In this document: positions 1 through 64,000 of the stretch, piece after piece
Layout of the letters: each line of letters starts with the position of its first letter
How positions within the stretch are numbered: the first letter of the stretch is position 1
From: Notolepis coatsorum
Lineage: Eukaryota; Chordata; Actinopteri; Aulopiformes; Paralepididae
Length of the DNA stretch: 64,000 nucleotides
Assembly (NCBI GenBank): GCA_963971535.1
Contig: OZ020585.1
Span: forward strand, 22,752,005-22,816,004
Reading direction: 5' to 3'
Made by a program: the position numbers and the translations under genes
The notes under the pieces: model-generated
Told to the model about the DNA's origin: nothing
Database searches by the model: none
Seen by the model: the letters and a program-made list of their open reading frames with translations, nothing else

Positions 1-8
1 ACTGCGCA

Positions 9-36
9 CATGTGTGTGTGTGTGCGTGCGCGCTGC
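9..36. repeat. (TG)n microsatellite
   Basis: An alternating TG tract that degrades into TGCGTGCGCG opens the window. It may continue beyond the left edge. Confidence 0.8.
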
Positions 37-1909
37 GGCAGGTGTACCACAAGCTGTACTATATATGATGCCAATACATTAATCTAATCTAATTTTGATG
101 GGTCGCAAGACTCGCAAAGTGCTTCCGCGTCCATTTTCACACGGCTGCATCATTAGTTGCCTTATAAGGAGCTCTGGAGGCGTTGTTTTGTATGCAAATG
201 ACCTGAATGGGGATGCGCATTCGCGTTTGAGACAAATGACATTCCCCAACGCAGATATCACAGCTGTGACCGTTTGAGCCACTTAAGACATATTACCAGC
301 GTGTTGAGGACTCAGAGTGAACTTGTCATTGATTCTGTCTCAGTCTGTTCCAAGATAAGTCTTCCAAGAGAACTCTTTGGAAAATGTTGGGGAATGAGAC
401 CCACTGCTCTTGGGTTCTCTATTGGGTAAATTTCAGGGTAGTTCATCAGAAAATAATTGTTTTTAAGTGACAATATCTCCATGAAACGATGTAGATGGGA
501 AAAATGGCAATACCTTGTCTTATAGGGACTGCTACCATATAATTTCATTGAGCTGTAATTAACACAGCACAAGGATTCAGTGTCCCCAATAACATCACTG
601 GTGGCCATATTCTAACTAATTGACTCTCAATAACTGTCAAACTGAATGAATGTGTGCAAAACTGTTTAGAGTTTTTGGAATGTGTGTGACATTACACAAT
701 AAATCAGCATATTTTTTTGGCAAAGTGCTCCTTTAAATCTAATCTTAAGCCCGACCAAGCCATAAATCCATCTCTACAGACTGTATGAATAAAAGTTGCA
801 TTTCCCCCCCCAAATAGTAGCCAAGAATAAAGACCCTAACCATGTCACAACAGCAGTCATAGTGTATATTTTCAGCAATACGTTTGTTTACCAATAGGTT
901 AAAGTGTTATTAGTGAACTATTCGTTTATGAAATGCCTCATTTACAAGCGATTATCCACCATTTTGAATCCGCACCACAATTCTGTTTGTAGTCATATGA
1001 GGAGATGAGACCTTGAGCTTTGAATGAGCGTTGAAATTTCGAAAAAACGACAGTACCCAGCTCATTCATGCCAGTTTCTGTCAAGCAAATTACTTGTGGA
1101 TGCATTTTTTTTTATTATTTCTCTTATTCTTCGGGATTATCTACCACAAAACTAAATGTTATTGGCATAAATTAGAACGCAGTTCATTTTTCTACCTTTC
1201 TGTGAACGTTTAGCAAAAATCCGCATTGCAAATCGATTCAAAATGGCGGAACAGTTTCCATTATAGAGAAATAACTGTACTTACAGTAGATTTCTTTCAC
1301 GGTTCTTGCTGCACGCCTGGTGATAGTAAATTCAAATTGAACTCTGCCATTTTTTGTACACGTGATCTCAAGAAGGTGCTGAACGAGCTCAGTGGCAGTT
1401 TGTCATGTCTGGTCATTTTTAGCATGGTGTTATTCACTATCAAAGATGCAAAGAAAAATCATAATTTATATTTTCCTTTGTTTCATAACAATTTACTCAA
1501 GCCTAGTAAACAACACAATATTTCTGACACTGGGAATACATTCCCTGAGATACATAGATGTCCCTAGATACCAAGAACATGCAAATGGACCTTGTAGAAG
1601 TGGAGCAATCTTCCATTTACTTATGTGTGTATTTTTAGGTGGATTTTCTGAAAATATGGGCTAGGGCTAGGTTAAATCTTAGTTTTGTTTTTAATCTAAA
1701 CCTAGATACATTTTATGTTGCTCCAAAAACATTTTTGATGCAGACTAAATGGGTTAAAATCGTTCAACTAAGATTTACTAAACAAGGATTACATTTGAAT
1801 TGTGCAACATAGCTCTGGTTAATTCTAAATCTGTATATTTACCCATTTTAAACCAACACATTTAGATTAAATTAAACCTAATTGGTGCAACCCACTTTAA
1901 ATGTTGCAA
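37..1909. other. No recognised feature
   Basis: AT-rich DNA with short chance reading frames on both strands. None of them shows a domain, a codon pattern or a repeat match within the window. It is probably intergenic or intronic. Confidence 0.5.
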
Positions 1910-2170
1910 AAATCAGGCTTGTAATCTGAAGGTTGTCGGTTCGATCGCCGGGCCAGCAGGAATATCTGGGTGTGGGAAAGTGAATGAAATTCCCTCTCCC
2001 CTCCCTAAACACAAACTGTTCACGTAGCCTTGAGCAAGGCACCTAATCCCCCACTGCAGCAGCTACTGGGCAGCTTCCAAATATGAACATGTGTGACTGT
2101 GAAGCATCATTGAAAAAGAACATACATGCTCAGTGAATCTACATATGGGTAAATAAAGGTAAAAAAAAAA
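1910..2170 (+). mobile_element. V-domain-type tRNA-derived SINE
   Basis: The head carries a B-box-like sequence (GGTTCGATCGCC, about 1939-1950). It is followed by the vertebrate V-domain signature CCTTGAGCAAGGCACC (about 2029-2044) and then CCCCCACTGC. The copy ends in an AAATAAAGG(T)-A10 tail near 2153-2170. The same core occurs in the SINE at 47762. A-box and target duplication are not clear, so the left end is approximate. SINEs of this type are copied by a partner LINE and encode nothing. Confidence 0.7.
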
Positions 2171-2360
2171 GTAGTTTTAGATATATTTCTATATATATTT
2201 TAATATTCTCTGTGTATATTAGGGCTTTAAATGTTTCTCCTGGAATTTTAACTCGCAATTCCGTTTTTTTGTTTTCAAAATCAACCTCTGAAGTCGTGGA
2301 CTACAAAGGAAAAGTTCAAATGAATCATTGATTTAACATGAATTCGGGAGGAGCTGCTTT

Positions 2361-2856
2361 TGCGGCACGGTGCTGTAGTGGTTAACACTGTCGCCTCACA
2401 GCAAGAAGGTCCAGGGTTCGATTCCCGCTCGGGGACCTGGTTTCCGCGTTGCCAGGTACCCATGTGGGGTATCTCCCGGGCCTTTCTGTGTGGAGTTTGC
2501 ATGTTCTCCCCATGCTCGCAAGGGTTGCCCCCCCCCCCCCTTCCGATAAGAGAAACCCAATGGAAAAATATGCACAGCAGATCGCTGACGCTGTCGCATC
2601 CCTGACGAAGACGGGCAGGAGCACCTCCCGGGCGCAGTACCTCGCCGACGCCCTGTCTGATCCCGGCTGCCCTTGGGGGGGAAGGACGACGGGATGGGTT
2701 AAGCACAGAGCTCAATCGCATCGTCGACCCTGAGAAAGACAATGCACGTGTGTGTGTGTGTATTCCTGTGTGTGTGTGTGTGCCGCCCATTGCATGTCCT
2801 ATGTCGTTGCATGCCGAATAAAGACATCTCTAAAGATTATTATTATTATTATTAAA
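2361..2856 (+). mobile_element. tRNA-derived SINE, family A, copy 1 (long composite)
   Basis: The tRNA-like head includes TTAACACTGTCGCCTCACAG and the B box GGTTCGATTCCC (about 2416-2427). Next comes CTTTCTGTGTGGAGTTTGCA, a block common in fish SINEs. A long further body follows, with GATAAGAGAAACCCAATGG and GACGAAGACGGGCAGGAGCA, and is shared with the copy at 28166. A C-run sits at about 2529-2540 and a (TG)n tract at 2747-2784. The 3' end is AATAAAGAC followed by a short (ATT)n. At about 500 bp it is long for a SINE. Open frames across it are chance. Confidence 0.8.
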
Positions 2857-3480
2857 ACAAGACACCGTCCGCAGGGTGAGGGAGTGTCGCCCAACCCCCC
2901 CCCCCCCCTGTCCCAATGGCGGCCTCCTTTATTACAATCCCACCGCACAGCGGGACCTGGAACAGGAAGAGATGGGAAGTGGACTTGATAGGAACACTTG
3001 GTGTGTGTTCATAGATAAGGTGATTTGTGGCCCCAGGGGATGACTTTATTAAGTTCAGGGATATTGCTCAGGCGGGGGGCGGGGGTCTGATTTACTTGGC
3101 TTCAGTAATAACCGGCGGTAGAGAGTGGGCGAAAGAGTGCAGATAAAAAGGAAGAGCGTTGGCGGGAATTATCAGCGGTTAATTTTTCTGTACTTCAGAC
3201 GTAGCCCTATGTGTGGGTACATGGTATATGAAGTCATCAAATAATATTAACGGTTTCTCACCATCTCTCCAACTTGGCAGATGAACTGAGCGCTATATGT
3301 GTTGACCTAGTAAGCCTTTCCCTTCATTCACCTTGTGAGGATACCAGCAGGCTGAGCGGAATCCTATATTAATAATCCTATAGTATACCATAGAGTGCAG
3401 TCATGCAGAACATTATATAAATGGATGGTAAATATACTTGTTTTTTAAAGCAATGTTGGTGATTAATTACTAGATATACT
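2857..3480. other. No recognised feature
   Basis: Contains a C-run (about 2895-2910) and a G-rich patch (about 3070-3090). No gene or repeat family is recognised. Confidence 0.4.
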
Positions 3481-3484
3481 TTAA

Positions 3485-4409
3485 AGGGGACATGCATTGC
3501 TATTCCTAGCACTATTTGGGCAACTTTACACAATTCCTGTGAGTCTATTGAACACATCTGTAAGGTTTTTTTCAAAAAAAGTCATTGTTTTATATCTCTA
3601 ATCAAGTACTCAAAAGCCAAATTGTTCTCCCTTTCGATTTCAGGCTGTGTTGGCCTGGCTCCGCCCATAAGCACTTTGAGTGACAGTCACAGTCTGCGAC
3701 TGGCACAGAGAGAGATAAGAGAGAGAGACTGAGGGGGATACTAATTAATTTCACAGCGGGGGGCATAATCCCACGGGACAATGCATTGGTAACTTGTTTC
3801 AAATGACAATATATACCCCTGTGAATATTATTGTACGGATCGGAATACAGGCGTGCGCGTGGGAGCATGCGCAAAGATATTACAGTGATATGCTGGTGCT
3901 CCTGACTGCGAGGGAGAGAGAGCGATAGAGAGGGAGAGAGAGAGACGGAGAGAGAGAGAGAGGGACACACGGAGGCACGGAGCACTTACACACAACCTGT
4001 GTAAACGCTCCGTGTGTGTGTGAGAGAAGACGGGTCCCTCTCTCTCTCTCCATCTCTCCCTCCCTCTCTCTCTCGCTCGTCCGCTCCGTGCCTCGCAGTC
4101 AAAACCCGTTTGAGGAAGTGTCGGGTTACACTATGCGCTCTCTGCCTCGCTCTGTTTGAGGAAATGAAGATATTTCCACTCGCTCTGCTGTCGCTGTCAA
4201 CCATAGAGTTATGCAAATCAGTGCTATATTCACGTCAGCAAAACTGTCAAATCAGAACAGCTTAGTTGAGTGAGGGAGGATCTCGTGAACTCGAGACTAG
4301 ACTGATCGTCAATATGATAATTAACGACACAGACCACATTGATATAATCCCCAATTGCTAGGAAAAAATGCTAAACACTGGAAAAGGCTATTTATAATGC
4401 ATGTCCCCT
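3485..4409. mobile_element. Kolobok-like TTAA MITE
   Basis: The ends are perfect 13-bp inverted repeats (AGGGGACATGCAT at 3485-3497, its complement at 4397-4409). Each is flanked by TTAA (3481-3484 and 4410-4413). TTAA target sites with RGG-type termini are typical of the Kolobok superfamily, including the T2-type MITEs known from frogs. The 925-bp interior has GA- and CT-rich tracts and no transposase, so the copy is non-autonomous. A diverged relative lies at 34919. PiggyBac also uses TTAA, but its termini usually begin with C. Confidence 0.8.
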
Positions 4410-4413
4410 TTAA

Positions 4414-4931
4414 TAGGTACATTCTTCATTGGCAAGTTAATTACAACTTGAGCAATCTTACAGAATATAAATATCTTTAAATTATATGTAGGCTATTTCT
4501 AGTAACAATGTAACTGATTATCTTTTTATATTAAATTAGAATATATTGTAACCTGAGTAAGATGTAAGGCTATGTTCAGACTGCCAGCCCAAATATGTTT
4601 GTTGGCATATTAAGATTGTATCCAGACTGATTTGAGAAGGATAGAAAAAAAAATATATATCTAAATTTCCAAATTTTGAAATGTGGTTTGATATGTGATT
4701 CCAATTTATGCAGATGCGTCTCAGTCTGGATGCTCTAGCCACTCAAATATGATTTCAAAGTGTCTTTTGCGTCACTCAGAACATGACACACAACGACAAC
4801 ATCAAATCCAGAGTGAAGTGCATCAGAGTGGCTAATGTTAGCTGATAGTTAGCTAAACGGATCAATTTGTCTATTTGGCACAAACATAAGAATAAACTTT
4901 CATTACCTAATGTTACCAACTCTGTAGCAAG
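4414..4931. other. No recognised feature
   Basis: AT-rich unique-looking DNA between the Kolobok-like MITE and the solo LTR. No gene is seen. Confidence 0.4.
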
Positions 4932-6109
4932 TGTGGTGATATTGACCTTGAATTCCATAACTAATAGGTGTGAATAATTAGAAAACCATAACATTATGCC
5001 TTGTATACTTTTTAGCAGCAGAGTGGACTGCAGGGCTAAAAGAGGAACGATACTAGAGACAGTTGCATCAGATAACAACAGGAACTATTTAACTGGGAGT
5101 TATTTCAACCCCCTCTAGCAACACTAGAACAAAGGAACTGAAAAGTCACACCCAAATGATAGCAGATGTCAGCACCGACAGCAGAGACCAGATAACTGGC
5201 TCTGATAAGTATAAGACAGGATAAAAGATCATTAATCAATAAGGACATGGTTCAAAGTTAAATGAAAAAGCATGATACTTGATTGGCTTTGATTGGATTG
5301 ACAACTCTATAAAGAAACCAATAAAAACATCTATATAGATATTTAGAATTAAGAATCCTGGTATAGTTATCACAGTTATATGATCTGGTCAATAATGGTA
5401 CACGAAGGAATGTTGATGCATTTAGAGGAGACTTGAGCAGCCAAGGAGGGGGGTCATCAAAAGCGCCCTCCTCTATACTCATCAAAAGACCACACCGACG
5501 GGGGCCATCGGCGGCCCCCCTCTGTTTACTGAAGGAAGACCCACACAGGAACCACACCGACGGGGGCCATCGGCGGCCCCCCTCTGTTTACTGAAGGAAG
5601 ACCCACACAGGAGATCGATTTGGGGACAGCCCCCCACAGAAGAACCAACCGGATTGGACCAAACGTATTATTAAAATGTGCTACTATTGGTGGGAAATTA
5701 TAGTATTTAAGAGCGAACATAGTGTTAGTTCAGGAGCCCAGACCGCCCCCAGGTCTGCGGCTCCCCGCTCCCCCTCCCAGAGAATGCTGTCGGCTGATTT
5801 TCATGTAAGTAAGCTGGATGGTCCCATGGTTGGTTAGAATAGAATGGAAAGACTTATCTTAGAAACCAGGCTTACTCATATGAAAAGGGGCTTACAGTAA
5901 ATTATTCACTCTGGGCCGCCGAGACAAATAAATCCATGAGTTTGAATTCGAACTCTCCTGTCTGGACTGCACGTTTATTCCTTGCTGGCTATATTGGAAG
6001 TCAGATGAGGAGACCAAATTCTATCACTTATGACCCTTCCTTCCTCCTTCCAGATAGCGATCTCATTGTACTGTACAATAACCTTAGATATTGATAGGAT
6101 TATACGACA
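4932..6109 (+). repeat. Solo LTR, retrovirus-like family, copy 1
   Basis: A 1,178-bp element begins TGTGGTGATATTGAC, ends ATACGACA (TG...CA) and is flanked by the 4-bp duplication CAAG (4928-4931, 6110-6113). The second copy at 16839 shares both ends and much of the body. It has LTR-like signals in order: a GC-rich upstream block, a TATA-like TATTTAAG (about 5702), and an AATAAA (about 5928) followed by a GT/CT-rich stretch. No internal coding region is attached, so it is a solo LTR left by recombination. The 4-bp duplication fits gamma/epsilon-type retroviruses, but the family cannot be named. Confidence 0.75.
5489..5612 (+). repeat. 62-bp direct tandem duplication in the LTR upstream region
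   Basis: Two identical 62-bp units (5489-5550, 5551-5612), each with GACGGGGGCCATCGGCGGCC, sit about 90 bp upstream of the TATA-like box. The related LTR at 16839 has one diverged unit here (about 17590-17660). Direct repeats in this part of an LTR often act as duplicated enhancers. That role is inferred. Confidence 0.85.
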
Positions 6110-6383
6110 CAAGTTATCTAATGTTAAGGTTAGTTCAGCGGTTTAGGCACAGGGATGTGTAGCTTCACAAGATCATCATTGTGTCGCTATTAGTCTCACA
6201 TTGTAGTTGTCGTTTGTTCTCACAAACACTACATTAGTAGCATTGGCTAACAGTTTCGCTATCGTTATATGGGTGTCAACTACTGTTAATGGTAGCTAAC
6301 ATCGTTACATGTAGATAGGTTGGTGATGTCTGGACAGACAAATCAGATCTGATCACTTGTAAATAAACAGTGCAGACAGTTAA

Positions 6384-7313
6384 CACTTTGAATGCCCAGC
6401 AGGGGGCGCACATTTAGTGCTTGAATGCCCACCATCCGCTTCAATGTTAACGTTAATATCGCCTAATCTATGTTTTAAATTATGGTTATGTGTCTAATCT
6501 GCCCGTCGCATTATCAATGACCCACTTCCAGTCAACATTGTCGAAGCGTATTGTTTTTTTATCGGTTCATTTCCGTTTTATAGCATTTTGAAAAGCCCTC
6601 GTTTTCAAGAAGAAAAAAAAGAATCCCTGATAAACGCTGATGTACTGTAATATTCTAGAACGTTGTCATTTTTCGGCCTATTTATGAATCGTTTTCAAAT
6701 AAACGCTAGATTATCGATAGTATATGTGTACGTATGCACGCTGGTGCCGCAAGCTGTAAATCGATTATCTTATTTCCTGATCACTCGCACAGTCAAAACA
6801 GCTATATCACATATAGGGGGAAAGCTTATATCTCCGTGAAAAAAGGTCTGATTATCCTAAGACTGGTAAAATAGATTCCTTACCTGAGATCAGATGGTAT
6901 CCAAATGGATTATTCCAATTCCTGATCGCCATTCCGAAAATCGATCCTTTTTTATTGATCCAATGCTACGTACTGTAAAGACATATTACACGCTGTCCTG
7001 AGGGTCCAGCATGAATCTGATCGGCGCCGGTTACATGCGTGAGAAGTAAAATGTGGAGTCCGGGTTTTTTTTTCTCGTGCATTTTCATTGAGTCCAATCC
7101 AAAAGGGTGAATTACCATCTGGGAGACGATAGGGGGCACTTTTTTCACATCTGAGCACCTGGGGTGGCTGATTTACCAACGGTAGACTCGATTGATGAAA
7201 TATGAATTCAGATCGCTAATAAAAAAAAAGAGAGAAAAAACGAATATTCTCGTTATGGGCATTCAACCCGCTGGGTGTAAACCCGAAATATCTCGGTTTG
7301 GGCATTCAAAGTG
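6384..7313. mobile_element. piggyBac-like TTAA element 1 (non-autonomous)
   Basis: The left end CACTTTGAATGCCCAGCAGG and the right end TTTGGGCATTCAAAGTG form inverted termini (15 bp matching) and are flanked by TTAA (6380-6383, 7314-7317). TTAA with CAC-type termini fits piggyBac-like MITEs. The 930-bp interior has no transposase. It includes GGCCTATTTATGAATCG and AAACGCTAGATTATCGATAG, both repeated in the next element. Confidence 0.75.
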
Positions 7314-7622
7314 TTAAAGATCTGATTTGAGAAACAAATCAGAGTTGTCTGCCGTCTGAACAAAGTGTCCCATGTAGTTTGTTATCACTTGGTATCTGTG
7401 ACTGCAGGTTTATTTACATGATAACTAACAGCTAATTAATAGATACTGACCGATTAATCGACTAAGAGCAGCCATAATTCATGTATAGATTAGCCTACTG
7501 TATCCACTGTTTTAATGTAGCATTTACAGCCTGTAATAAAAAATGGGAAATGATCTGAAAGTGTTTTGTTCTTTAAATTTTTTTTTTTTATATTGTGTAG
7601 TGTATTTTTGATTGGTTATTAA

Positions 7623-8040
7623 CACATTGAGTGCCAGCAGGGGGCGCACGATTTATCGCTTGAATGCCAGCCTTTTGGGACTGATTTTCCGATATTTCAT
7701 GATTTTCGCGGAGCTATTTCTATATTCTATATTATGGCTATGTGTCTAATACGCCCGTCGCTTATCAATGACTTGCTTGCAGTCAACATGTACGAAATGG
7801 ATTGTTTTTTCATCTGTACATTTCCGTTTTATACCGTTTTGAAAACCAGACGTTTTTGGAAATTTCTAGAAAAAAATAAAGATTCTGCGGAAATAGCCAT
7901 TTACTGGAATACACAAAACACGTTGTAATTTTTAGGCCTATTTATGAATCGTTTTCAAATAAACGCTAGATTATCGATAGTATATGTGTACTTATGCACG
8001 CTAGAGAAGCGGGCTGAAAATCGATTATCTATTTCCTGGT

Positions 8041-8102
<62 letters not shown>

Positions 8103-9051
8103 GGGACACGCTGAGATATAGGTGAAAAAAAATCTGATTATCCCAAGACTGGTAAAATAGATTCCTTACCTCAGATCAGATGTTCTCCAAAAAGATTATT
8201 CCAATTCCTGATCGCCATTCCAAATATCGATTGCGTTTATTGATCCAATGCTGGGTACTGGAAACACATATTTCACGCTGTTCTGCGGCTCGGCAATGAA
8301 TGCAATCGGCTCGTGTTACATGCCTGATAAGTAAAATGTGGATTCCGGACTCTTTTTTTCCCATACATTTCATTCAGTCCAATCCAATGGGTGCAATACC
8401 ATCCGGAGAGACGATAGGGGGTGGTATTTTCCCTGTTCGAGCTCAGATAGATCCCCAATGGTAACGTGAGGCTAGATTTCTCGTCGTTGGCACTCATGAA
8501 ATAACGAGATTTCTCGTGGCTGGCACTCAACCGCCGGGCATTGTGCCTATCTTATACCACTCTCTGCCACCGTTAAAAGCCTATGGAGATGTTTACCTTC
8601 TTTGCAGGGCTATAACTTTTTTTAATTGTATTGCTATATTGACATTACTATGGCCCATTCAACATCGATTATCTATCGTTCAGGATGTGGGAATGTTATA
8701 CTTTTTCATTCATACATTGTTGTGTTAATACCTTCTAGAATATAAGTATGTTTTTAATCTTTTCTGCTGTAATTCCAAAAACAGTAGTTATAGGCCCTGA
8801 CGCATATGATAGATTATCGATTGGCGTTTCTTTCCCATACACGCTATATTAAAAAAATACGCCACCAGGGGGTGTATTGAGCCGTTGCAGTCCCATTTAG
8901 GGTCCCCCTGCAGCACTGGGGGTGGGTGGATGAATTATGAATGCCATGGCGAAAAAATTAAATATCGATCTAAAAAAACGCTGTACAGCGATGTTGGCGG
9001 TCAGCGCATGGCGGGCAATAACGCTGGAAAGCGTTTTTGGCGACCAATGTG
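7623..9051. mobile_element. piggyBac-like TTAA element 2, composite
   Basis: TTAA (7619-7622 and 9052-9055) flanks ends CACATTGAGTGCC and GGCGACCAATGTG, which are inverted repeats with a few mismatches. The left 900 bp match element 1 (shared GCAGGGGGCGCAC and AAACGCTAGATTATCGATAG). From about 8528 (CCGCCGGGCATTG) it matches a different family, also seen on the reverse strand at 12895-13253. The whole looks like two TTAA elements fused into one unit. Confidence 0.6.
8044..8099. repeat. (AC)n microsatellite
   Basis: A pure AC tract of about 28 units inside TTAA element 2. Element 1 lacks it at the same place, so it expanded after the two diverged. Confidence 0.9.
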
Positions 9052-9055
9052 TTAA

Positions 9056-9098
9056 TGCCAATATCGGTAGGCCGATAATATCGGACATCCCTAATTTA
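9056..9098. mobile_element. hAT-type terminal fragment
   Basis: GCCGATAATATCGGACATCCCTA reads like the right terminus of fish hAT MITEs that end GGACATCCCTA. Its matching left end was not found. TTAA element 2 appears to have inserted beside or into it. Confidence 0.35.
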
Positions 9099-11122
9099 AA
9101 CCACCTGTATTGAACAGTAACACAAACAGTAGACCGAGCTGTGTGTCACTGAGAGATTCTGATATCCTGTAAACCGATTCTACCGCGGCTGCTCTGCTGA
9201 AATAAATCAACAGGAGAAACCTGAAAACCATTGCATTTCAATCTGTCTCCAGCGTCTACTTTCTTGCCGTGAATTGGTCATTTGCCTTTGTCGTTTACAA
9301 AGTCACGGACAATTTGTAACTTCAATTGAAAGCAGAAATTATTAGCAGCTGTTATGAATGCTGGTGGAAGTCAATGGTGCTTGAAGCATAAAATATATAC
9401 AATGATAATAAAAGAAAGGAGCAGCTTCCAAACATCTTTCTAACAACAACATACAGTAGTATTGTAAACTATTTTAGTTTTTATTTGAGGGCATAGTAGG
9501 CTCTGCTCTCGAAATGCTCTCAGTGCAAATCCATGCAAGCCTGCAACGGATTTGGTTGAAAGCCCAAATAATAATCTCCCCAATGTGGAAATCCAGAGCA
9601 GAGCCTTAGTGACCACATTCTCAGATGATGTGATACTGACAATCGAGGCATTACCCAGCATAGCATGTTGGGAAGAATGTGAAAAAGTTGCTCTGCAGCC
9701 CAAATTACAACATGTAGACAAAGACAACAAAAACAATTTAATGGAGGGGATCTTTAAGGTCACCTTAACTACAGTAAAATAGTCCTGGGATCATGTATGG
9801 TAAAGCAGCGACCTCCCATAATCTCCTCACTCTTCCATCAATACCTTAACCCAACCCTACTGCTCCCACACCTCACAGATTATAAACTCTCCTCCCTTGA
9901 AGGGTAGAGAAAATCTACCACCACCTGACAGCTAAAGGATATTGCTGAATATAGAGCACAAATAAAAACACGAGAGGAGAGCAGAGAAGACATAATCACA
10001 CAGAGAATAATATACCCGCTGGCCCCGATTCTTCAGCCATGACTTATACCTTTCCCTGGCAATGCGTTGGAACAAAAGATGATGAATGGATGGAATAAAG
10101 ACCTTGCCAGGGACTCCGGCTCACATCTCATATTTGATTTGCGTGCACACCTCTCAGGCTTTCATGGCTTGTCCTGAACTTCTCAACAGGATGTGGTTGG
10201 GGGGGGGGGGGGGTGTTAGTGATCGCTCTATCAGTAAGTGGGATAATGAGGACCAGCTGAAAACCCCCCAGACACCTCTGGACTGCCAGAGAAACCAAGT
10301 GGACAAGAAACAGTAGTCCCATCGCCAAGTAAAGAGGACAAAGACACAAGGAGATAGAAGCTCAGGGGAAGGGAGACAGGAGGTGGAGGCACTGCATAAA
10401 TGTAATGGGGTGCAAATGGTATAGTTCCTGTCTCCTACGTGGGCATACACAGGCACTATGGTTAACACTGTGAGATCACTCAAACACACTTCTACACATC
10501 AGCAAAACTTTTATTTCGTGTCAGAATGTTCAGAACACTGATCAGAACACATCATGTCACACACATGTATTTCTATGGTTCACCAAAAGATTTGCTATAG
10601 TACATTCAGTCAAAACCTCTTTCTCTCAACTTGTGCCCACTTTAGGCTCCTAAGGCAGGGTAGGGGCAATAAGCTAATGCTTGCAGGAGAGTTCAGCCCG
10701 AACAGAACACAAAATACCAGAGGGATTCATGAATGGTTTGAATAATAACAGATGCAATGTAGAGATGCTATCCTTCAAGCACGAGTGGCAGCTGCTAACG
10801 TTAGCTGCCTCATCATCCTTAGCTAATAAGTTTAACCAATGGCAGCTTGGCCCTGATAGGTATTTTCAGTTCATTAAGGTCTAATATTTTACATCCAGCT
10901 CCTCTGGTCACCATGAGTACATAGGTCCCTGGAATGTGGCCAGTAGTGGGTCGAGTGACCAGGCACCCAGGCAAGCACTTAGGAATAGAAATACATTGAC
11001 CTGTGTGACCTAATGTGCATGCATGGCTATATCGGCCTCCGGCCACAGGCCACTGAGGAGGAGCAAAGATGGACATATTATCAGATTCAGCAACAGCTCA
11101 CATATACCCCCACATATGACTA
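9099..11122. other. No recognised feature
   Basis: Two kilobases with no domain, repeat pair or splice structure that I can support. There is a G-run at about 10199-10212. Reading frames of 60-110 codons are within chance for this composition. Confidence 0.5.
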
Positions 11123-11130
11123 TATACGAC

Positions 11131-12005
11131 TAGGGATGTCCCGATCGCCTTTTTTTGCTTCCGATCCGATCCCGATCATGTGATTTTAAATATCTATTGA
11201 TCCGATCGTTTCCGATCCGATCTTTCACATTAGTAATCAATTTTGACGCATTTTTGTCAGAAACTGGCAGAGCGAGACAAGCCCATCTGTTGCCTATAAT
11301 AGTCCGGGGCGCGAGAGCGGAGGCTTTTGTTATTACATTCACCCTGAGAAATGTGCTTCTGCTTCATATGAGAAATATTAAAAGTTTCAATATATGTTTG
11401 CACATTAGTATACATTCAGTGTTCGACTTACGTAATGGTCCATTCTGGTCTGAAACGCCGACGATAATCCTCAATCACGTAACGTTATCCTCCAGATGAA
11501 AAGTTAGTCTGAAAACTTCGCCTCCAGCCGGCTGTCCTCCTTGCAAACATTGCAACTGGCTTGACTTTCTATTTTAAAATGCTTAGTTCCAAACCTCTGA
11601 CATTAAGTCTAGCTGCTCAAGTCAGTGGATATTAACCGTGTTTCGGGAGCGACGTGTTGTACTGTTGTTGTTGTGATGTGGTCGAGCCGCTTGTAGCGTG
11701 TAGCGTCTAAATTAAAGGGGTGTTTGTTGCAACGGTGAAAATTAAAGGGGAATGTGTTTGTTGTGGAAAATTATTCTGCTCTGTGTGACAATAAATACAT
11801 TAATGATGATATATTATATGTAATTTAAAACCAAAACTAAGGCCTCCGTATGAGTTTAAGACGTGGACATGGTCATGTTTGTTGAATAAAATTTCTCTTT
11901 TTTTGACTGCCGATTTTTATTATTATTTTTTCCCGATCCCCGATACTCTGAAAAGCACGTGATCGACGCCGATTCCGATCACGTGATCGGATCGGGACAT
12001 CCCTA
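11131..12005. mobile_element. hAT non-autonomous element with intact 8-bp target duplication
   Basis: The element begins TAGGGATGTCCCGATC and ends GATCGGGACATCCCTA, a perfect 16-bp inverted repeat. Sub-terminal CCGATCCGATC motifs recur near both ends. The 8-bp duplication TATACGAC lies at 11123-11130 and 12006-12013. Eight-base duplications and this terminus are diagnostic of hAT elements common in fish. The 875-bp interior has no transposase. Confidence 0.92.
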
Positions 12006-12013
12006 TATACGAC

Positions 12014-12890
12014 CAAGCCTGATCATCTATTTTAACCAGTGGCTCGCTAAATTTGGAACCCACATATTATTTAAGCCATGATTGTGGCATCATTCTGGAG
12101 CCTTGCAGCCCCCATGGAGGGCTGTGGTCTCCATGACTGTTCCTCGTTCTCCGTGTGTTCCTGTCAATAAATACCATCGATTGACTTCACCTTCGTCTCC
12201 TGAATATCCGTCCAGCTGGCTCATCATATCAATCCAAAGAACTCAGTTTTATACTATCAGCCCGAAAGCACTCTCAAGCTCAGAGATTTACTGTGTAACG
12301 TTAGCTGCCTTCATTTAGGCCCTGTTTCTTTGACTCCACTGACAATGCTACATTACAAGCTAGTCAACGCCTTATGTTGAGAGAACGGCGTCACAGCCCA
12401 GCCTGTTGTCACTGTTCTTCTTCAATTGGGGGCACTGACTGTCACTCAAGTTGACAAATTGTGTGTTACCTTATCACCATTCTGTGGTGGTCAGAGGACC
12501 AGGCAGTCTGCAGGCTTATCACCTGACCAAAGTGGTTGGCACGACAGACCGACTGACATTGCTTTTCCCATAGCACCTTGCTAGCTCTCTATAACGGACA
12601 ATTTTATATGACTTCCTTGAATCTGTGGAATGTGTTTGTAAATCTGTTGCAAAAAATCCTGTTGAAATCTAATTTAAATTATTTTATTTTCCAGCACCTC
12701 TTTCTTCCCTTGTAGGCCTATTGACTACATTGTATTTTTGGTGGGTGTAGCAACACATCACCAAATAATAAAATACTTTTACAAACTGGGCAGTAGATAC
12801 TGGGCAGACGATTAGGTAGGCAGTGTTCCTGGCTCCAAAAACCAAAGCTAATTAAACCCATGTCATCCTCCTATGACATCACAAAATGCA
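12014..12890. other. No recognised feature
   Basis: Unique-looking DNA continuing the sequence into which the hAT element inserted. No exon or repeat is supported. Confidence 0.4.
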
Positions 12891-12894
12891 ATAA

Positions 12895-13253
12895 TTCTAC
12901 ACAGCTTGTTTCGGCTTGACTGTACGATGACTGTATGTTTCTTCAAAACATTTATAGTAGAATTCACGTATAAGGCTATAACTCAGCCTTTCGGGAATTA
13001 CCCCAGACCACTCTGAAATTAGACTTATATTCACCACGGGATAACGCGCATGCATGGAAACATTTTCTCTTTTTTGCATTTTGGACGGAAGAACGTCACT
13101 GTCAAATGACCATAGTATTGTCCCCATAGCTATAATATAGAATATAGATATAGCTCTACAAACAAGGTGACGCACACAAATGTAAATGCACTCCTATCTT
13201 TAAAGCGTGGCATAGCTACAACGGGACCCATCTAATCCCCGGCGGTCAATGAG
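12895..13253 (-). mobile_element. piggyBac-like TTAA element fragment
   Basis: The right end CCCCGGCGGTCAATGAG abuts TTAA (13254-13257). Read on the reverse strand, its body (CACCTTGTTTGTAGAGCTAT...ACAATACTATGG) matches the second half of TTAA element 2 (about 8590-8655). The opposite terminus is not found, so the copy is truncated. Confidence 0.5.
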
Positions 13254-13257
13254 TTAA

Positions 13258-13980
13258 GACCAAACTACACCTTCGTAACCACTTATTCCCCTGCTGGGCG
13301 GGATTGAATTGCCACTTAGAACCCTCTCTCCTGTGTCCTATTCTGTCTCCCTGTTAGTCCTCCTACTGTCTCAACAAAGAACAAAAACACAGAGGCGAGT
13401 GGACTGCCCACTCCTGAAGATCATCGGGGCTGAATATCCTCCATTGCTCAGAGGGAGTTTCAAAGGTGATGTCCAGCTGCTAACGCAAGACACCCCTGGC
13501 CACAACACACGCTTGCTTTTTCAGAAGTCAGCAGCACAGCTGGAATATTATAAAATAATATAATTCCCCTTCTGGTAAAGAACTGGGATCTGTAGCAAGA
13601 GGTTACCATATTGAGGAGTGCTTTCGCATGCCAAGCAGTGGCGGATACACAGTAGCCAGTGAGTGTATGGTTGTGGCAAAGGCCTGCGTATTTAGTCACG
13701 CTTAGGATTTGTGCCCATGTACACTATACCCTTGAGGGGAGATGAATTACCACTGCCTATGGGTTATAGGGTGCAGACTCTGGCAACAGAGAAGGCACTG
13801 CAGAGATGTGATACTGTATAAAAATGAAAACAAATCAAGCTGGGAATGTTTCTTTTATTTTTTTTTACTGCTATGAAAGCACTACAGAAGAACTCCGAGA
13901 AGCTACAGATCTTCTGACAATATGTTGGTACAGGCTACGGTACAAAACATTCTTGTTTTGACAGTGTGTAAAGGGGAGAG

Positions 13981-14011
<31 letters not shown>

Positions 14012-15159
14012 CATATTTTAGATAAAGAAGACTTCAGTTTTTCAACATGTGGGAGAAGTGAGCTTTATGCAACCCCCCTCTTCATCTCTTTGAAGAACAA
14101 AGTTTCTTTTGTAGTGCCTTCAAGATGAAGGTCTCTCTCAGATCCTTCACTTCACTTCATCAAATTATCTCTCCCGCCCGCCCGGCCCCCAAATAGCTCA
14201 TCCCATATTCAATTCCAATATCTTTTTGACCATGTAATGAAATCAAGTTATTACCGCCATCAACTACGTTCAGCGATGTAATAAGAGCAGCAAATGATCT
14301 CAATTTGTGTTGTGACTTGATACATTTTATTCATAAGCGTGACAGGAATTGACCGACCTACTAGCTAGCACTGTATTCATACAAATTAGCCACATTGTAC
14401 CATCAATCTCAGAAAGGGGGATAGTGGGCAGGTCCATTGAAGTCTGCAATCTGATTTTTGTGAGGGTCCAGGCGGTCACGTGCACGTTATTCACATTATT
14501 TTCAGGATGAATTAAATGCCAAAAGTAATCTTGAGGCCACAATGGGAGACAGTACTGTTCCACCGTGACACATGGGTATCCGGCTCGCACCATGTCCTTT
14601 GAAATCCAGATAGTAGAAGTTATTATAGAACTTCCATTAGTACCAAATTCAAGGTCCCCATTTAGATTGGAGAAGGAGAATAAAAAGTCACCCCGACATA
14701 AGGAGTGGTGAATGGCTATAGACGTTACATCACATACAGTAGTGTATTATTTAGCTGTTTACTGTTACTGGTAGAGATGACCCCAACTTTTATTTTCTTC
14801 CCCTGAAAACAGGAAGTAGTATTGCAGCAATGGGGCAAAATATTTTCTATTTTGCGGTACTTAAAAAGTCACAAAATGTTTATTTCTTCAGATCAAAAGA
14901 TGTAGGCAACATGTCAGAATGTCAGCTGTTCCCTATGGAGCGTTAACACATTTTAGAGCTCAGCACAAGTATTGAGACAAATGGATATGTTTTATTTTTG
15001 TATCCTATCATTTACATCACAATTATACAGTGTCCGGGCTCTGAGGAATCAAGCATTGCTCATTGTCTTTCAATGGGATCATATCTCAATGCAATTATGA
15101 TAATCACATGGTACATGTTGTATGTTATCTAGATTAATATCAAGCACATTCTCAACTTA
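13258..15159. other. No recognised feature apart from one microsatellite
   Basis: Includes a T-run near 13855-13866 and a (GT)n tract at 13983-14012. No domain, splice pattern or known repeat is seen in the rest. Confidence 0.45.
13983..14012. repeat. (GT)n microsatellite
   Basis: Fifteen uninterrupted GT units. Confidence 0.9.
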
Positions 15160-16772
15160 AAGGGTAAGTTCAGCATGTTGGACCCGCATCTAACTTCAAC
15201 CATCAACTCCTCCCTCAACTCGGGGGTGGTCCCCACCTCCCTAAAACAAGCCAGAGTCACACCGCTCATTAAAAAAAAAACCTGAACCCCACCGTCATAG
15301 GCAACTATCGTCCTGTCTCTCTTCTCTCCTTCCTTTCTAAAACACTTGAACGTGCTGTATCCAACCAACTCACTGCTTATCTCTTACAGAATGACCTCCT
15401 AGACCCTAATCAGTCAGGCTTCCGGACTGGCCACTCCCCAGAAACGGCCCTCATTGCGGTCACAGAGGCACTTCACCTAGCAAAAGCGAAAGGCCTCTCC
15501 TCTGTCCTGATTCTCCTAGATCTATCTGCAGCCTTCGACACAGTCAACCATCAGATCCTCCTCGCAGGAATGGGAGTGGCTGGCTCTGCGCTGACATCAT
15601 ACCTCAATGAACGCTCCTACCAAGTGTCATGGAGAGGGACCCTGTGAGCCACCCGCCCCCTGCGGACGGGTGTCTCTCAGGGCTCGGTCCTAGGACCCCT
15701 TCTCTTCTCCCTCTACACTAAATCACTGGGTAACAATATCACGTCTCATGGCTTCTCGTATCATTGTTATAACGATGATACTCAACTCTTCCTCTCCTTC
15801 CCTCCCTCAGATATCCACGTCTCTGAGCGGATCTCTGCCTGTCTGTCTGACATCTCCGCCTGGATGACGACCAACCACCTCAAACTGAACCTAAGCAAAA
15901 CAGAATTGCTCCACCTGCCGGCCAAATCCTCCCCCCTGACCGACCTTTCCATCACAGTCGAGAATGCAGCTGTGACCGCGTCCCTGACCGCCAATAACCT
16001 TGGTGTTGTCCTCGACGACCAGTTGAACTTCTCTGCTCACATTGCAGCGACAACCAGAACCTGCAGATTCCTCCTGAGCAACGTCAGAAGGATCCGCCCC
16101 TTCCTGACAAAAGAAGCCACCCAACTCCTCGTCATCTCCCGCCTCGACTTCTGCAACGCACTGCTTGCTGGCCTCCCGGCCACTGCCACCAAGCCTCTTC
16201 AACTCATTCAGAACGCAGCGGCTCGCCTGATCTCAAACCTACCGAAGTCGGCCCATGTCACCCCACTTCTTAGGGACCTGCACTGGCTCCCCATTGCTGC
16301 ACGAATCTGCTTCAAGGCCCTCGACCTGGCATACCGTGCAGCAAAGGGAACCGCTCCTGCCTACCTCCGGGCAATGGTCTCTAACTACACACCCTCAAGA
16401 CCCCTACGCTCTGCATCTTCTGGACGCCTCAGACCTACTCCTATCCGAGCTCCGGGAGGGTCATCAAAGAGAAGTCGCCTATTCACCTTGCCCCACAATG
16501 GTGGAATGAACTACCCACCCCAGTTAGGACAGCCAAAACCTGTCCAATCTTTCGCCGTCGACTAAAGACGCACTTCTTCAACCATTATCTGAAAAATAAA
16601 AAATAAATCTAACCCTAACTAACCTTACTGTCATGCACTTGTCCTAATAAACTAACCACTCAACACTTTGATGAACATTTTTACTCAGCTGATAGAGTTG
16701 TGCCCTTCCTGATGTCTTGTAAGTCGCTTCGGATAAAAGCGTCAGCTAAATGACTAAATGTAAATGTAAATG
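15160..16772 (+). mobile_element. L2-clade LINE, 5' truncated
   Basis: This is the 3' part of an L2-type non-LTR retrotransposon: reverse-transcriptase coding sequence, a short 3' UTR, and the tail AGTCGCTTCGGATAAAAGCG...CAGCTAAATGACTAAATG with (TAAATG)n repeats at 16739-16770. That tail is the one fish L2 elements share with HpaI-type SINEs. The endonuclease region is absent. Further 3' pieces of the same family occur at 40484 (reverse), 43256 and 63936. Confidence 0.9.
15290..16609 (+). pseudogene. L2 LINE reverse transcriptase (decayed)
   Basis: The product would copy LINE RNA into DNA at the target site. Visible blocks in order are NYRPVSLLS (about 15302), NQSGFRTGHSPETAL (about 15410), catalytic block A LDLSAAFDTVNHQ (about 15517), [17 protein letters not shown] (about 15668), the active-site box read as YNDDTQLF where YADDTQLF is usual (about 15768), [28 protein letters not shown], and [15 protein letters not shown] (about 16135). 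Defects: a one-base loss in the A-run near 15270-15280, an in-frame TGA at 15645-15647, a small loss after block A, and a frameshift near 16490 before the usual C-terminus. The 5' half of ORF2, including the endonuclease, is missing. This is a dead copy. Confidence 0.9.
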
Positions 16773-16838
16773 CATCTCCAGCTAATTCAATGGTACATCA
16801 CTAGTAAGTAGGACTAGGGGTAGTAGGGCTAGAGGTAG

Positions 16839-18314
16839 TGTGGTAACATTGACTGTGTATTTCATAATCAATATGTCTGTAAATAGAAAATATATGCAAA
16901 AAGCCTGGTGTGTCTTTTGGAACAAACTGAGTCTCAGCTTTAGTGCTAAATAAGGAGTGATACTAGAGACCGTTGGTGGTACAGGAACAGGTCATAAAAG
17001 CCCCCAGTATGGTAAAACTGTTTGAACCTCTAGGAAACCCCCGCTGTGTTGAACTGTATTGAGAGAACAGGAGACAAGCAACCCCCACTCGAACAACTGG
17101 TGAACTGTGTGACTGAGGACTGTGTGACTCATTCTTGAGTAGAACTGTTTAAATCCATACAAAAATAGATTATAGACAAGCACACGGTTGGATTATCACT
17201 GAAAATGCAAATATCTGTTATAATGGTTAAATACAAATAATGCCTTAAGTACATATATGATATGAGAAGATTAGATCTTCCCACGCTCAGAGTGGGAACT
17301 CTATAGTTGACTGTATGTTAATGTGGTCACCGCCGGCCACACCTCACTGATTACAGGCAGAGAACAGTTGGTCTGATCACAGATCTGACCTGTTGTTGTA
17401 AACCATGTATAGAAAATAAGTCTCAATTACAAAGGTTTAGTCTGGTAAAATCAAGTTATCTATTAATCACTGTTTGGTTTCAAAATGTAAGCAAAAGAGT
17501 AAAACTGTGATAATACTGGAAGAGTGTAATTCATATACACTGGAAATACTTTGTAAATGTCTATTGGGATATGCCTCTGTAGAAGAAAACCAGCCCAAAG
17601 GAGGGGGCCATGACCCCCCTCGGTTGCTGCAGGCCAGCCCACACGGACAGGAGATCTTGGGACAGACAGCCCCCGGAAGATAGCCAATTGGAACAGAACT
17701 CCATATATAGAATCAAGAAACCGGATTGGACTTAATATATGGACGTGCTATTATTGGTTGATGTCAGAGTATAAAAACCAGGACGCATTGTTAGAAGGCA
17801 GGCCAGACCGATACCCCCCGCACCACAGGGGGTGCTGGCCTCCACCACTCCACAGACTGTGCTGTTTGCCATGACGTAAGTAAACCATAGAGTCACTGTT
17901 GGTGATGTTTAGTTTAAAGCGAAGGTCCCTAGTTGGGACCAGGTTTAACTATGTGATGGCAAAGGTATAGTCTATTTCATTGATGTTAACATGACTATTG
18001 TTATATGTACAGAACTTGTTTGATGTGAGAAAGCCACTGTGAATGGGCTCTAATGATACACACCTCAACAATCTTGTATACAGCATGTTTTAATATGAAA
18101 TCCCTGTATGTAAACAACCTTTTATTCACTTTGAGCTCCGCGGCAATAAATCAGTTGATTTGAACTCTAGTTCTGTTGTCTGCCTGCACATTTTATTCTC
18201 TACTGGCTATTTTGAGTCAGATGAGGACCTGTTTCTATCATTCTCCTTCTCCCTCTAGTTAGCAACCTCAATGCACTGTAATTAATCTAATGTATTGACT
18301 TAAAATATACGACA
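16839..18314 (+). repeat. Solo LTR, retrovirus-like family, copy 2
   Basis: A 1,476-bp element, TGTGGTAACATTGAC...ATATACGACA, flanked by the 4-bp duplication GTAG (16835-16838, 18315-18318) inside the minisatellite. It matches the LTR at 4932 end to end, with extra sequence in its first half. A TATAAAAACC box lies near 17773 and an AATAAA near 18146. It has no internal region, so it is a solo LTR. Because each copy has its own target duplication, the two are not the ends of one provirus. Confidence 0.8.
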
Positions 18315-18412
18315 GTAGTATAGCTAGAGATAGTAGAACTTGAGGTAGTAGGATTATGGGTAGTAGGGCTGTAAGGCTAGAGGTAGTAGGACTAGAGGTA
18401 GTAGGACTAGAG

Positions 18413-20087
18413 TCATGAGCCTGCTTGCCTCAACGACTACCGCCCTGTAGCTCTCACCTCCATAGCCATGAAGTGCTTTGAGAAGCTAGTAAAGGGCTAC
18501 ATCTGCTCCTCCCTCCCCATTAACATGGACCCCCTGCAATTTGCATACCGCCCCAACAGGTCCACGGAGGACGCCATAGCCCATGTGCTGCACACAGCAG
18601 CATCACACCTGGACAAGAGGCAGGGGAACTATGTGAGAATGCTATTCATCGACTACAGCTCGGCATTCAATACCATAGTCCCCTCCATACTCATAGCCAA
18701 GCTCAGGGACCTGGGCTTGAACTATGACCTCTGCCAGTGGGTCTTGGACTTCCTGACGGGCAGACCCCAGGTGGTGAGAGCAGGCAACTGCACCTCCTCA
18801 TCCATCACCCTCAACATAGGGGCCCCCCAGGGCTGTGTTCTGAGTCCCCTCCTCTACTCCCTGTACACACACGACTGTGTGGCTCAGCGGAGTAGCAATA
18901 CAATCATCAAATTTGCTGACGACACAGTGGTGGTGGGCCTGATCTCTGCCAACGACGAGAGGGCCTACCTGGAAGAGGTCAAGGTCCTGGCGGGATGGTG
19001 CCAGGAAAACAGCCTCTCCCTGAACGTCAGCAAAACAAAGGAGATGATTGTGGACTTCAGGAGGTCGGGGGTCAAGGACTACAGCCCCCTCAGCATCGAC
19101 GGGGCACCGGTTGAGAGAGTCAACAGCTTTAAGTACCTCGGAGCCCACATATCCGAGGACTTGACATGGATCACACACATTGACAGTGTTGTGAAGAAGG
19201 CACGACAATGCCTCTACTTCCTCAGGCGCCTAAGGAAGTTCCAAGTCAGTCAGAAGATCCTTAAGAACTTCTACTCATATAGTACAATAGTAGTCCTGGT
19301 TTGGGAATAGCACTGCACAAGACCGAAGCAGACTACAAAGAGTGACACGTTCAGCCGAACGCACAATTGGAGGGGGGCTCCCCACCCTCCAGAACATTTA
19401 CAACAAGCGTTGCAGGGGCAAGGCTAAGAGAATCATTAAGGACTCCAGTCACCCGAACAACTGCCTCTTTGAACTGCTGCGGTCAGGCAAGCGATACCGG
19501 AGTCTCAAGGCGAGCACAGAAAGACTCAGAAGAAGCTTCTATCCCCAGGCCATCAGGCTGCTAAACGAACAATGAACACTACACAACAACAACCATCAAA
19601 CGCACATAGCACACACATCCACACGCACACACTCACTTTAAACAAACACACTGTAGCACCCACTCCACACACTTTATAGCACACACTCACTTTAAACAAA
19701 CACACTGTAGCACCCACTCCCCACACTTTATATTTATTGATGAAGGATTGCACTACAACTCGTACACCTTACTGTAAATTGTACCTAAATTGTACCTCAT
19801 CCCATTTCTGCTTTGCACTATATAGTACTGTACATTAGTACACTGCATAGTATTGTATATTATATGGTAACTCAGTTACGTCTATTCTGCATCGAACATT
19901 GTACATATGTCTATACTGAACACTGTGACCTCATTTTCTACTTCTAAATTACATGCTATACTATGTTATTTGATACTATCTTGTCTAGCACAGTCTCTGG
20001 AGCGTAACAGTAAGAAGCATTTTGTATGAAAGTATTCTGTACTTCTGTATGACAGCTATTAAAGAAACTTGAAACTTGAAACTTGAA
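18413..20087 (+). mobile_element. Rex1/Babar LINE, 5' truncated
   Basis: This is the 3' half of a Rex1-type non-LTR retrotransposon: reverse-transcriptase coding region, a roughly 500-bp AT-rich 3' UTR and a tail of (CTTGAAA)n units (about 20063-20087). The UTR holds a 54-bp direct duplication (about 19629-19735). The motif YSSAFNT matches the block used to define Rex1 in fish. It sits within the minisatellite. A possible 7-bp duplication ACTAGAG (18406-18412, 20088-20094) may be coincidental because the array itself contains it. Confidence 0.88.
18438..19575 (+). pseudogene. Rex1 reverse transcriptase (3' part, near-open)
   Basis: It starts inside the reverse transcriptase at [19 protein letters not shown] and stays open for 280 residues from 18468. 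Blocks are [28 protein letters not shown] (block A), [19 protein letters not shown], the catalytic [10 protein letters not shown] (about 18910), [14 protein letters not shown] and [16 protein letters not shown] small loss with frame change near 19285-19300 separates it from the C-terminal stretch SAERTIGGGLPTLQNIYNKR...RRSFYPQAIRLLNEQ, which ends at 19575. No endonuclease or ORF1 is present, so the copy cannot move by itself. Confidence 0.88.
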
Positions 20088-20576
20088 ACTAGAGGTAGTA
20101 TGACTAGGGGTAGTAAGGCTAGAGGTAGTAGGACTAGAGGTAGTAGGACTAGAGGTAGTATGACTAGGGGTAGTAGGACTAGGGGTAGTAGGACTAGGGG
20201 TAGTAGGACTAGAGGTAGTAGGACTAGGGGTAGTAGGACTAGGGGTAGTAGGACTAGAGGTAGTAGGACTAGAGGTAGTAGGACTAGAGGTAGTAGGACT
20301 AGGGGTAGTAGGACTAGAGGTAGTAGGACTAGAGGTAGTAGGACTAGAGGTAGTATGACTAGGGGTAGTAGGACTAGGGGTAGTAGGACTAGAGGTAGTA
20401 GGACTAGGGGTAGTAGGACTAGGGGTAGTAGGACTAGAGGTAGTAGGACTAGAGGTAGTAGGACTAGGGGTAGTAGGACTAGGGGTAGTAGGACTAGAGG
20501 TAGTAGGACTAGAGGTAGTAGGACTAGAGGTAGTAGGACTAGAGGTAGTAGGACTAGGGGTAGTAGAACTATAGGT

Positions 20577-20968
20577 AGGGTTCGAGTTATCACCTGAGAG
20601 CTATGGGGGCCCCCGAAAACCGCACGCCGCCGGAAATTTGTTTGACAATTTTTTCCTGGAATTGTGGCCGTTTTCGAAGTCATATTTAGAGGAATATCTC
20701 ATTAGGATTAGAGTCTAATTATACTAAACAGTCTAATCATTAGACTATTGTGTGATGTCATTATTCAGTCTCATTCTTAACCATAAATATTTGTTAATTT
20801 TCTTACTCACCTCTGATATATAATGCCATATTTACTTATTTGCATTTTGCATCTGATAAAATACAACAATTTAATTTGACAACCCTTAACCCTAAAAACT
20901 GAAAAGAAAAATATTATCTATTAACAATTTATTAACAATGTATTGTAATTCGTACAAAAGATATCTAT

Positions 20969-21021
<53 letters not shown>

Positions 21022-21066
21022 ACACAGGTGTTGTTGACTATGGGCCCCCCCCATAACTCGAACCCT
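20577..21066. mobile_element. Small inverted-repeat element inside the minisatellite
   Basis: Perfect 14-bp inverted termini (AGGGTTCGAGTTAT at 20577-20590, complement at 21053-21066) flank 490 bp. A run of GGGGGCCC-type sequence lies just inside each end. Minisatellite units resume directly on the right. A 3-bp GGT on both sides may be the target duplication but is ambiguous in this array. It contains an (AG)n tract (20972-21018) and no protein. The superfamily is not assigned; the GGGGGCCC sub-terminal block recalls hAT-Tip100-type elements. Confidence 0.65.
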
Positions 21067-21248
21067 GGTAGTAGGACTAGGGGTAGTAGAACTATGGGTC
21101 CAAAATTCTGAATGTACTCTTTACATTTCTCAAATGTACAAATGCCATTTAAAGAGCAGAACGTTTGCACATCTGTAGATGGACAGGTGCGTAGGAGAAC
21201 AAAGAACTCACTCACACGTTCTTCTTCACTTGCAATTAAAAACATGTC

Positions 21249-21650
21249 GTTATGCCAATTCCCTTCCTGGTCGTTGCGCGCATTGCCCCACTGTCGGCCT
21301 AGGGAGGGTGAATACTACCACATGCCTCCTCCGATACATGTGGAGTCAGCCAGCTGCTTCTTTTCACCTGACAGCGAGGACTCCCATTGGGGGAGTGTAA
21401 CGCGTGGGAGGATCACACTATCTCCCCCAGATCCCTTCCCTGCTGAACAGGCGCCCCGACCGACCAGTAGGAGTCACTGTTTACAACGACCAGGACACAT
21501 ACCCCACCGGCTTCCCACCCGCTAACACTGCCAATTGTGTTAGTAGGGACGACTGACCAAGCCGGAGGTACCGCTGACAGCTGGATTCGATCCCAGAGTC
21601 TCTGCGGTGGTAGGCGAGCACTTAGTCCGCTGCGCTACCCAGCCGACCCC
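21249..21650 (-). mobile_element. tRNA-derived SINE, family B, copy 1
   Basis: Read on the reverse strand: a tRNA-like head (GTAGCGCAGCGGACTAAG, B box GGATCGAATCC), the family block CTAACACAATTGGCAGTGTT, GACTCCTACTGGTCGG, GGTGAAAAGAAGCAG and GAGGAGGCATGTGG, ending in GGAATTGGCATA. This matches five other copies in the window. The tail is short and no certain target duplication is seen. Confidence 0.85.
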
Positions 21651-22130
21651 TTGTCCCCCACTACTTGCGTTGGACGCTAGATGGGGAGGTGGAGACTGCC
21701 TAAAATAAACATAAATACAGTACTACACGAGTGCTGAGTATCAAAAAGGGATAGACTTTATCATATGATTACACACGCATATGGACAGCACCCACACTCC
21801 AGCCAGGCTCCAGCCTAGATTTCAGCACCCTGGCCAGCTCCATTACCTGATTGCTACCCAGCTGAAAGGCATTACCATAATGATGAGGCCAGACACTATG
21901 TTCTTGGGCTGATTGCCAGACTCTGCATGAAACCAGGCAGGTTTGACTCGTTGTCTGCGAGGCTGGGGTTTGAGTAACCTCTGTGTGCTCTCTTCTCAGA
22001 GACTTTCATTACTTCCGTCATTTCACGTGTTTAAAGCAGAAACTGTAACAGTCCCTAGCTGACTGTTGCACATGTTGATTCCCCTTCTCCTCTTTATATA
22101 TTACACACCTGCAACTGGTTGTTTGTTTGA
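21651..22130. other. No recognised feature
   Basis: Unique-looking DNA between a SINE and a LINE tail. Confidence 0.4.
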
Positions 22131-22295
22131 TGTGTGTTAACTATTTCCCGTACCTCTGTGATGTCTGTACCATCTGTCTCTCTTCTATTTTATAAAAAAA
22201 ATTGTCCCCTTTCCCCGTTACCCTTTCAACGACCATGCCGTCACTGAAAATAAGAATTTGTTCTTAATTGACCTGCCTGGTTACATAAAGAAAGA
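22131..22295 (+). mobile_element. LINE 3'-end fragment
   Basis: AAATAAGAATTTGTTCTTAA followed by TTGACCTGCCTGGTTACATAAAG is a 3' terminus well known from salmonid-type LINEs, preceded by a C/T-rich UTR. No coding region is attached. Confidence 0.6.
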
Positions 22296-22474
22296 AAAGT
22301 TTCCATAGAGATGTATAGAGGGCGCATTTCTGGAAAATCCTGTTCCACATGGCCTGACGCCATGCTGTTTTTGACCCACGCTGTAAAGCATCTTCGAGCA
22401 TGGAGACAAAAATTAAATAATAAAAAAACAATTGAATGTATTGTTTAATATTTGAGTGAGATGATTTCCTTCTA

Positions 22475-22790
22475 CAAATCAAATCAAATCAAATTTATTT
22501 GTAAGGCCCGACAACACACGTTAATGTCCCCATGTGCCAGACACGTCTTCTTTAAACAAGTCAAGAAGAAACATCACAATGAATCAAGAACAAAACAAAA
22601 ACACCATGAAGTCCAAAAAATGTCAAATAAATAAAATAAATTAATGCAACACTCCCAGACATACCCCACGCGAAGTTAAGGAAAAACTCACTAAAACCTA
22701 GCAATAGGAAAAAATGCACCACAGGCAATGCGAAGGAGAGAAACCTTAGAAGGGCCGTTCATAGTAGTGTTGCAATAAAACAGGCGAAAC
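22475..22790. mobile_element. Retroposon 3'-end fragment with (AAATC)n tail
   Basis: (ATCAA)n followed by ATTTATTTGTAAGGC at 22478-22506 is a reversed LINE/SINE tail. Downstream, GGAAAAACTCACTAAAACCTAG and GAGAGAAACCTTAGA are blocks that typically accompany it in fish. The family is not named. Confidence 0.5.
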
Positions 22791-23225
22791 AGTTGGTAAG
22801 CATGCACACATATACGTGTAATGAAACACAAATAAGTGCATGCAATAGCAACTGAACATTTTGAAAGATTGAAAATAGAGCTGTGCTACAACCTGTGTAG
22901 GAGAAAATGGACTGTTCTCATGTGTATACCTCCAACTAGATATTCCGATGTATTCTGTAATGAGGTTACTGATCCAAAATAGATTAAAGCTTGAGTGCAG
23001 ACTCCCTATCTACACAGTTCAGCCAAAGCGTTCCCACTGCCACTACGCCATTAGAGGCAAATTCAGAAAATTCCATCTGTTTTCTACCCAGGGGACGCCA
23101 CACTGCTTCTTCCTCGTTTGACATTCAGGCCCTCTCTCAAACCGATCCTTACCCAGTAGCATTTCTCTACAGAGTATCACACTTGTGGAGGGAACTCCTT
23201 ATTAAGGGGAGGGGTATAGTTCAAG
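22791..23225. other. No recognised feature
   Basis: Unique-looking DNA leading into the (TTTC)n tract. Confidence 0.4.
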
Positions 23226-23363
<138 letters not shown>

Positions 23364-23382
23364 GTCTGTTATGTATGTTAAC

Positions 23383-23761
23383 TAGGGATGGGTACCGAAT
23401 TCGGTACTTTTGAGGTACCGAACCGAAACACGTCGGTACTACCGAGTATCGATTCAAGTGAGATACCGGATTTTTATTTTATTTTTTTACCTTTTTTCTT
23501 TTCATGTCAACGTTCACACACACAATATATGCTTACCTAGGATTTTACTTGATTCAACAACAAAGCAGTCGGAGCAATGGCAAGCCGAAAACTGTCGAAA
23601 TTGTAGTTATTTGAAGTTTGGATTTTTCTTTTTTTACGACTGAGGTATGTAAAAAAAAAAATTTGAGACTAAAGTACCGAAAAAAGGTACCGTTGGGTAC
23701 CGGTATCGATTCACAGGTACTGGTACCGTATCGGTTCAAATGTGAAAGGTACCCATCCCTA
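23383..23761. mobile_element. hAT MITE with intact 8-bp target duplication
   Basis: TAGGGATGGGTAC and its complement GTACCCATCCCTA form the ends. Sub-terminal GGTACCG-type motifs are inverted as well. The 8-bp duplication ATGTTAAC lies at 23375-23382 and 23762-23769. The 379-bp interior is AT-rich with no protein. Confidence 0.92.
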
Positions 23762-23867
23762 ATGTTAACACAAGGTCAACGGTACAATGCAATGTGTTGG
23801 ACGAGAGAACAGTCAGCTCAGCAGTAGCAGCACTAGACGCATTAGAGCACTAGTCATATACAAGTTG

Positions 23868-23935
23868 TACTGTACTGTACCCATTCTGCAATATGTTAAT
23901 AAAGTTTTCAATCAATTCAATCAATCAAGTAGAAT
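23868..23935 (+). mobile_element. LINE 3'-tail fragment
   Basis: GTACCCATTCTGCAATATG, TTAATAAAGTTTTCAATCA and a (TCAA)n tail. The same terminus occurs at 27600, 31778 (reverse) and 59428 (reverse). Confidence 0.65.
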
Positions 23936-24126
23936 AATGTAAGATACAAAAGTTAATAAAGATGGAATAACACAAGTAAAAGATATAACACTATATTCCG
24001 ATTCAGATAAACTTCAATCGCCATTTATGTTAAAAACACATAGGAACATAATACAGCATTGACAAGTACAGTGCATAAACTCTTTTCACAGGTAAAATGA
24101 GTGCAAAACAGGACACAATAGGGTTT

Positions 24127-24327
24127 TCAGGGTCCTGGGCAGCCGTAGCCGCCTACCATGGGGAAGCATGTTGAAGAGATCGTGATCCGGGTGGGGAAGC
24201 TGTTTGTTCCCAGCTTCACCCGCTGCGTCCTGTTAGTCAGGAAGTCCGTAATCCACCTACAGGTAGAGTCCGGCGCCTGCAACAGGGACACCTGGTGCTC
24301 CAGGATGTGCGAGAGGATGGTGTACAT
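24127..24327 (-). pseudogene. LINE reverse-transcriptase fragment (Rex1-like)
   Basis: The reverse strand encodes HILEHQVSLLQAPDSTCRWI followed by TDFLTNRTQRVKLG, the region after block A in Rex1-like reverse transcriptases. The fragment is short, and both ends are lost into non-coding DNA. Confidence 0.7.
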
Positions 24328-24544
24328 ACATTATATGAAAATGAGGATTTGTGTGTAAAAATTACGAAGTGATAAGGTTATACAACAGTATTGCACATTG
24401 GGTATGTAGCAGTCCAGGTTCAATAGCAGCAGTCATAGTTGAGTTGTATGTATGTGTATGTATACAGTGTAGACAGACAGCAGGTAAGCAGATTTGCAGA
24501 GTGGAATATTTAGGTTCATGGACTGAGAAACCTGAAGCCTGATA

Positions 24545-25330
24545 TGTGCAGCCCTGCTCCTGTATCATCTGCCAGATGGTTACAAGGAGAACAGTGTGTG
24601 TGCTGGGAGGCTGTGGTCCTTGATGATGCCGTGTGCCTTTCGCAGGTGCCGCTGATGAAAGACATTCTGGATGGTTGGGAGTCCGTTGCCGGTGACGTGC
24701 TCCACTTCTCTCTGTTTTTTTTTTTTATCTTTTCCCCCCTCCTTTTTCCTCCGATTTTCTCCCATCCCAATGTTAGTCGTTATGCCAATTCCCAATCCCC
24801 TTCCTGGTCGCTGCGCACTTACCCCCCACAGTCGGTCTGGGAGAGTGGAGGCTACCACGTGCTTCCTCCGACACACGTCCAGCCAATCAACCGCTTCTTT
24901 TCACCTGGCAGCGCGGATTCTCATTGAGAAGGCGTAGCGTGTGGAAGGATCACACTATCCCACTTAGATCCTATCCGCGCTTAGCAGGCGCCCCGACCGA
25001 ACTGTAGGAGTCGCTGTTTACAACGACCCGGACCCACCCCGCCAGCTTCTCCCACCCTCTAATACTGCCAATTGTATTAGTGTGAACGGCCAGCCAAGCT
25101 GGTGACAACCCCGGAGCTGTGAGCTGGATTCGAACAGGCGAATCCAGCCGCTCTGGGGTTGGTGACGAACGCAATCTCCGTTACGCCACCTGACCGCCCC
25201 GCTCCACTTCTCTCTGTAATGATTCGCGGCTGTGGGCAGAACAGTTCCCGTACCAGCCCATCAGCCAGCTCTCGGTGATGTGCAGACTAAGGAACTTGAA
25301 GCTGCTGACCCTCTCAACCTCAACCTTTTA
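24545..25330 (-). pseudogene. Rex1-like reverse-transcriptase C-terminus, split by a SINE
   Basis: Read right to left, VERVSSFKFLSLHITESWL and GWYGNCSAHSRESLQREVEH (25330 to about 25217) continue, after the SINE at 24715-25200, as GNGLPTIQNVFHQRHLRKAH and GIIKDHSLPAHTLFSLLPSG (about 24690-24550). A stretch between HITESW and GWYGN is missing compared with intact relatives. The 3' UTR probably runs to about 24360. Confidence 0.75.
24715..25200 (-). mobile_element. tRNA-derived SINE, family B, copy 2 (inside a LINE)
   Basis: A full-length reverse-strand copy: GGGGCGGTCAGGTGGCGTAA head, CACTAATACAATTGGCAGTA block, and the tail GGGATGGGAGAAAATCGGAGG followed by an A-run. The 16-bp duplication GCTCCACTTCTCTCTG lies at 24699-24714 and 25201-25216. 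Excising it restores the Rex1-like coding sequence around it. Confidence 0.93.
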
Positions 25331-25434
25331 ATATCAATCAAGAATCAAGAGGTTTATTTGTCACATATATACCAGGGCATACAGTGAAATGCGGGTGGTC
25401 TTGCCCGAATTGATTGTGCAAAATACAATAATAA
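25331..25434 (-). mobile_element. LINE 3'-end fragment
   Basis: ATCAATCAAGAATCAAGAGG followed by TTTATTTGTCACATATATACC, and CAGTGAAATGCGGGTGGTC, reads on the reverse strand as a LINE terminus ending (CTTGATT)n. No coding region is attached. Confidence 0.55.
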
Positions 25435-25446
25435 ATATGCATAGAA

Positions 25447-25930
25447 GGGACGGCTAAGTGGTGCAGTGGGCAAGGCGCTCGCCACTAACACAGGAGATGC
25501 TGGGTTCGAGCCCAGCTCTCGGCGTTGCTACCAGCTTGGCTGGTCGTTCATACTAACACAATTGGCAGTGTTAGGGGGTGGGAAAGCTGGTGGGTGGAGA
25601 TTGGTCGTTGTGGACGGCGACTCCTACAGGTCGGTTGGTGCGCCTGTACAGCAGAATCAGGGAGTAACAGGGGCACCGTGAGCCTCCCACGCGTTACTCC
25701 TCGCCACTGAGAGATCGCGCTGTACAGGTGAAAAGATGCGACAGCTGCCTCCTCGTGTACCGGAGGGGACACGTGATGCAAGGCTTGGTCCTCACTGCAG
25801 CCGACCAGTGGGAGGCATAGTCTAGCAACGTTCGAGACAGGGGAGGGGAGAATTGAAGGGAGAATTGGCGAGGCGAAATTGGGATGGGAGAAAAATAAGG
25901 AGAAAAAGTGGATACAATATATATATATAT
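25447..25930 (+). mobile_element. tRNA-derived SINE, family B, copy 3
   Basis: A complete copy. GGCTAAGTGGTGCAGTGGGC carries an A-box-like segment and GGGTTCGAGCCC the B box. The family body follows, and the tail GGGATGGGAGAAAAATAAGG runs into (AT)n. The 12-bp duplication ATATGCATAGAA lies at 25435-25446 and 25931-25942. Confidence 0.92.
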
Positions 25931-26107
25931 ATATGCATAGAAAAAAATAAACATAGAAAAAATTAAATAGGTAAGACACAAGATATGCATGGTAAAAAAA
26001 AATACATGCTGAGTTCCTGAGAAACTGGTTCCTATATACACTACTATACTATATACTATATACAATTTACAATTTTAACTCTTAATGTGTCTAAACTATA
26101 CTATTAG

Positions 26108-26546
26108 TACCTCCTTCCTTTTTATCCACTTTTTCTCCTATTTTTCTCCCATCCCAATTTTTGTGATTCCAATTCTTCCCTCCCCTGTCTTGAACGTTGC
26201 TAGACTATGCCTCCCACTGGTCGGCTGTAGTGAGGATAGAAGCCTTGCATCACGTGTCCCCTCCGGTACACAAGGAGGCAGCTTGTCGCATCTTTTCACC
26301 AGACAGTTCGAACTCTCAGTGGCGAGGAGTAACGCGTGGGAGGCTCATGCTGCCCATGCTACTTCCTGTTTCTGCTGTACCGGCGTCACCCAACCGACCT
26401 GTAGGAGTCGCTGTCCACAACGTCCAATCCCCACCCACCGGCTTTCCCACCCTCTAACACTGCCAATTGTATTAGTATGACGGCCGGCCAAGCCGGTAGC
26501 AATGCCGAGAGCTGGGCTCGATACCAGCATCTCCTGCGTTAGTGAG
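26108..26546 (-). mobile_element. tRNA-derived SINE, family B, copy 4 (5' truncated)
   Basis: Reverse strand. The tail side (TCCTATTTTTCTCCCATCCC) and the whole body are present. The copy stops within the tRNA head at CTAACGCAGGAG, losing the A-box end. The B box is GTATCGAGCCC. Confidence 0.88.
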
Positions 26547-26904
26547 TCCAGCTAGTTTGCATCAGCATCAGCTCTGTTAGTCACTCAGTCCAGCTAGTTT
26601 AAGATTCCAGCTCAGTGAACGAGGAGATTTCCAGTGTAGAAGGACAAGTCTCTGTGCTACAGTAGCACTGTAACACACTTTGTTATCTGGAGCTTAGTTC
26701 CAGAGAGATTATCATTGCTTTCCCCTCTTGTGCCAAAACTAGCTATCATAGGATCTGGATGAATTTCCATTTCAGAAAGACCTCTGACAGTGTTCTGAAG
26801 ATTGAACTCCAGTAAGTGGTCAGGTTAGAACACTGCCAACACGAGTGTGCTAGAGATGCAAGATTATGTTTGCTGCTCCAAAGTGTTTCCGTGCACATGT
26901 GGTG

Positions 26905-26906
<2 letters not shown>
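26547..26906. other. No recognised feature
   Basis: Contains a short direct repeat, GTCCAGCTAGTTT (about 26546 and 26589). Nothing else is seen. Confidence 0.4.

Positions 26907-26950
<44 letters not shown>
26907..26950. repeat. (GT)n microsatellite
   Basis: About 21 uninterrupted GT units. Confidence 0.9.
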
Positions 26951-26951
<1 letters not shown>

Positions 26952-28165
26952 TGTCCATAACCATGTAGATTATAGATATGAAAGGTAACAGCTGATAAAT
27001 ATGAGATTCTTCTTATGTATGTGATTTGGCGCCGCCTCCCCCCTGCCCTCCTATCTCTCACCAAGTCTAATTCCAGCTCAGTGGGCACTGAATCACTGAT
27101 CACAACAGCAGTGCCCTCTAATCCTCATCCTTGGCACGAAACGGCGCCCGGATAATGACATTCCATGCCGCACGCATCATGATTCCCTCTGACATGAGAG
27201 ATAAATGAAAAATTATTTTTTTTGTGCTTTGACTTGGTAATTCTTTCTTTTCATTGAAATCACAAACTTCAGCTATTCACAGCATTCCATCTCAGACATC
27301 TTGGTGGGCAAACAACAAGTGACTGTAATGGGCTAGCAGGTGATTATCATTCAAATTAATGACAACAGTGGCCAATTCCCCCCCACTCCCCCACCCAACC
27401 CCCTCTAATGTACAGTTTCTTCCCCTTCAGATTAAATGGTTTTTTATGATGTTCTCTCTTTCTTACACAGTACCGTATATTTGTATGTCTTGTATGTCAT
27501 AAATGTCTTGATGAATTGAAAATGGAGGACCCTTATGTAAACAAGACAAAAGTATTTTTCTGGTCTTCATCCTCTTAGCAGTTGTTTGTATTGAGCTGTA
27601 CTGTATTGTACCCATTCTGCAATCTGTTAATACAGTTTTCAATCAATCATTCAATGAGCTGTGGCACTGCACCAGATTAGTTGGAAATGAGAATACTATA
27701 TATATTGCTGATCAGGCCTATTTTGTTTTCAAATCTTTGTTAGATACAGTATACTGCAATACAGAAATGTTATCGATGTGTAATAATACAAATAACTGGT
27801 GGAAATCGAATCACTTATATGAAGACCTGACTAAGTAATGTATTAATACGTGTGGTGTGCATGGCCTAATTGACCTATGTCAAGCTCCAACCGCTTTTCT
27901 TGACCTTCCAAACACAACTGTTGCTTTCCTCAGACAAAGACTCTGGACTCTCTACTTGTGTTTCCTCGGTCAGGCTAAGAGAGGGCAATTGAGTAACTCA
28001 GACAAAGAAGAATATAGGTCAGCTTGACGTTTTCAGAGGAAAAGTGTTCTCAAACTTTATTATCTAAACACGGCTTTCCGGTGATATATCACATTCAAAA
28101 CAGATGTATACGGTTCTTCAATGCAAGGGCTTAATTGAGACACCTGCTAGAGGGAAGGATCTTTG
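26951..28165. other. Mostly unrecognised; one LINE tail piece
   Basis: A LINE 3' terminus fragment at about 27600-27655 (GTACCCATTCTGCAATCTG, then CAGTTTTCAATCAATCA) matches the one at 23868. The rest shows no gene or repeat. Confidence 0.45.
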
Positions 28166-28566
28166 ATATGACAGTGGTTAACACTGTCGCCTCACAGCTA
28201 GAAGGTCCAGGGTTCGATTCCTGCTTGGGGACCAGGTTTCCATGATGCCAGGTACTCAGGTGGGGTATCTCCCAGGCCTTTCTGTGTGGAGTTTGCATGT
28301 TCCCTCCGTGCTCGCAAGGGTTTCCCCCCCGATAAGATAAACCCAATGGAAAAACATGCACAACAGATCGCTAACGCTGTGGCGTCCTTGACGAAGACGG
28401 ACAGGAGCACTTGGATTGGTCCCCGGGGCGCAGCTCACGTTGACGCCCTATCTGCTCCCGGCTGCCCATGGGGGGAAGGACAACGGGATGGGAAAAGTGC
28501 AGAGTGGTCCGGTGGGTCGCCCATCTCGCGTGTGTGTGTTAAAACTGCATGACAAATAAAGACTTC
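28166..28566 (+). mobile_element. tRNA-derived SINE, family A, copy 2
   Basis: Shares CAGTGGTTAACACTGTCGCC, the B box GGGTTCGATTCC, CTTTCTGTGTGGAGTTTGCA, the long second body (AAACCCAATGGAAAAACATG, GACGAAGACGGACAGGAGCA) and a 3' end ACAAATAAAGAC with the copy at 2361. The first 15 or so bases of the head are missing, and it lacks the long (TG)n. Confidence 0.82.
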
Positions 28567-29269
28567 TAGTCTAGTCAATTAAATATTAAGATGCTTTTAT
28601 GGTAGGGATAATGGTAAGAGATGGTTGTGGTTGTAATCACATTTCATTGATGAGGATAGGGGCTTCATAAATAAAAACCTGTTGAGGGCAGTGAACTGTA
28701 TGTGGCCAGTGAAAGACATTAACCAGCCCAGGTCCTTGAGGCGTCCTATAGGCTACTTAAGTCTGTCTAATGGGTTGAACGGCGGTGTGTTTCACCCACT
28801 AAAATCCCATTTAAAAGGCATTTTGGGGCTTGGTGGAGTATCTCGATGGAGGATAAATCTGGCTTAGTAACGCTGATAGGACAACTACAGTATACAGCAT
28901 TATGTAAAAAGTTTTAAACCAACCATCTTGAGGGACTATCAAGATCAAACTAAATGTAAACAATTACTCTTAATTAATTAATATATTGCCTTTGACACCC
29001 TGAATTCTGATAAATGATAATGCTGAGTAATAATGTTTCTTTATCTCCACAGCCCTGTATGTGTAGAGGACACACACACAAACATGTACATTGTGTAAAC
29101 AGTTATGTTCATTCTGGATTGCTCATAGATGATGTAAGCAGTGTTATGATTATGGTGATTAAGGCATTTTTGGTGTGAGCTGTTATTATGAGTTACTCTT
29201 ACCTTTTTTAGGCTGATTAGCCCACTGGCCCTAGTGGCTCGGGTGTGCATATTTTGTAATACAATATAT
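28567..29269. other. No recognised feature
   Basis: AT-rich DNA. A short (TA)n tract lies just beyond, at about 29263-29278. Confidence 0.4.
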
Positions 29270-29995
29270 ATATATATCGAATTGAAGGCTTATTTGTTGC
29301 CTGATAGCGACAAAATCCTCTCAGCGGTTCTCGAGTTACATGCCGGTATTTGAGGCTTGTGCAAAGTACACGGTATTGCGCAAAATACCACTCCCGACTC
29401 TTGGGGCTCTAGTTCCGTCAATCTAGATCCGATCTCGAAAATGATTGTGGAAGGTTGTAGCCAATGAGTGTGGCTTTCCAATGATACCCCATCTGGGGAT
29501 GTACAGTATGAATCAGGGATCTGGTGAAAAACTAACGAGCGAAAACAGGAAGAGAAAAACAGCAGAATGAATTGAAGTCTATGAGAAAACTTTCTTTTGT
29601 ACACAGTTTACCAAAATCACTCCTAATCACTCATCTCTGAATGGATCTTTATGAAATTTGGACAAGTACTACATAAGGCTTCAGGCTAGTATGGATTTTG
29701 TAAGCCATACCACCTTCTGGGGAAATACTACCTCTGGACTACTAACTACTACAGAAAAACTTGAGTAACAAGTTGTTCTACAACTCAAGTTCAGACCTAT
29801 GTTACTCTATTACGTTAGCACTCAAATTAAATTTTCTTTCTGGAATCAGAAACTTCGGAATATCCTCTTTCAAAAGAGACCAGGCTCATGCATGTGCTTT
29901 AAGTATAAAGTATGTTGTTTTGGTTTGCAAAAAAAGTATGCAGTCCTCAAAAATTAAAACTAAAAAGGCCACTTTTGGGGGCGCAGGTTAAGAGG
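29270..29995. repeat. Unclassified dispersed repeat D, copy 1
   Basis: The last 230 bp match the repeat at 57770-58465 (shared TTAGCACTCAAA, CTTTCAAAAGAGACCA, GCTCATGCATGTGC and TAAGTATAAAGTAT). Inverted ends and a coding region are not evident, so the class is unknown. The left part (from GCTTATTTGTTGCCTGATAG) is included by continuity and is less certain. Confidence 0.45.
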
Positions 29996-30099
29996 TTTTA
30001 AAAAGTAAATGAAATGCCTAGGTGAGAAGAAGTGAGGATAGTGGGCATGTAGATTAACTTGAACTTAATTTTCATTTGTATTGGCCAACGATTTGCATA

Positions 30100-30870
30100 G
30101 GAATGGATGTCACAGAATGTCCTGCAACTGAACAAAGCAAAATCCGAAATAATTATATTCCACCCACCCCTTTCTTTCAGAACTTGGCACTTTAGCCTCT
30201 AATGTATCACGCTCAGCCCGCAACCTGGGCATATTCTTTAACCCAGACATATCCTTCAACACCCAAGTTACTAAAGTAGTCCAGTCCTGCTACTACCAGA
30301 TCAGGAACATCGCCAAAATAAAATAATGTTTGTCCTCTGCAGACCTTGAAACGGTCATACATGCTTTTATTTCTTCGCGATTAGATTACTGTAACTCCCT
30401 CTATTCAGGTATCAACAAAAAAGCCATATCACGTCTCCAGATGCTGCAGAACTCTGCGGCACAACTTCTCACCAACACAAGGAAACGTGACCATATAACA
30501 CCCATCCTGGCTGCTTTACACTGGCTGCCTGTGAGCTACAGAATTTATTTTAGATTTTATTGATTACTTTTAAAGCCCTACATGGACTCGCCCCCAGCTA
30601 CATTGTGGACTTGTTGGAACCCCAGGTTCCGGAACGCTGCCTCAGATCCGCAGGTAAGGCCCTCCTGGTTCCTTACAAAACTAGCCCGGGCACCCTTGCC
30701 CGGGATCTTAGGCTAGCAGAGTCAGTGTCCTCTTTTAAGTCACTAAATGTTTTTCCTAAGGTTATGGGTTTAGGTCAGCTCTGATTGCATAAACTGTTTT
30801 ATCAATCTGCCTACAATTCCTGTTTGAAAGGTTTTTAGTCTCTTTTTCTCTTGTTTTATTTTCTATAAAA
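30100..30870 (+). pseudogene. L2-like LINE reverse-transcriptase C-terminus (decayed)
   Basis: Fragments in order are LNKAKSEIIIF, SSADLETVIHAFISSRLDYC (30330 on), NSLYSGINKKAISRLQMLQN, AAQLLTNTRKRDHITPILAA, LHWLPVSYRI, then after a frame change ITFKALHGLAPSYIVDLLEP and VPERCLRSAGKALLVP. This C-terminal pattern is typical of L2/CR1-group LINEs in fish. It belongs to a different subfamily from the L2 at 15160. Stops and at least three frame changes show that it is old. Confidence 0.8.
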
Positions 30871-31465
30871 AATGTTCGCCTTTGCTGATGTTAGCTGTTT
30901 GCCGTTTTGTTTTGCCGTCACTTAGCACTTTGTAACTTTACATATTAAGTATGATCAAATCCATCTGTTTAATTCAATTGATTAAAAGCATGATACAAAT
31001 GATGTACAGTAAGCAGACAAACTAGGCATGCAAGCTGAATGTAGGCCAACCAATTTGCATACAGTACAATAAAGTCTATACAACTGAGTTATAAGGTATA
31101 AATCATGTACCTGCTGCTGTCATCAAAAAGCTTTCACCCACCACCACTCCAGCCTCCACCTGCTTTAGTTATGCTCTGTGGCATATATACCTACCTCATA
31201 GCTTCTGATCTGTGGCATACAAATCTACCACACAGGGGGAGTGAGTTATTTTAAAGTAACATAATGGAGGATATTCCTATACAGTGCTCCCAGATTTTTA
31301 TATTTATTTGTGCCACTTATTCTGTATGTTGGGTGCTTTACTCTAGCAGCAGGGAACACCCTGTATACTGCCAAACAAAGTGTACTACCATTTACGTGTA
31401 CAAAATGGTTAAATCTCTATCTACAGTATACAAGTGGTTCCTTACGGAGTTATGATTGATTTAAA
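30871..31465. other. No recognised feature
   Basis: Probably partly the LINE 3' UTR, then AT-rich DNA without a clear identity. Confidence 0.35.
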
Positions 31466-31850
31466 GATACAAGATACAAGAGTTTTATTTGTCACGGCAT
31501 ACATACGGCAGAACATGAAGGACTTGCTCCTGAAGTGGGACAGAATACACACAGAACATGGAAGATTTACTACGGTACGGCTCAATACACACAATTGTTA
31601 AGGGGATGCAGACCTGAGAAAGACGTTTGTCTTGTTTACATCAGGGTCCCCTATTTTCAATTCATAGTGACATTTATGACACACACAACATACATGACAT
31701 TTATGACGTAGGGACATACATGACATACAGGTATATAGTACTGTTACATTTGTGACATATACGATATGCAATATGATATGATTGAAAACTTTATTAACAG
31801 ATTGCAGAATGGGTACAATACAATAGCTTAAAGACGTGTTTTCACCATGT
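31466..31850 (-). mobile_element. LINE 3'-UTR fragments
   Basis: 31466-31510 is a reversed tail (AGATACAAGAGTTTTATTTG). 31578-31740 (CTCAATACACACAATTGTTA, CATCAGGGTCCCCTATTTTC) matches the 3' UTR at 59690-59830. 31776-31833 (GATTGAAAACTTTATTAACA) is the 3' terminus again. These are at least two joined fragments. Confidence 0.6.
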
Positions 31851-32471
31851 TAAGGCTAGACGAGGCATGATACAATACATACAATACAATACTATATATT
31901 TTAGCCAAAACATGTGGTCAGAACACAGTGCATTTAGTCCATTCGCTCTCATTCTCTCTCGGGACATCCCTATTGATTACCAATAACCGCGTTAGCCTCA
32001 GTAGCCACATACGCTGATCGGAGTGTCATTCATAGTGTAACACCCAACAAGAATGTGAAACAACTTATTAGTATTGGGTTAGAGTTGTTTGATTTCCACT
32101 AACGTAATGTTAGATTGCTATCTGAGAAAGTTACGTAACGTTACTCTACTGTATGTGAGCTGGCTGGCTGCGGCATTTGCCATGTATAATCTGTAGGCAA
32201 AACGGACTGCATATATAAACGGCTGATGACTCATAACTTCCTATCACGTTTGAATAATGCTGTAAAGTTAAGTAAAAATGCATTTCAATAGTAATGTATA
32301 TAAATTAAGAGCTTACCGATTGCAATCCACTGCCGACAGAAGAGACGCAATATTTACTTCCTAGTCCATGACGGCACTCTCTCTCTGCCTCTCTCTCATT
32401 TTGCCGAGGGCGGAGCTCGTCCAGCACGTTGTCACCAGCTGTATGAGAGCGCCCCCGCTGGTCATTGTTAA
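31851..32471 (-). repeat. Dispersed repeat E, inverted copy lacking the THAP exon
   Basis: Read in reverse, it begins at TTAA (32468-32471) with CAATGACCAGCGGGGGCGCT, contains TGTTCTGACCACATGTTTTG and AGTATTGTATTGTATG, then GCCTCG joined directly to TCTAGCCTTAACATGGTGAA. The same blocks lie in forward order at 36606-37400, where the THAP exon sits between GCCTCG and TCTAGCC. A stretch at 31972-32060 (ATTGATTACCAATAACCGCG) matches the interior of the TTAA element at 61670, so this copy is a mosaic. Confidence 0.55.
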
Positions 32472-32479
32472 CATTAACC

Positions 32480-33840
32480 ACACCAAAACGACTTCATAAC
32501 GGCAGGCAAACAGCTGTTCCAGGACTTTTCACAGCTGTATGGGGGGTCTCGCCCGCAACGATGTGCATAATACAAGTAATAATATAATATAAGAGTCCAA
32601 CCAATAGAGCGACATAGTGCAATAACAAGTAAACAAAGTAGGCATATCGGTATCTGTACATTCTTAAAGTGATCTTTCCTTCTGTAAAGTGTCCGTAGTG
32701 TGAGCGTGTGCAGCATGAGTGTGTGTGTGCTCATGTTAAAGTGGCTGCTAGTGTGTGAGCGTGTGCAGTGTGTGTGTTGTGTGTGTGCTTGTGCGTGGAG
32801 AGTTCAGTGTTCAAGGCTCTGATGGCCTGTGGGAAGAAGCTGAGCCTAAGTCTCTCGTTACTGGTGCTCGCAGGCGTTTGCCTGACCGCAGCAGCATGAA
32901 CAGGCTGTTGTTGGGGTGGTGAGGGTCTTTCATTATCCTGCAGGCTCTGGATTTGCACCTCTTGTTGTATAGGACCTGCAGGGTTGGTAGTGCAATACCC
33001 GTGGTACGCTCGGCTGAGCGCACCACTCTCTGTAGGGCCTTCTTGTCCTGTGCCGTGCTGTTGCCATACCAGGCAGTGATGTTTCCAGTCAAGATGCTCT
33101 CTACAGCTCCGGAGTAGAAGGACTGGAGTATCTTCCCAGATACTCTGAACTTCCTTAACTGTCTCAGGTGGTAGAGGTGCTGCTTCGCCTTTTTTACGAC
33201 TGAGTATGTGTGTTGTCCATGTCAGGTCCTCTGAGATGTGGACCCCCAGGTACTTGAAGCTGCTCACCCTGTCCACGGTAGCCCCGTTTATCCTCAATGG
33301 TGTGTGTGTCTCCTGCTGTCTCCTCCTAAAATCCACGATCAGCTTCTTGGTTTTACCAATGTTCAGGAGCAGGCTGTTGTCCTGGCACCAGCGTTCCAGT
33401 ACCTCAACCTCCTCCCGGTAGGCCTTTTCGTCGTTGTCCGAGATCAGCCCCACCACCACCGTGTCGTCCGCAAACTTCACTATGGAGTTGGAGCTGAACT
33501 TGGCCACACAGTCGTGTGTGTAAAGTGAGTACAGCAGGGGGCTCAGAACACAGCCCTGGGGGGACCCGATGCTCAGGGTGATGGTGTTGGAGGTCTGACC
33601 CCTCACCCTGACCGCCTGGGGTCTTTCACTCAGAAAGTCCAGTATCCAGGCGCTCAGAGCGGAGCTCAGACCCAGCTCGATCAGCTTGTCCACCAATCTG
33701 GTGGGGACTATGGTGTTGAACGCTGAGCTGTAGTCAATGAACAACAGTCTCACATAGCCCCCCTTCTGGCCGTCAAGGTGAGAGACCGCATCGTCAGTGG
33801 ACCTGACAGTGGACCTGTTCCCAGATGTTGATATGCAAAC
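32480..33840 (-). mobile_element. Rex1/Babar LINE, 5' truncated
   Basis: A reverse-strand Rex1-type copy with a reverse-transcriptase C-terminal half (33825 to about 32815) and a 3' UTR (about 32810 to 32480) rich in GTGTGTG. It is closely related to the copy at 18413. The 3' boundary is approximate because no clear short-repeat tail is seen. Confidence 0.82.
32815..33825 (-). pseudogene. Rex1 reverse transcriptase (decayed)
   Basis: The reverse strand reads [20 protein letters not shown] (block A, near 33750), [20 protein letters not shown], the catalytic [13 protein letters not shown] (about 33475), [15 protein letters not shown], and [20 protein letters not shown] frame change follows, then [40 protein letters not shown] and [19 protein letters not shown] loss near 33785 removes part of the region before block A. 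It has no endonuclease and is not functional. Confidence 0.85.
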
Positions 33841-33851
33841 AGATACTGGAT

Positions 33852-34690
33852 TGTATCTTCAGCAGTGTTGTGCTAGTTACTGAAAAATAGTAACTAGTTA
33901 CCATTGTTAGTTAGTTTATTTCAAAAGTAACTCAGTTACTTTACTGATTACTTACACCAACAAGTAATGCGTTACTGTGAAAAGTTACTTTTTAGTCACT
34001 TAAAAAACAAAAACAACATTATTTCAATTGCTCCCCTTACAGATTCTTACAGTCAAAATCTGTTGATCAACTTGACAGTTTCCATTCATTTGCATTCACA
34101 TCACAGAACTCTGCTAAGCAATGTGGTCATAAAAAAAGAATTACCACATTGTATAGAGTGGGGGTAGTGTTGTAAGATTAGGGTGTTGCCTGCTCCTTTA
34201 AGAGTGATGCGTTGTGGGATATATACAGTAGGTGGTCTACGCAAGCAGCGAATAGTCATATAGTCAGAGTGTATGCGGGAACAGTAGAGAAAGGTAGAAT
34301 TTAATTTGTGTGTAACGTTAGTCAATAACATTAAGAATAGAGAGCTGTTGTCAACCCTGAAAATTGAAATGCCCAGTCCTTGAGAGAACGGTTTCCTGGT
34401 TTACTGTCACCACTTTACAGAGGGAATTACCCCGAAGTCTGGCTAGCTGTAACAAGCACGTTACATGACCGGCACTTCAGCCCTGGAGGGTTAGGAGAAC
34501 GCTCCCCTGTACTCTACTACGGTTCAGATTAATACAGGAAAAGGTAACATTTGAACAATACATAAAAATAACGCAGTAACGAACCATTAGTAACGGTAAT
34601 TGAGTTACTGAATTTAAAAAGTAATGCATTAGAGTACTAGTTACTGCCAAAAGTAATGGCGTTACTGTACAGAGTAAAGCCCTGTCTGAA
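33852..34690. mobile_element. hAT-like element with repeated GTTACT motifs
   Basis: The left side CAGTGTTGTGCTAGTTACTG, AGTAACTAGTTACC and AAGTAATGCGTTACTG mirrors the right side AACGCAGTAACGAACC, GTAATTGAGTTACTG, AAGTAATGCATTAGAG and AATGGCGTTACTG. Such sub-terminal repeats typify a common fish hAT MITE group. The 8-bp target duplication is not resolved. Confidence 0.55.
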
Positions 34691-34918
34691 CAATCACATG
34701 CAAATCTCAAATCGGACATCACCTCCAACAAAGAGAAGGTGGAAACTGAAATTGATAACATAGTGAAAGCAGTAAAAAATCAGCGGAAGTGAAAAACTCA
34801 GAAATGTCCTTTGTCTCAGAGATCCGCTTTATGGTGGAGCAGCTCCAAGTTGAAGTACAATAGGAAATCCAAGCTTCTAAAAAAACCACACAAGAAGGCA
34901 TTGACAATTTACAACAAA
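34691..34918 (+). pseudogene. Possible coiled-coil coding fragment
   Basis: The forward strand reads NLKSDITSNKEKVETEIDNI, VKAVKNQRK and stop, then in another frame MSFVSEIRFMVEQLQVEV, stop, EIQASKKTTQEGIDNLQQ. The charged heptad-like pattern resembles a coiled coil, such as a LINE ORF1, but it is short and broken. I do not recognise the parent gene. Confidence 0.3.
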
Positions 34919-35089
34919 GGGGCTATGTACTGCTATTCCTAGCACTATTTGGGCAACTTTACACAATTCCTGTTAGTCAAGTACTCAAAACCATCATTTT
35001 TCAGCCTCAAGATTTCAGGCTGTTATGGCCTGGCTCCGCCCATAAGCACTTTGAGTGACAGTCAGTCCACACAGTCTGCACTGGTAGAC

Positions 35090-35165
<76 letters not shown>

Positions 35166-35588
35166 GGTGGGAGAGAGAGAGAGAGAGAGAGAGGGAGGGG
35201 GTGGGAGAGAGAGAGAGAGAGAGAGAGAAAAAAAAAAAGACAGGCCGTTATTGACAAGGCCCCCTCTCTCCCTCCCTCCCTCTCTCTTCCTTTCTCTCCC
35301 TCTCGTTGATGAGAGTCCGCGCGGCAGCTTGTGGTTTTTTTTCTTCTTTCTTTCAATCTCCCGTTTGCGGGTGTGTGGCGCGCGACAGGCCCCCCCCCCC
35401 CCCCCCAAGTGCTCTCTATCTCTCTCTCTCTTTCCCCATGCAGAGTATGAGGAACATTTCCAAGGTCCCATAGTATTGAGTTCTTGACACTTGTATGATC
35501 ATGTGATTTATCAAACAATTATTGAGTTATATGGGAAGATAAACACTGATTGCTAAAAAACTGGTATTATTAAGCATTATTACATGGC
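34919..35588. mobile_element. Diverged Kolobok-like MITE
   Basis: AAAGGGGCTATGTACTGCTA, TTCCTAGCACTATTTGGGCA, TCAGGCTGTTATGGCCTGGC and CATAAGCACTTTGAGTGACA follow the left 200 bp of the MITE at 3485. It then expands into a long GA tract and a CT-rich half. Neither TTAA nor intact termini survive, and the right end is approximate. Confidence 0.65.
35101..35228. repeat. (GA)n microsatellite with GGGAGGGGGTGGG interruptions
   Basis: A long GA tract containing two identical GAGGGAGGGGGTGGGAGAG blocks about 37 bp apart, inside the diverged Kolobok-like MITE. Confidence 0.9.
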
Positions 35589-35639
35589 GTTTTCACATTC
35601 GCCGAAATGCTTGCTTGTGATTGGTCAACAGCCCCCCGA

Positions 35640-35692
35640 CTGCGGTCATTATTTTTCAATAATGACCGCAGATTTTTCAATAATGACCGCAG
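35640..35692. repeat. Small hairpin with tandem arm
   Basis: CTGCGGTCATTATT (35640-35653) is the perfect complement of AATAATGACCGCAG, which occurs twice (35658-35671, 35679-35692) with a 21-bp period. Confidence 0.85.
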
Positions 35693-35929
35693 AGCGCAGC
35701 TGTTCGCAATCAAGCCCACTGACACACACTGTTTCAGTGCAATTCAGTGCTGCCGGCGATGACAGGGGGCGGAGCGACGAGCGGACCAGAACACAGCGGA
35801 GCCAGAACAGAGGCTGCTGCCCGCGATAATAATAATCACTTTATTTGGGCTGACAGAGCCACAGAACAACTGCGATTTGTCAAATGAATTAGGTATATTG
35901 TTAGTAAGTTAGCCATGTAATAACTAGTC

Positions 35930-36034
35930 GGTCATTGTCGCAAAATAATTGACCTTCACTACGTTTAAAACACCTCGCCGCGGCGGCTCGGTATTTTAAA
36001 CTCTGTGTCGGTCAATTATTTTGCGACAATGACC
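35930..36034. repeat. 105-bp palindrome with 25-bp perfect arms
   Basis: Arms at 35930-35954 and 36010-36034 are perfect complements. Inside them GTTTAAAACACC and GGTATTTTAAAC pair with one mismatch, around the central palindrome CGCCGCGGCG. Weaker symmetry extends outward to about 35890 and 36070. It is probably the core of a foldback MITE. Confidence 0.85.
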
Positions 36035-36084
36035 TCGTAGCTATACATTATCCCTTACTTAATTATACAACATAACAACCCATC

Positions 36085-36475
36085 ATCTACACTCATTGCA
36101 ATGCACACACATCCACATGCACACACTCACTTTTAAACAAACATTCACCTTAACACTCACTTTAGACACTTTAACACTACATTATATTTATCTATTATTA
36201 AAGAGATCTGCACTACATTCATACCTCATTTGCATTTGCACCTTACCTCAAAGTTTTGTACCTCATTTTCTGCATTGTACCTCACTGTTTACTCATTTTT
36301 ACTGTATATTGTATATACAGTATGTATATTGTATATTCCTCTGTACTTACTTTTTACTTACTTTAATTCTTTTACTGTATGAAGCACTCTCTCAGGGGCT
36401 CGTACAGAACCAAGCATTTCACCGTAAAGTATGTGTATTTTATTGTGATAATTATTAAACAAACTTGAACTTGGA
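36085..36475 (+). mobile_element. Rex1 LINE 3'-UTR fragment
   Basis: ACACACTCACTTTTAAACAA, TTGTACCTCA repeats, GAAGCA...TTTCACCGTAAAG and the end TTAAACAAACTTGAACTTGG parallel the 3' UTR of the Rex1 copy at 19580-20087. No coding region remains. Confidence 0.65.
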
Positions 36476-36599
36476 AGATAAACTTGAATCACTTACAAGC
36501 CAAAGACCTTCCACTCTTCCCTCACTATCTCCTACTCATGTATGTCAACAACATACAGATGAAGCCATGAATTGTCCTTGGACCACCGTTTGGGCACCG

Positions 36600-37140
36600 T
36601 ATTAACGGTAACAATGACCAGCAGGGGCGCTCGAATACAGCTGGTGACGACGTGCCTGCTCATTCAGGAGGAGCTCCGCGCTCCACAAAGGGAGAGAGAG
36701 GCAGAGAGAGAATGGACAAAATGCACTGCAATGTTGTGTTCTGACCACATGTTTTGGCTAAAATACATAGTATTGTATTGTATGCCTCGTTTTATAAAAT
36801 GTCCTTTGGGTGCAAGCGATTGATAACTGTCAACGTTGAAACGGCACGAGCTCTCATTTTATTTTTTTTTAAGCGGCCGCTTTTATTATGAAATTCGTAT
36901 TATGAAACAGGAAACACCTCCACCAATGTCTTCAACTTAGCTCACTACCTCAGGAAAAGCTCCGCGCGAATGGACAAAATGCACTGCAATGTTGTGTTCT
37001 GACCACATGTTTTGGCTAAAATACATAGTATTGTATTGTATGTATAATATTGTATCATGCCTCGTTTTATAAAATGTCCTTTGGGCGCAAGCGTGTTTTT
37101 TTTTTAAGTCGCCGCTTTTATTATGAAATTCGTGGCTCTG
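36600..37140 (+). repeat. Dispersed repeat E with 258-bp tandem duplication
   Basis: CAATGACCAGCAGGGGCGCT (about 36612) matches the terminus at 32467 in inverted orientation. The block AATGGACAAAATGCACTGCA...TATTATGAAATTCGT occurs at 36711 and again at 36969, a 258-bp period. The second copy runs directly into the THAP exon. It may be the 5' region of the THAP gene or of the element that carries it. Confidence 0.6.
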
Positions 37141-37177
37141 TGCCTCACTTGTTCAAGTGTTCAACTTGACCGACCAC

Positions 37178-37300
37178 TGCCCGTGTCTGAGACCATACCG
37201 CTTGCTTCGATTCCCTGGCCGTGCAGACGACCAAGATATTCGCCAGAAGTGGATTAAAAATACCAACCGAAAGGACTTTGTTCCCACTAAAAACAGCACG
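37178..37300 (+). CDS. THAP zinc-finger domain, exon 1 (5' end unresolved)
   Basis: The forward frame reads YRLLRFPGRADDQDIRQKWI and KNTNRKDFVPTKNST, ending exactly at a splice donor (ACG|GTAGGT, 37300/37301) in phase 0. THAP domains bind DNA through a C2CH zinc site. The FP, the W and the (R)KDFVPTK block match the known pattern closely; in human THAP1 the last block reads RKNFKPTKYSS. The first zinc cysteine pair is not clear. In frame there is only CPC at 37178-37186, while CLTC lies in another frame at 37141, so the start may lie in an earlier exon or be damaged. It could be a host gene or the THAP part of a DNA-transposon transposase. Confidence 0.65.
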
Positions 37301-37647
37301 GTAGGTTTTGTCAGTCGACAATCTCACAATGGCTAATGTTAGCATACAGCTGCCTAGCCTAGCCAGCTGTCTAGCCTTAACATGGTGAAAACACGTCTTT
37401 AAGCTAACGTGCGGTTCTGCGGTGGTCACACATAATAAATGAACTCATCAGTTAGATTGATTTATAAATCTATGTGGCAAAAGCATACATGTCTTAACTC
37501 AAGGGGTTATTTTTGCATCTCACATTGCTGTGTGATATCGAGAAGATTTGGGCAGCATTTTCAACAGTGAAATGTCTATGACAGGACAATATTTTGTTGA
37601 GTTATTGTGGTATTTGTTACTCATCCTAATTATTCTTACCACTCTAG
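37301..37647 (+). other. Inferred intron of the THAP gene
   Basis: GT (37301) to AG (37646-37647), 347 bp, ends in the pyrimidine-rich tract TAATTATTCTTACCACTCTAG. It joins two phase-0 exons. Its block TCTAGCCTTAACATGGTGAA...CACGTCTTTAAGCTA (about 37371-37405) is shared with repeat E at 31.85 kb. Confidence 0.6.
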
Positions 37648-38361
37648 ATGTGTGAAATACACTTCCTGGATGCGTCTATGCTTTTACCAAACGGTTCGTG
37701 TTTCCGCGTTCCCGTTTTGTGCTCTGATTGGCCACGCACGTTTCTGGTCATGTGACATGTGCGCCCAATCGCATGACGAGCAGTGTCTTAGCCCATTTCC
37801 GCGTCGAACAGCCTGCAAACGACCTAATGCCTAGTTTATCACTGGTTAAGCTTAGGCGACTCTTTCGCAGTTGGTTACGGTTAGAGTTTGGAATCAGGGC
37901 TGGCGTTCTATCGCCATGCTCTAAGACAAACTCTAACCTTAACCAACTTCGAAAGAGCGCCTAAGCTTAACCGTCCAAAGAACTTGCCGTCACACGATTG
38001 GGCGCACATGTCACATGACCAGAAACGTCAAAGAAACGTCAGTGGCCAATCAGATTCACAAAACGCACAAACCGTTTGGTAAAAGCCATGAGGCTTCCTG
38101 GATGGCAAACCAACGAAAGAACACCCATATTCTGTATTGCATATGGGATATGAATATCATGAAAGGGTCGAAAATCAGGATCTGGGTTCTTTAATGGCAG
38201 AGACTCGGATCAAAGAAGTGGACACGAAGACAGAAGTTGCTTTGTTAGCAAGAAGATATGGTCGTTTACTGGGTTCTGAAGGTTGCATGAAAAAGTACAA
38301 ACAGATCGATCTGGACTCAATAATGAATGTTGCCAAACAAAAACTCAACAAACATACCTGA
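37648..38361 (+). pseudogene. THAP exon 2, interrupted by a foldback transposon
   Basis: Exon 2 starts after the acceptor with MCEIHFLDG (37648-37672). The MULE-like insert and one copy of its target duplication are skipped, and the frame resumes at 38105 as GKPTKEHPYSVLHMGYEYHE. It runs on through VENQDLGSLMAETRIKEVDT, KTEVALLARRYGRLLGSEG and CMKKYKQIDLDSIMNVAKQK to a stop at 38359-38361. C-x2-H (CEIH) is the second half of the THAP zinc site, and GKPT...P...GYE is the ending seen in transposase-linked THAP proteins. The roughly 65 residues after it are not recognised. The insert breaks the exon unless it is spliced out. Confidence 0.65.
37673..38093. mobile_element. Mutator-like foldback element with 11-bp target duplication
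   Basis: Two long inverted arms (37673-37890 and 37927-38093) pair over most of their length. Examples are CTTTTACCAAACGGTT, TCTGATTGGCCAC, TTTCTGGTCATGTGACATGT, TGCGCCCAATCG, GGTTAAGCTTAGGCG and GGTTAGAGTTTG, each with its complement. The loop is about 36 bp (37891-37926), and the left arm holds an extra segment of about 50 bp. CTTCCTGGATG is duplicated exactly at 37662-37672 and 38094-38104. Long arms plus a 9-11-bp duplication are characteristic of Mutator-like elements. No transposase is present. Confidence 0.85.
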
Positions 38362-38618
38362 GACTCCCTGTCTCTGCCAGTCTGTTCCTGCCTACTGTAT
38401 GTCCCCAGCTCTGCTGTCAGTGTCTGTGTACCATTTCTTGCCTGCTCTGCCTAATGACATCATTATCAAATGATTTTAGCATTTCACCTCTTTCGTATGA
38501 AATTTTTTCAACCTCTGTAGTCTAAGTCTTTGAGATATTAGGCTACTAGGGTTATTACTTTGCGTTTTGGTGTACTGAAAAAGGCTCTGTGGTCTGCCAT
38601 GTTCTACCTAACTGCTGG

Positions 38619-39030
<412 letters not shown>

Positions 39031-39037
39031 CAACCCT

Positions 39038-39292
39038 GGGTCAAGTGATAGTAAACTGGACTGGACGAACAACATCGAGGCCCTACAGGAAGGGACAGAG
39101 CAGATATTCCTGAGAAGGCTCAGGTCTTTTAATGTCTGCAGCAAACTGCTGCAGATGTTCTACCAGTCTGTGGTTGCTGGTGCCCTCTTCTTCGCTGTGG
39201 TATGCTGGGTGGGCAACACCAACACACACAAAATAAACAAACTGGTCAAAAAAGCAAGCTCTGTGGTGGGAGCGGACCTGGACAGTCTGAAT
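39038..39292 (+). pseudogene. LINE reverse-transcriptase C-terminal fragment
   Basis: The forward strand reads FLRRLRSFNVCSKLLQMFYQ and SVVAGALFFAVVCWVGNTNT, then KINKLVKKASSVVGADLDSL, preceded in another frame by a decayed LDWTNNIEALYRKGQSR. This is the common C-terminal motif of Rex1/CR1-group reverse transcriptases in fish. Both ends are lost. Confidence 0.75.
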
Positions 39293-39673
39293 CACATTTT
39301 TTTTCTTTTTTTTCTACCTTAAACAGATCTTTTTCAAGTTCCAAGTTTTAATACTCTTATCAACATGCAAGTCAACAAATGCTTGCTTTATGCAGCCATT
39401 TAACACAAAAGGATGACCCTCATGCATTGCAAATTTGCATCAAATTCAAAACAGAGTGATGCACAAAATAACTTAAAAGAAAATTATAATTTAAAACAAT
39501 GAATAAAGTGTGCATGAAATAATAGGGGAAAGAAAACGTTAGGAACTTGTTACATTCACCCACACAAGGGCTGAGTAATCACCCCCCCCCCCCTCTCTCT
39601 CACACACACTCTCCCAGCTCTCTTTCTCTCTTGCCCCTTCCTCATCTCTCTCACCCCCCCTCTCTCTATATAT

Positions 39674-40483
<810 letters not shown>

Positions 40484-40640
40484 TTTACATTTACATTTAG
40501 TCATTTAGCTGACGCTTTTATCCAAATCGACTTACAAGTTCTGTACGACCGGTCATCAGGAAGGATACAACTCTAATTCTAACAGTAATTATTTTTTCTT
40601 TTTTTTTCTTCAGATAATGGTTGAAGAAACACGAGCTTAG
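40484..40640 (-). mobile_element. L2 LINE 3'-end fragment
   Basis: CATTTACATTTAGTCATTTA, GCTGACGCTTTTATCC and GACTTACAAG are the reverse complement of the L2 tail at 16735-16772, followed by UTR sequence. No coding part remains. Confidence 0.75.
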
Positions 40641-43255
40641 ACACGACCTCAGTCACATCTGCATCATCTGCAGCAACATACTAAGCAATCATTAAACTTG
40701 ACATGAGAAGGCAGAGAAGCAGCAGAATTGCTCATATTTGATTTGACCACCTTCCCGGATTTTGCAGGATTAGAATAAGACCCAGAGACCAAGTTTGAAT
40801 AATAATCTGTTTTAGCTTTTATCACAAGGGACGTACATGTTTTGCTAAGCTTTCTAAATTAAACCCAGTGGGATACCTCTTTAGTGCGTCTAGCGAGGGA
40901 CCAAGCTCTGTTTCTTGCCATGAACAAGGCTGATGGGTAAAACCATGGACTAGAACAATTTTTCACCCTAATCTTCTTAATAGGTGTATGCTTATTTATG
41001 TCAGAGAGGAACGTTTACTTTTATTTTTTTATACAGTATATATATAATAAAAGAGAATTCAAGATCAGGAAGGCATGTAAGATAAATGTCACTGTCATAG
41101 AGAAAAGCTTGTTCCGTTCATTTTTCTTAGCTATAATTCCCAATACATGCAATGGGGTAAAGATCCCTAAATCGAAAACACCAGTTGTAATGATTTTGTC
41201 ACTCCTATTAAATATACATCACGAGTGATGTGTATAAAAAAAAGGATAGATTACAAAAATCCAGAATCTATCCTTCTAATAGTTTAATAAACAGGCAGAT
41301 AGACAGACAAGGAGTGTGACGCAACATTTATGAAACCTCTCCAGACCTCTTCAAAAAGGCCAAGTGTGTCAATCTCTCTCTCTCTCTTGCTTTTCTCAAG
41401 GTTGATTCGACTCAGCCCCCTTCTACATTTCACTGACTCAAAACTCTGATGACATGCAGTGAAATGTCTTTGGTGTTTTTGTGTGACTATCCTCTTCCCA
41501 GCAAGGAGGCGTCTGTCTTTAATGTTTGACATATCTCATTCTGTCTGAGGATTCCGTCGTCATGGCTACCCTTGTACATCTCCCCCAAACTTACACACTC
41601 CCAAGGTGACATGTTCCGTCTTCAGTTAAAGGGGAATGCCACCCATTTAATTTTTTTATTTTGTTTTAATTCACCTGTTGCTCCTGTGCCCCGGGACATT
41701 TGAGTCAATATTCGGGAACATGTACCACTCTTTCAAAAAAGCTAAAAATCAGAAAGAGAACGTTTACATTTGTGATGTCATTAGGATGTAGAATCTATGG
41801 TTGTTCCATGGATAGTAAATGGGGCATCGTCATTGCTGGGCCTATTCAATGTTTATGTGAGTACTTGCACTCAGATGAAGTTTACATTCTGGTTCGGACC
41901 TCTAAAAGTAATTTGAGTACCAGAACTCAAGTCAATATGGCCCCATTCATTGTTTTTCTTTACAATTTTATATAAAAATGTAATGTAAAAAGGGTAGGCA
42001 ATATAAGCCTTGGCTTCAGCCTACACATTTTCGGTTGTTTAAAATAAAAGATTTAATATACATTTCCTACTACTGTACATATTGTGACAAGCCTTGTGGT
42101 GTTCAGGCTCGACACGGACCAAAACAAACAATTCCAATGTCCACACAAGCACAATTTCAATAAACAATGGTATTTATTGATCAACAGTACAGGTCCGATG
42201 GGCAATAGAGTAGTCAAATTACAGTCCAGGGTCAAAACACGTTCCAGGCTCTCGTACAAAAAGGGAATGTTCAATACTCAGGGTTTGTTGTCCGGTCCAG
42301 GGTCAGTTTCATTTTTTATTTTACCCCATTTTTACAGAGAAACCTACATTTCAGCAACTACAGTACCTCTGGTATTAATTGTATAAGATGAAAATATCTG
42401 CAGGGGATATTAGCAAGATAACCCCTTCCCTCCCATAATATGAGCTGCATAATATTTGTTGGCTTGGAAAGGCCCATTAATATACATAATAGTGACACCG
42501 TGACCGAATGCAGAGGTTTTATTCCCTTGTAGGGGTGATGGATTGTGTTTTATCACTTATTCAAAACTGTCAAATTAAGATTTTGCCAGGCATTGCAAGC
42601 AGTTCATTATATACTAAATTAACTAGTATTTGACTAATTATGAGTCAACACTTGGGCCCCATTGTGTCAGAGGCTAATACTTATTTGACGAAGGCACATA
42701 TTTTGTATATTAATTGATTTGGGCCTCAGAGCAGATTGCCTGTTTAAATGGCTCCCCAAATGGTTATAGAGTCTTAAACTCTTAAATATAATTTTTAGTT
42801 CGTTTGTATTATTACTTAATTGTGCTCCAACCACTAACATGAATCCAATCTCCGGTGCTTAGACATGCATTATAATAGACACATTTAAAACTCAGTTATT
42901 TGTAAATACAGTAATAAACCAGCCCGGAGAGTGCTCTGTCAGAGGCTGAACACAGAACACAACCCTGTCATGACACGGGTAGAGAGTGATAAGTAGAGAG
43001 CTCCCCTCCTAACATTTAAACATCTCACTATCGTCATTGCTGGCAGCACTAGCAGCTGCGGACGACACCCTTCCCATGGAGTGTGCGAGTCTAAAGGATA
43101 CAGCCAGACACTGCTCCCCAGCAACAACTGAAAAAACAACTTTGGACCTAGAGTCTCATGCAGAGTTTCACAGCCAAGACAGCTCTAGACAATCAGTTCA
43201 TGTTCACAAATGTCTCCTCCCACAACAGGTTTACTACAATACTAACATGTCTTGC
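40641..43255. other. No recognised gene; one Kolobok-like end
   Basis: At 41626-41645, TTAAAGGGGAATGCCACCCA looks like a TTAA/Kolobok terminus, but no partner end was found. CTCTCTCTCTC lies near 41374. The remaining 2.6 kb shows no domain, splice pattern or repeat pair that I can support. Confidence 0.4.
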
Positions 43256-43972
<717 letters not shown>

Positions 43973-45141
43973 CGTGTCAGGTCTGCATGTGCAAGGAGTG
44001 TCCTCCTTAGAGGCCTTGTGAAAGTGCAGTGTCTTTTTACTATTCTGGTTTCAGGACGAATACATGTCTATCCAGGTCTCTTCATAGGTACTCTGGCACC
44101 ACTGACTGTACCATGTTATTAACTAGCTTCCTGCCACAGGGGGGCTTATACAAAAGATGTTTCCCCATTATGACTGGTCCCCGTTTTAGACCAAGGAATC
44201 TTCCCTGGGAGAGAGAAAGAGAGAGCCATGAGCGAGCGAGCCTGCGTCCTAGCTGTGACTTAGGATGAAGCATGTTATTCTCACCTCACACAGGGGAACA
44301 AGAAGAGGCACTTTGAGGCCCTCGGGTGAACCTCCGGATCAACCTTTTCCTTTTCAGAAACAAGAGACCCTTTCATCGACCGTGTTCAACTCTGCATGTC
44401 GCCTTAGCGCTTTTAACATACCCCCCACGCACAGAGATGCAGCTGTGAAATGTCTCAGGGCATGTGAGGTGTTTCTTGCACTTTTCAGAATCCATTTGAA
44501 TCGTAAAAGTACATTTAGATGTATACTCCATGCAGGAATTTGTCGGATCTGTGCATGAACCACCTTCAGTAGCTGTAGTTGTCTGACAATTCCACAATTA
44601 GAAAAGAGTAAATCTATAAAACATACTGGTATTTTCACAGTAGTACCGAATCCGATACCGCTCTTGCTTATGCCTGGTCTGGGATCAACTCAGCCTCAAT
44701 TTAGTTTATGTCTTCCTAGTGTGGGGAGGAGCTGATGGGAAGACAGTTAGGGTGATTGTCTTCTGCACCTGATTAACTGTCTGTTCTTGTCTCTCCTGCG
44801 AGTGGGTATGCTTATCTTCTTGTGTGTCTGTCTGGTGGTGGGTTCTGTTACGTCCCGGTCGATGCCTGATCATTTTGCTTGCCTTGTTTCTCTTCGTATC
44901 ATTCCCATCATCAGCTTATTCTATCCTATGCATTGCTAGCCTTGCAAATAATTTAGGTACATACCCTTGAAGTGACTTATTTCATCAGCATCAGTGTCCT
45001 TTGTTGTCCTAAAAGTGGGCGTGCTTGTATGGCCTACGTGTGGCTGTGGAGTGTCTGTGTGTATAGCAGGTGCCAGGTCTGCTCCCTGAGCTGAAAGCTG
45101 TGTTCCACTCTGCCTCCTCCCCCATCCCCATGCTGCATGTG
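43973..45141. other. No recognised feature
   Basis: Moderately GC-balanced DNA before the large tandem array. No exon is supported. Confidence 0.4.
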
Positions 45142-47690
45142 CCTGGCCTGCCTCTCTCTCGTGCCCTGCCTCTCCATCCTGTGCCCTGCCTCTCCATCCT
45201 GTGCCCTGCCTCTCCGTCCTGTGCCCTGCCTCTCTCTCGTGCCCTGCCTCTCCGCCCTGTGCCCTGCCTCTCCGTCCTGTGCCCTGCCTCTCCATCCTGT
45301 GCCCTGCCTCTCTCTTGTGCCCTGCCTCTCCATCCTGTGCCCTGCCTCTCCGTCCTGTGCCCTGCCTCTCCACCCTGTGCCCTGCCTCTCCGTCCTGTGC
45401 CCTGCCTCTCCATCCTGTGCCCTTCCTCTCTCTCGTGCCCTGCCTCTCTCTCGTGCCCTGCCTCTCCATCCTGTGCCCTGCCTCTCTCTCGTGCCCTGCC
45501 TCTCTCTCGTGCCCTGCCTCTCCATCCTGTGCCCTGCCTCTCTCTCGTGCCCTGCCTCTCCATCCTGTGCCCTGCCTCTCTCTCGTGCCCTGCCTCTCTC
45601 TCGTGCCCTGCCTCTCCGCCCTGTGCCCTGCCTATCCATCCTGTGCCCTGCCTCTCTCTCGTGCCCTGCCTCTCTCTCGTGCCCTGCCTCTCCATCCTGT
45701 GCCCTGCCTCTCTCTCGTGCCCTGCCTCTCCATCCTGTGCCCTGCCTCTCTCTCGTGCCCTGCCTCTCCGTCCTGTGCCCTGCCTCTCCACCCTGTGCCC
45801 TGCCTCTCCGTCCTGTGCCCTGCCTCTCCACCCTGTGCCCTGCCGCTCCACCCTGTGCCCTGCCTCTCCATCATGTGCCCTGCCTCTCCATCCTGTGCCC
45901 TTCCTCTCTCTCGTGCCCTGCCTCTCCATCCTGTGCCCTGCCTCTCTCTCGTGCCCTGCCTCTCCATCCTGTGCCCTGCCTCTCCGTCCTGTGCCCTGCC
46001 TCTCTCTCGTGCCCTGCCTCTCCATCCTGTGCCCTGCCGCTCCACCCTGTGCCCTGCCTCTCCATCATGTGCCCTGCCTCTCCATCCTGTGCCCTGCCTC
46101 TCCATCCTGTGCCCTTCCTCTCTCTCGTGCCCTGCCTCTCCATCCTGTGCCCTGCCTCTCTCTCGTGCCCTGCCTCTCCATCCTGTGCCCTGCCTCTCCG
46201 TCCTGTGCCCTGCCTCTCTCTCGTGCCCTGCCTCTCCGCCCTGTGCCCTGCCTCTCTATCCTGTGCCCTGCCTCTCCGTCCTGTGCCCTGCCTCTCCATC
46301 CTGTGCCCTGCCTCTCCGTCCTGTGCCCTGTCTCTCCATCCTGTGCCCTGCCTCTCTGTCCTGTGCCCTGCCTCTCCATCATGTGCCCTGCCTCTCTGTC
46401 CTGTGCCCTGCCTCTCTATCCTGTGCCCTGCCTCTCTCTCGTGCCCTGCCTCTTCATCCTGTGCCCTGCCTCTCCGTCCTGTGCCCTGCCTCTCTGTCCT
46501 GTGCCCTGCCTCTCTCTCGTGCCCTGCCTCTCCATCATGTGCCCTGCCTCTCCACCCTGTGCCCTGCCTCTCTCTTGTGCCCTGCCTCTCCATCCTGTGC
46601 CCTGCCTCTCCACCCTGTGCCCTGCCTCTCCACCCTGTGCCCTGCCTCTCCATCATGTGCCCTGCCTCTCCATCATGTGCCCTGCCTCTTCATCCTGTGC
46701 CCTGCCTCTCCATCCTGTGCCCTGCCTCTCTGTCCTGTGCCCTGCCTCTCTCTCGTGCCCTGCCTCTCCATCATGTGCCCTGCCTCTCCGTCCTGTGCCC
46801 TGCCTCTCCACCCTGTGCCCTGCCTCTCTCTTGTGCCCTGCCTCTCCATCCTGTGCCCTGCCTCTCCACCCTGTGCCCTGCCTCTCCACCCTGTGCCCTG
46901 CCTCTCCATCATGTGCCCTGCCTCTCCATCATGTGCCCTGCCTCTCCATCCTGTGCCCTGCCTCTCTCTCGTGCCCTGCCTCTCTCGTGCCCTGCCTCTC
47001 CGTCCTGTGCCCTGCCTCTCCATCCTGTGCCCTGCCTCTCCACCCTGTGCCCTGCCTCTCCATCATGTGCCCTGCCTCTCCATCCTGTGCCCTGCCTCTC
47101 CATCCTGTGCCCTGCCTCTCCACCCTGTGCCCTGCCTCTCCACCCTGTGCCCTGCCTCTCCACCCTGTGCCCTGCCTCTCCATCATGTGCCCTGCCTCTC
47201 CACCCTGTGCCCTGCCTCTCCATCCTGTGCCCTGTCTCTCCATCCTGTGCCCTGCCTCTCCATCCTGTGCCCTGCCTCTCCACCCTGTGCCCTGCCTCTC
47301 CACCCTGTGCCCTGCCTCTCCATCATGTGCCCTGCCTCTCCATCCTGTGCCCTGCCTCTCCACCCTGTGCCCTGCCTCTCCATCATGTGCCCTGCCTCTC
47401 CATCCTGTGCCCTGCCTCTCCACCCTGTGCCCTGCCTCTCCACCCTGTGCCCTGCCTCTCCATCATGTGCCCTGCCTCTCCATCCTGTGCCCTGCCTCTC
47501 CATCCTGTGCCCTGCCTCTCTCTCGTGCCCTGCCTCTCTCTTGTGCCCTGCCTCTCCGTCCTGTGCCCTGCCTCTCCATCCTGTGCCCTGCCTCTCCATC
47601 CTGTGCCCTGCCTCTCCACCATGTGCCCTGCCTCTCTCTCATGCCCTGCCTCTCCATCCTGTGCCCTGCCTCTCCATCCTGTGCCCTGCC
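45142..47690. repeat. 2.5-kb minisatellite of an 18/20-bp unit
   Basis: About 130 units of CTCTCCATCCTGTGCCCTGC (20 bp), intermixed with the 18-bp variant CTCTCTCTCGTGCCCTGC. CGTCC, CACCC, CATCATG and TTCATCC variants occur, and the right half is richer in CACCC and CATCATG. The unit has no stop codon in any forward frame, so three overlapping frames of about 860-885 codons stay open, with others on the reverse strand. No start context, domain or splice site supports a protein. Confidence 0.95.
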
Positions 47691-47761
47691 AGGTCATCTT
47701 TGTTGGGTGAGGGGGGTTTCTCATTGAAATTGAAGGTTTCCTCCATTTTCTCAGATTTTAG

Positions 47762-48022
47762 AGACAGTGGCTCAGAAGGTAGACTGGTCATCTGGTAATC
47801 TCATGGTTCCCGGTTCAATTCCGGTTCTTCCTGGCAACATGTAGAAATGTCCTTGAGCAAGAGACTTAACCCCTAACTGCTCCCGATGAGCAGGTTCAGG
47901 TTGGCACCATGCATGGTCACTTCCGCCGTCGGTGTGTGAATGTGTGAGTGAATGGGTGAATGTGAGGCATAAATTGTAAAGCGTTTTGGATAAAAGCGCA
48001 ATATACAGTAAATGCAGTCCAT
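47762..48022 (+). mobile_element. V-domain tRNA-derived SINE
   Basis: The head AGTGGCTCAGAAGGTAGACT and B box GGTTCAATTCC are followed by the V core TGTCCTTGAGCAAGAGACTT, then ACCCCTAACTGCTCCCGATG. The 3' region GTGTGAATGTGTGAGTGAAT leads to the LINE-like tail AAGCGTTTTGGATAAAAGCG. This is the canonical fish arrangement. The target duplication is not clear. Confidence 0.85.
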
Positions 48023-48432
48023 TTACTAGTATTAGACAACTACAGAAGAAGAATGTGAGTTGCACATAATGGATACACAGTAAATAGTCAGAACTTTGTG
48101 CATGTAAATATTGGACTGGGTGACAAAGAGAAGCTTGAACAAGTGATTAGAAGTGGTTTGTGTATTGTATACAGGATGCAAAGTTCCTTACAAAAACTCC
48201 CCTCAAATAAAGCCTATATCCTATAACAGATTTGCCCACCAGTATTTCAAACCTCCGGTATTAGGATTTTTGTAATACATTGTCCAGAATGTACAGACTG
48301 AGCAATGCTGCTAGATTACCTGAAGGACCTGAAGACACTTGTTAGGCACAAAGTGTGGACCATAAAAAAAATGGCTTTTATCGATCACACAAATCATGTC
48401 TGAAAAAATAATGGGTTGTGGCTGAAATGAAA

Positions 48433-48435
<3 letters not shown>
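48023..48435. other. No recognised feature
   Basis: AT-rich DNA with no recognised gene or repeat. Confidence 0.4.

Positions 48436-48493
<58 letters not shown>
48436..48493. repeat. (GA)n microsatellite
   Basis: About 29 GA units. Confidence 0.93.
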
Positions 48494-48497
<4 letters not shown>

Positions 48498-48797
48498 ATA
48501 ATCTCTTCCAAGCACCTTATCATGGTGGTGTAACTTGCGCTTAGAGATGCAAACGCCACAATAGGTATGCAGGAGGCGGTATTTGTAATCAATATTTCTT
48601 ATTTCGAGGATAAATGGGCTTGGGTTGCCCAGAAGAATCTTGATATAGATTTTTTTCCCAGCTATGGCTCCTACTGTGCCAGTACATTCAGATTGTAAAT
48701 TGGGAAGGGACAGTTCAGTATCTATGAAAAAGTTTTCAACATGGTTCTGTTCCCCTATAACTATTAAATATGGGGTATCTTGTGCACCAAGCTACTG
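48494..48797. other. No recognised feature
   Basis: Unique-looking DNA up to the (ATA)n tract that received the BEL element. Confidence 0.4.

Positions 48798-48874
<77 letters not shown>
48798..48874. repeat. (ATA)n microsatellite, left part of the BEL insertion site
   Basis: About 25 ATA/AAT units end at the BEL left terminus. The tract resumes at 57431, so the element landed inside a single trinucleotide tract that is itself a retroposon tail. Confidence 0.9.
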
Positions 48875-50275
48875 TGTTGTGAAGGATCAGATTAAACCGA
48901 ATATGTATATTTATTTATATATATATATTTAATTGTATTTGTATATCGTTTGATATCCCCTGTATATTCCTTGTACAATATGCATTGAATATCCCCGTTT
49001 CTACTAAACAGCCCATAATAGTTTCATTCTACCATTGGACTAGAACTTGGCGCCAGGTTGCACTACCCCTAGGTTCAAGTTCAATCGTGCCGCCTAACAT
49101 GTCGAGGCAGCCCCCGGTTCCGCGCAGTAATATGCCGGGCGAAATACGTGTGGTACTATTTGTTCATAGCGCATATATATATGACGCTCGTAAAGTAGAA
49201 CTTTCCTTTTAGTCCAGTTCTTTACCCTCCAACAGAGTGACAGACGCAAAAGCCTCCCCACGAAGCACGTGCGGTGTAGTAGGGCCTACTTGGCCCAGAA
49301 TAGGCATTGAGATATCGTGTAGATTAATAGTTGAATGGTCATAGTTTGGCACCATACCGTCGAGTTGGACGTATTCTATTAAGCTAATAATAGTCTATTT
49401 ATGTATGGTGCATCGTTCGGTTCGAGTTCTACAGTTATCAGTACCCCCATCGCTCCTGACGTTATCTGGACGCTTATCCAGGCTGGTCAGACCCCTAGTG
49501 GTGATTGCATCCGAGGAGCTCCGGGTCAAGAGCGACTGGACCTGTATATTGGATTACTCTACCCGACGACGGCGAGCCTTCTACGGCTCTTGGATTATGC
49601 TTTATGTGCTTTGATTATTCCATGGATAAAGGCCAACACTGTCGAGTGTTGGAATTACCCCCCGGAGAGGACTACAGGTGAGGCGGCGCTCTACACGTGA
49701 GGTCGCACCACGTCTCTCCGTTGTGGACCGGCAGATACCGTTCCACAGAGGGTCCAGCTGTGTTCGTCTACGGCCCCAGGTTCTGTGGGCACTGGGTCTA
49801 AGACTTTGGATTCTCCCAAGACACCGTCGGCCAGATGGGATACCGCCAGCGACTTCTCTAACCCCCCCCTCCTACTGTCTTACAACCAGCGGGACCCCCC
49901 CCCCCCTTAGTGTATCCAGCTATAATTATTTAAGTACTATCGCTATCGTTTCCTAAATATTCCAGGTTGTATACTTACTCCCTGCGCAACCAGAGATTGG
50001 ACATTCAATGTTGATTTACCTACGAATACTCATTTGCCATAAAAGTGCATACTTAACATTTCAAATCATAAATGTAATTAAGTGAATATTGTGTACACCC
50101 TTTGCTGTATTAAATATTCGATTTGGTCCATTTGTGTTGGTTCGTTTCATCAGGTGGGAAAGTGTTCATCATACTTATATCTTGTACTGGGTGGCCAGAA
50201 GTTAAAGTACATGAGGTAGTGGTATTAAATATCATATCTAACAATACAGTCAGGGAATTGTACCCCTCAGCTACA
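48875..50275 (+). repeat. BEL/Pao 5' LTR
   Basis: 1,401 bp, TGTTGTGAAGGATCAG...CAGCTACA, with TG...CA ends. It is near-identical to the 3' LTR. An AT-rich TATATATATATT lies near its start (about 48917). Short open frames inside are mirrored in the other LTR and are not genes. Confidence 0.95.
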
Positions 50276-50277
50276 AT

Positions 50278-50294
50278 TGGTCCTTCGAACCGGA
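50278..50294 (+). promoter_or_regulatory. Primer binding site, tRNA-Tyr type
   Basis: TGGTCCTTCGAACCGGA begins 2 nt after the LTR. It is complementary to the 3' end of vertebrate tRNA-Tyr (…CCGGCTCGAAGGACCA) with one mismatch. The tRNA would prime minus-strand DNA synthesis. Confidence 0.8.
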
Positions 50295-50343
50295 TGGTAA
50301 CTAGTGTAATATTAATATAGTGTTATTAATATCGAAATGGCCT

Positions 50344-52410
50344 ATGATGAACACTCCACGAAACGATCCTCCTAACCTAGAACGCCCGCGGCGCAGACGA
50401 CAGACACCTCAGTACTTAGAGGCTTACACTGTCAGTCAACTACCTAGCCTTCGACAAACGGTAAACGTAGTAAAAGTAGAAAGTAAAATTATGTCTGACC
50501 TTAACGACCAGGTTTCCCCGACCACAGAGGCCCTAGTAGGTCCTAATGTAACTGACCAAGCCCACGGTGGAGACCAGGAGGGAATTGACATGCCTTTACC
50601 CCCCGCCACTACTAAAGAAGTAGTCCCCGACACGCCCCGGGAGGAAGACAACCCTACAGAGAGAGAACTCTGCACGGAAGAAGAAGAGGAGAGCGTCAAG
50701 GAACTAGAGCTCCAGGACTCCCCAACGAGTACCCCCAGGAGCGGTTCACGCAGGAGCGGCTCACCTCCACTACCGCCTTCCCCCAGCGAAGCGGAGAGGA
50801 TACTACAACAGGCGTTCCTCGTCAGCCTGACAGCCTCTACCGAACGCGATCGGCTCCAAGCACAGACGCTTAGCGAGCGCGAACGTCTCCAAGCCCAGGC
50901 GACCAGCGAGCGCGAACACCTCCAAGCACAGCAACGGAGCGAAGAACAGCGCACAAGTCTGGAGATGAGACGCTTCCAGATGGAAGAGAATATGGCAAGA
51001 GACCGCGCCGACGCCCAGCGCACCGCTGCCGGTGCCCAAAGAGACGCAGAGCGCGACAGACTACAAGCGCAACTAATAGAGCAGCTGATCAAAAGGACAA
51101 CTCCCTCTCCCTCGGCCAGGGGCTCAAGGAACTCGTCGAGACAGCAGTCAAGAGCAGCGTCACCGCAACGAGCAAGCGACCCTGAACTTGACCAACAGAC
51201 CGAGTCTAGACCCCCCGCAGACCCCCTTCCCATACCGGTCCAAGCGAGACCCAGCTACAAGGAAGGAGCGGCCTACACTGCGGAGAAGCTAAATAAACGA
51301 TTACAAGATCTGGAAGATTTGATAGAAGAAGAAGAGGGAGAAGAGGAGAACCAAGCCCGACGACAGCACAGTACTCCACCGGACCAGGAGGTCCCATACA
51401 GTCCAGGCTATACCCCCGCGGCGCTGCGCTACAGACCCCCGACTCTATTTACGGGTGAGCACGACGCACGACCAGCCCAGAGGAACAGTACCTGGACCAG
51501 CGGGCCATGGTACCCTGCCAGTACCGGCCCACAGCGAGGCGCAAGAGGGGACTCGCCCAGGAGGTCTCTCCCCCAACGCTCGCCGATGTATTCGCCATCC
51601 ACGGCGTCATACAACGCCACGCCATCAATCCCAGACTTCGTCTATGAGAGTCGAGCACAGTACACGGAGCTCCGGATGTGCTTAGAGACAATGCTGGCGG
51701 ATGTCATTGATGAACGCCACAAGTATGCAATATTATTGAAGCACCTGAAAGTACAGCAAGCACACAATATAGCGCTAGCCTATGCTACCTCCTCGACCCC
51801 ATACACAGCGGCCCTTGCAGCGCTGGATCAAAGATATGGACGTATATGGGATTACGTAATCCAGGAGATAAGGCATATTGACCGCCTACCCCCAGCCACA
51901 GACAATCGCGCACTGGACGACCTGTCAATCAAAGTGCAGTCCCTGGTGGGGATGCTGGGAGCTCAACGGGAGAAGGGCAGGCATGAGCTGTACGCCAACT
52001 CTAACGTTGAGAGGATTTTGGAGAAGCTGCCACCCGCAAGACAGGAGCGCTTTCGGCGGCAGAGGGACTACCGAGATCCCGACGGCCCCGAGCCATCCCT
52101 CCTTGATCTGGCCGACTTCCTGGCGAGAGAGGTCAGCAGCTTACGACTGGACACCTTCGGGCGGAGCACGCCAAGCTCCAGAGAGGGACCCAGGAGAATA
52201 AATGATGGAAGAAGATCGGTGACTGTCATGCACCAATCAGAGTCAGTACCGAGCAGTAAGAGTCACAGCACCCCCTCGAGGAAGGAGAAGTGGAAGATAG
52301 CGTGTCCCTACTGTGAGAAAGAACACTGGCTGTCACAATGTGACACATTCACAAAGATGAATGCAGAAGAAGTGAGCCAATGGATAAAGTCCAACCGGCG
52401 CTGTTATTGA
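50344..52410 (+). CDS. BEL/Pao gag region (fossil)
   Basis: The first in-frame ATG is at 50344. The N-terminal third is acidic and proline-rich. A long glutamine/arginine-rich coiled-coil-like repeat follows (RERLQAQ-type heptads, about 50830-51090), then a conserved Pao-type gag domain with HLKVQQAHNIALAYA and IQEIRHIDRLP. CCHC-type knuckles begin with CPYCEKEHWLSQC near the end. Gag would form the particle shell and bind RNA. It belongs to the broken element described above. Confidence 0.85.
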   Translation: MMNTPRNDPPNLERPRRRRQTPQYLEAYTVSQLPSLRQTVNVVKVESKIMSDLNDQVSPTTEALVGPNVTDQAHGGDQEGIDMPLPPATTKEVVPDTPREEDNPTERELCTEEEEESVKELELQDSPTSTPRSGSRRSGSPPLPPSPSEAERILQQAFLVSLTASTERDRLQAQTLSERERLQAQATSEREHLQAQQRSEEQRTSLEMRRFQMEENMARDRADAQRTAAGAQRDAERDRLQAQLIEQLIKRTTPSPSARGSRNSSRQQSRAASPQRASDPELDQQTESRPPADPLPIPVQARPSYKEGAAYTAEKLNKRLQDLEDLIEEEEGEEENQARRQHSTPPDQEVPYSPGYTPAALRYRPPTLFTGEHDARPAQRNSTWTSGPWYPASTGPQRGARGDSPRRSLPQRSPMYSPSTASYNATPSIPDFVYESRAQYTELRMCLETMLADVIDERHKYAILLKHLKVQQAHNIALAYATSSTPYTAALAALDQRYGRIWDYVIQEIRHIDRLPPATDNRALDDLSIKVQSLVGMLGAQREKGRHELYANSNVERILEKLPPARQERFRRQRDYRDPDGPEPSLLDLADFLAREVSSLRLDTFGRSTPSSREGPRRINDGRRSVTVMHQSESVPSSKSHSTPSRKEKWKIACPYCEKEHWLSQCDTFTKMNAEEVSQWIKSNRRCY

Positions 52411-52425
52411 TGTGCGCGGCCCCAC

Positions 52426-55400
52426 ATGGCAGCCGAATGCCGCCTAAAGAAAAGGTGCAGCCGGTGCGATGGAGCCCATCTAGATATACTACACGATAGT
52501 AACGGAAGACGGCCTACACCTGCACCACGGAGCGGTACCAAGGCAAGTGTCATGTACATTGACCCCGCCAGCAGCAACGGAGCTCAAGTGCTCTTAAAGG
52601 TAGTCCGTGTGACATTGAGCTACCAGGATAAAGTCATGGACACTTACGCCGTCCTTGATGACGGGTCAGAGAAGACCCTTCTGCTCGCCTCCGCTGCGAC
52701 TCAACTGGGACTGCGGGGGAGCAAGAACGAAATGACGATTCGGACAATAAGAAGAGATTTGAAGACGATAAAGGGCGAGAATGTCTCCTTCACTATCGCA
52801 GCCAACGGGCAGCCAGAGCGACAGTACAAGATCACAAATGCTTTCACCAGCCAAGAAATAGGACTCTCGCAGTACACCTACCCTGTCACCAAGTTGATGG
52901 ATAAATATGTGCACCTGCGCCAATTACCTATCCCGCTCATAAACGGCGCTACCCCGACCCTGCTGATAGGCTCCGACCATGCAGAACTCATAGTCCCGAT
53001 TGACCGGGTCCACACCGGTCCCCGAGGCTGTCCTGCAGCCGTCGAGACCCGCTTAGGATGGACATTACAAGGCCCCCTCGCTAAATCTCTCAACCGAACC
53101 GCAGCCACTAGCTGCTTCCACTCCCGAACGACAGAAGAAGACACCACTCTCCTGCAGCATGTCGAGAGGCTATGGACCCTAGAGACAATGCCCTTTAAGA
53201 ACGAAAAGAAAGACATTCGCTCTAAAGAAGACATTTACGCCATCCACCTACTCGAGCAGGGGACAAAGAGAGTCACAGTCGGCGGAGTGATGAGATACGC
53301 AACTCCACTCCTGAGGAGAGAGGGAATGCCCCCCTTTCACGCAAAGAAAGACGCCACGGAGCGCTATCTACTGAACACAGAGCGGCGCCTAGCCAAAGAC
53401 CCCGCTCAACAGAGTGTGTACCGAGCTGAGATTGAGAAGCTAATCACAGCGGGACACGTAACAAAGATTGACATTAAAGAGGCCGATCAGACGACCGAAT
53501 CATGGTACGTGCCGCATCACAAGGTCCATCACAATGGCAAGGATCGCATTGTGTTTAACTGCAGCTACCAGATCGGATCCCAAAATCTGAATAAAGAGCT
53601 TTTGCCCGGCCCCACACTCGGCCCCTCCCTACTAGGCGTGCTACTGCGCTTCCGCCAGGACAAGGTGGCTATAAGCGGGGATATCAAAGGGATGTTCTTG
53701 CAAGTGAGACTAGTAGAGGAGGACAAGCCTCTGCTACGGTTCCTATGGAGAGAGAAGATCGGAGATGAGAACCCATCCATCTACCAGTGGGAAGTACCCC
53801 CCTTCGGAACCACATGCAGCCCGTGCTGTGCTACATTTGCACTACAGAAACACGTCACAGAGGACCCAGCAGCAAATGAAGAGGTCCAACACAGTGTGAA
53901 GAACAGTTTCTACATAGACAACTGTCTACAAAGCGTCTCGACTCAAGAAGAAGCCGAGGCTCTCCTAATCAAGTTACGCGCCTCCCTAATCAAAGGAGGC
54001 TTTGATCTCAGGCAGTGGGCCAGCAGTGACCCGCACGTATTGCGCAGCCTCTCCTCCGCAGACAAGGCTGCCAGCAGCGAGACCTGGATGGCGACAATCC
54101 CAGGAGAAGCCCAAGAAATGACACTAGGATTAGTCTGGCGCTTCAAAACAGACTCGCTCCACTATAGACACAAACCCTTGGCTCCAGAGCAAGGAAGGTC
54201 GGCGGCGATACCGACCACCAGACGGAGTGTGTACAGAACACTCGCCAGACAATATGACCCGCTGGGATGTATTCTACCTTACACCACCAGGGCAAAGATG
54301 ATTGTACGAGCACTATGGGACAAGGACCAGGGCTGGGACGACCCAATACCCGCACACCTTGCCTCAACATGGAGAGAGTGGGAGACGGAACTCCGCTCAC
54401 TCCCAGGTGTTAATATACGCCGCAGCTACTTCCCATCCACTGTGAGGCCAGAGACATGCGAGATTGAGCTACACGTCTTCAGCGATGCCTCCGAAGTAGC
54501 CTACGGATCGGTTGCTTATTTGCATGCCCAAGAGATGGGAGGAGAGATACACACTGCTTTCATACTGGCCCGCTCAAGGATAGCCCCACGTAAGCAACAA
54601 TCTATCCCACGTCTAGAGCTCTGCGCAGCCCTCGCAGGAGCGCATCTAGCCACGTTAATCCAACGTGAACTCACCATTCCGGTGCATAGAACAATCTTGT
54701 GGTCAGATTCCACGACAGTACTCACATGGATTAAGTCTGATTCATGCAGATACAAAGTCTTCGTGGGAGTCAGAGTCACCGAGATTCAGGAACTAACAGA
54801 AGAAGCAAGCTGGAGATATGTGGATACCAAACACAACCCAGCTGACGTCATCACCCGGGGAATGTCCCTGGATGACCTAACCCGTCACAACATCTACAGT
54901 GACGGACCAGCATTCCTCCAGCTCCCGGAAGGAGATTGGCCTACGCCCACCCCGAGGGAAGCAAGTAGAGAGGAGGCTGAGAACAAGAAGCCTATGTTCT
55001 GTGGACTGAGCACTGTCGCCTCCACAGACCCGAACATAGATGACTGCATTACCCTAGAGAGTGCGCAACAAAGGACATTCCTGCGGCACCACCCAGAGAT
55101 TCAGTCCACCACTGACATGTCAGCAGCTGACTACGAAGAAGCAGAACTTCTTCTACTACAACGAGCCCAGAGAGACTCGTTCCCCGATGAGCTAGACTGT
55201 CTACAGGGAGGAAACCCCGTCCCATCAGACAGCAGACTGATTCACCTGGCACCAGAGAGTGACGCACATAATCTCATCAGAGTGGGTGGTCGCCTGCGGA
55301 GAGCCCCCGATCTACCAGATGACATTAAGCACCCGATCGTCTTGAACAGCCGACACAAGGTCACAGAGCTGATCATAAAGAAATACGACGAGGATGTGCA

Positions 55401-55935
55401 CCACGCCGGAGCAGAGAGAGTCTTCGCGGAGATCAGACGTCGTTATTGGATATTACAAGGGAGTATTGAACCCAAACCCCTCGGTTACGTCTCCAGTGAT
55501 GTAGCAGATGTCAACCCAGTCACCCCCAACACACTCCTAATGGGGCGGCTGGACCCCGCGCTACCCCAGACAATGTACAGGCCCGAAGAAGCGAACGGCC
55601 GAAGAATGTGGAGGTACAGCCAAGTACTAGCTGACAAGTTTTGGAGCAGCTTCCTACTTCACTACCTACCGTCTCTACAGACCCGCCAGAAGTGGGTAAA
55701 AGAGAGAGACAATTTGACAGAAGGAACAGTCGTCATGATAGTTGACCAGTCACTCCCCAGAGCTATGTGGCCGGCTGGCCGCGTAAGCAAAGTGATCACC
55801 GGTGCCGATGGCAAGGTCCGAGCAGCTGAAGTACTCGTCCAAGGGCGCACCTACACACGGCCCGTGGCGAGGCTCATAGAACTGCCCCGACTCCCAGATA
55901 CTATCGATGATGACCATGACCCTATGACTTTGTGA
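52426..55935 (+). CDS. BEL/Pao pol region (fossil)
   Basis: Parts in order: further zinc-knuckle cysteines (CRLKKRCSRCDGAH); aspartic protease of the A17 type (AVLDDGSEKTLL, about 52650); reverse transcriptase (DRIVFNCSYQ, SGDIKGMFLQVRL, PPFGTTCSPCCATFAL, NSFYIDNCL, about 53530-53930); RNase H (VFSDASEVAYGSVAYLH, IPRLELCAALAGAH, LWSDSTTVLTWI, DTKHNPADVITRG, about 54470-54860); an integrase zinc-binding HHCC region (about 55350-55450); and the Pao C-terminal domain (PNTLLMGRLDP, WPAGRVSKVI). It belongs to the broken element described above. Confidence 0.9.
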   Translation: MAAECRLKKRCSRCDGAHLDILHDSNGRRPTPAPRSGTKASVMYIDPASSNGAQVLLKVVRVTLSYQDKVMDTYAVLDDGSEKTLLLASAATQLGLRGSKNEMTIRTIRRDLKTIKGENVSFTIAANGQPERQYKITNAFTSQEIGLSQYTYPVTKLMDKYVHLRQLPIPLINGATPTLLIGSDHAELIVPIDRVHTGPRGCPAAVETRLGWTLQGPLAKSLNRTAATSCFHSRTTEEDTTLLQHVERLWTLETMPFKNEKKDIRSKEDIYAIHLLEQGTKRVTVGGVMRYATPLLRREGMPPFHAKKDATERYLLNTERRLAKDPAQQSVYRAEIEKLITAGHVTKIDIKEADQTTESWYVPHHKVHHNGKDRIVFNCSYQIGSQNLNKELLPGPTLGPSLLGVLLRFRQDKVAISGDIKGMFLQVRLVEEDKPLLRFLWREKIGDENPSIYQWEVPPFGTTCSPCCATFALQKHVTEDPAANEEVQHSVKNSFYIDNCLQSVSTQEEAEALLIKLRASLIKGGFDLRQWASSDPHVLRSLSSADKAASSETWMATIPGEAQEMTLGLVWRFKTDSLHYRHKPLAPEQGRSAAIPTTRRSVYRTLARQYDPLGCILPYTTRAKMIVRALWDKDQGWDDPIPAHLASTWREWETELRSLPGVNIRRSYFPSTVRPETCEIELHVFSDASEVAYGSVAYLHAQEMGGEIHTAFILARSRIAPRKQQSIPRLELCAALAGAHLATLIQRELTIPVHRTILWSDSTTVLTWIKSDSCRYKVFVGVRVTEIQELTEEASWRYVDTKHNPADVITRGMSLDDLTRHNIYSDGPAFLQLPEGDWPTPTPREASREEAENKKPMFCGLSTVASTDPNIDDCITLESAQQRTFLRHHPEIQSTTDMSAADYEEAELLLLQRAQRDSFPDELDCLQGGNPVPSDSRLIHLAPESDAHNLIRVGGRLRRAPDLPDDIKHPIVLNSRHKVTELIIKKYDEDVHHAGAERVFAEIRRRYWILQGSIEPKPLGYVSSDVADVNPVTPNTLLMGRLDPALPQTMYRPEEANGRRMWRYSQVLADKFWSSFLLHYLPSLQTRQKWVKERDNLTEGTVVMIVDQSLPRAMWPAGRVSKVITGADGKVRAAEVLVQGRTYTRPVARLIELPRLPDTIDDDHDPMTL

Positions 55936-56016
55936 GTTGACTGACCTTACAGCGGACCTTGAGTGGAAGACAGTGCGGTTAATCTGTCTCTGCTTAGCTA
56001 ATTAGGTGGGACTAAT

Positions 56017-56027
56017 TAGGGGGCGGC
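56017..56027 (+). promoter_or_regulatory. Polypurine-type tract before the 3' LTR
   Basis: TAGGGGGCGGC directly precedes the 3' LTR, where plus-strand priming occurs in LTR elements. It is not a pure purine run, so the exact primer is uncertain. Confidence 0.5.
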
Positions 56028-57430
56028 TGTTGTGAAGGATCAGATTAAACCGAATATGTATATTTATTTATATATATATATTTAATTGTATTTGTATATC
56101 GTTTGATATCCCCTGTATATTCCTTGTACAATATGCATTGAATATCCCCGTTTCTACTAAACAGCCCATAATAGTTTCATTCTACCATTGGACTAGAACC
56201 TGGCGCCAGGTTGCCATACCCCTAGGTTCAAGTTCAATCGTGCCGCCTAACATGTCGAGGCAGCCCCCGGTTCCGCGCAGTAATATGCCGGGCGAAATAC
56301 GTGTGGTACTATTTGTTCATAGCGCATATATATATGACGCTCGTAAAGTAGAACTTTCCTTTTAGTCCAGTTCTTTACCCTCCAACAGAGTGACAGACGC
56401 AAAAGCCTCCCCACGAAGCACGTGCGGTGTAGTAGGGCCTACTTGGCCCAGAATAGGCATTGAGATATCGTGTAGATTAATAGTTGAATGGTCATAGTTT
56501 GGCACCATACCGTCGAGTTGGACGTATTCTATTAAGCTAATAATAGTCTATTTATGTATGGTGCATCGTTCGGTTCGAGTTCTACAGTTATCAGTACCCC
56601 CATCGCTCCTGACGTTATCTGGACGCTTATCCAGGCTGGTCAGACCCCTAGTGGTGATTGCATCCGAGGAGCTCCGGGTCAAGAGCGACTGGACCTGTAT
56701 ATTGGATTACTCTACCCGACGACGGCGAGCCTTCCACGGCTCTTGGATTATGCTTTATGTGCTTTGATTATTCCATGGATAAAGGCCAACACTGTCGAGT
56801 GTTGGAATTACCCCCCGGAGAGGACTACAGGTGAGGCGGCGCTCTACACGTGAGGTCGCACCACGTCTCTCCGTTGTGGACCGGCAGATACCGTTCCACA
56901 GAGGGTCCAGCTGTGTTCGTCTACGGCCCCAGGTTCTGTGGGCACTGGGTCTAAGACTTTGGATTCTCCCAAGACACCGTCGGCCAGATGGGATACCGCC
57001 AGCGACTTCTCTAACCCCCCCCTCCTACTGTCTTACAACCAGCGGGACCCCCCCCCCCCCCTTAGTGTATCCAGCTATAATTATTTAAGTACTATCGCTA
57101 TCGTTTCCTAAATATTCCAGGTTGTATACTTACTCCCTGCGCAACCAGAGATTGGACATTCAATGTTGATTTACCTACGAATACTCATTTGCCATAAAAG
57201 TGCATACTTAACATTTCAAATCATAAATGTAATTAAGTGAATATTGTGTACACCCTTTGCTGTATTAAATATTCGATTTGGTCCATTTGTGTTGGTTCGT
57301 TTCATCAGGTGGGAAAGTGTTCATCATACTTATATCTTGTACTGGGTGGCCAGAAGTTAAAGTACATGAGGTAGTGGTATTAAATATCATATCTAACAAT
57401 ACAGTCAGGGAATTGTACCCCTCAGCTACA
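56028..57430 (+). repeat. BEL/Pao 3' LTR
   Basis: 1,403 bp, the direct repeat of the 5' LTR, differing at only a few sites including the length of a C-run. It ends CAGCTACA directly against (ATA)n. Confidence 0.95.
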
Positions 57431-57510
57431 ATAATAATAATAATAATAATAACTTTATTTGTATAGCACTTTTCATACAGAGGTTGCAGTTCAAAGTGCT
57501 TCACAACAGT
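57431..57510 (-). mobile_element. Retroposon 3' end, right part of the BEL insertion site
   Basis: (ATA)n is followed by ACTTTATTTGTATAGCACTT and TTCATACAGAGGTTGCAGTT, then CAAAGTGCTTCACAAC. This is the reverse of the terminus at 43690-43760. The BEL element split its trinucleotide tail. Confidence 0.7.
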
Positions 57511-57769
57511 AAAAAATACAGTTCAATGGAATAAGTACTATGGATGGCTAAAACAGATGCTTTAACTGCATAACGTCTGACGGCCCTCATACCGTCGTGC
57601 CCGTGCGCGAGACGCGCATGTGTGGCGTTACTTGCTCTTGTCTGTCGGCTCGGGCTGCATTTTTCCGTTCGAAAGTTGCATTTGCCGCCTTTCGATTGCC
57701 ACCACACTCAACCAACATAAGACTTTAGGCTATGGAACTGCAGTTTTTTCCAGCTACTATCTCTATGCT

Positions 57770-58465
57770 GGAACCCAAAAACAGGAATCTAGCGACAAGT
57801 CAACAAAAAAAGTAGGGAGACAATATTTGATTTCAGTGTGTTCAAACCTCTGTTTCTCTAATACATTAGCACTCAAAGTGATTTTTCTTTATTGACTTAG
57901 CAACTTCAGAATGTTACCTTTCATGGGCGGCTAAGTGGCGCAGTGGGCAAGGCGCTCGTCACTAACGCAGGAGATGCTTCCGGCTTGGCTGGTCGTTCAT
58001 ACTAATACAATTGGCAGTATTAGGGGGTGGGAAAGCCGGTGGGTGGGGATCGGACGTTGTGGACAGCGACTCCTACAGGTCGGTTGGTGCGCCTGTACAG
58101 CAGAATCAGGAAGCAACGGGGGCAGTGTGAGCCTCCCACGTGTTTACTCCTCGCCGCTGAGAGACCGCGCTGTACAGGTGAAAAGATGCGACGGCTGCCT
58201 CCTCGTGTACTGGAGGGGACACGTGCTGCAAGGCTTCGTCCACATTGCAGCCGACCAGTGGGAGGCATGGTCTAACAACAAATTGGGATGGGAGAAAAAT
58301 AGAAAATGGGGAGAAAAAGTAGATAAAAAAAAAAAATGTTACCTTTCAAAAGAGACCAAGCTCATGCATGTGCTATAAGTATAAAGTATAAAGCTAAGTT
58401 TTGCAAACAAAAGTATGCAAATCGCTTTGGTTTTCTGCAAAATGGGGGGTATGCTTAGAGGTTAA
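57770..58465. repeat. Unclassified dispersed repeat D, copy 2 (with SINE insert)
   Basis: ATTAGCACTCAAA, CTTTCAAAAGAGACCAAG, CTCATGCATGTGCTATAAGT and AAGTATGCA parallel the copy at 29800-29940. The family B SINE at 57924 is inserted in it. Class unknown. Confidence 0.5.
57924..58334 (+). mobile_element. tRNA-derived SINE, family B, copy 5
   Basis: The head GGGCGGCTAAGTGGCGCAGT includes an A box. A deletion removes the B-box segment: the copy jumps from CAGGAGATGCT to TCCGGCTTGG. Body and tail (AAATTGGGATGGGAGAAAAA, then A-run) are intact. The 14-bp duplication AATGTTACCTTTCA lies at 57910-57923 and 58335-58348. Confidence 0.92.
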
Positions 58466-59427
58466 AGGGCCTCTAATGAAAAAAAAACAAGAGAAAATAT
58501 GAATGTACATAATGCAGTTTCTGCAGTTCAGCTGTGACAAGAACCCTCCCTATTAAAACAAGCCATTCAAATTGCAGCCACAATCAATGACTGACCAATC
58601 ACAATAGGTTCATTGCATATGGGTGGTCCCTGACATGTATGTACATACAAAATGGTGGCTGTCTGGTAAACATTCTCTTTTTTCCACCTACTGTAAATGG
58701 TTTACTGAAATGTTTCCGACAACATTTTAGGCGAGAGACATGCAATTTCTGGATCTTAATAAAAATATTATTGTGTGCCGTAGTTCAGAGTGTGTGGGAC
58801 CAGCAGCGCATTTGCATTTAAAGCTACAGATACAGAAACAGCCCGTTGAGAGATGGACTGAAACACAGGGGTATAAAGGCATACTAGAGGCATGCATAAA
58901 GTGGTATTTCCAGCACACACAAAAAGACATTTGGGGACCTAATGTCGCTTTTCCAATGCATACCTACTTGACTAGAATCGACTCAACTCTACTAGCTTTT
59001 GGTACCTGGTACTTTGTTCGTTTTCCACTGCAGGTAGTACCTCCCCCGCCAGTGTAGCTGGTCGTCATAGCGAGGGTGCCGTGACGTCATCTTCAACAGG
59101 CGAGGTCTTCGCTGGCTGGCAGAACTTCCAGGACCTACGAGCAGTGTTGCGTTCCTCATATCAACACTGGTTGCACGCACGCGCGCTCCCGCGCATGCGC
59201 ATAAATGTTCCCTCGCATAAGGACAGACTAAAAGACAGTGCCTAATTGCCTCTACGAATGGAATGTAACACCTGACGACCGCCGCTATTGATATGCAAAG
59301 TAACGAGGTGGGTACTGCGAGTTTGGCGCATCAGTCGAGTGCAGCGCATTCCTGTGTGCATGCGCGCTTCTGCGCTTCTGCGCACACAACTTTGGTTGCA
59401 ACCTCGTCCCATGAGCAACGCATCACT
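58466..59427. other. Unrecognised; possible MITE pieces
   Basis: TTAAAGGGCCTCTAATGAAA at 58463 resembles a Kolobok-type end but has no partner. TTCGTTTTCCACTGCAGGTA, then GTACCTCC (about 59018-59045) resembles a fish MITE motif. CG-rich ACGCACGCGCGCTCCCGCGC lies near 59180. No gene is seen. Confidence 0.35.
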
Positions 59428-60660
59428 GATTGATTGATTGATTGATTGAAAACTTTATTTTAAAGATTTTTTTTTGGCGTTTTATAGCTTTATCGCTACT
59501 GGGCAGTCCAGTAGAGAGAGACAGAGGAGGAATGGGAGACAGAGTGGGGGGAAGACATTAGGCAAATAACGACGGGCTCGGGAGTCGAACCCGGGTCGGC
59601 CGCGTCGCGGCTGAGCGCGCCACGTGGTTCGCCACTGGGGCGCCCCTGAAAACTTTATTAACAGATTGCAGAATGGGTACAATACAGTACAGCTCAATAC
59701 ACACAATTGTTAAGGGGATGCAGACCAGAGAAAGACTTTCGTCTTGTTTACATCAGGGTCCCCCATTTTCAATTCATCAGGACATATATGACATACATGA
59801 CATACAGATAGACAGTACTGTTACATCTATACATTTATGACTGAGATTTGCAAATACAGTACTGTTTGTAATACAAAAAGAGTCCAGAAAAGGGAGTATA
59901 TACATTTGACGTAAAAACTGTACATTGGAGGAGGTTGGGTGGGGTTGGGTGGGTAGGAGGGGTTGGGGGGGGGGGGAAACACTGTACAACTGTACAAGCA
60001 AAACTGTACATTGGAATATTGACAACCATACTAGGTAATTTACGGTACATTGGAGGGGGTTGGGGGGGGGGGGACACTGTACAAACAAGCAAAACTGTAC
60101 ATTGGAATATTGACAAAACCATACTAGGTAAATTACTGTACATTGGAGGGGGTTGGGTTAGGACATTTACAGGGGCCAGTTTCGAATTGCAGTCTCCCGT
60201 AGGTGTTCTTTGATAGTGGTTTTGAAAGTGGGTAGTGATTCACATTCCTTTACAGCTTTAGGTAGGGCGTTCCACATTGATGTTGCATAATTGCGAAACG
60301 TGTTTAGTCCCTTGTTTGAGCTGAATCTGGGTTTAACATGATTTGTGGAGCTCCCTCTGGTGTTGTGATCGTGGTATTCACTGACCTTTGGGAAGTATTT
60401 TGACATGTACATGGGTACCTTGGTCGTGTAGTAGTGTATCTTGTAGACCAGGCCCATTGCAAGTTGCTGTACTCTGTCGTCTACTCTAAGCCATCTTAGG
60501 TTGTCAAAGTGGGCAGGGGTGAGGTGGGTTCTAGGAGTAAGGTCAAGCAGTAGTCTGACCAGTTTGTTTTGAGATGTTTGTAATTTTGTTTTTAGCGCCT
60601 TTGAGGTGCTTTGGTACCATGAGGTGCAAGCATAGTCGTAGTACCTTTGAATGATACAAC
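59428..60660 (-). mobile_element. LINE, 5' truncated, with SINE in its tail
   Basis: The reverse strand carries a C-terminal coding piece (KYFPKVSEYHDHNTRGSSTN, FRNYATSMWNALPKAVKECE, SLPTFKTTIKEHLRE; 60457 to about 60170). A 3' UTR follows with an imperfect tandem repeat (CAAAACTGTACATTGGAATA at about 59999 and 60088), then GTACCCATTCTGCAATCTG and (ATCA)n ending near 59428. The C-terminal pattern is common in CR1/jockey-group LINEs, but the family is not named. Other pieces of its 3' UTR lie at 31578. Confidence 0.75.
59460..59646 (-). mobile_element. Short tRNA-derived SINE, family C
   Basis: The reverse strand begins AGGGGCGCCCCAGTGGCGAA, has the B box CGGGTTCGACTCCC and ends in an A-rich tail. 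The 13-bp duplication TGAAAACTTTATT lies at 59447-59459 and 59647-59659, inside the LINE 3' terminus. At 187 bp it has no body shared with families A or B. Confidence 0.88.
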
Positions 60661-60769
60661 AAGCCTGGAATCACCAACTTCTCTAAAAATCTAAAGGATT
60701 TGTGTTCTCTAGGAAGACAGCACGAGTAAAACTTCCCTCAACGGGCTATTTATTGCTTGTGGTTGTTAA

Positions 60770-61294
60770 CACTAGCACAGCCGACAAGGGGTCACATGAC
60801 CCCTAGCCTAGGCATTTTCAATAAATGTATCCTCATCACTCGGCCGAGCTCCAGCTCTGTCACTCAATGACTTTTCCTAAAAGTACCCGTTTTATCTGGC
60901 ACGGTTTCTGAAATTTCAAAATGACTTCAGGAAAATGTAATTAGAACGTTATTCCTGGGCCGCTTGAACAGACGAAAATCACAGCACTTTGCGAGCATCT
61001 AGCGCAGGAGTGGCCAACCCGTGGCTTGCGAGCCGCATGTGGCTCTTTGCCCGTCAATGTGTGGCTCTTCCATCCAATTTTTTTTATTTATAATATTTAT
61101 TATTATTATTATTTTTATTTTTTTTATGTCACTCAAACCTACATTTCATTGTGGTAAACCTCATATTTTTATATTCAGAGGTAATTATATAGTTTACACT
61201 GTTTATTGTTCTCATATTTCTCATATAAGCTGTCGGGTTGTCTGACCCGTTCCTGGCGGGAATTAGTGGCATTTTCTCCATGGCTGTGCTAGTG
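60770..61294. mobile_element. piggyBac-like TTAA element 3
   Basis: CACTAGCACAGCC at the left and its complement GGCTGTGCTAGTG (one mismatch) at the right are flanked by TTAA (60766-60769, 61295-61298). GGGGTCACATGACCCC lies near the left end, and CGGGTTGTCTGACCCG, another short palindrome, near the right. At 525 bp, it has no transposase. Confidence 0.75.
61003..61075. mobile_element. hAT-like terminal sequence inside TTAA element 3
   Basis: CAGGAGTGGCCAACCCGTGG, CTTGCGAGCCGCATGTGGCT and CTTTG match a common vertebrate hAT MITE end. The opposite end was not found. Confidence 0.45.
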
Positions 61295-61298
61295 TTAA

Positions 61299-61665
61299 AC
61301 AGCAAACGTCTCTCTCTCTCGTTCCACTCCTCCGGCTGCCATTCTGGATGTGCTTTTCTGGTCTCCGTTTGGGTCCCCCCCCCCACCTCTGGGTTGAACT
61401 GTTCCCTTTTCTCCTGCAAGACGAGCAGCCTGTCACTCTAATGTGCTGCAGCTATGTTGATTACCAGGCTCACAGGTACGTTCATTGTCCCCACCCAATA
61501 TTCCATGAAATCGTATTGTCACACACCGTGACAGGCGTGCTTTATGAAAATCTGTACATTTACAAGTGATTATATATAGTGGTCATGCTGTTAAGAATTT
61601 ACAATGATATTTAAAATGTTCATTACGCTGCTGTCAGGCAAAAACGCTGCATTTCAAAAAGATTT
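61299..61665. other. No recognised feature
   Basis: A 367-bp spacer between two TTAA elements. No gene or repeat is recognised. Confidence 0.4.
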
Positions 61666-61669
61666 TTAA

Positions 61670-62489
61670 CACTTTCGCGGCCACTGGGATGAGTCTAATT
61701 AATCTCAAGAGGACCAGGAAATGTAAACAGACGTGGGGCTGTTTGTAGAGCTAAATCTATACTTTATAGTATTGCTATCTGTCCATTGTCATTGTCCATT
61801 GAGACCATAAACCGTCCCTTCAAAATGGCTCAAAGAAAAAAAAAATCATCAATACGTTCTCATTTTATAGCGCCATGAATATAAGCGTTATACCGGTGCT
61901 CAAGCATGTATGCATGAAAGGGGGGGGCGGGGGATGTTGTTTCTGATTATTGATTACCAATAACCGCGTTAGCCTCATTAGCCTCATAGGCCGAACGCCT
62001 GGTTGAGTATCATAACAATTCCCGATTGGGCTGTACTTTACGTGAAAAAGATCTTACTGTGGTCCGGTGGGATCCCCCCGAGCATTTCCCCGTTATCGAT
62101 CGCCATCTGGTAGATCGATATGTCCATTGGCTGATGATAAATCCCCTTATTGCATGGTGAAATCTGCGATGCAAAACGTAATGCAAGGTACAGGCTACAC
62201 ATATAGAATCCAGCTACTGGAAACTCCAAAAAAAAGTCAAAAGAAAAAATGCTCCCTTCAGCCACAGTGCACACTGCATTATCGCGATAGCGCCCCTAAG
62301 AGGATCTGGCCGGTATTGCACCTTCTCGAATTCAAAGAGTAGGGTAAATCTGCAGTGCCGCTCGGCGACCTTGAATAGGTTATTAAAATGGAATAAAAGC
62401 AATAACAACTTGCCACAGACTTATCCGTGCTTCTGTCCACAACGGGTGGAATCGAAACACGGAGATATCCATTGTTCGTCCCCATTGTG
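61670..62489. mobile_element. piggyBac-like TTAA element 4
   Basis: The left end CACTTTCGCGGCCACTGGGA and right end CGTCCCCATTGTG are weakly inverted and flanked by TTAA (61666-61669, 62490-62493). The interior ATTGATTACCAATAACCGCG recurs at 31972. CGATCGCCATCTGGTAGATC resembles interior blocks of TTAA elements 1 and 2. No transposase is present. Confidence 0.6.
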
Positions 62490-62529
62490 TTAAGGAATTG
62501 AGAAAAACAACAACATTTTCAGCCAGTCA

Positions 62530-62655
62530 AGCCCTCCACCTCCTCCTGGTATGCTTTCTCATCGTTGCTGGAGATCAGGCTTACATCACCGAACTTGATG
62601 ATGGTATTTGAGCTGAAAGTGGCTACGCAGTCGTGTGTGCACAGGGAGTACAGGG
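62530..62655 (-). pseudogene. Rex1 reverse-transcriptase fragment
   Basis: The reverse strand reads [24 protein letters not shown], then SLISSNDEKAYQEEVEGL. It matches the catalytic region of the Rex1 copy at 32815 but has lost residues of the FADD box. Confidence 0.75.
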
Positions 62656-63404
62656 ACCATGTGTTTGGTTACCTTCACTGTGTCAAGTGCTTTCATCCAC
62701 AATGTCCCTGACTGATAAAATACCCCTGACATTTTCCTGAGGAAAGACAGCGGCGTGCAATAATGGTGAAAGCTGGTAGGCAAGGGCATTAAACACCAAA
62801 GATCTTAACCCAACTCTGATGCTCACTGCAGGGGAGAATGAGAGCTGTGGAGAAAATACCCCAAAAGTGCTTATTTCACATTTTGAGAGCTAATCCTATG
62901 ATTTAAACACAAAAGTTACACATGCATTTTGGATGTGGAACCAGGATTTTGCCTACAAGATGATCTACAGTATAGGAAAGGGTCTATATATTGGTGCTTC
63001 AGTTATCAGTGAGAAATGGGTTGATGGGCCGTCTCCAGTAGCTAATAAGGATTTTCTTCCCACCCCCAAAACTCAATCCACTGCCTTGGCAGAGGTTTCC
63101 AGTTGAAATGGACTTACTGTATACCAGCTCCCAGTGCTACCAAAGAACATCTCTAATGCAACCGGGGGAATAGATGTCAAGTTATCCATCATTGCGAAAT
63201 TCTTGCCTCCCATCTTGTGTTGAACGCTCCCGTGTTCTGAAATTTTTATTCTGTGATGCCACAGAATGCTCAAACTGCTGATATGAGGTCAGTTTAGCCA
63301 TTCTGCCTTGGCAGACAGGGCATGTACTGTAGGAGCCAATCCCAAGTCACTGTCAACTGTGAGTTACTCCACTCCTTTTGTGAACCACTTTCTTGTAAAG
63401 GATC
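62656..63404. other. No recognised feature
   Basis: Unique-looking DNA with short chance frames only. Confidence 0.4.
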
Positions 63405-63422
63405 AAGATACAATATACAACT

Positions 63423-63898
63423 AGGTGGCTGGGTGGAGCAGCAGACATTGCGCTCGTCACCAATGCAAGAGACACCGGGTTCGAATCCGGCTGTCGGTGT
63501 TGCCTCCAGCTTGGGCCGGCCGTCATACTGGCTAAATTAGCAGAGCCAGCAGGTGGAAGTCGATGGGTGGTAATCTGGACGTTGTGGACAGCGACTCCTA
63601 CATGTCGGTTGCGGGACGCTTGCACAGCAGAGACAGGAAATGGCGTGGTAGTGTGAGCCTCCCACACGTTACACCTCGCCAATGAGAGTCCGCGCTGGCA
63701 GGTGAAAAGATGTGACAGGCTGCCTCCTCGTGTACCGGAGGGGACACGTCATGCAAGGCTTCTATCCTCCCTACGGCCGACCTGTGGGGGGCATATGCGA
63801 GCAACGTTCAAGACAGGGGAGGGGAGAATTGCAAACAGTGAAATTGGGATGAAAATATAAATAATAATAATAAGGAGAAAAAGTGGATTACAAAAATA
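63423..63898 (+). mobile_element. tRNA-derived SINE, family B, copy 6
   Basis: GGTGGCTGGGTGGAGCAGCA is the head and GGGTTCGAATCC the B box. The family body is diverged (TAAATTAGCAGAGCC replaces the usual ACACAATTGGCAGTG), and the tail is GAAATTGGGATGAAAATATA. The 18-bp duplication AAGATACAATATACAACT lies at 63405-63422 and 63899-63916. Confidence 0.92.
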
Positions 63899-63935
63899 AA
63901 GATACAATATACAACTGTACAAAGCTTTACCATGA

Positions 63936-64000
63936 CGGAATTGAAACATACAGTCATCTCCCGCCTCGACTACTGCAACGCACTGCTTGCTGGCCTTTTC
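63936..64000 (+). pseudogene. L2 LINE reverse-transcriptase fragment, runs off the window
   Basis: The forward frame reads [17 protein letters not shown], matching [16 protein letters not shown] of the L2 copy near 16128. It continues beyond 64000. Confidence 0.8.

What the first reader, a model, noticed from the sequence alone, without database searches (positions are those of the whole stretch)
37178..38361. A spliced THAP zinc-finger gene broken by a foldback transposon
Exon 1 (…RKDFVPTKNST, donor GTAGGT at 37301) and exon 2 (MCEIHFLDG…, acceptor at 37646-37647) are both phase 0. Joined, they give a THAP core with W, RKDFVPTK and CEIH. Exon 2 contains a 421-bp insert bounded by an exact 11-bp duplication. 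On either side of the insert the reading frame agrees (HFLDG | GKPTKEHPYS). It is the only gene-like structure in the window, and the insert makes this copy a recent loss or a spliced variant.
Basis: partly seen in the sequence, partly recalled or inferred. Interest (0 to 1): 0.85.

Follow-up and report, generated by a model that had tools for sequence, protein, structure and literature searches.

The report
Broken fish transposon zinc-finger remnant
Two pieces of a fish DNA-binding (THAP) domain, of a kind often carried by jumping genes, lie here as a probable leftover that a second, hairpin-shaped jumping element has split; a similar nested leftover is already known in medaka fish.

Summary
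The main observation holds: a THAP piece ending at 37300, a GT donor at 37301, an AG acceptor at 37646-37647, and a 421-bp palindromic insert (37673-38093) between exact 11-bp repeats. The spliced peptide passes Pfam's THAP cut-off, the proposed splice scores best of 405, and 14 of 14 aligned fish relatives are continuous where the insert sits. Of 15 relatives found, 6 carry a transposase helix-turn-helix and 5 of these also DDE_Tnp_4, as in ISL2EU/Harbinger-like transposons. No N-terminal THAP part (first cysteine pair) and no transposase part was found in the window, so the copy looks incomplete apart from the insert. A shorter inverted copy of its 5' flank lies 4-5 kb away without exon 1. 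It is not the only gene-like structure: reverse-transcriptase ORFs are present. Most likely: a transposon remnant hit by a foldback MITE-like element. Close precedent: medaka Izanagi, a degenerate three-exon THAP split by another element (PMC2820524, passages). The genome search did not complete (12 tries), so copy number and a host-gene origin stay open. Low interest.

The parts
36602..37133 (+). 5' flank of the THAP piece with an imperfect tandem duplication (36710-36898 / 36968-37133), also present in an inverted copy elsewhere in the window
37178..37300 (+).
   Evidence: tblastn E 6e-19 with P0001; family profile 86.4 bits against 9.3 for the next of 2984 six-frame fragments
37301..37647 (+). 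Intron, GTAGGT...CTCTAG, phase 0
37648..37672 (+). Second THAP piece, 5' part (MCEIHFLD), up to the insert
   Evidence: raises the Pfam THAP score from 19.7 to 31.2 bits
37662..37672 (+). Left copy of the 11-bp target-site duplication
37673..38093 (.). 421-bp foldback (palindromic, MITE-like) insertion; reading from exon 2 stops inside it at 37753-37755
38094..38104 (+). Right copy of the 11-bp target-site duplication
38095..38160 (+). Second THAP piece, 3' part (FLDGKPTKEHPYSVLHMGYEYH)
   Evidence: tblastn 83% identity over 23 residues with P0001, E 3e-8; profile 46.4 bits against 8.9 for the next fragment
38161..38361 (+). 66-codon open tail with stop; no relative found
   Evidence: open in 0.76% of 5000 mononucleotide shuffles
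31824..32477 (-). Shorter inverted copy of the 5' flank; what corresponds to about 37066-37368, including exon 1, is absent from it
   Evidence: four aligned pieces, the last 38 of 38 identical to intron 37369-37406

Best explanation
This is a remnant of a fish DNA transposon that encoded a THAP-type DNA-binding domain, of the kind found on DDE_Tnp_4 transposases (ISL2EU/Harbinger-like group). Two THAP exons and the intron between them survive. A small non-autonomous foldback element later jumped into the second exon, duplicating 11 bp of target; insert plus duplication is 432 bp, a multiple of three, so the frame happens to agree on both sides. Read as it stands, the protein ends inside the insert, before the rest of the THAP domain, so no working DNA-binding protein is expected. 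Shown: THAP homology, splice sites, insert and duplication, and that no first cysteine pair or transposase part was found in the window. Inferred: transposon rather than host origin, insertion by a transposase encoded elsewhere, and lack of function.
For: Pfam THAP 31.2 bits against a cut-off of 23.9. 33 of 41 exon-1 residues identical to Megalops P0001; tblastn E 6e-19 and 3e-8 for the two pieces. 6 of 15 relatives carry HTH_Tnp_4, 5 of these also DDE_Tnp_4. 14 of 14 aligned relatives are continuous at the insert point. Insert anatomy. A repeated 5' flank with a deleted inverted copy nearby fits a mobile family. ISL2EU transposases are described with DDE, HTH and THAP domains (PMC4482050, passages) and as present in teleosts (PMC9179366, passages).
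Against: No HTH, DDE or N-terminal THAP part was found in the window, and the ends of the supposed host transposon were not identified. 9 of 15 relatives have no transposase domain listed; one of them (P0010) is a C2H2 zinc-finger protein, so the module also sits in gene-like proteins. The 66-codon tail stays open more than shuffles suggest and is not clearly like the linkers of the relatives (P0011 and P0014 p 0.002 each, but p 0.066 for the best over all 14).
Confidence: 0.7

Rival explanations
1. A host THAP gene (a transposon-derived but co-opted DNA-binding protein) was recently broken by the foldback insertion; its first exon is outside the window or too diverged to see.
For: Apart from the insert, no stop or frame shift is seen in the two THAP pieces. 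The tail is open for 66 codons (0.76% of shuffles). 9 of 15 relatives have no transposase domain listed. The duplication is exact.
Against: No N-terminal exon in 37 kb upstream or elsewhere in the window. The flank is repeated and one copy lacks exon 1. No relative of the tail was found.
Confidence: 0.17
2. A non-autonomous element of the P superfamily (like medaka Izanagi) that carries a degenerate THAP domain without a transposase.
For: Izanagi is a 1316-bp element without transposase whose consensus gives a THAP domain of three putative exons, split by a Rex1 insertion in one copy (PMC2820524, passages). Two exons here would match its last two.
Against: The Izanagi terminal repeat is absent: 0 matches with up to 3 mismatches, best of the window 10 mismatches, as in shuffles (8-10). 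The nearest relatives found carry DDE_Tnp_4, not a P-type transposase.
Confidence: 0.08
3. The locus still makes a protein: either a truncated THAP peptide or one in which the insert is removed by splicing.
For: 2 of 71 in-frame GT-AG pairs across the insert give no stop.
Against: Both use one acceptor without a pyrimidine tract and add 11 or 13 residues inside the THAP domain; the plain reading stops at 37753-37755; no first cysteine pair was found.
Confidence: 0.04

Closest known systems
Fish proteins with this THAP module (P0001 Megalops atlanticus, P0002 Epinephelus moara, P0003 Cololabis saira, P0013 Oryzias latipes and others)
   Same: 23 to 33 of 41 residues identical in exon 1 over the 12 relatives aligned there without gaps; same residues on both sides of the insert point
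   Different: Relatives have the N-terminal part with TCAVxxC and, in 6 of 15, HTH_Tnp_4 with or without DDE_Tnp_4; none of this was found here
ISL2EU / Harbinger-like transposons of teleosts
   Same: THAP domain on a transposase with HTH and DDE domains (PMC4482050, PMC9179366, passages)
   Different: No transposase, no terminal repeats recognised here; YqaJ ORF not sought
Izanagi element of medaka (PMC2820524, passages)
   Same: Degenerate THAP domain in several exons inside a fish transposable element, with an exon disrupted by a nested element
   Different: There a Rex1 insertion; here a foldback element. Izanagi's 27-bp terminal repeat is not in this window
Foldback elements and MITEs; Mutator-like elements
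   Same: Long inverted arms, no coding capacity seen, target-site duplication. MULEs have long inverted repeats and 8-10 bp duplications (PMC5225508, passages)
   Different: The repeat here is 11 bp, longer than the 8 bp of P elements (PMC10983969, passages) and the 8-10 bp given for MULEs; superfamily not assigned

Membership tests
THAP domain (PF05485) | Profile score above Pfam's curated cut-off | tested here: met
   31.2 bits against 23.9 for the spliced 46 residues (protein 1); exon 1 alone 19.7, not met
THAP domain (PF05485) | Full C2CH zinc site (C-x2-4-C ... C-x2-H; motif recalled) | tested here: not met
   C-E-I-H present in exon 2; N-terminal cysteine pair not found: best of 2984 fragments 8.9 bits, E 0.21; tblastn
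ISL2EU/Harbinger-like transposon | DDE transposase with HTH | tested here: not met
   tblastn of 15 relatives, including those with HTH_Tnp_4/DDE_Tnp_4, gave no credible match to those parts in the window
ISL2EU/Harbinger-like transposon | Terminal inverted repeats and short AT-rich target duplication | tested here: inconclusive
   No convincing inverted repeat flanking the THAP pieces in 36000-40000; ends unknown
ISL2EU transposon | Second ORF with YqaJ domain | not tested
   not sought
Foldback/MITE insertion | Long complementary arms | tested here: met
Foldback/MITE insertion | Direct target-site duplication at both ends | tested here: met
   11 of 11 bp
Foldback/MITE insertion | Many copies in the genome | tested here: inconclusive
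   No second copy in the 64-kb window; genome search unanswered (12 calls)
Izanagi (medaka) | 27-bp terminal inverted repeat | tested here: not met
   0 matches with up to 3 mismatches; best 10 mismatches, as in shuffles

The most novel reading that the evidence does not exclude
A short THAP-only protein with a lineage-specific 66-residue tail existed here, either a co-opted host regulator or a transposon-encoded repressor, and a recent foldback insertion switched this allele off; intact alleles may still segregate.
Probability: 0.1. Interest if true: 0.35.

Novelty: new member of a known kind. Interest (0 to 1): 0.15.

Why it matters
It shows one transposable element nested in the coding exon of another, with the splice sites and the insertion scar still readable, and it documents a fish THAP module that recurs with transposase, zinc-finger and other partners. 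It does not change any open question, since the same kind of nested, degenerate THAP element is described in medaka (PMC2820524, passages).

Tried and rejected
Searched for the missing N-terminal THAP exon and for transposase parts by tblastn with 15 relatives and by profiles on 2984 six-frame fragments: only the two known pieces stood out; the 8-residue exon-2 start scored 6.7 bits, E 1.2, and is not distinguishable on its own. The 66-residue tail: no match at E 10 or better among 4 candidates in the protein collection (lengths about 102-325 only), no Pfam family, PDB matches no better than E 0.065 and judged chance, linker comparison not significant over all 14. Foldback insert in viral contigs: 0 hits for one 17-mer, one 18-bp exact match for another, which did not extend; judged chance. 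tRNA and Rfam: 0 matches. Izanagi terminal repeat: absent. Paper searches; none of the listed titles or abstract openings named this foldback element, which is no proof that it is unpublished.

Full report
What is in the sequence. The stretch 37178-37300 reads CPCLRPYRLLRFPGRADDQDIRQKWIKNTNRKDFVPTKNST in one open frame (open from 37127), followed by GTAGGT at 37301; TCTAG ends at 37647 and ATG TGT GAA ATA CAC begins at 37648. Both sides are phase 0. In the second piece CTTCCTGGATG occurs at 37662-37672 and again at 38094-38104, with 421 bp between them. These 421 bp fold back on themselves: 137 of 144 aligned half-to-half positions agree, score 145 against at most 47 in 200 shuffles, and the single strand folds at -155.9 kcal/mol, z -23.68, 0 of 100 shuffles as stable. 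An exact 11-bp repeat abutting both ends of such a palindrome is a target-site duplication; a chance match of 11 given positions has a probability of 2.4e-7.

THAP homology. Exon 1 alone scores 19.7 bits against Pfam THAP, below the cut-off of 23.9. Spliced to the start of exon 2 it scores 31.2. In the PDB the best match is human THAP2, E 0.003, then THAP1, E 0.038-0.04, and THAP11, E 0.16 ('human' is recalled). Among 405 donor/acceptor pairs kept, the pair 37301/37647 gives the best profile score, 88.2 bits; the same acceptor with donor 37310 gives 82.1, the best other acceptor 81.8, exon 1 alone 73.0. So the splice is supported, though the margin rests on a few residues.

Relatives. A first search found one protein among 35 candidates, P0001 of Megalops atlanticus. 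A second, with the first 112 residues of P0001, found 15 proteins at E 0.001 or better among 19 candidates, all named as fish, P0001 itself included. Listed Pfam domains: THAP in 13 of 15, HTH_Tnp_4 in 6 of 15 (P0002, P0003, P0004, P0008, P0013, P0015), DDE_Tnp_4 in 5 of these 6 (not P0008). P0010 is a C2H2 zinc-finger protein, and P0009 has a Mutator-like match just below the cut-off (25.3 against 26.5). For the alignment P0012 was left out as an isoform of P0011, leaving 14. In exon 1, 12 of the 14 align over 41 residues without gaps, with 23 to 33 identities (33 in P0001); P0013 and P0015 differ in length exactly towards the exon end, which may reflect an intron there in other fishes too, but these are gene models. 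In 14 of 14 the motif across the insert point is unbroken (VCG[IV][HP]Fx[DE]GxPT). That is the empty site at protein level; no DNA empty site could be obtained.

What is missing. Relatives begin with a part carrying TCAVxxC and continue into a linker and, in some, HTH and DDE domains. tblastn with the 15 proteins found in the window only the two THAP pieces with convincing scores. Profiles of the three parts on 2984 six-frame fragments gave 86.4 bits for exon 1 and 46.4 for the 3' part of exon 2, but only 8.9 bits (E 0.21) for the best N-terminal candidate, at 7656-7745 and so unrelated. A THAP domain without its first cysteine pair should not bind zinc in the usual way (established knowledge of the family, recalled). 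Read without removing anything, exon 2 stops at 37753-37755 inside the insert.

Surroundings. The 500 bp upstream of exon 1 are an imperfect tandem duplication. Parts of it recur inverted at 31824-32477, together with 38 of 38 identical bases of the intron (37369-37406); in that copy the sequence corresponding to about 37066-37368, exon 1 included, is absent. This looks like a deleted copy of one repeat family, which favours a mobile element over a single host gene; but common ends were not identified and no flanking inverted repeat was evident in 36000-40000.

The tail. After GYEYH the frame continues for 66 codons to a stop at 38359-38361. Only 0.76% of 5000 mononucleotide shuffles stay open that long, so it may have been coding. 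No relative was found: 4 candidates and none at E 10 or better, no Pfam family, PDB best E 0.065. Against the linkers of the 14 relatives, P0011 and P0014 reach p 0.002 each, but the best over all 14 has p 0.066: inconclusive. This is the main reason not to close the host-gene reading.

Mechanism. Shown: two THAP exons, one intron, one nested palindromic element with target duplication. Inferred: the THAP exons come from a transposase gene of the ISL2EU/Harbinger-like group, whose members carry DDE, HTH and THAP domains (PMC4482050, passages; PMC9179366, passages). The nested element was presumably moved in trans. Its superfamily is open: P-like elements duplicate 8 bp (PMC10983969, passages), MULEs 8-10 bp and have long inverted repeats (PMC5225508, passages); 11 bp may be a shorter duplication lengthened by chance. 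The P-superfamily element Galileo also has long foldback-like arms, bound by its own THAP domain (PMC3688188, passages), but nothing here ties the insert to a THAP transposase. Splicing out of the insert is possible on paper for 2 of 71 in-frame GT-AG pairs, both poor.

Comparison with what is known. The nearest case is Izanagi of medaka: a 1316-bp element without transposase, with a degenerate THAP domain of three putative exons, the second split by another element (PMC2820524, passages). The present locus is the same kind of thing with another nested element; it is not Izanagi, whose terminal repeat is not in the window. I do not file it as a member of ISL2EU, since its DDE and HTH parts were sought and not found.

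Limits. The search of the window's own genome did not complete in 12 tries, so copy number, ends, age and allele state are unknown. The organism is not identified; that it is a fish is inferred from the relatives. Verdict: observation largely right, interpretation partly right, ordinary for a fish genome.

Noticed in passing
48875-50245 and 56028-57400: Direct repeats 99.56% identical over 1373 columns (second one cut by the stretch I compared), enclosing ORFs of 701 and 1174 aa; reverse transcriptase in 53401-54300: a young LTR-retrotransposon-like element.
   Followed up: partly
15273-15647, 18411-19310, 33222-33858 (-): ORFs with Pfam RVT_1, non-LTR retroelement-like; the second also matches ALKBH8_N.
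   Followed up: partly
45161-47690: Tandem array of a 20-bp unit, 129.5 copies, open in several frames on both strands.
   Followed up: no
20088-20578: Tandem array of a 15-bp unit, 32.7 copies.
   Followed up: no
31824-32477 (-): Inverted, internally deleted copy of the repeat that precedes the THAP piece.
   Followed up: partly
P0009 (Carassius auratus), P0010 (Corythoichthys intestinalis): The same THAP module joined to a Mutator-like region (below cut-off) and to C2H2 zinc fingers, suggesting that the module has been shuffled in fishes, if the gene models are right.
   Followed up: no
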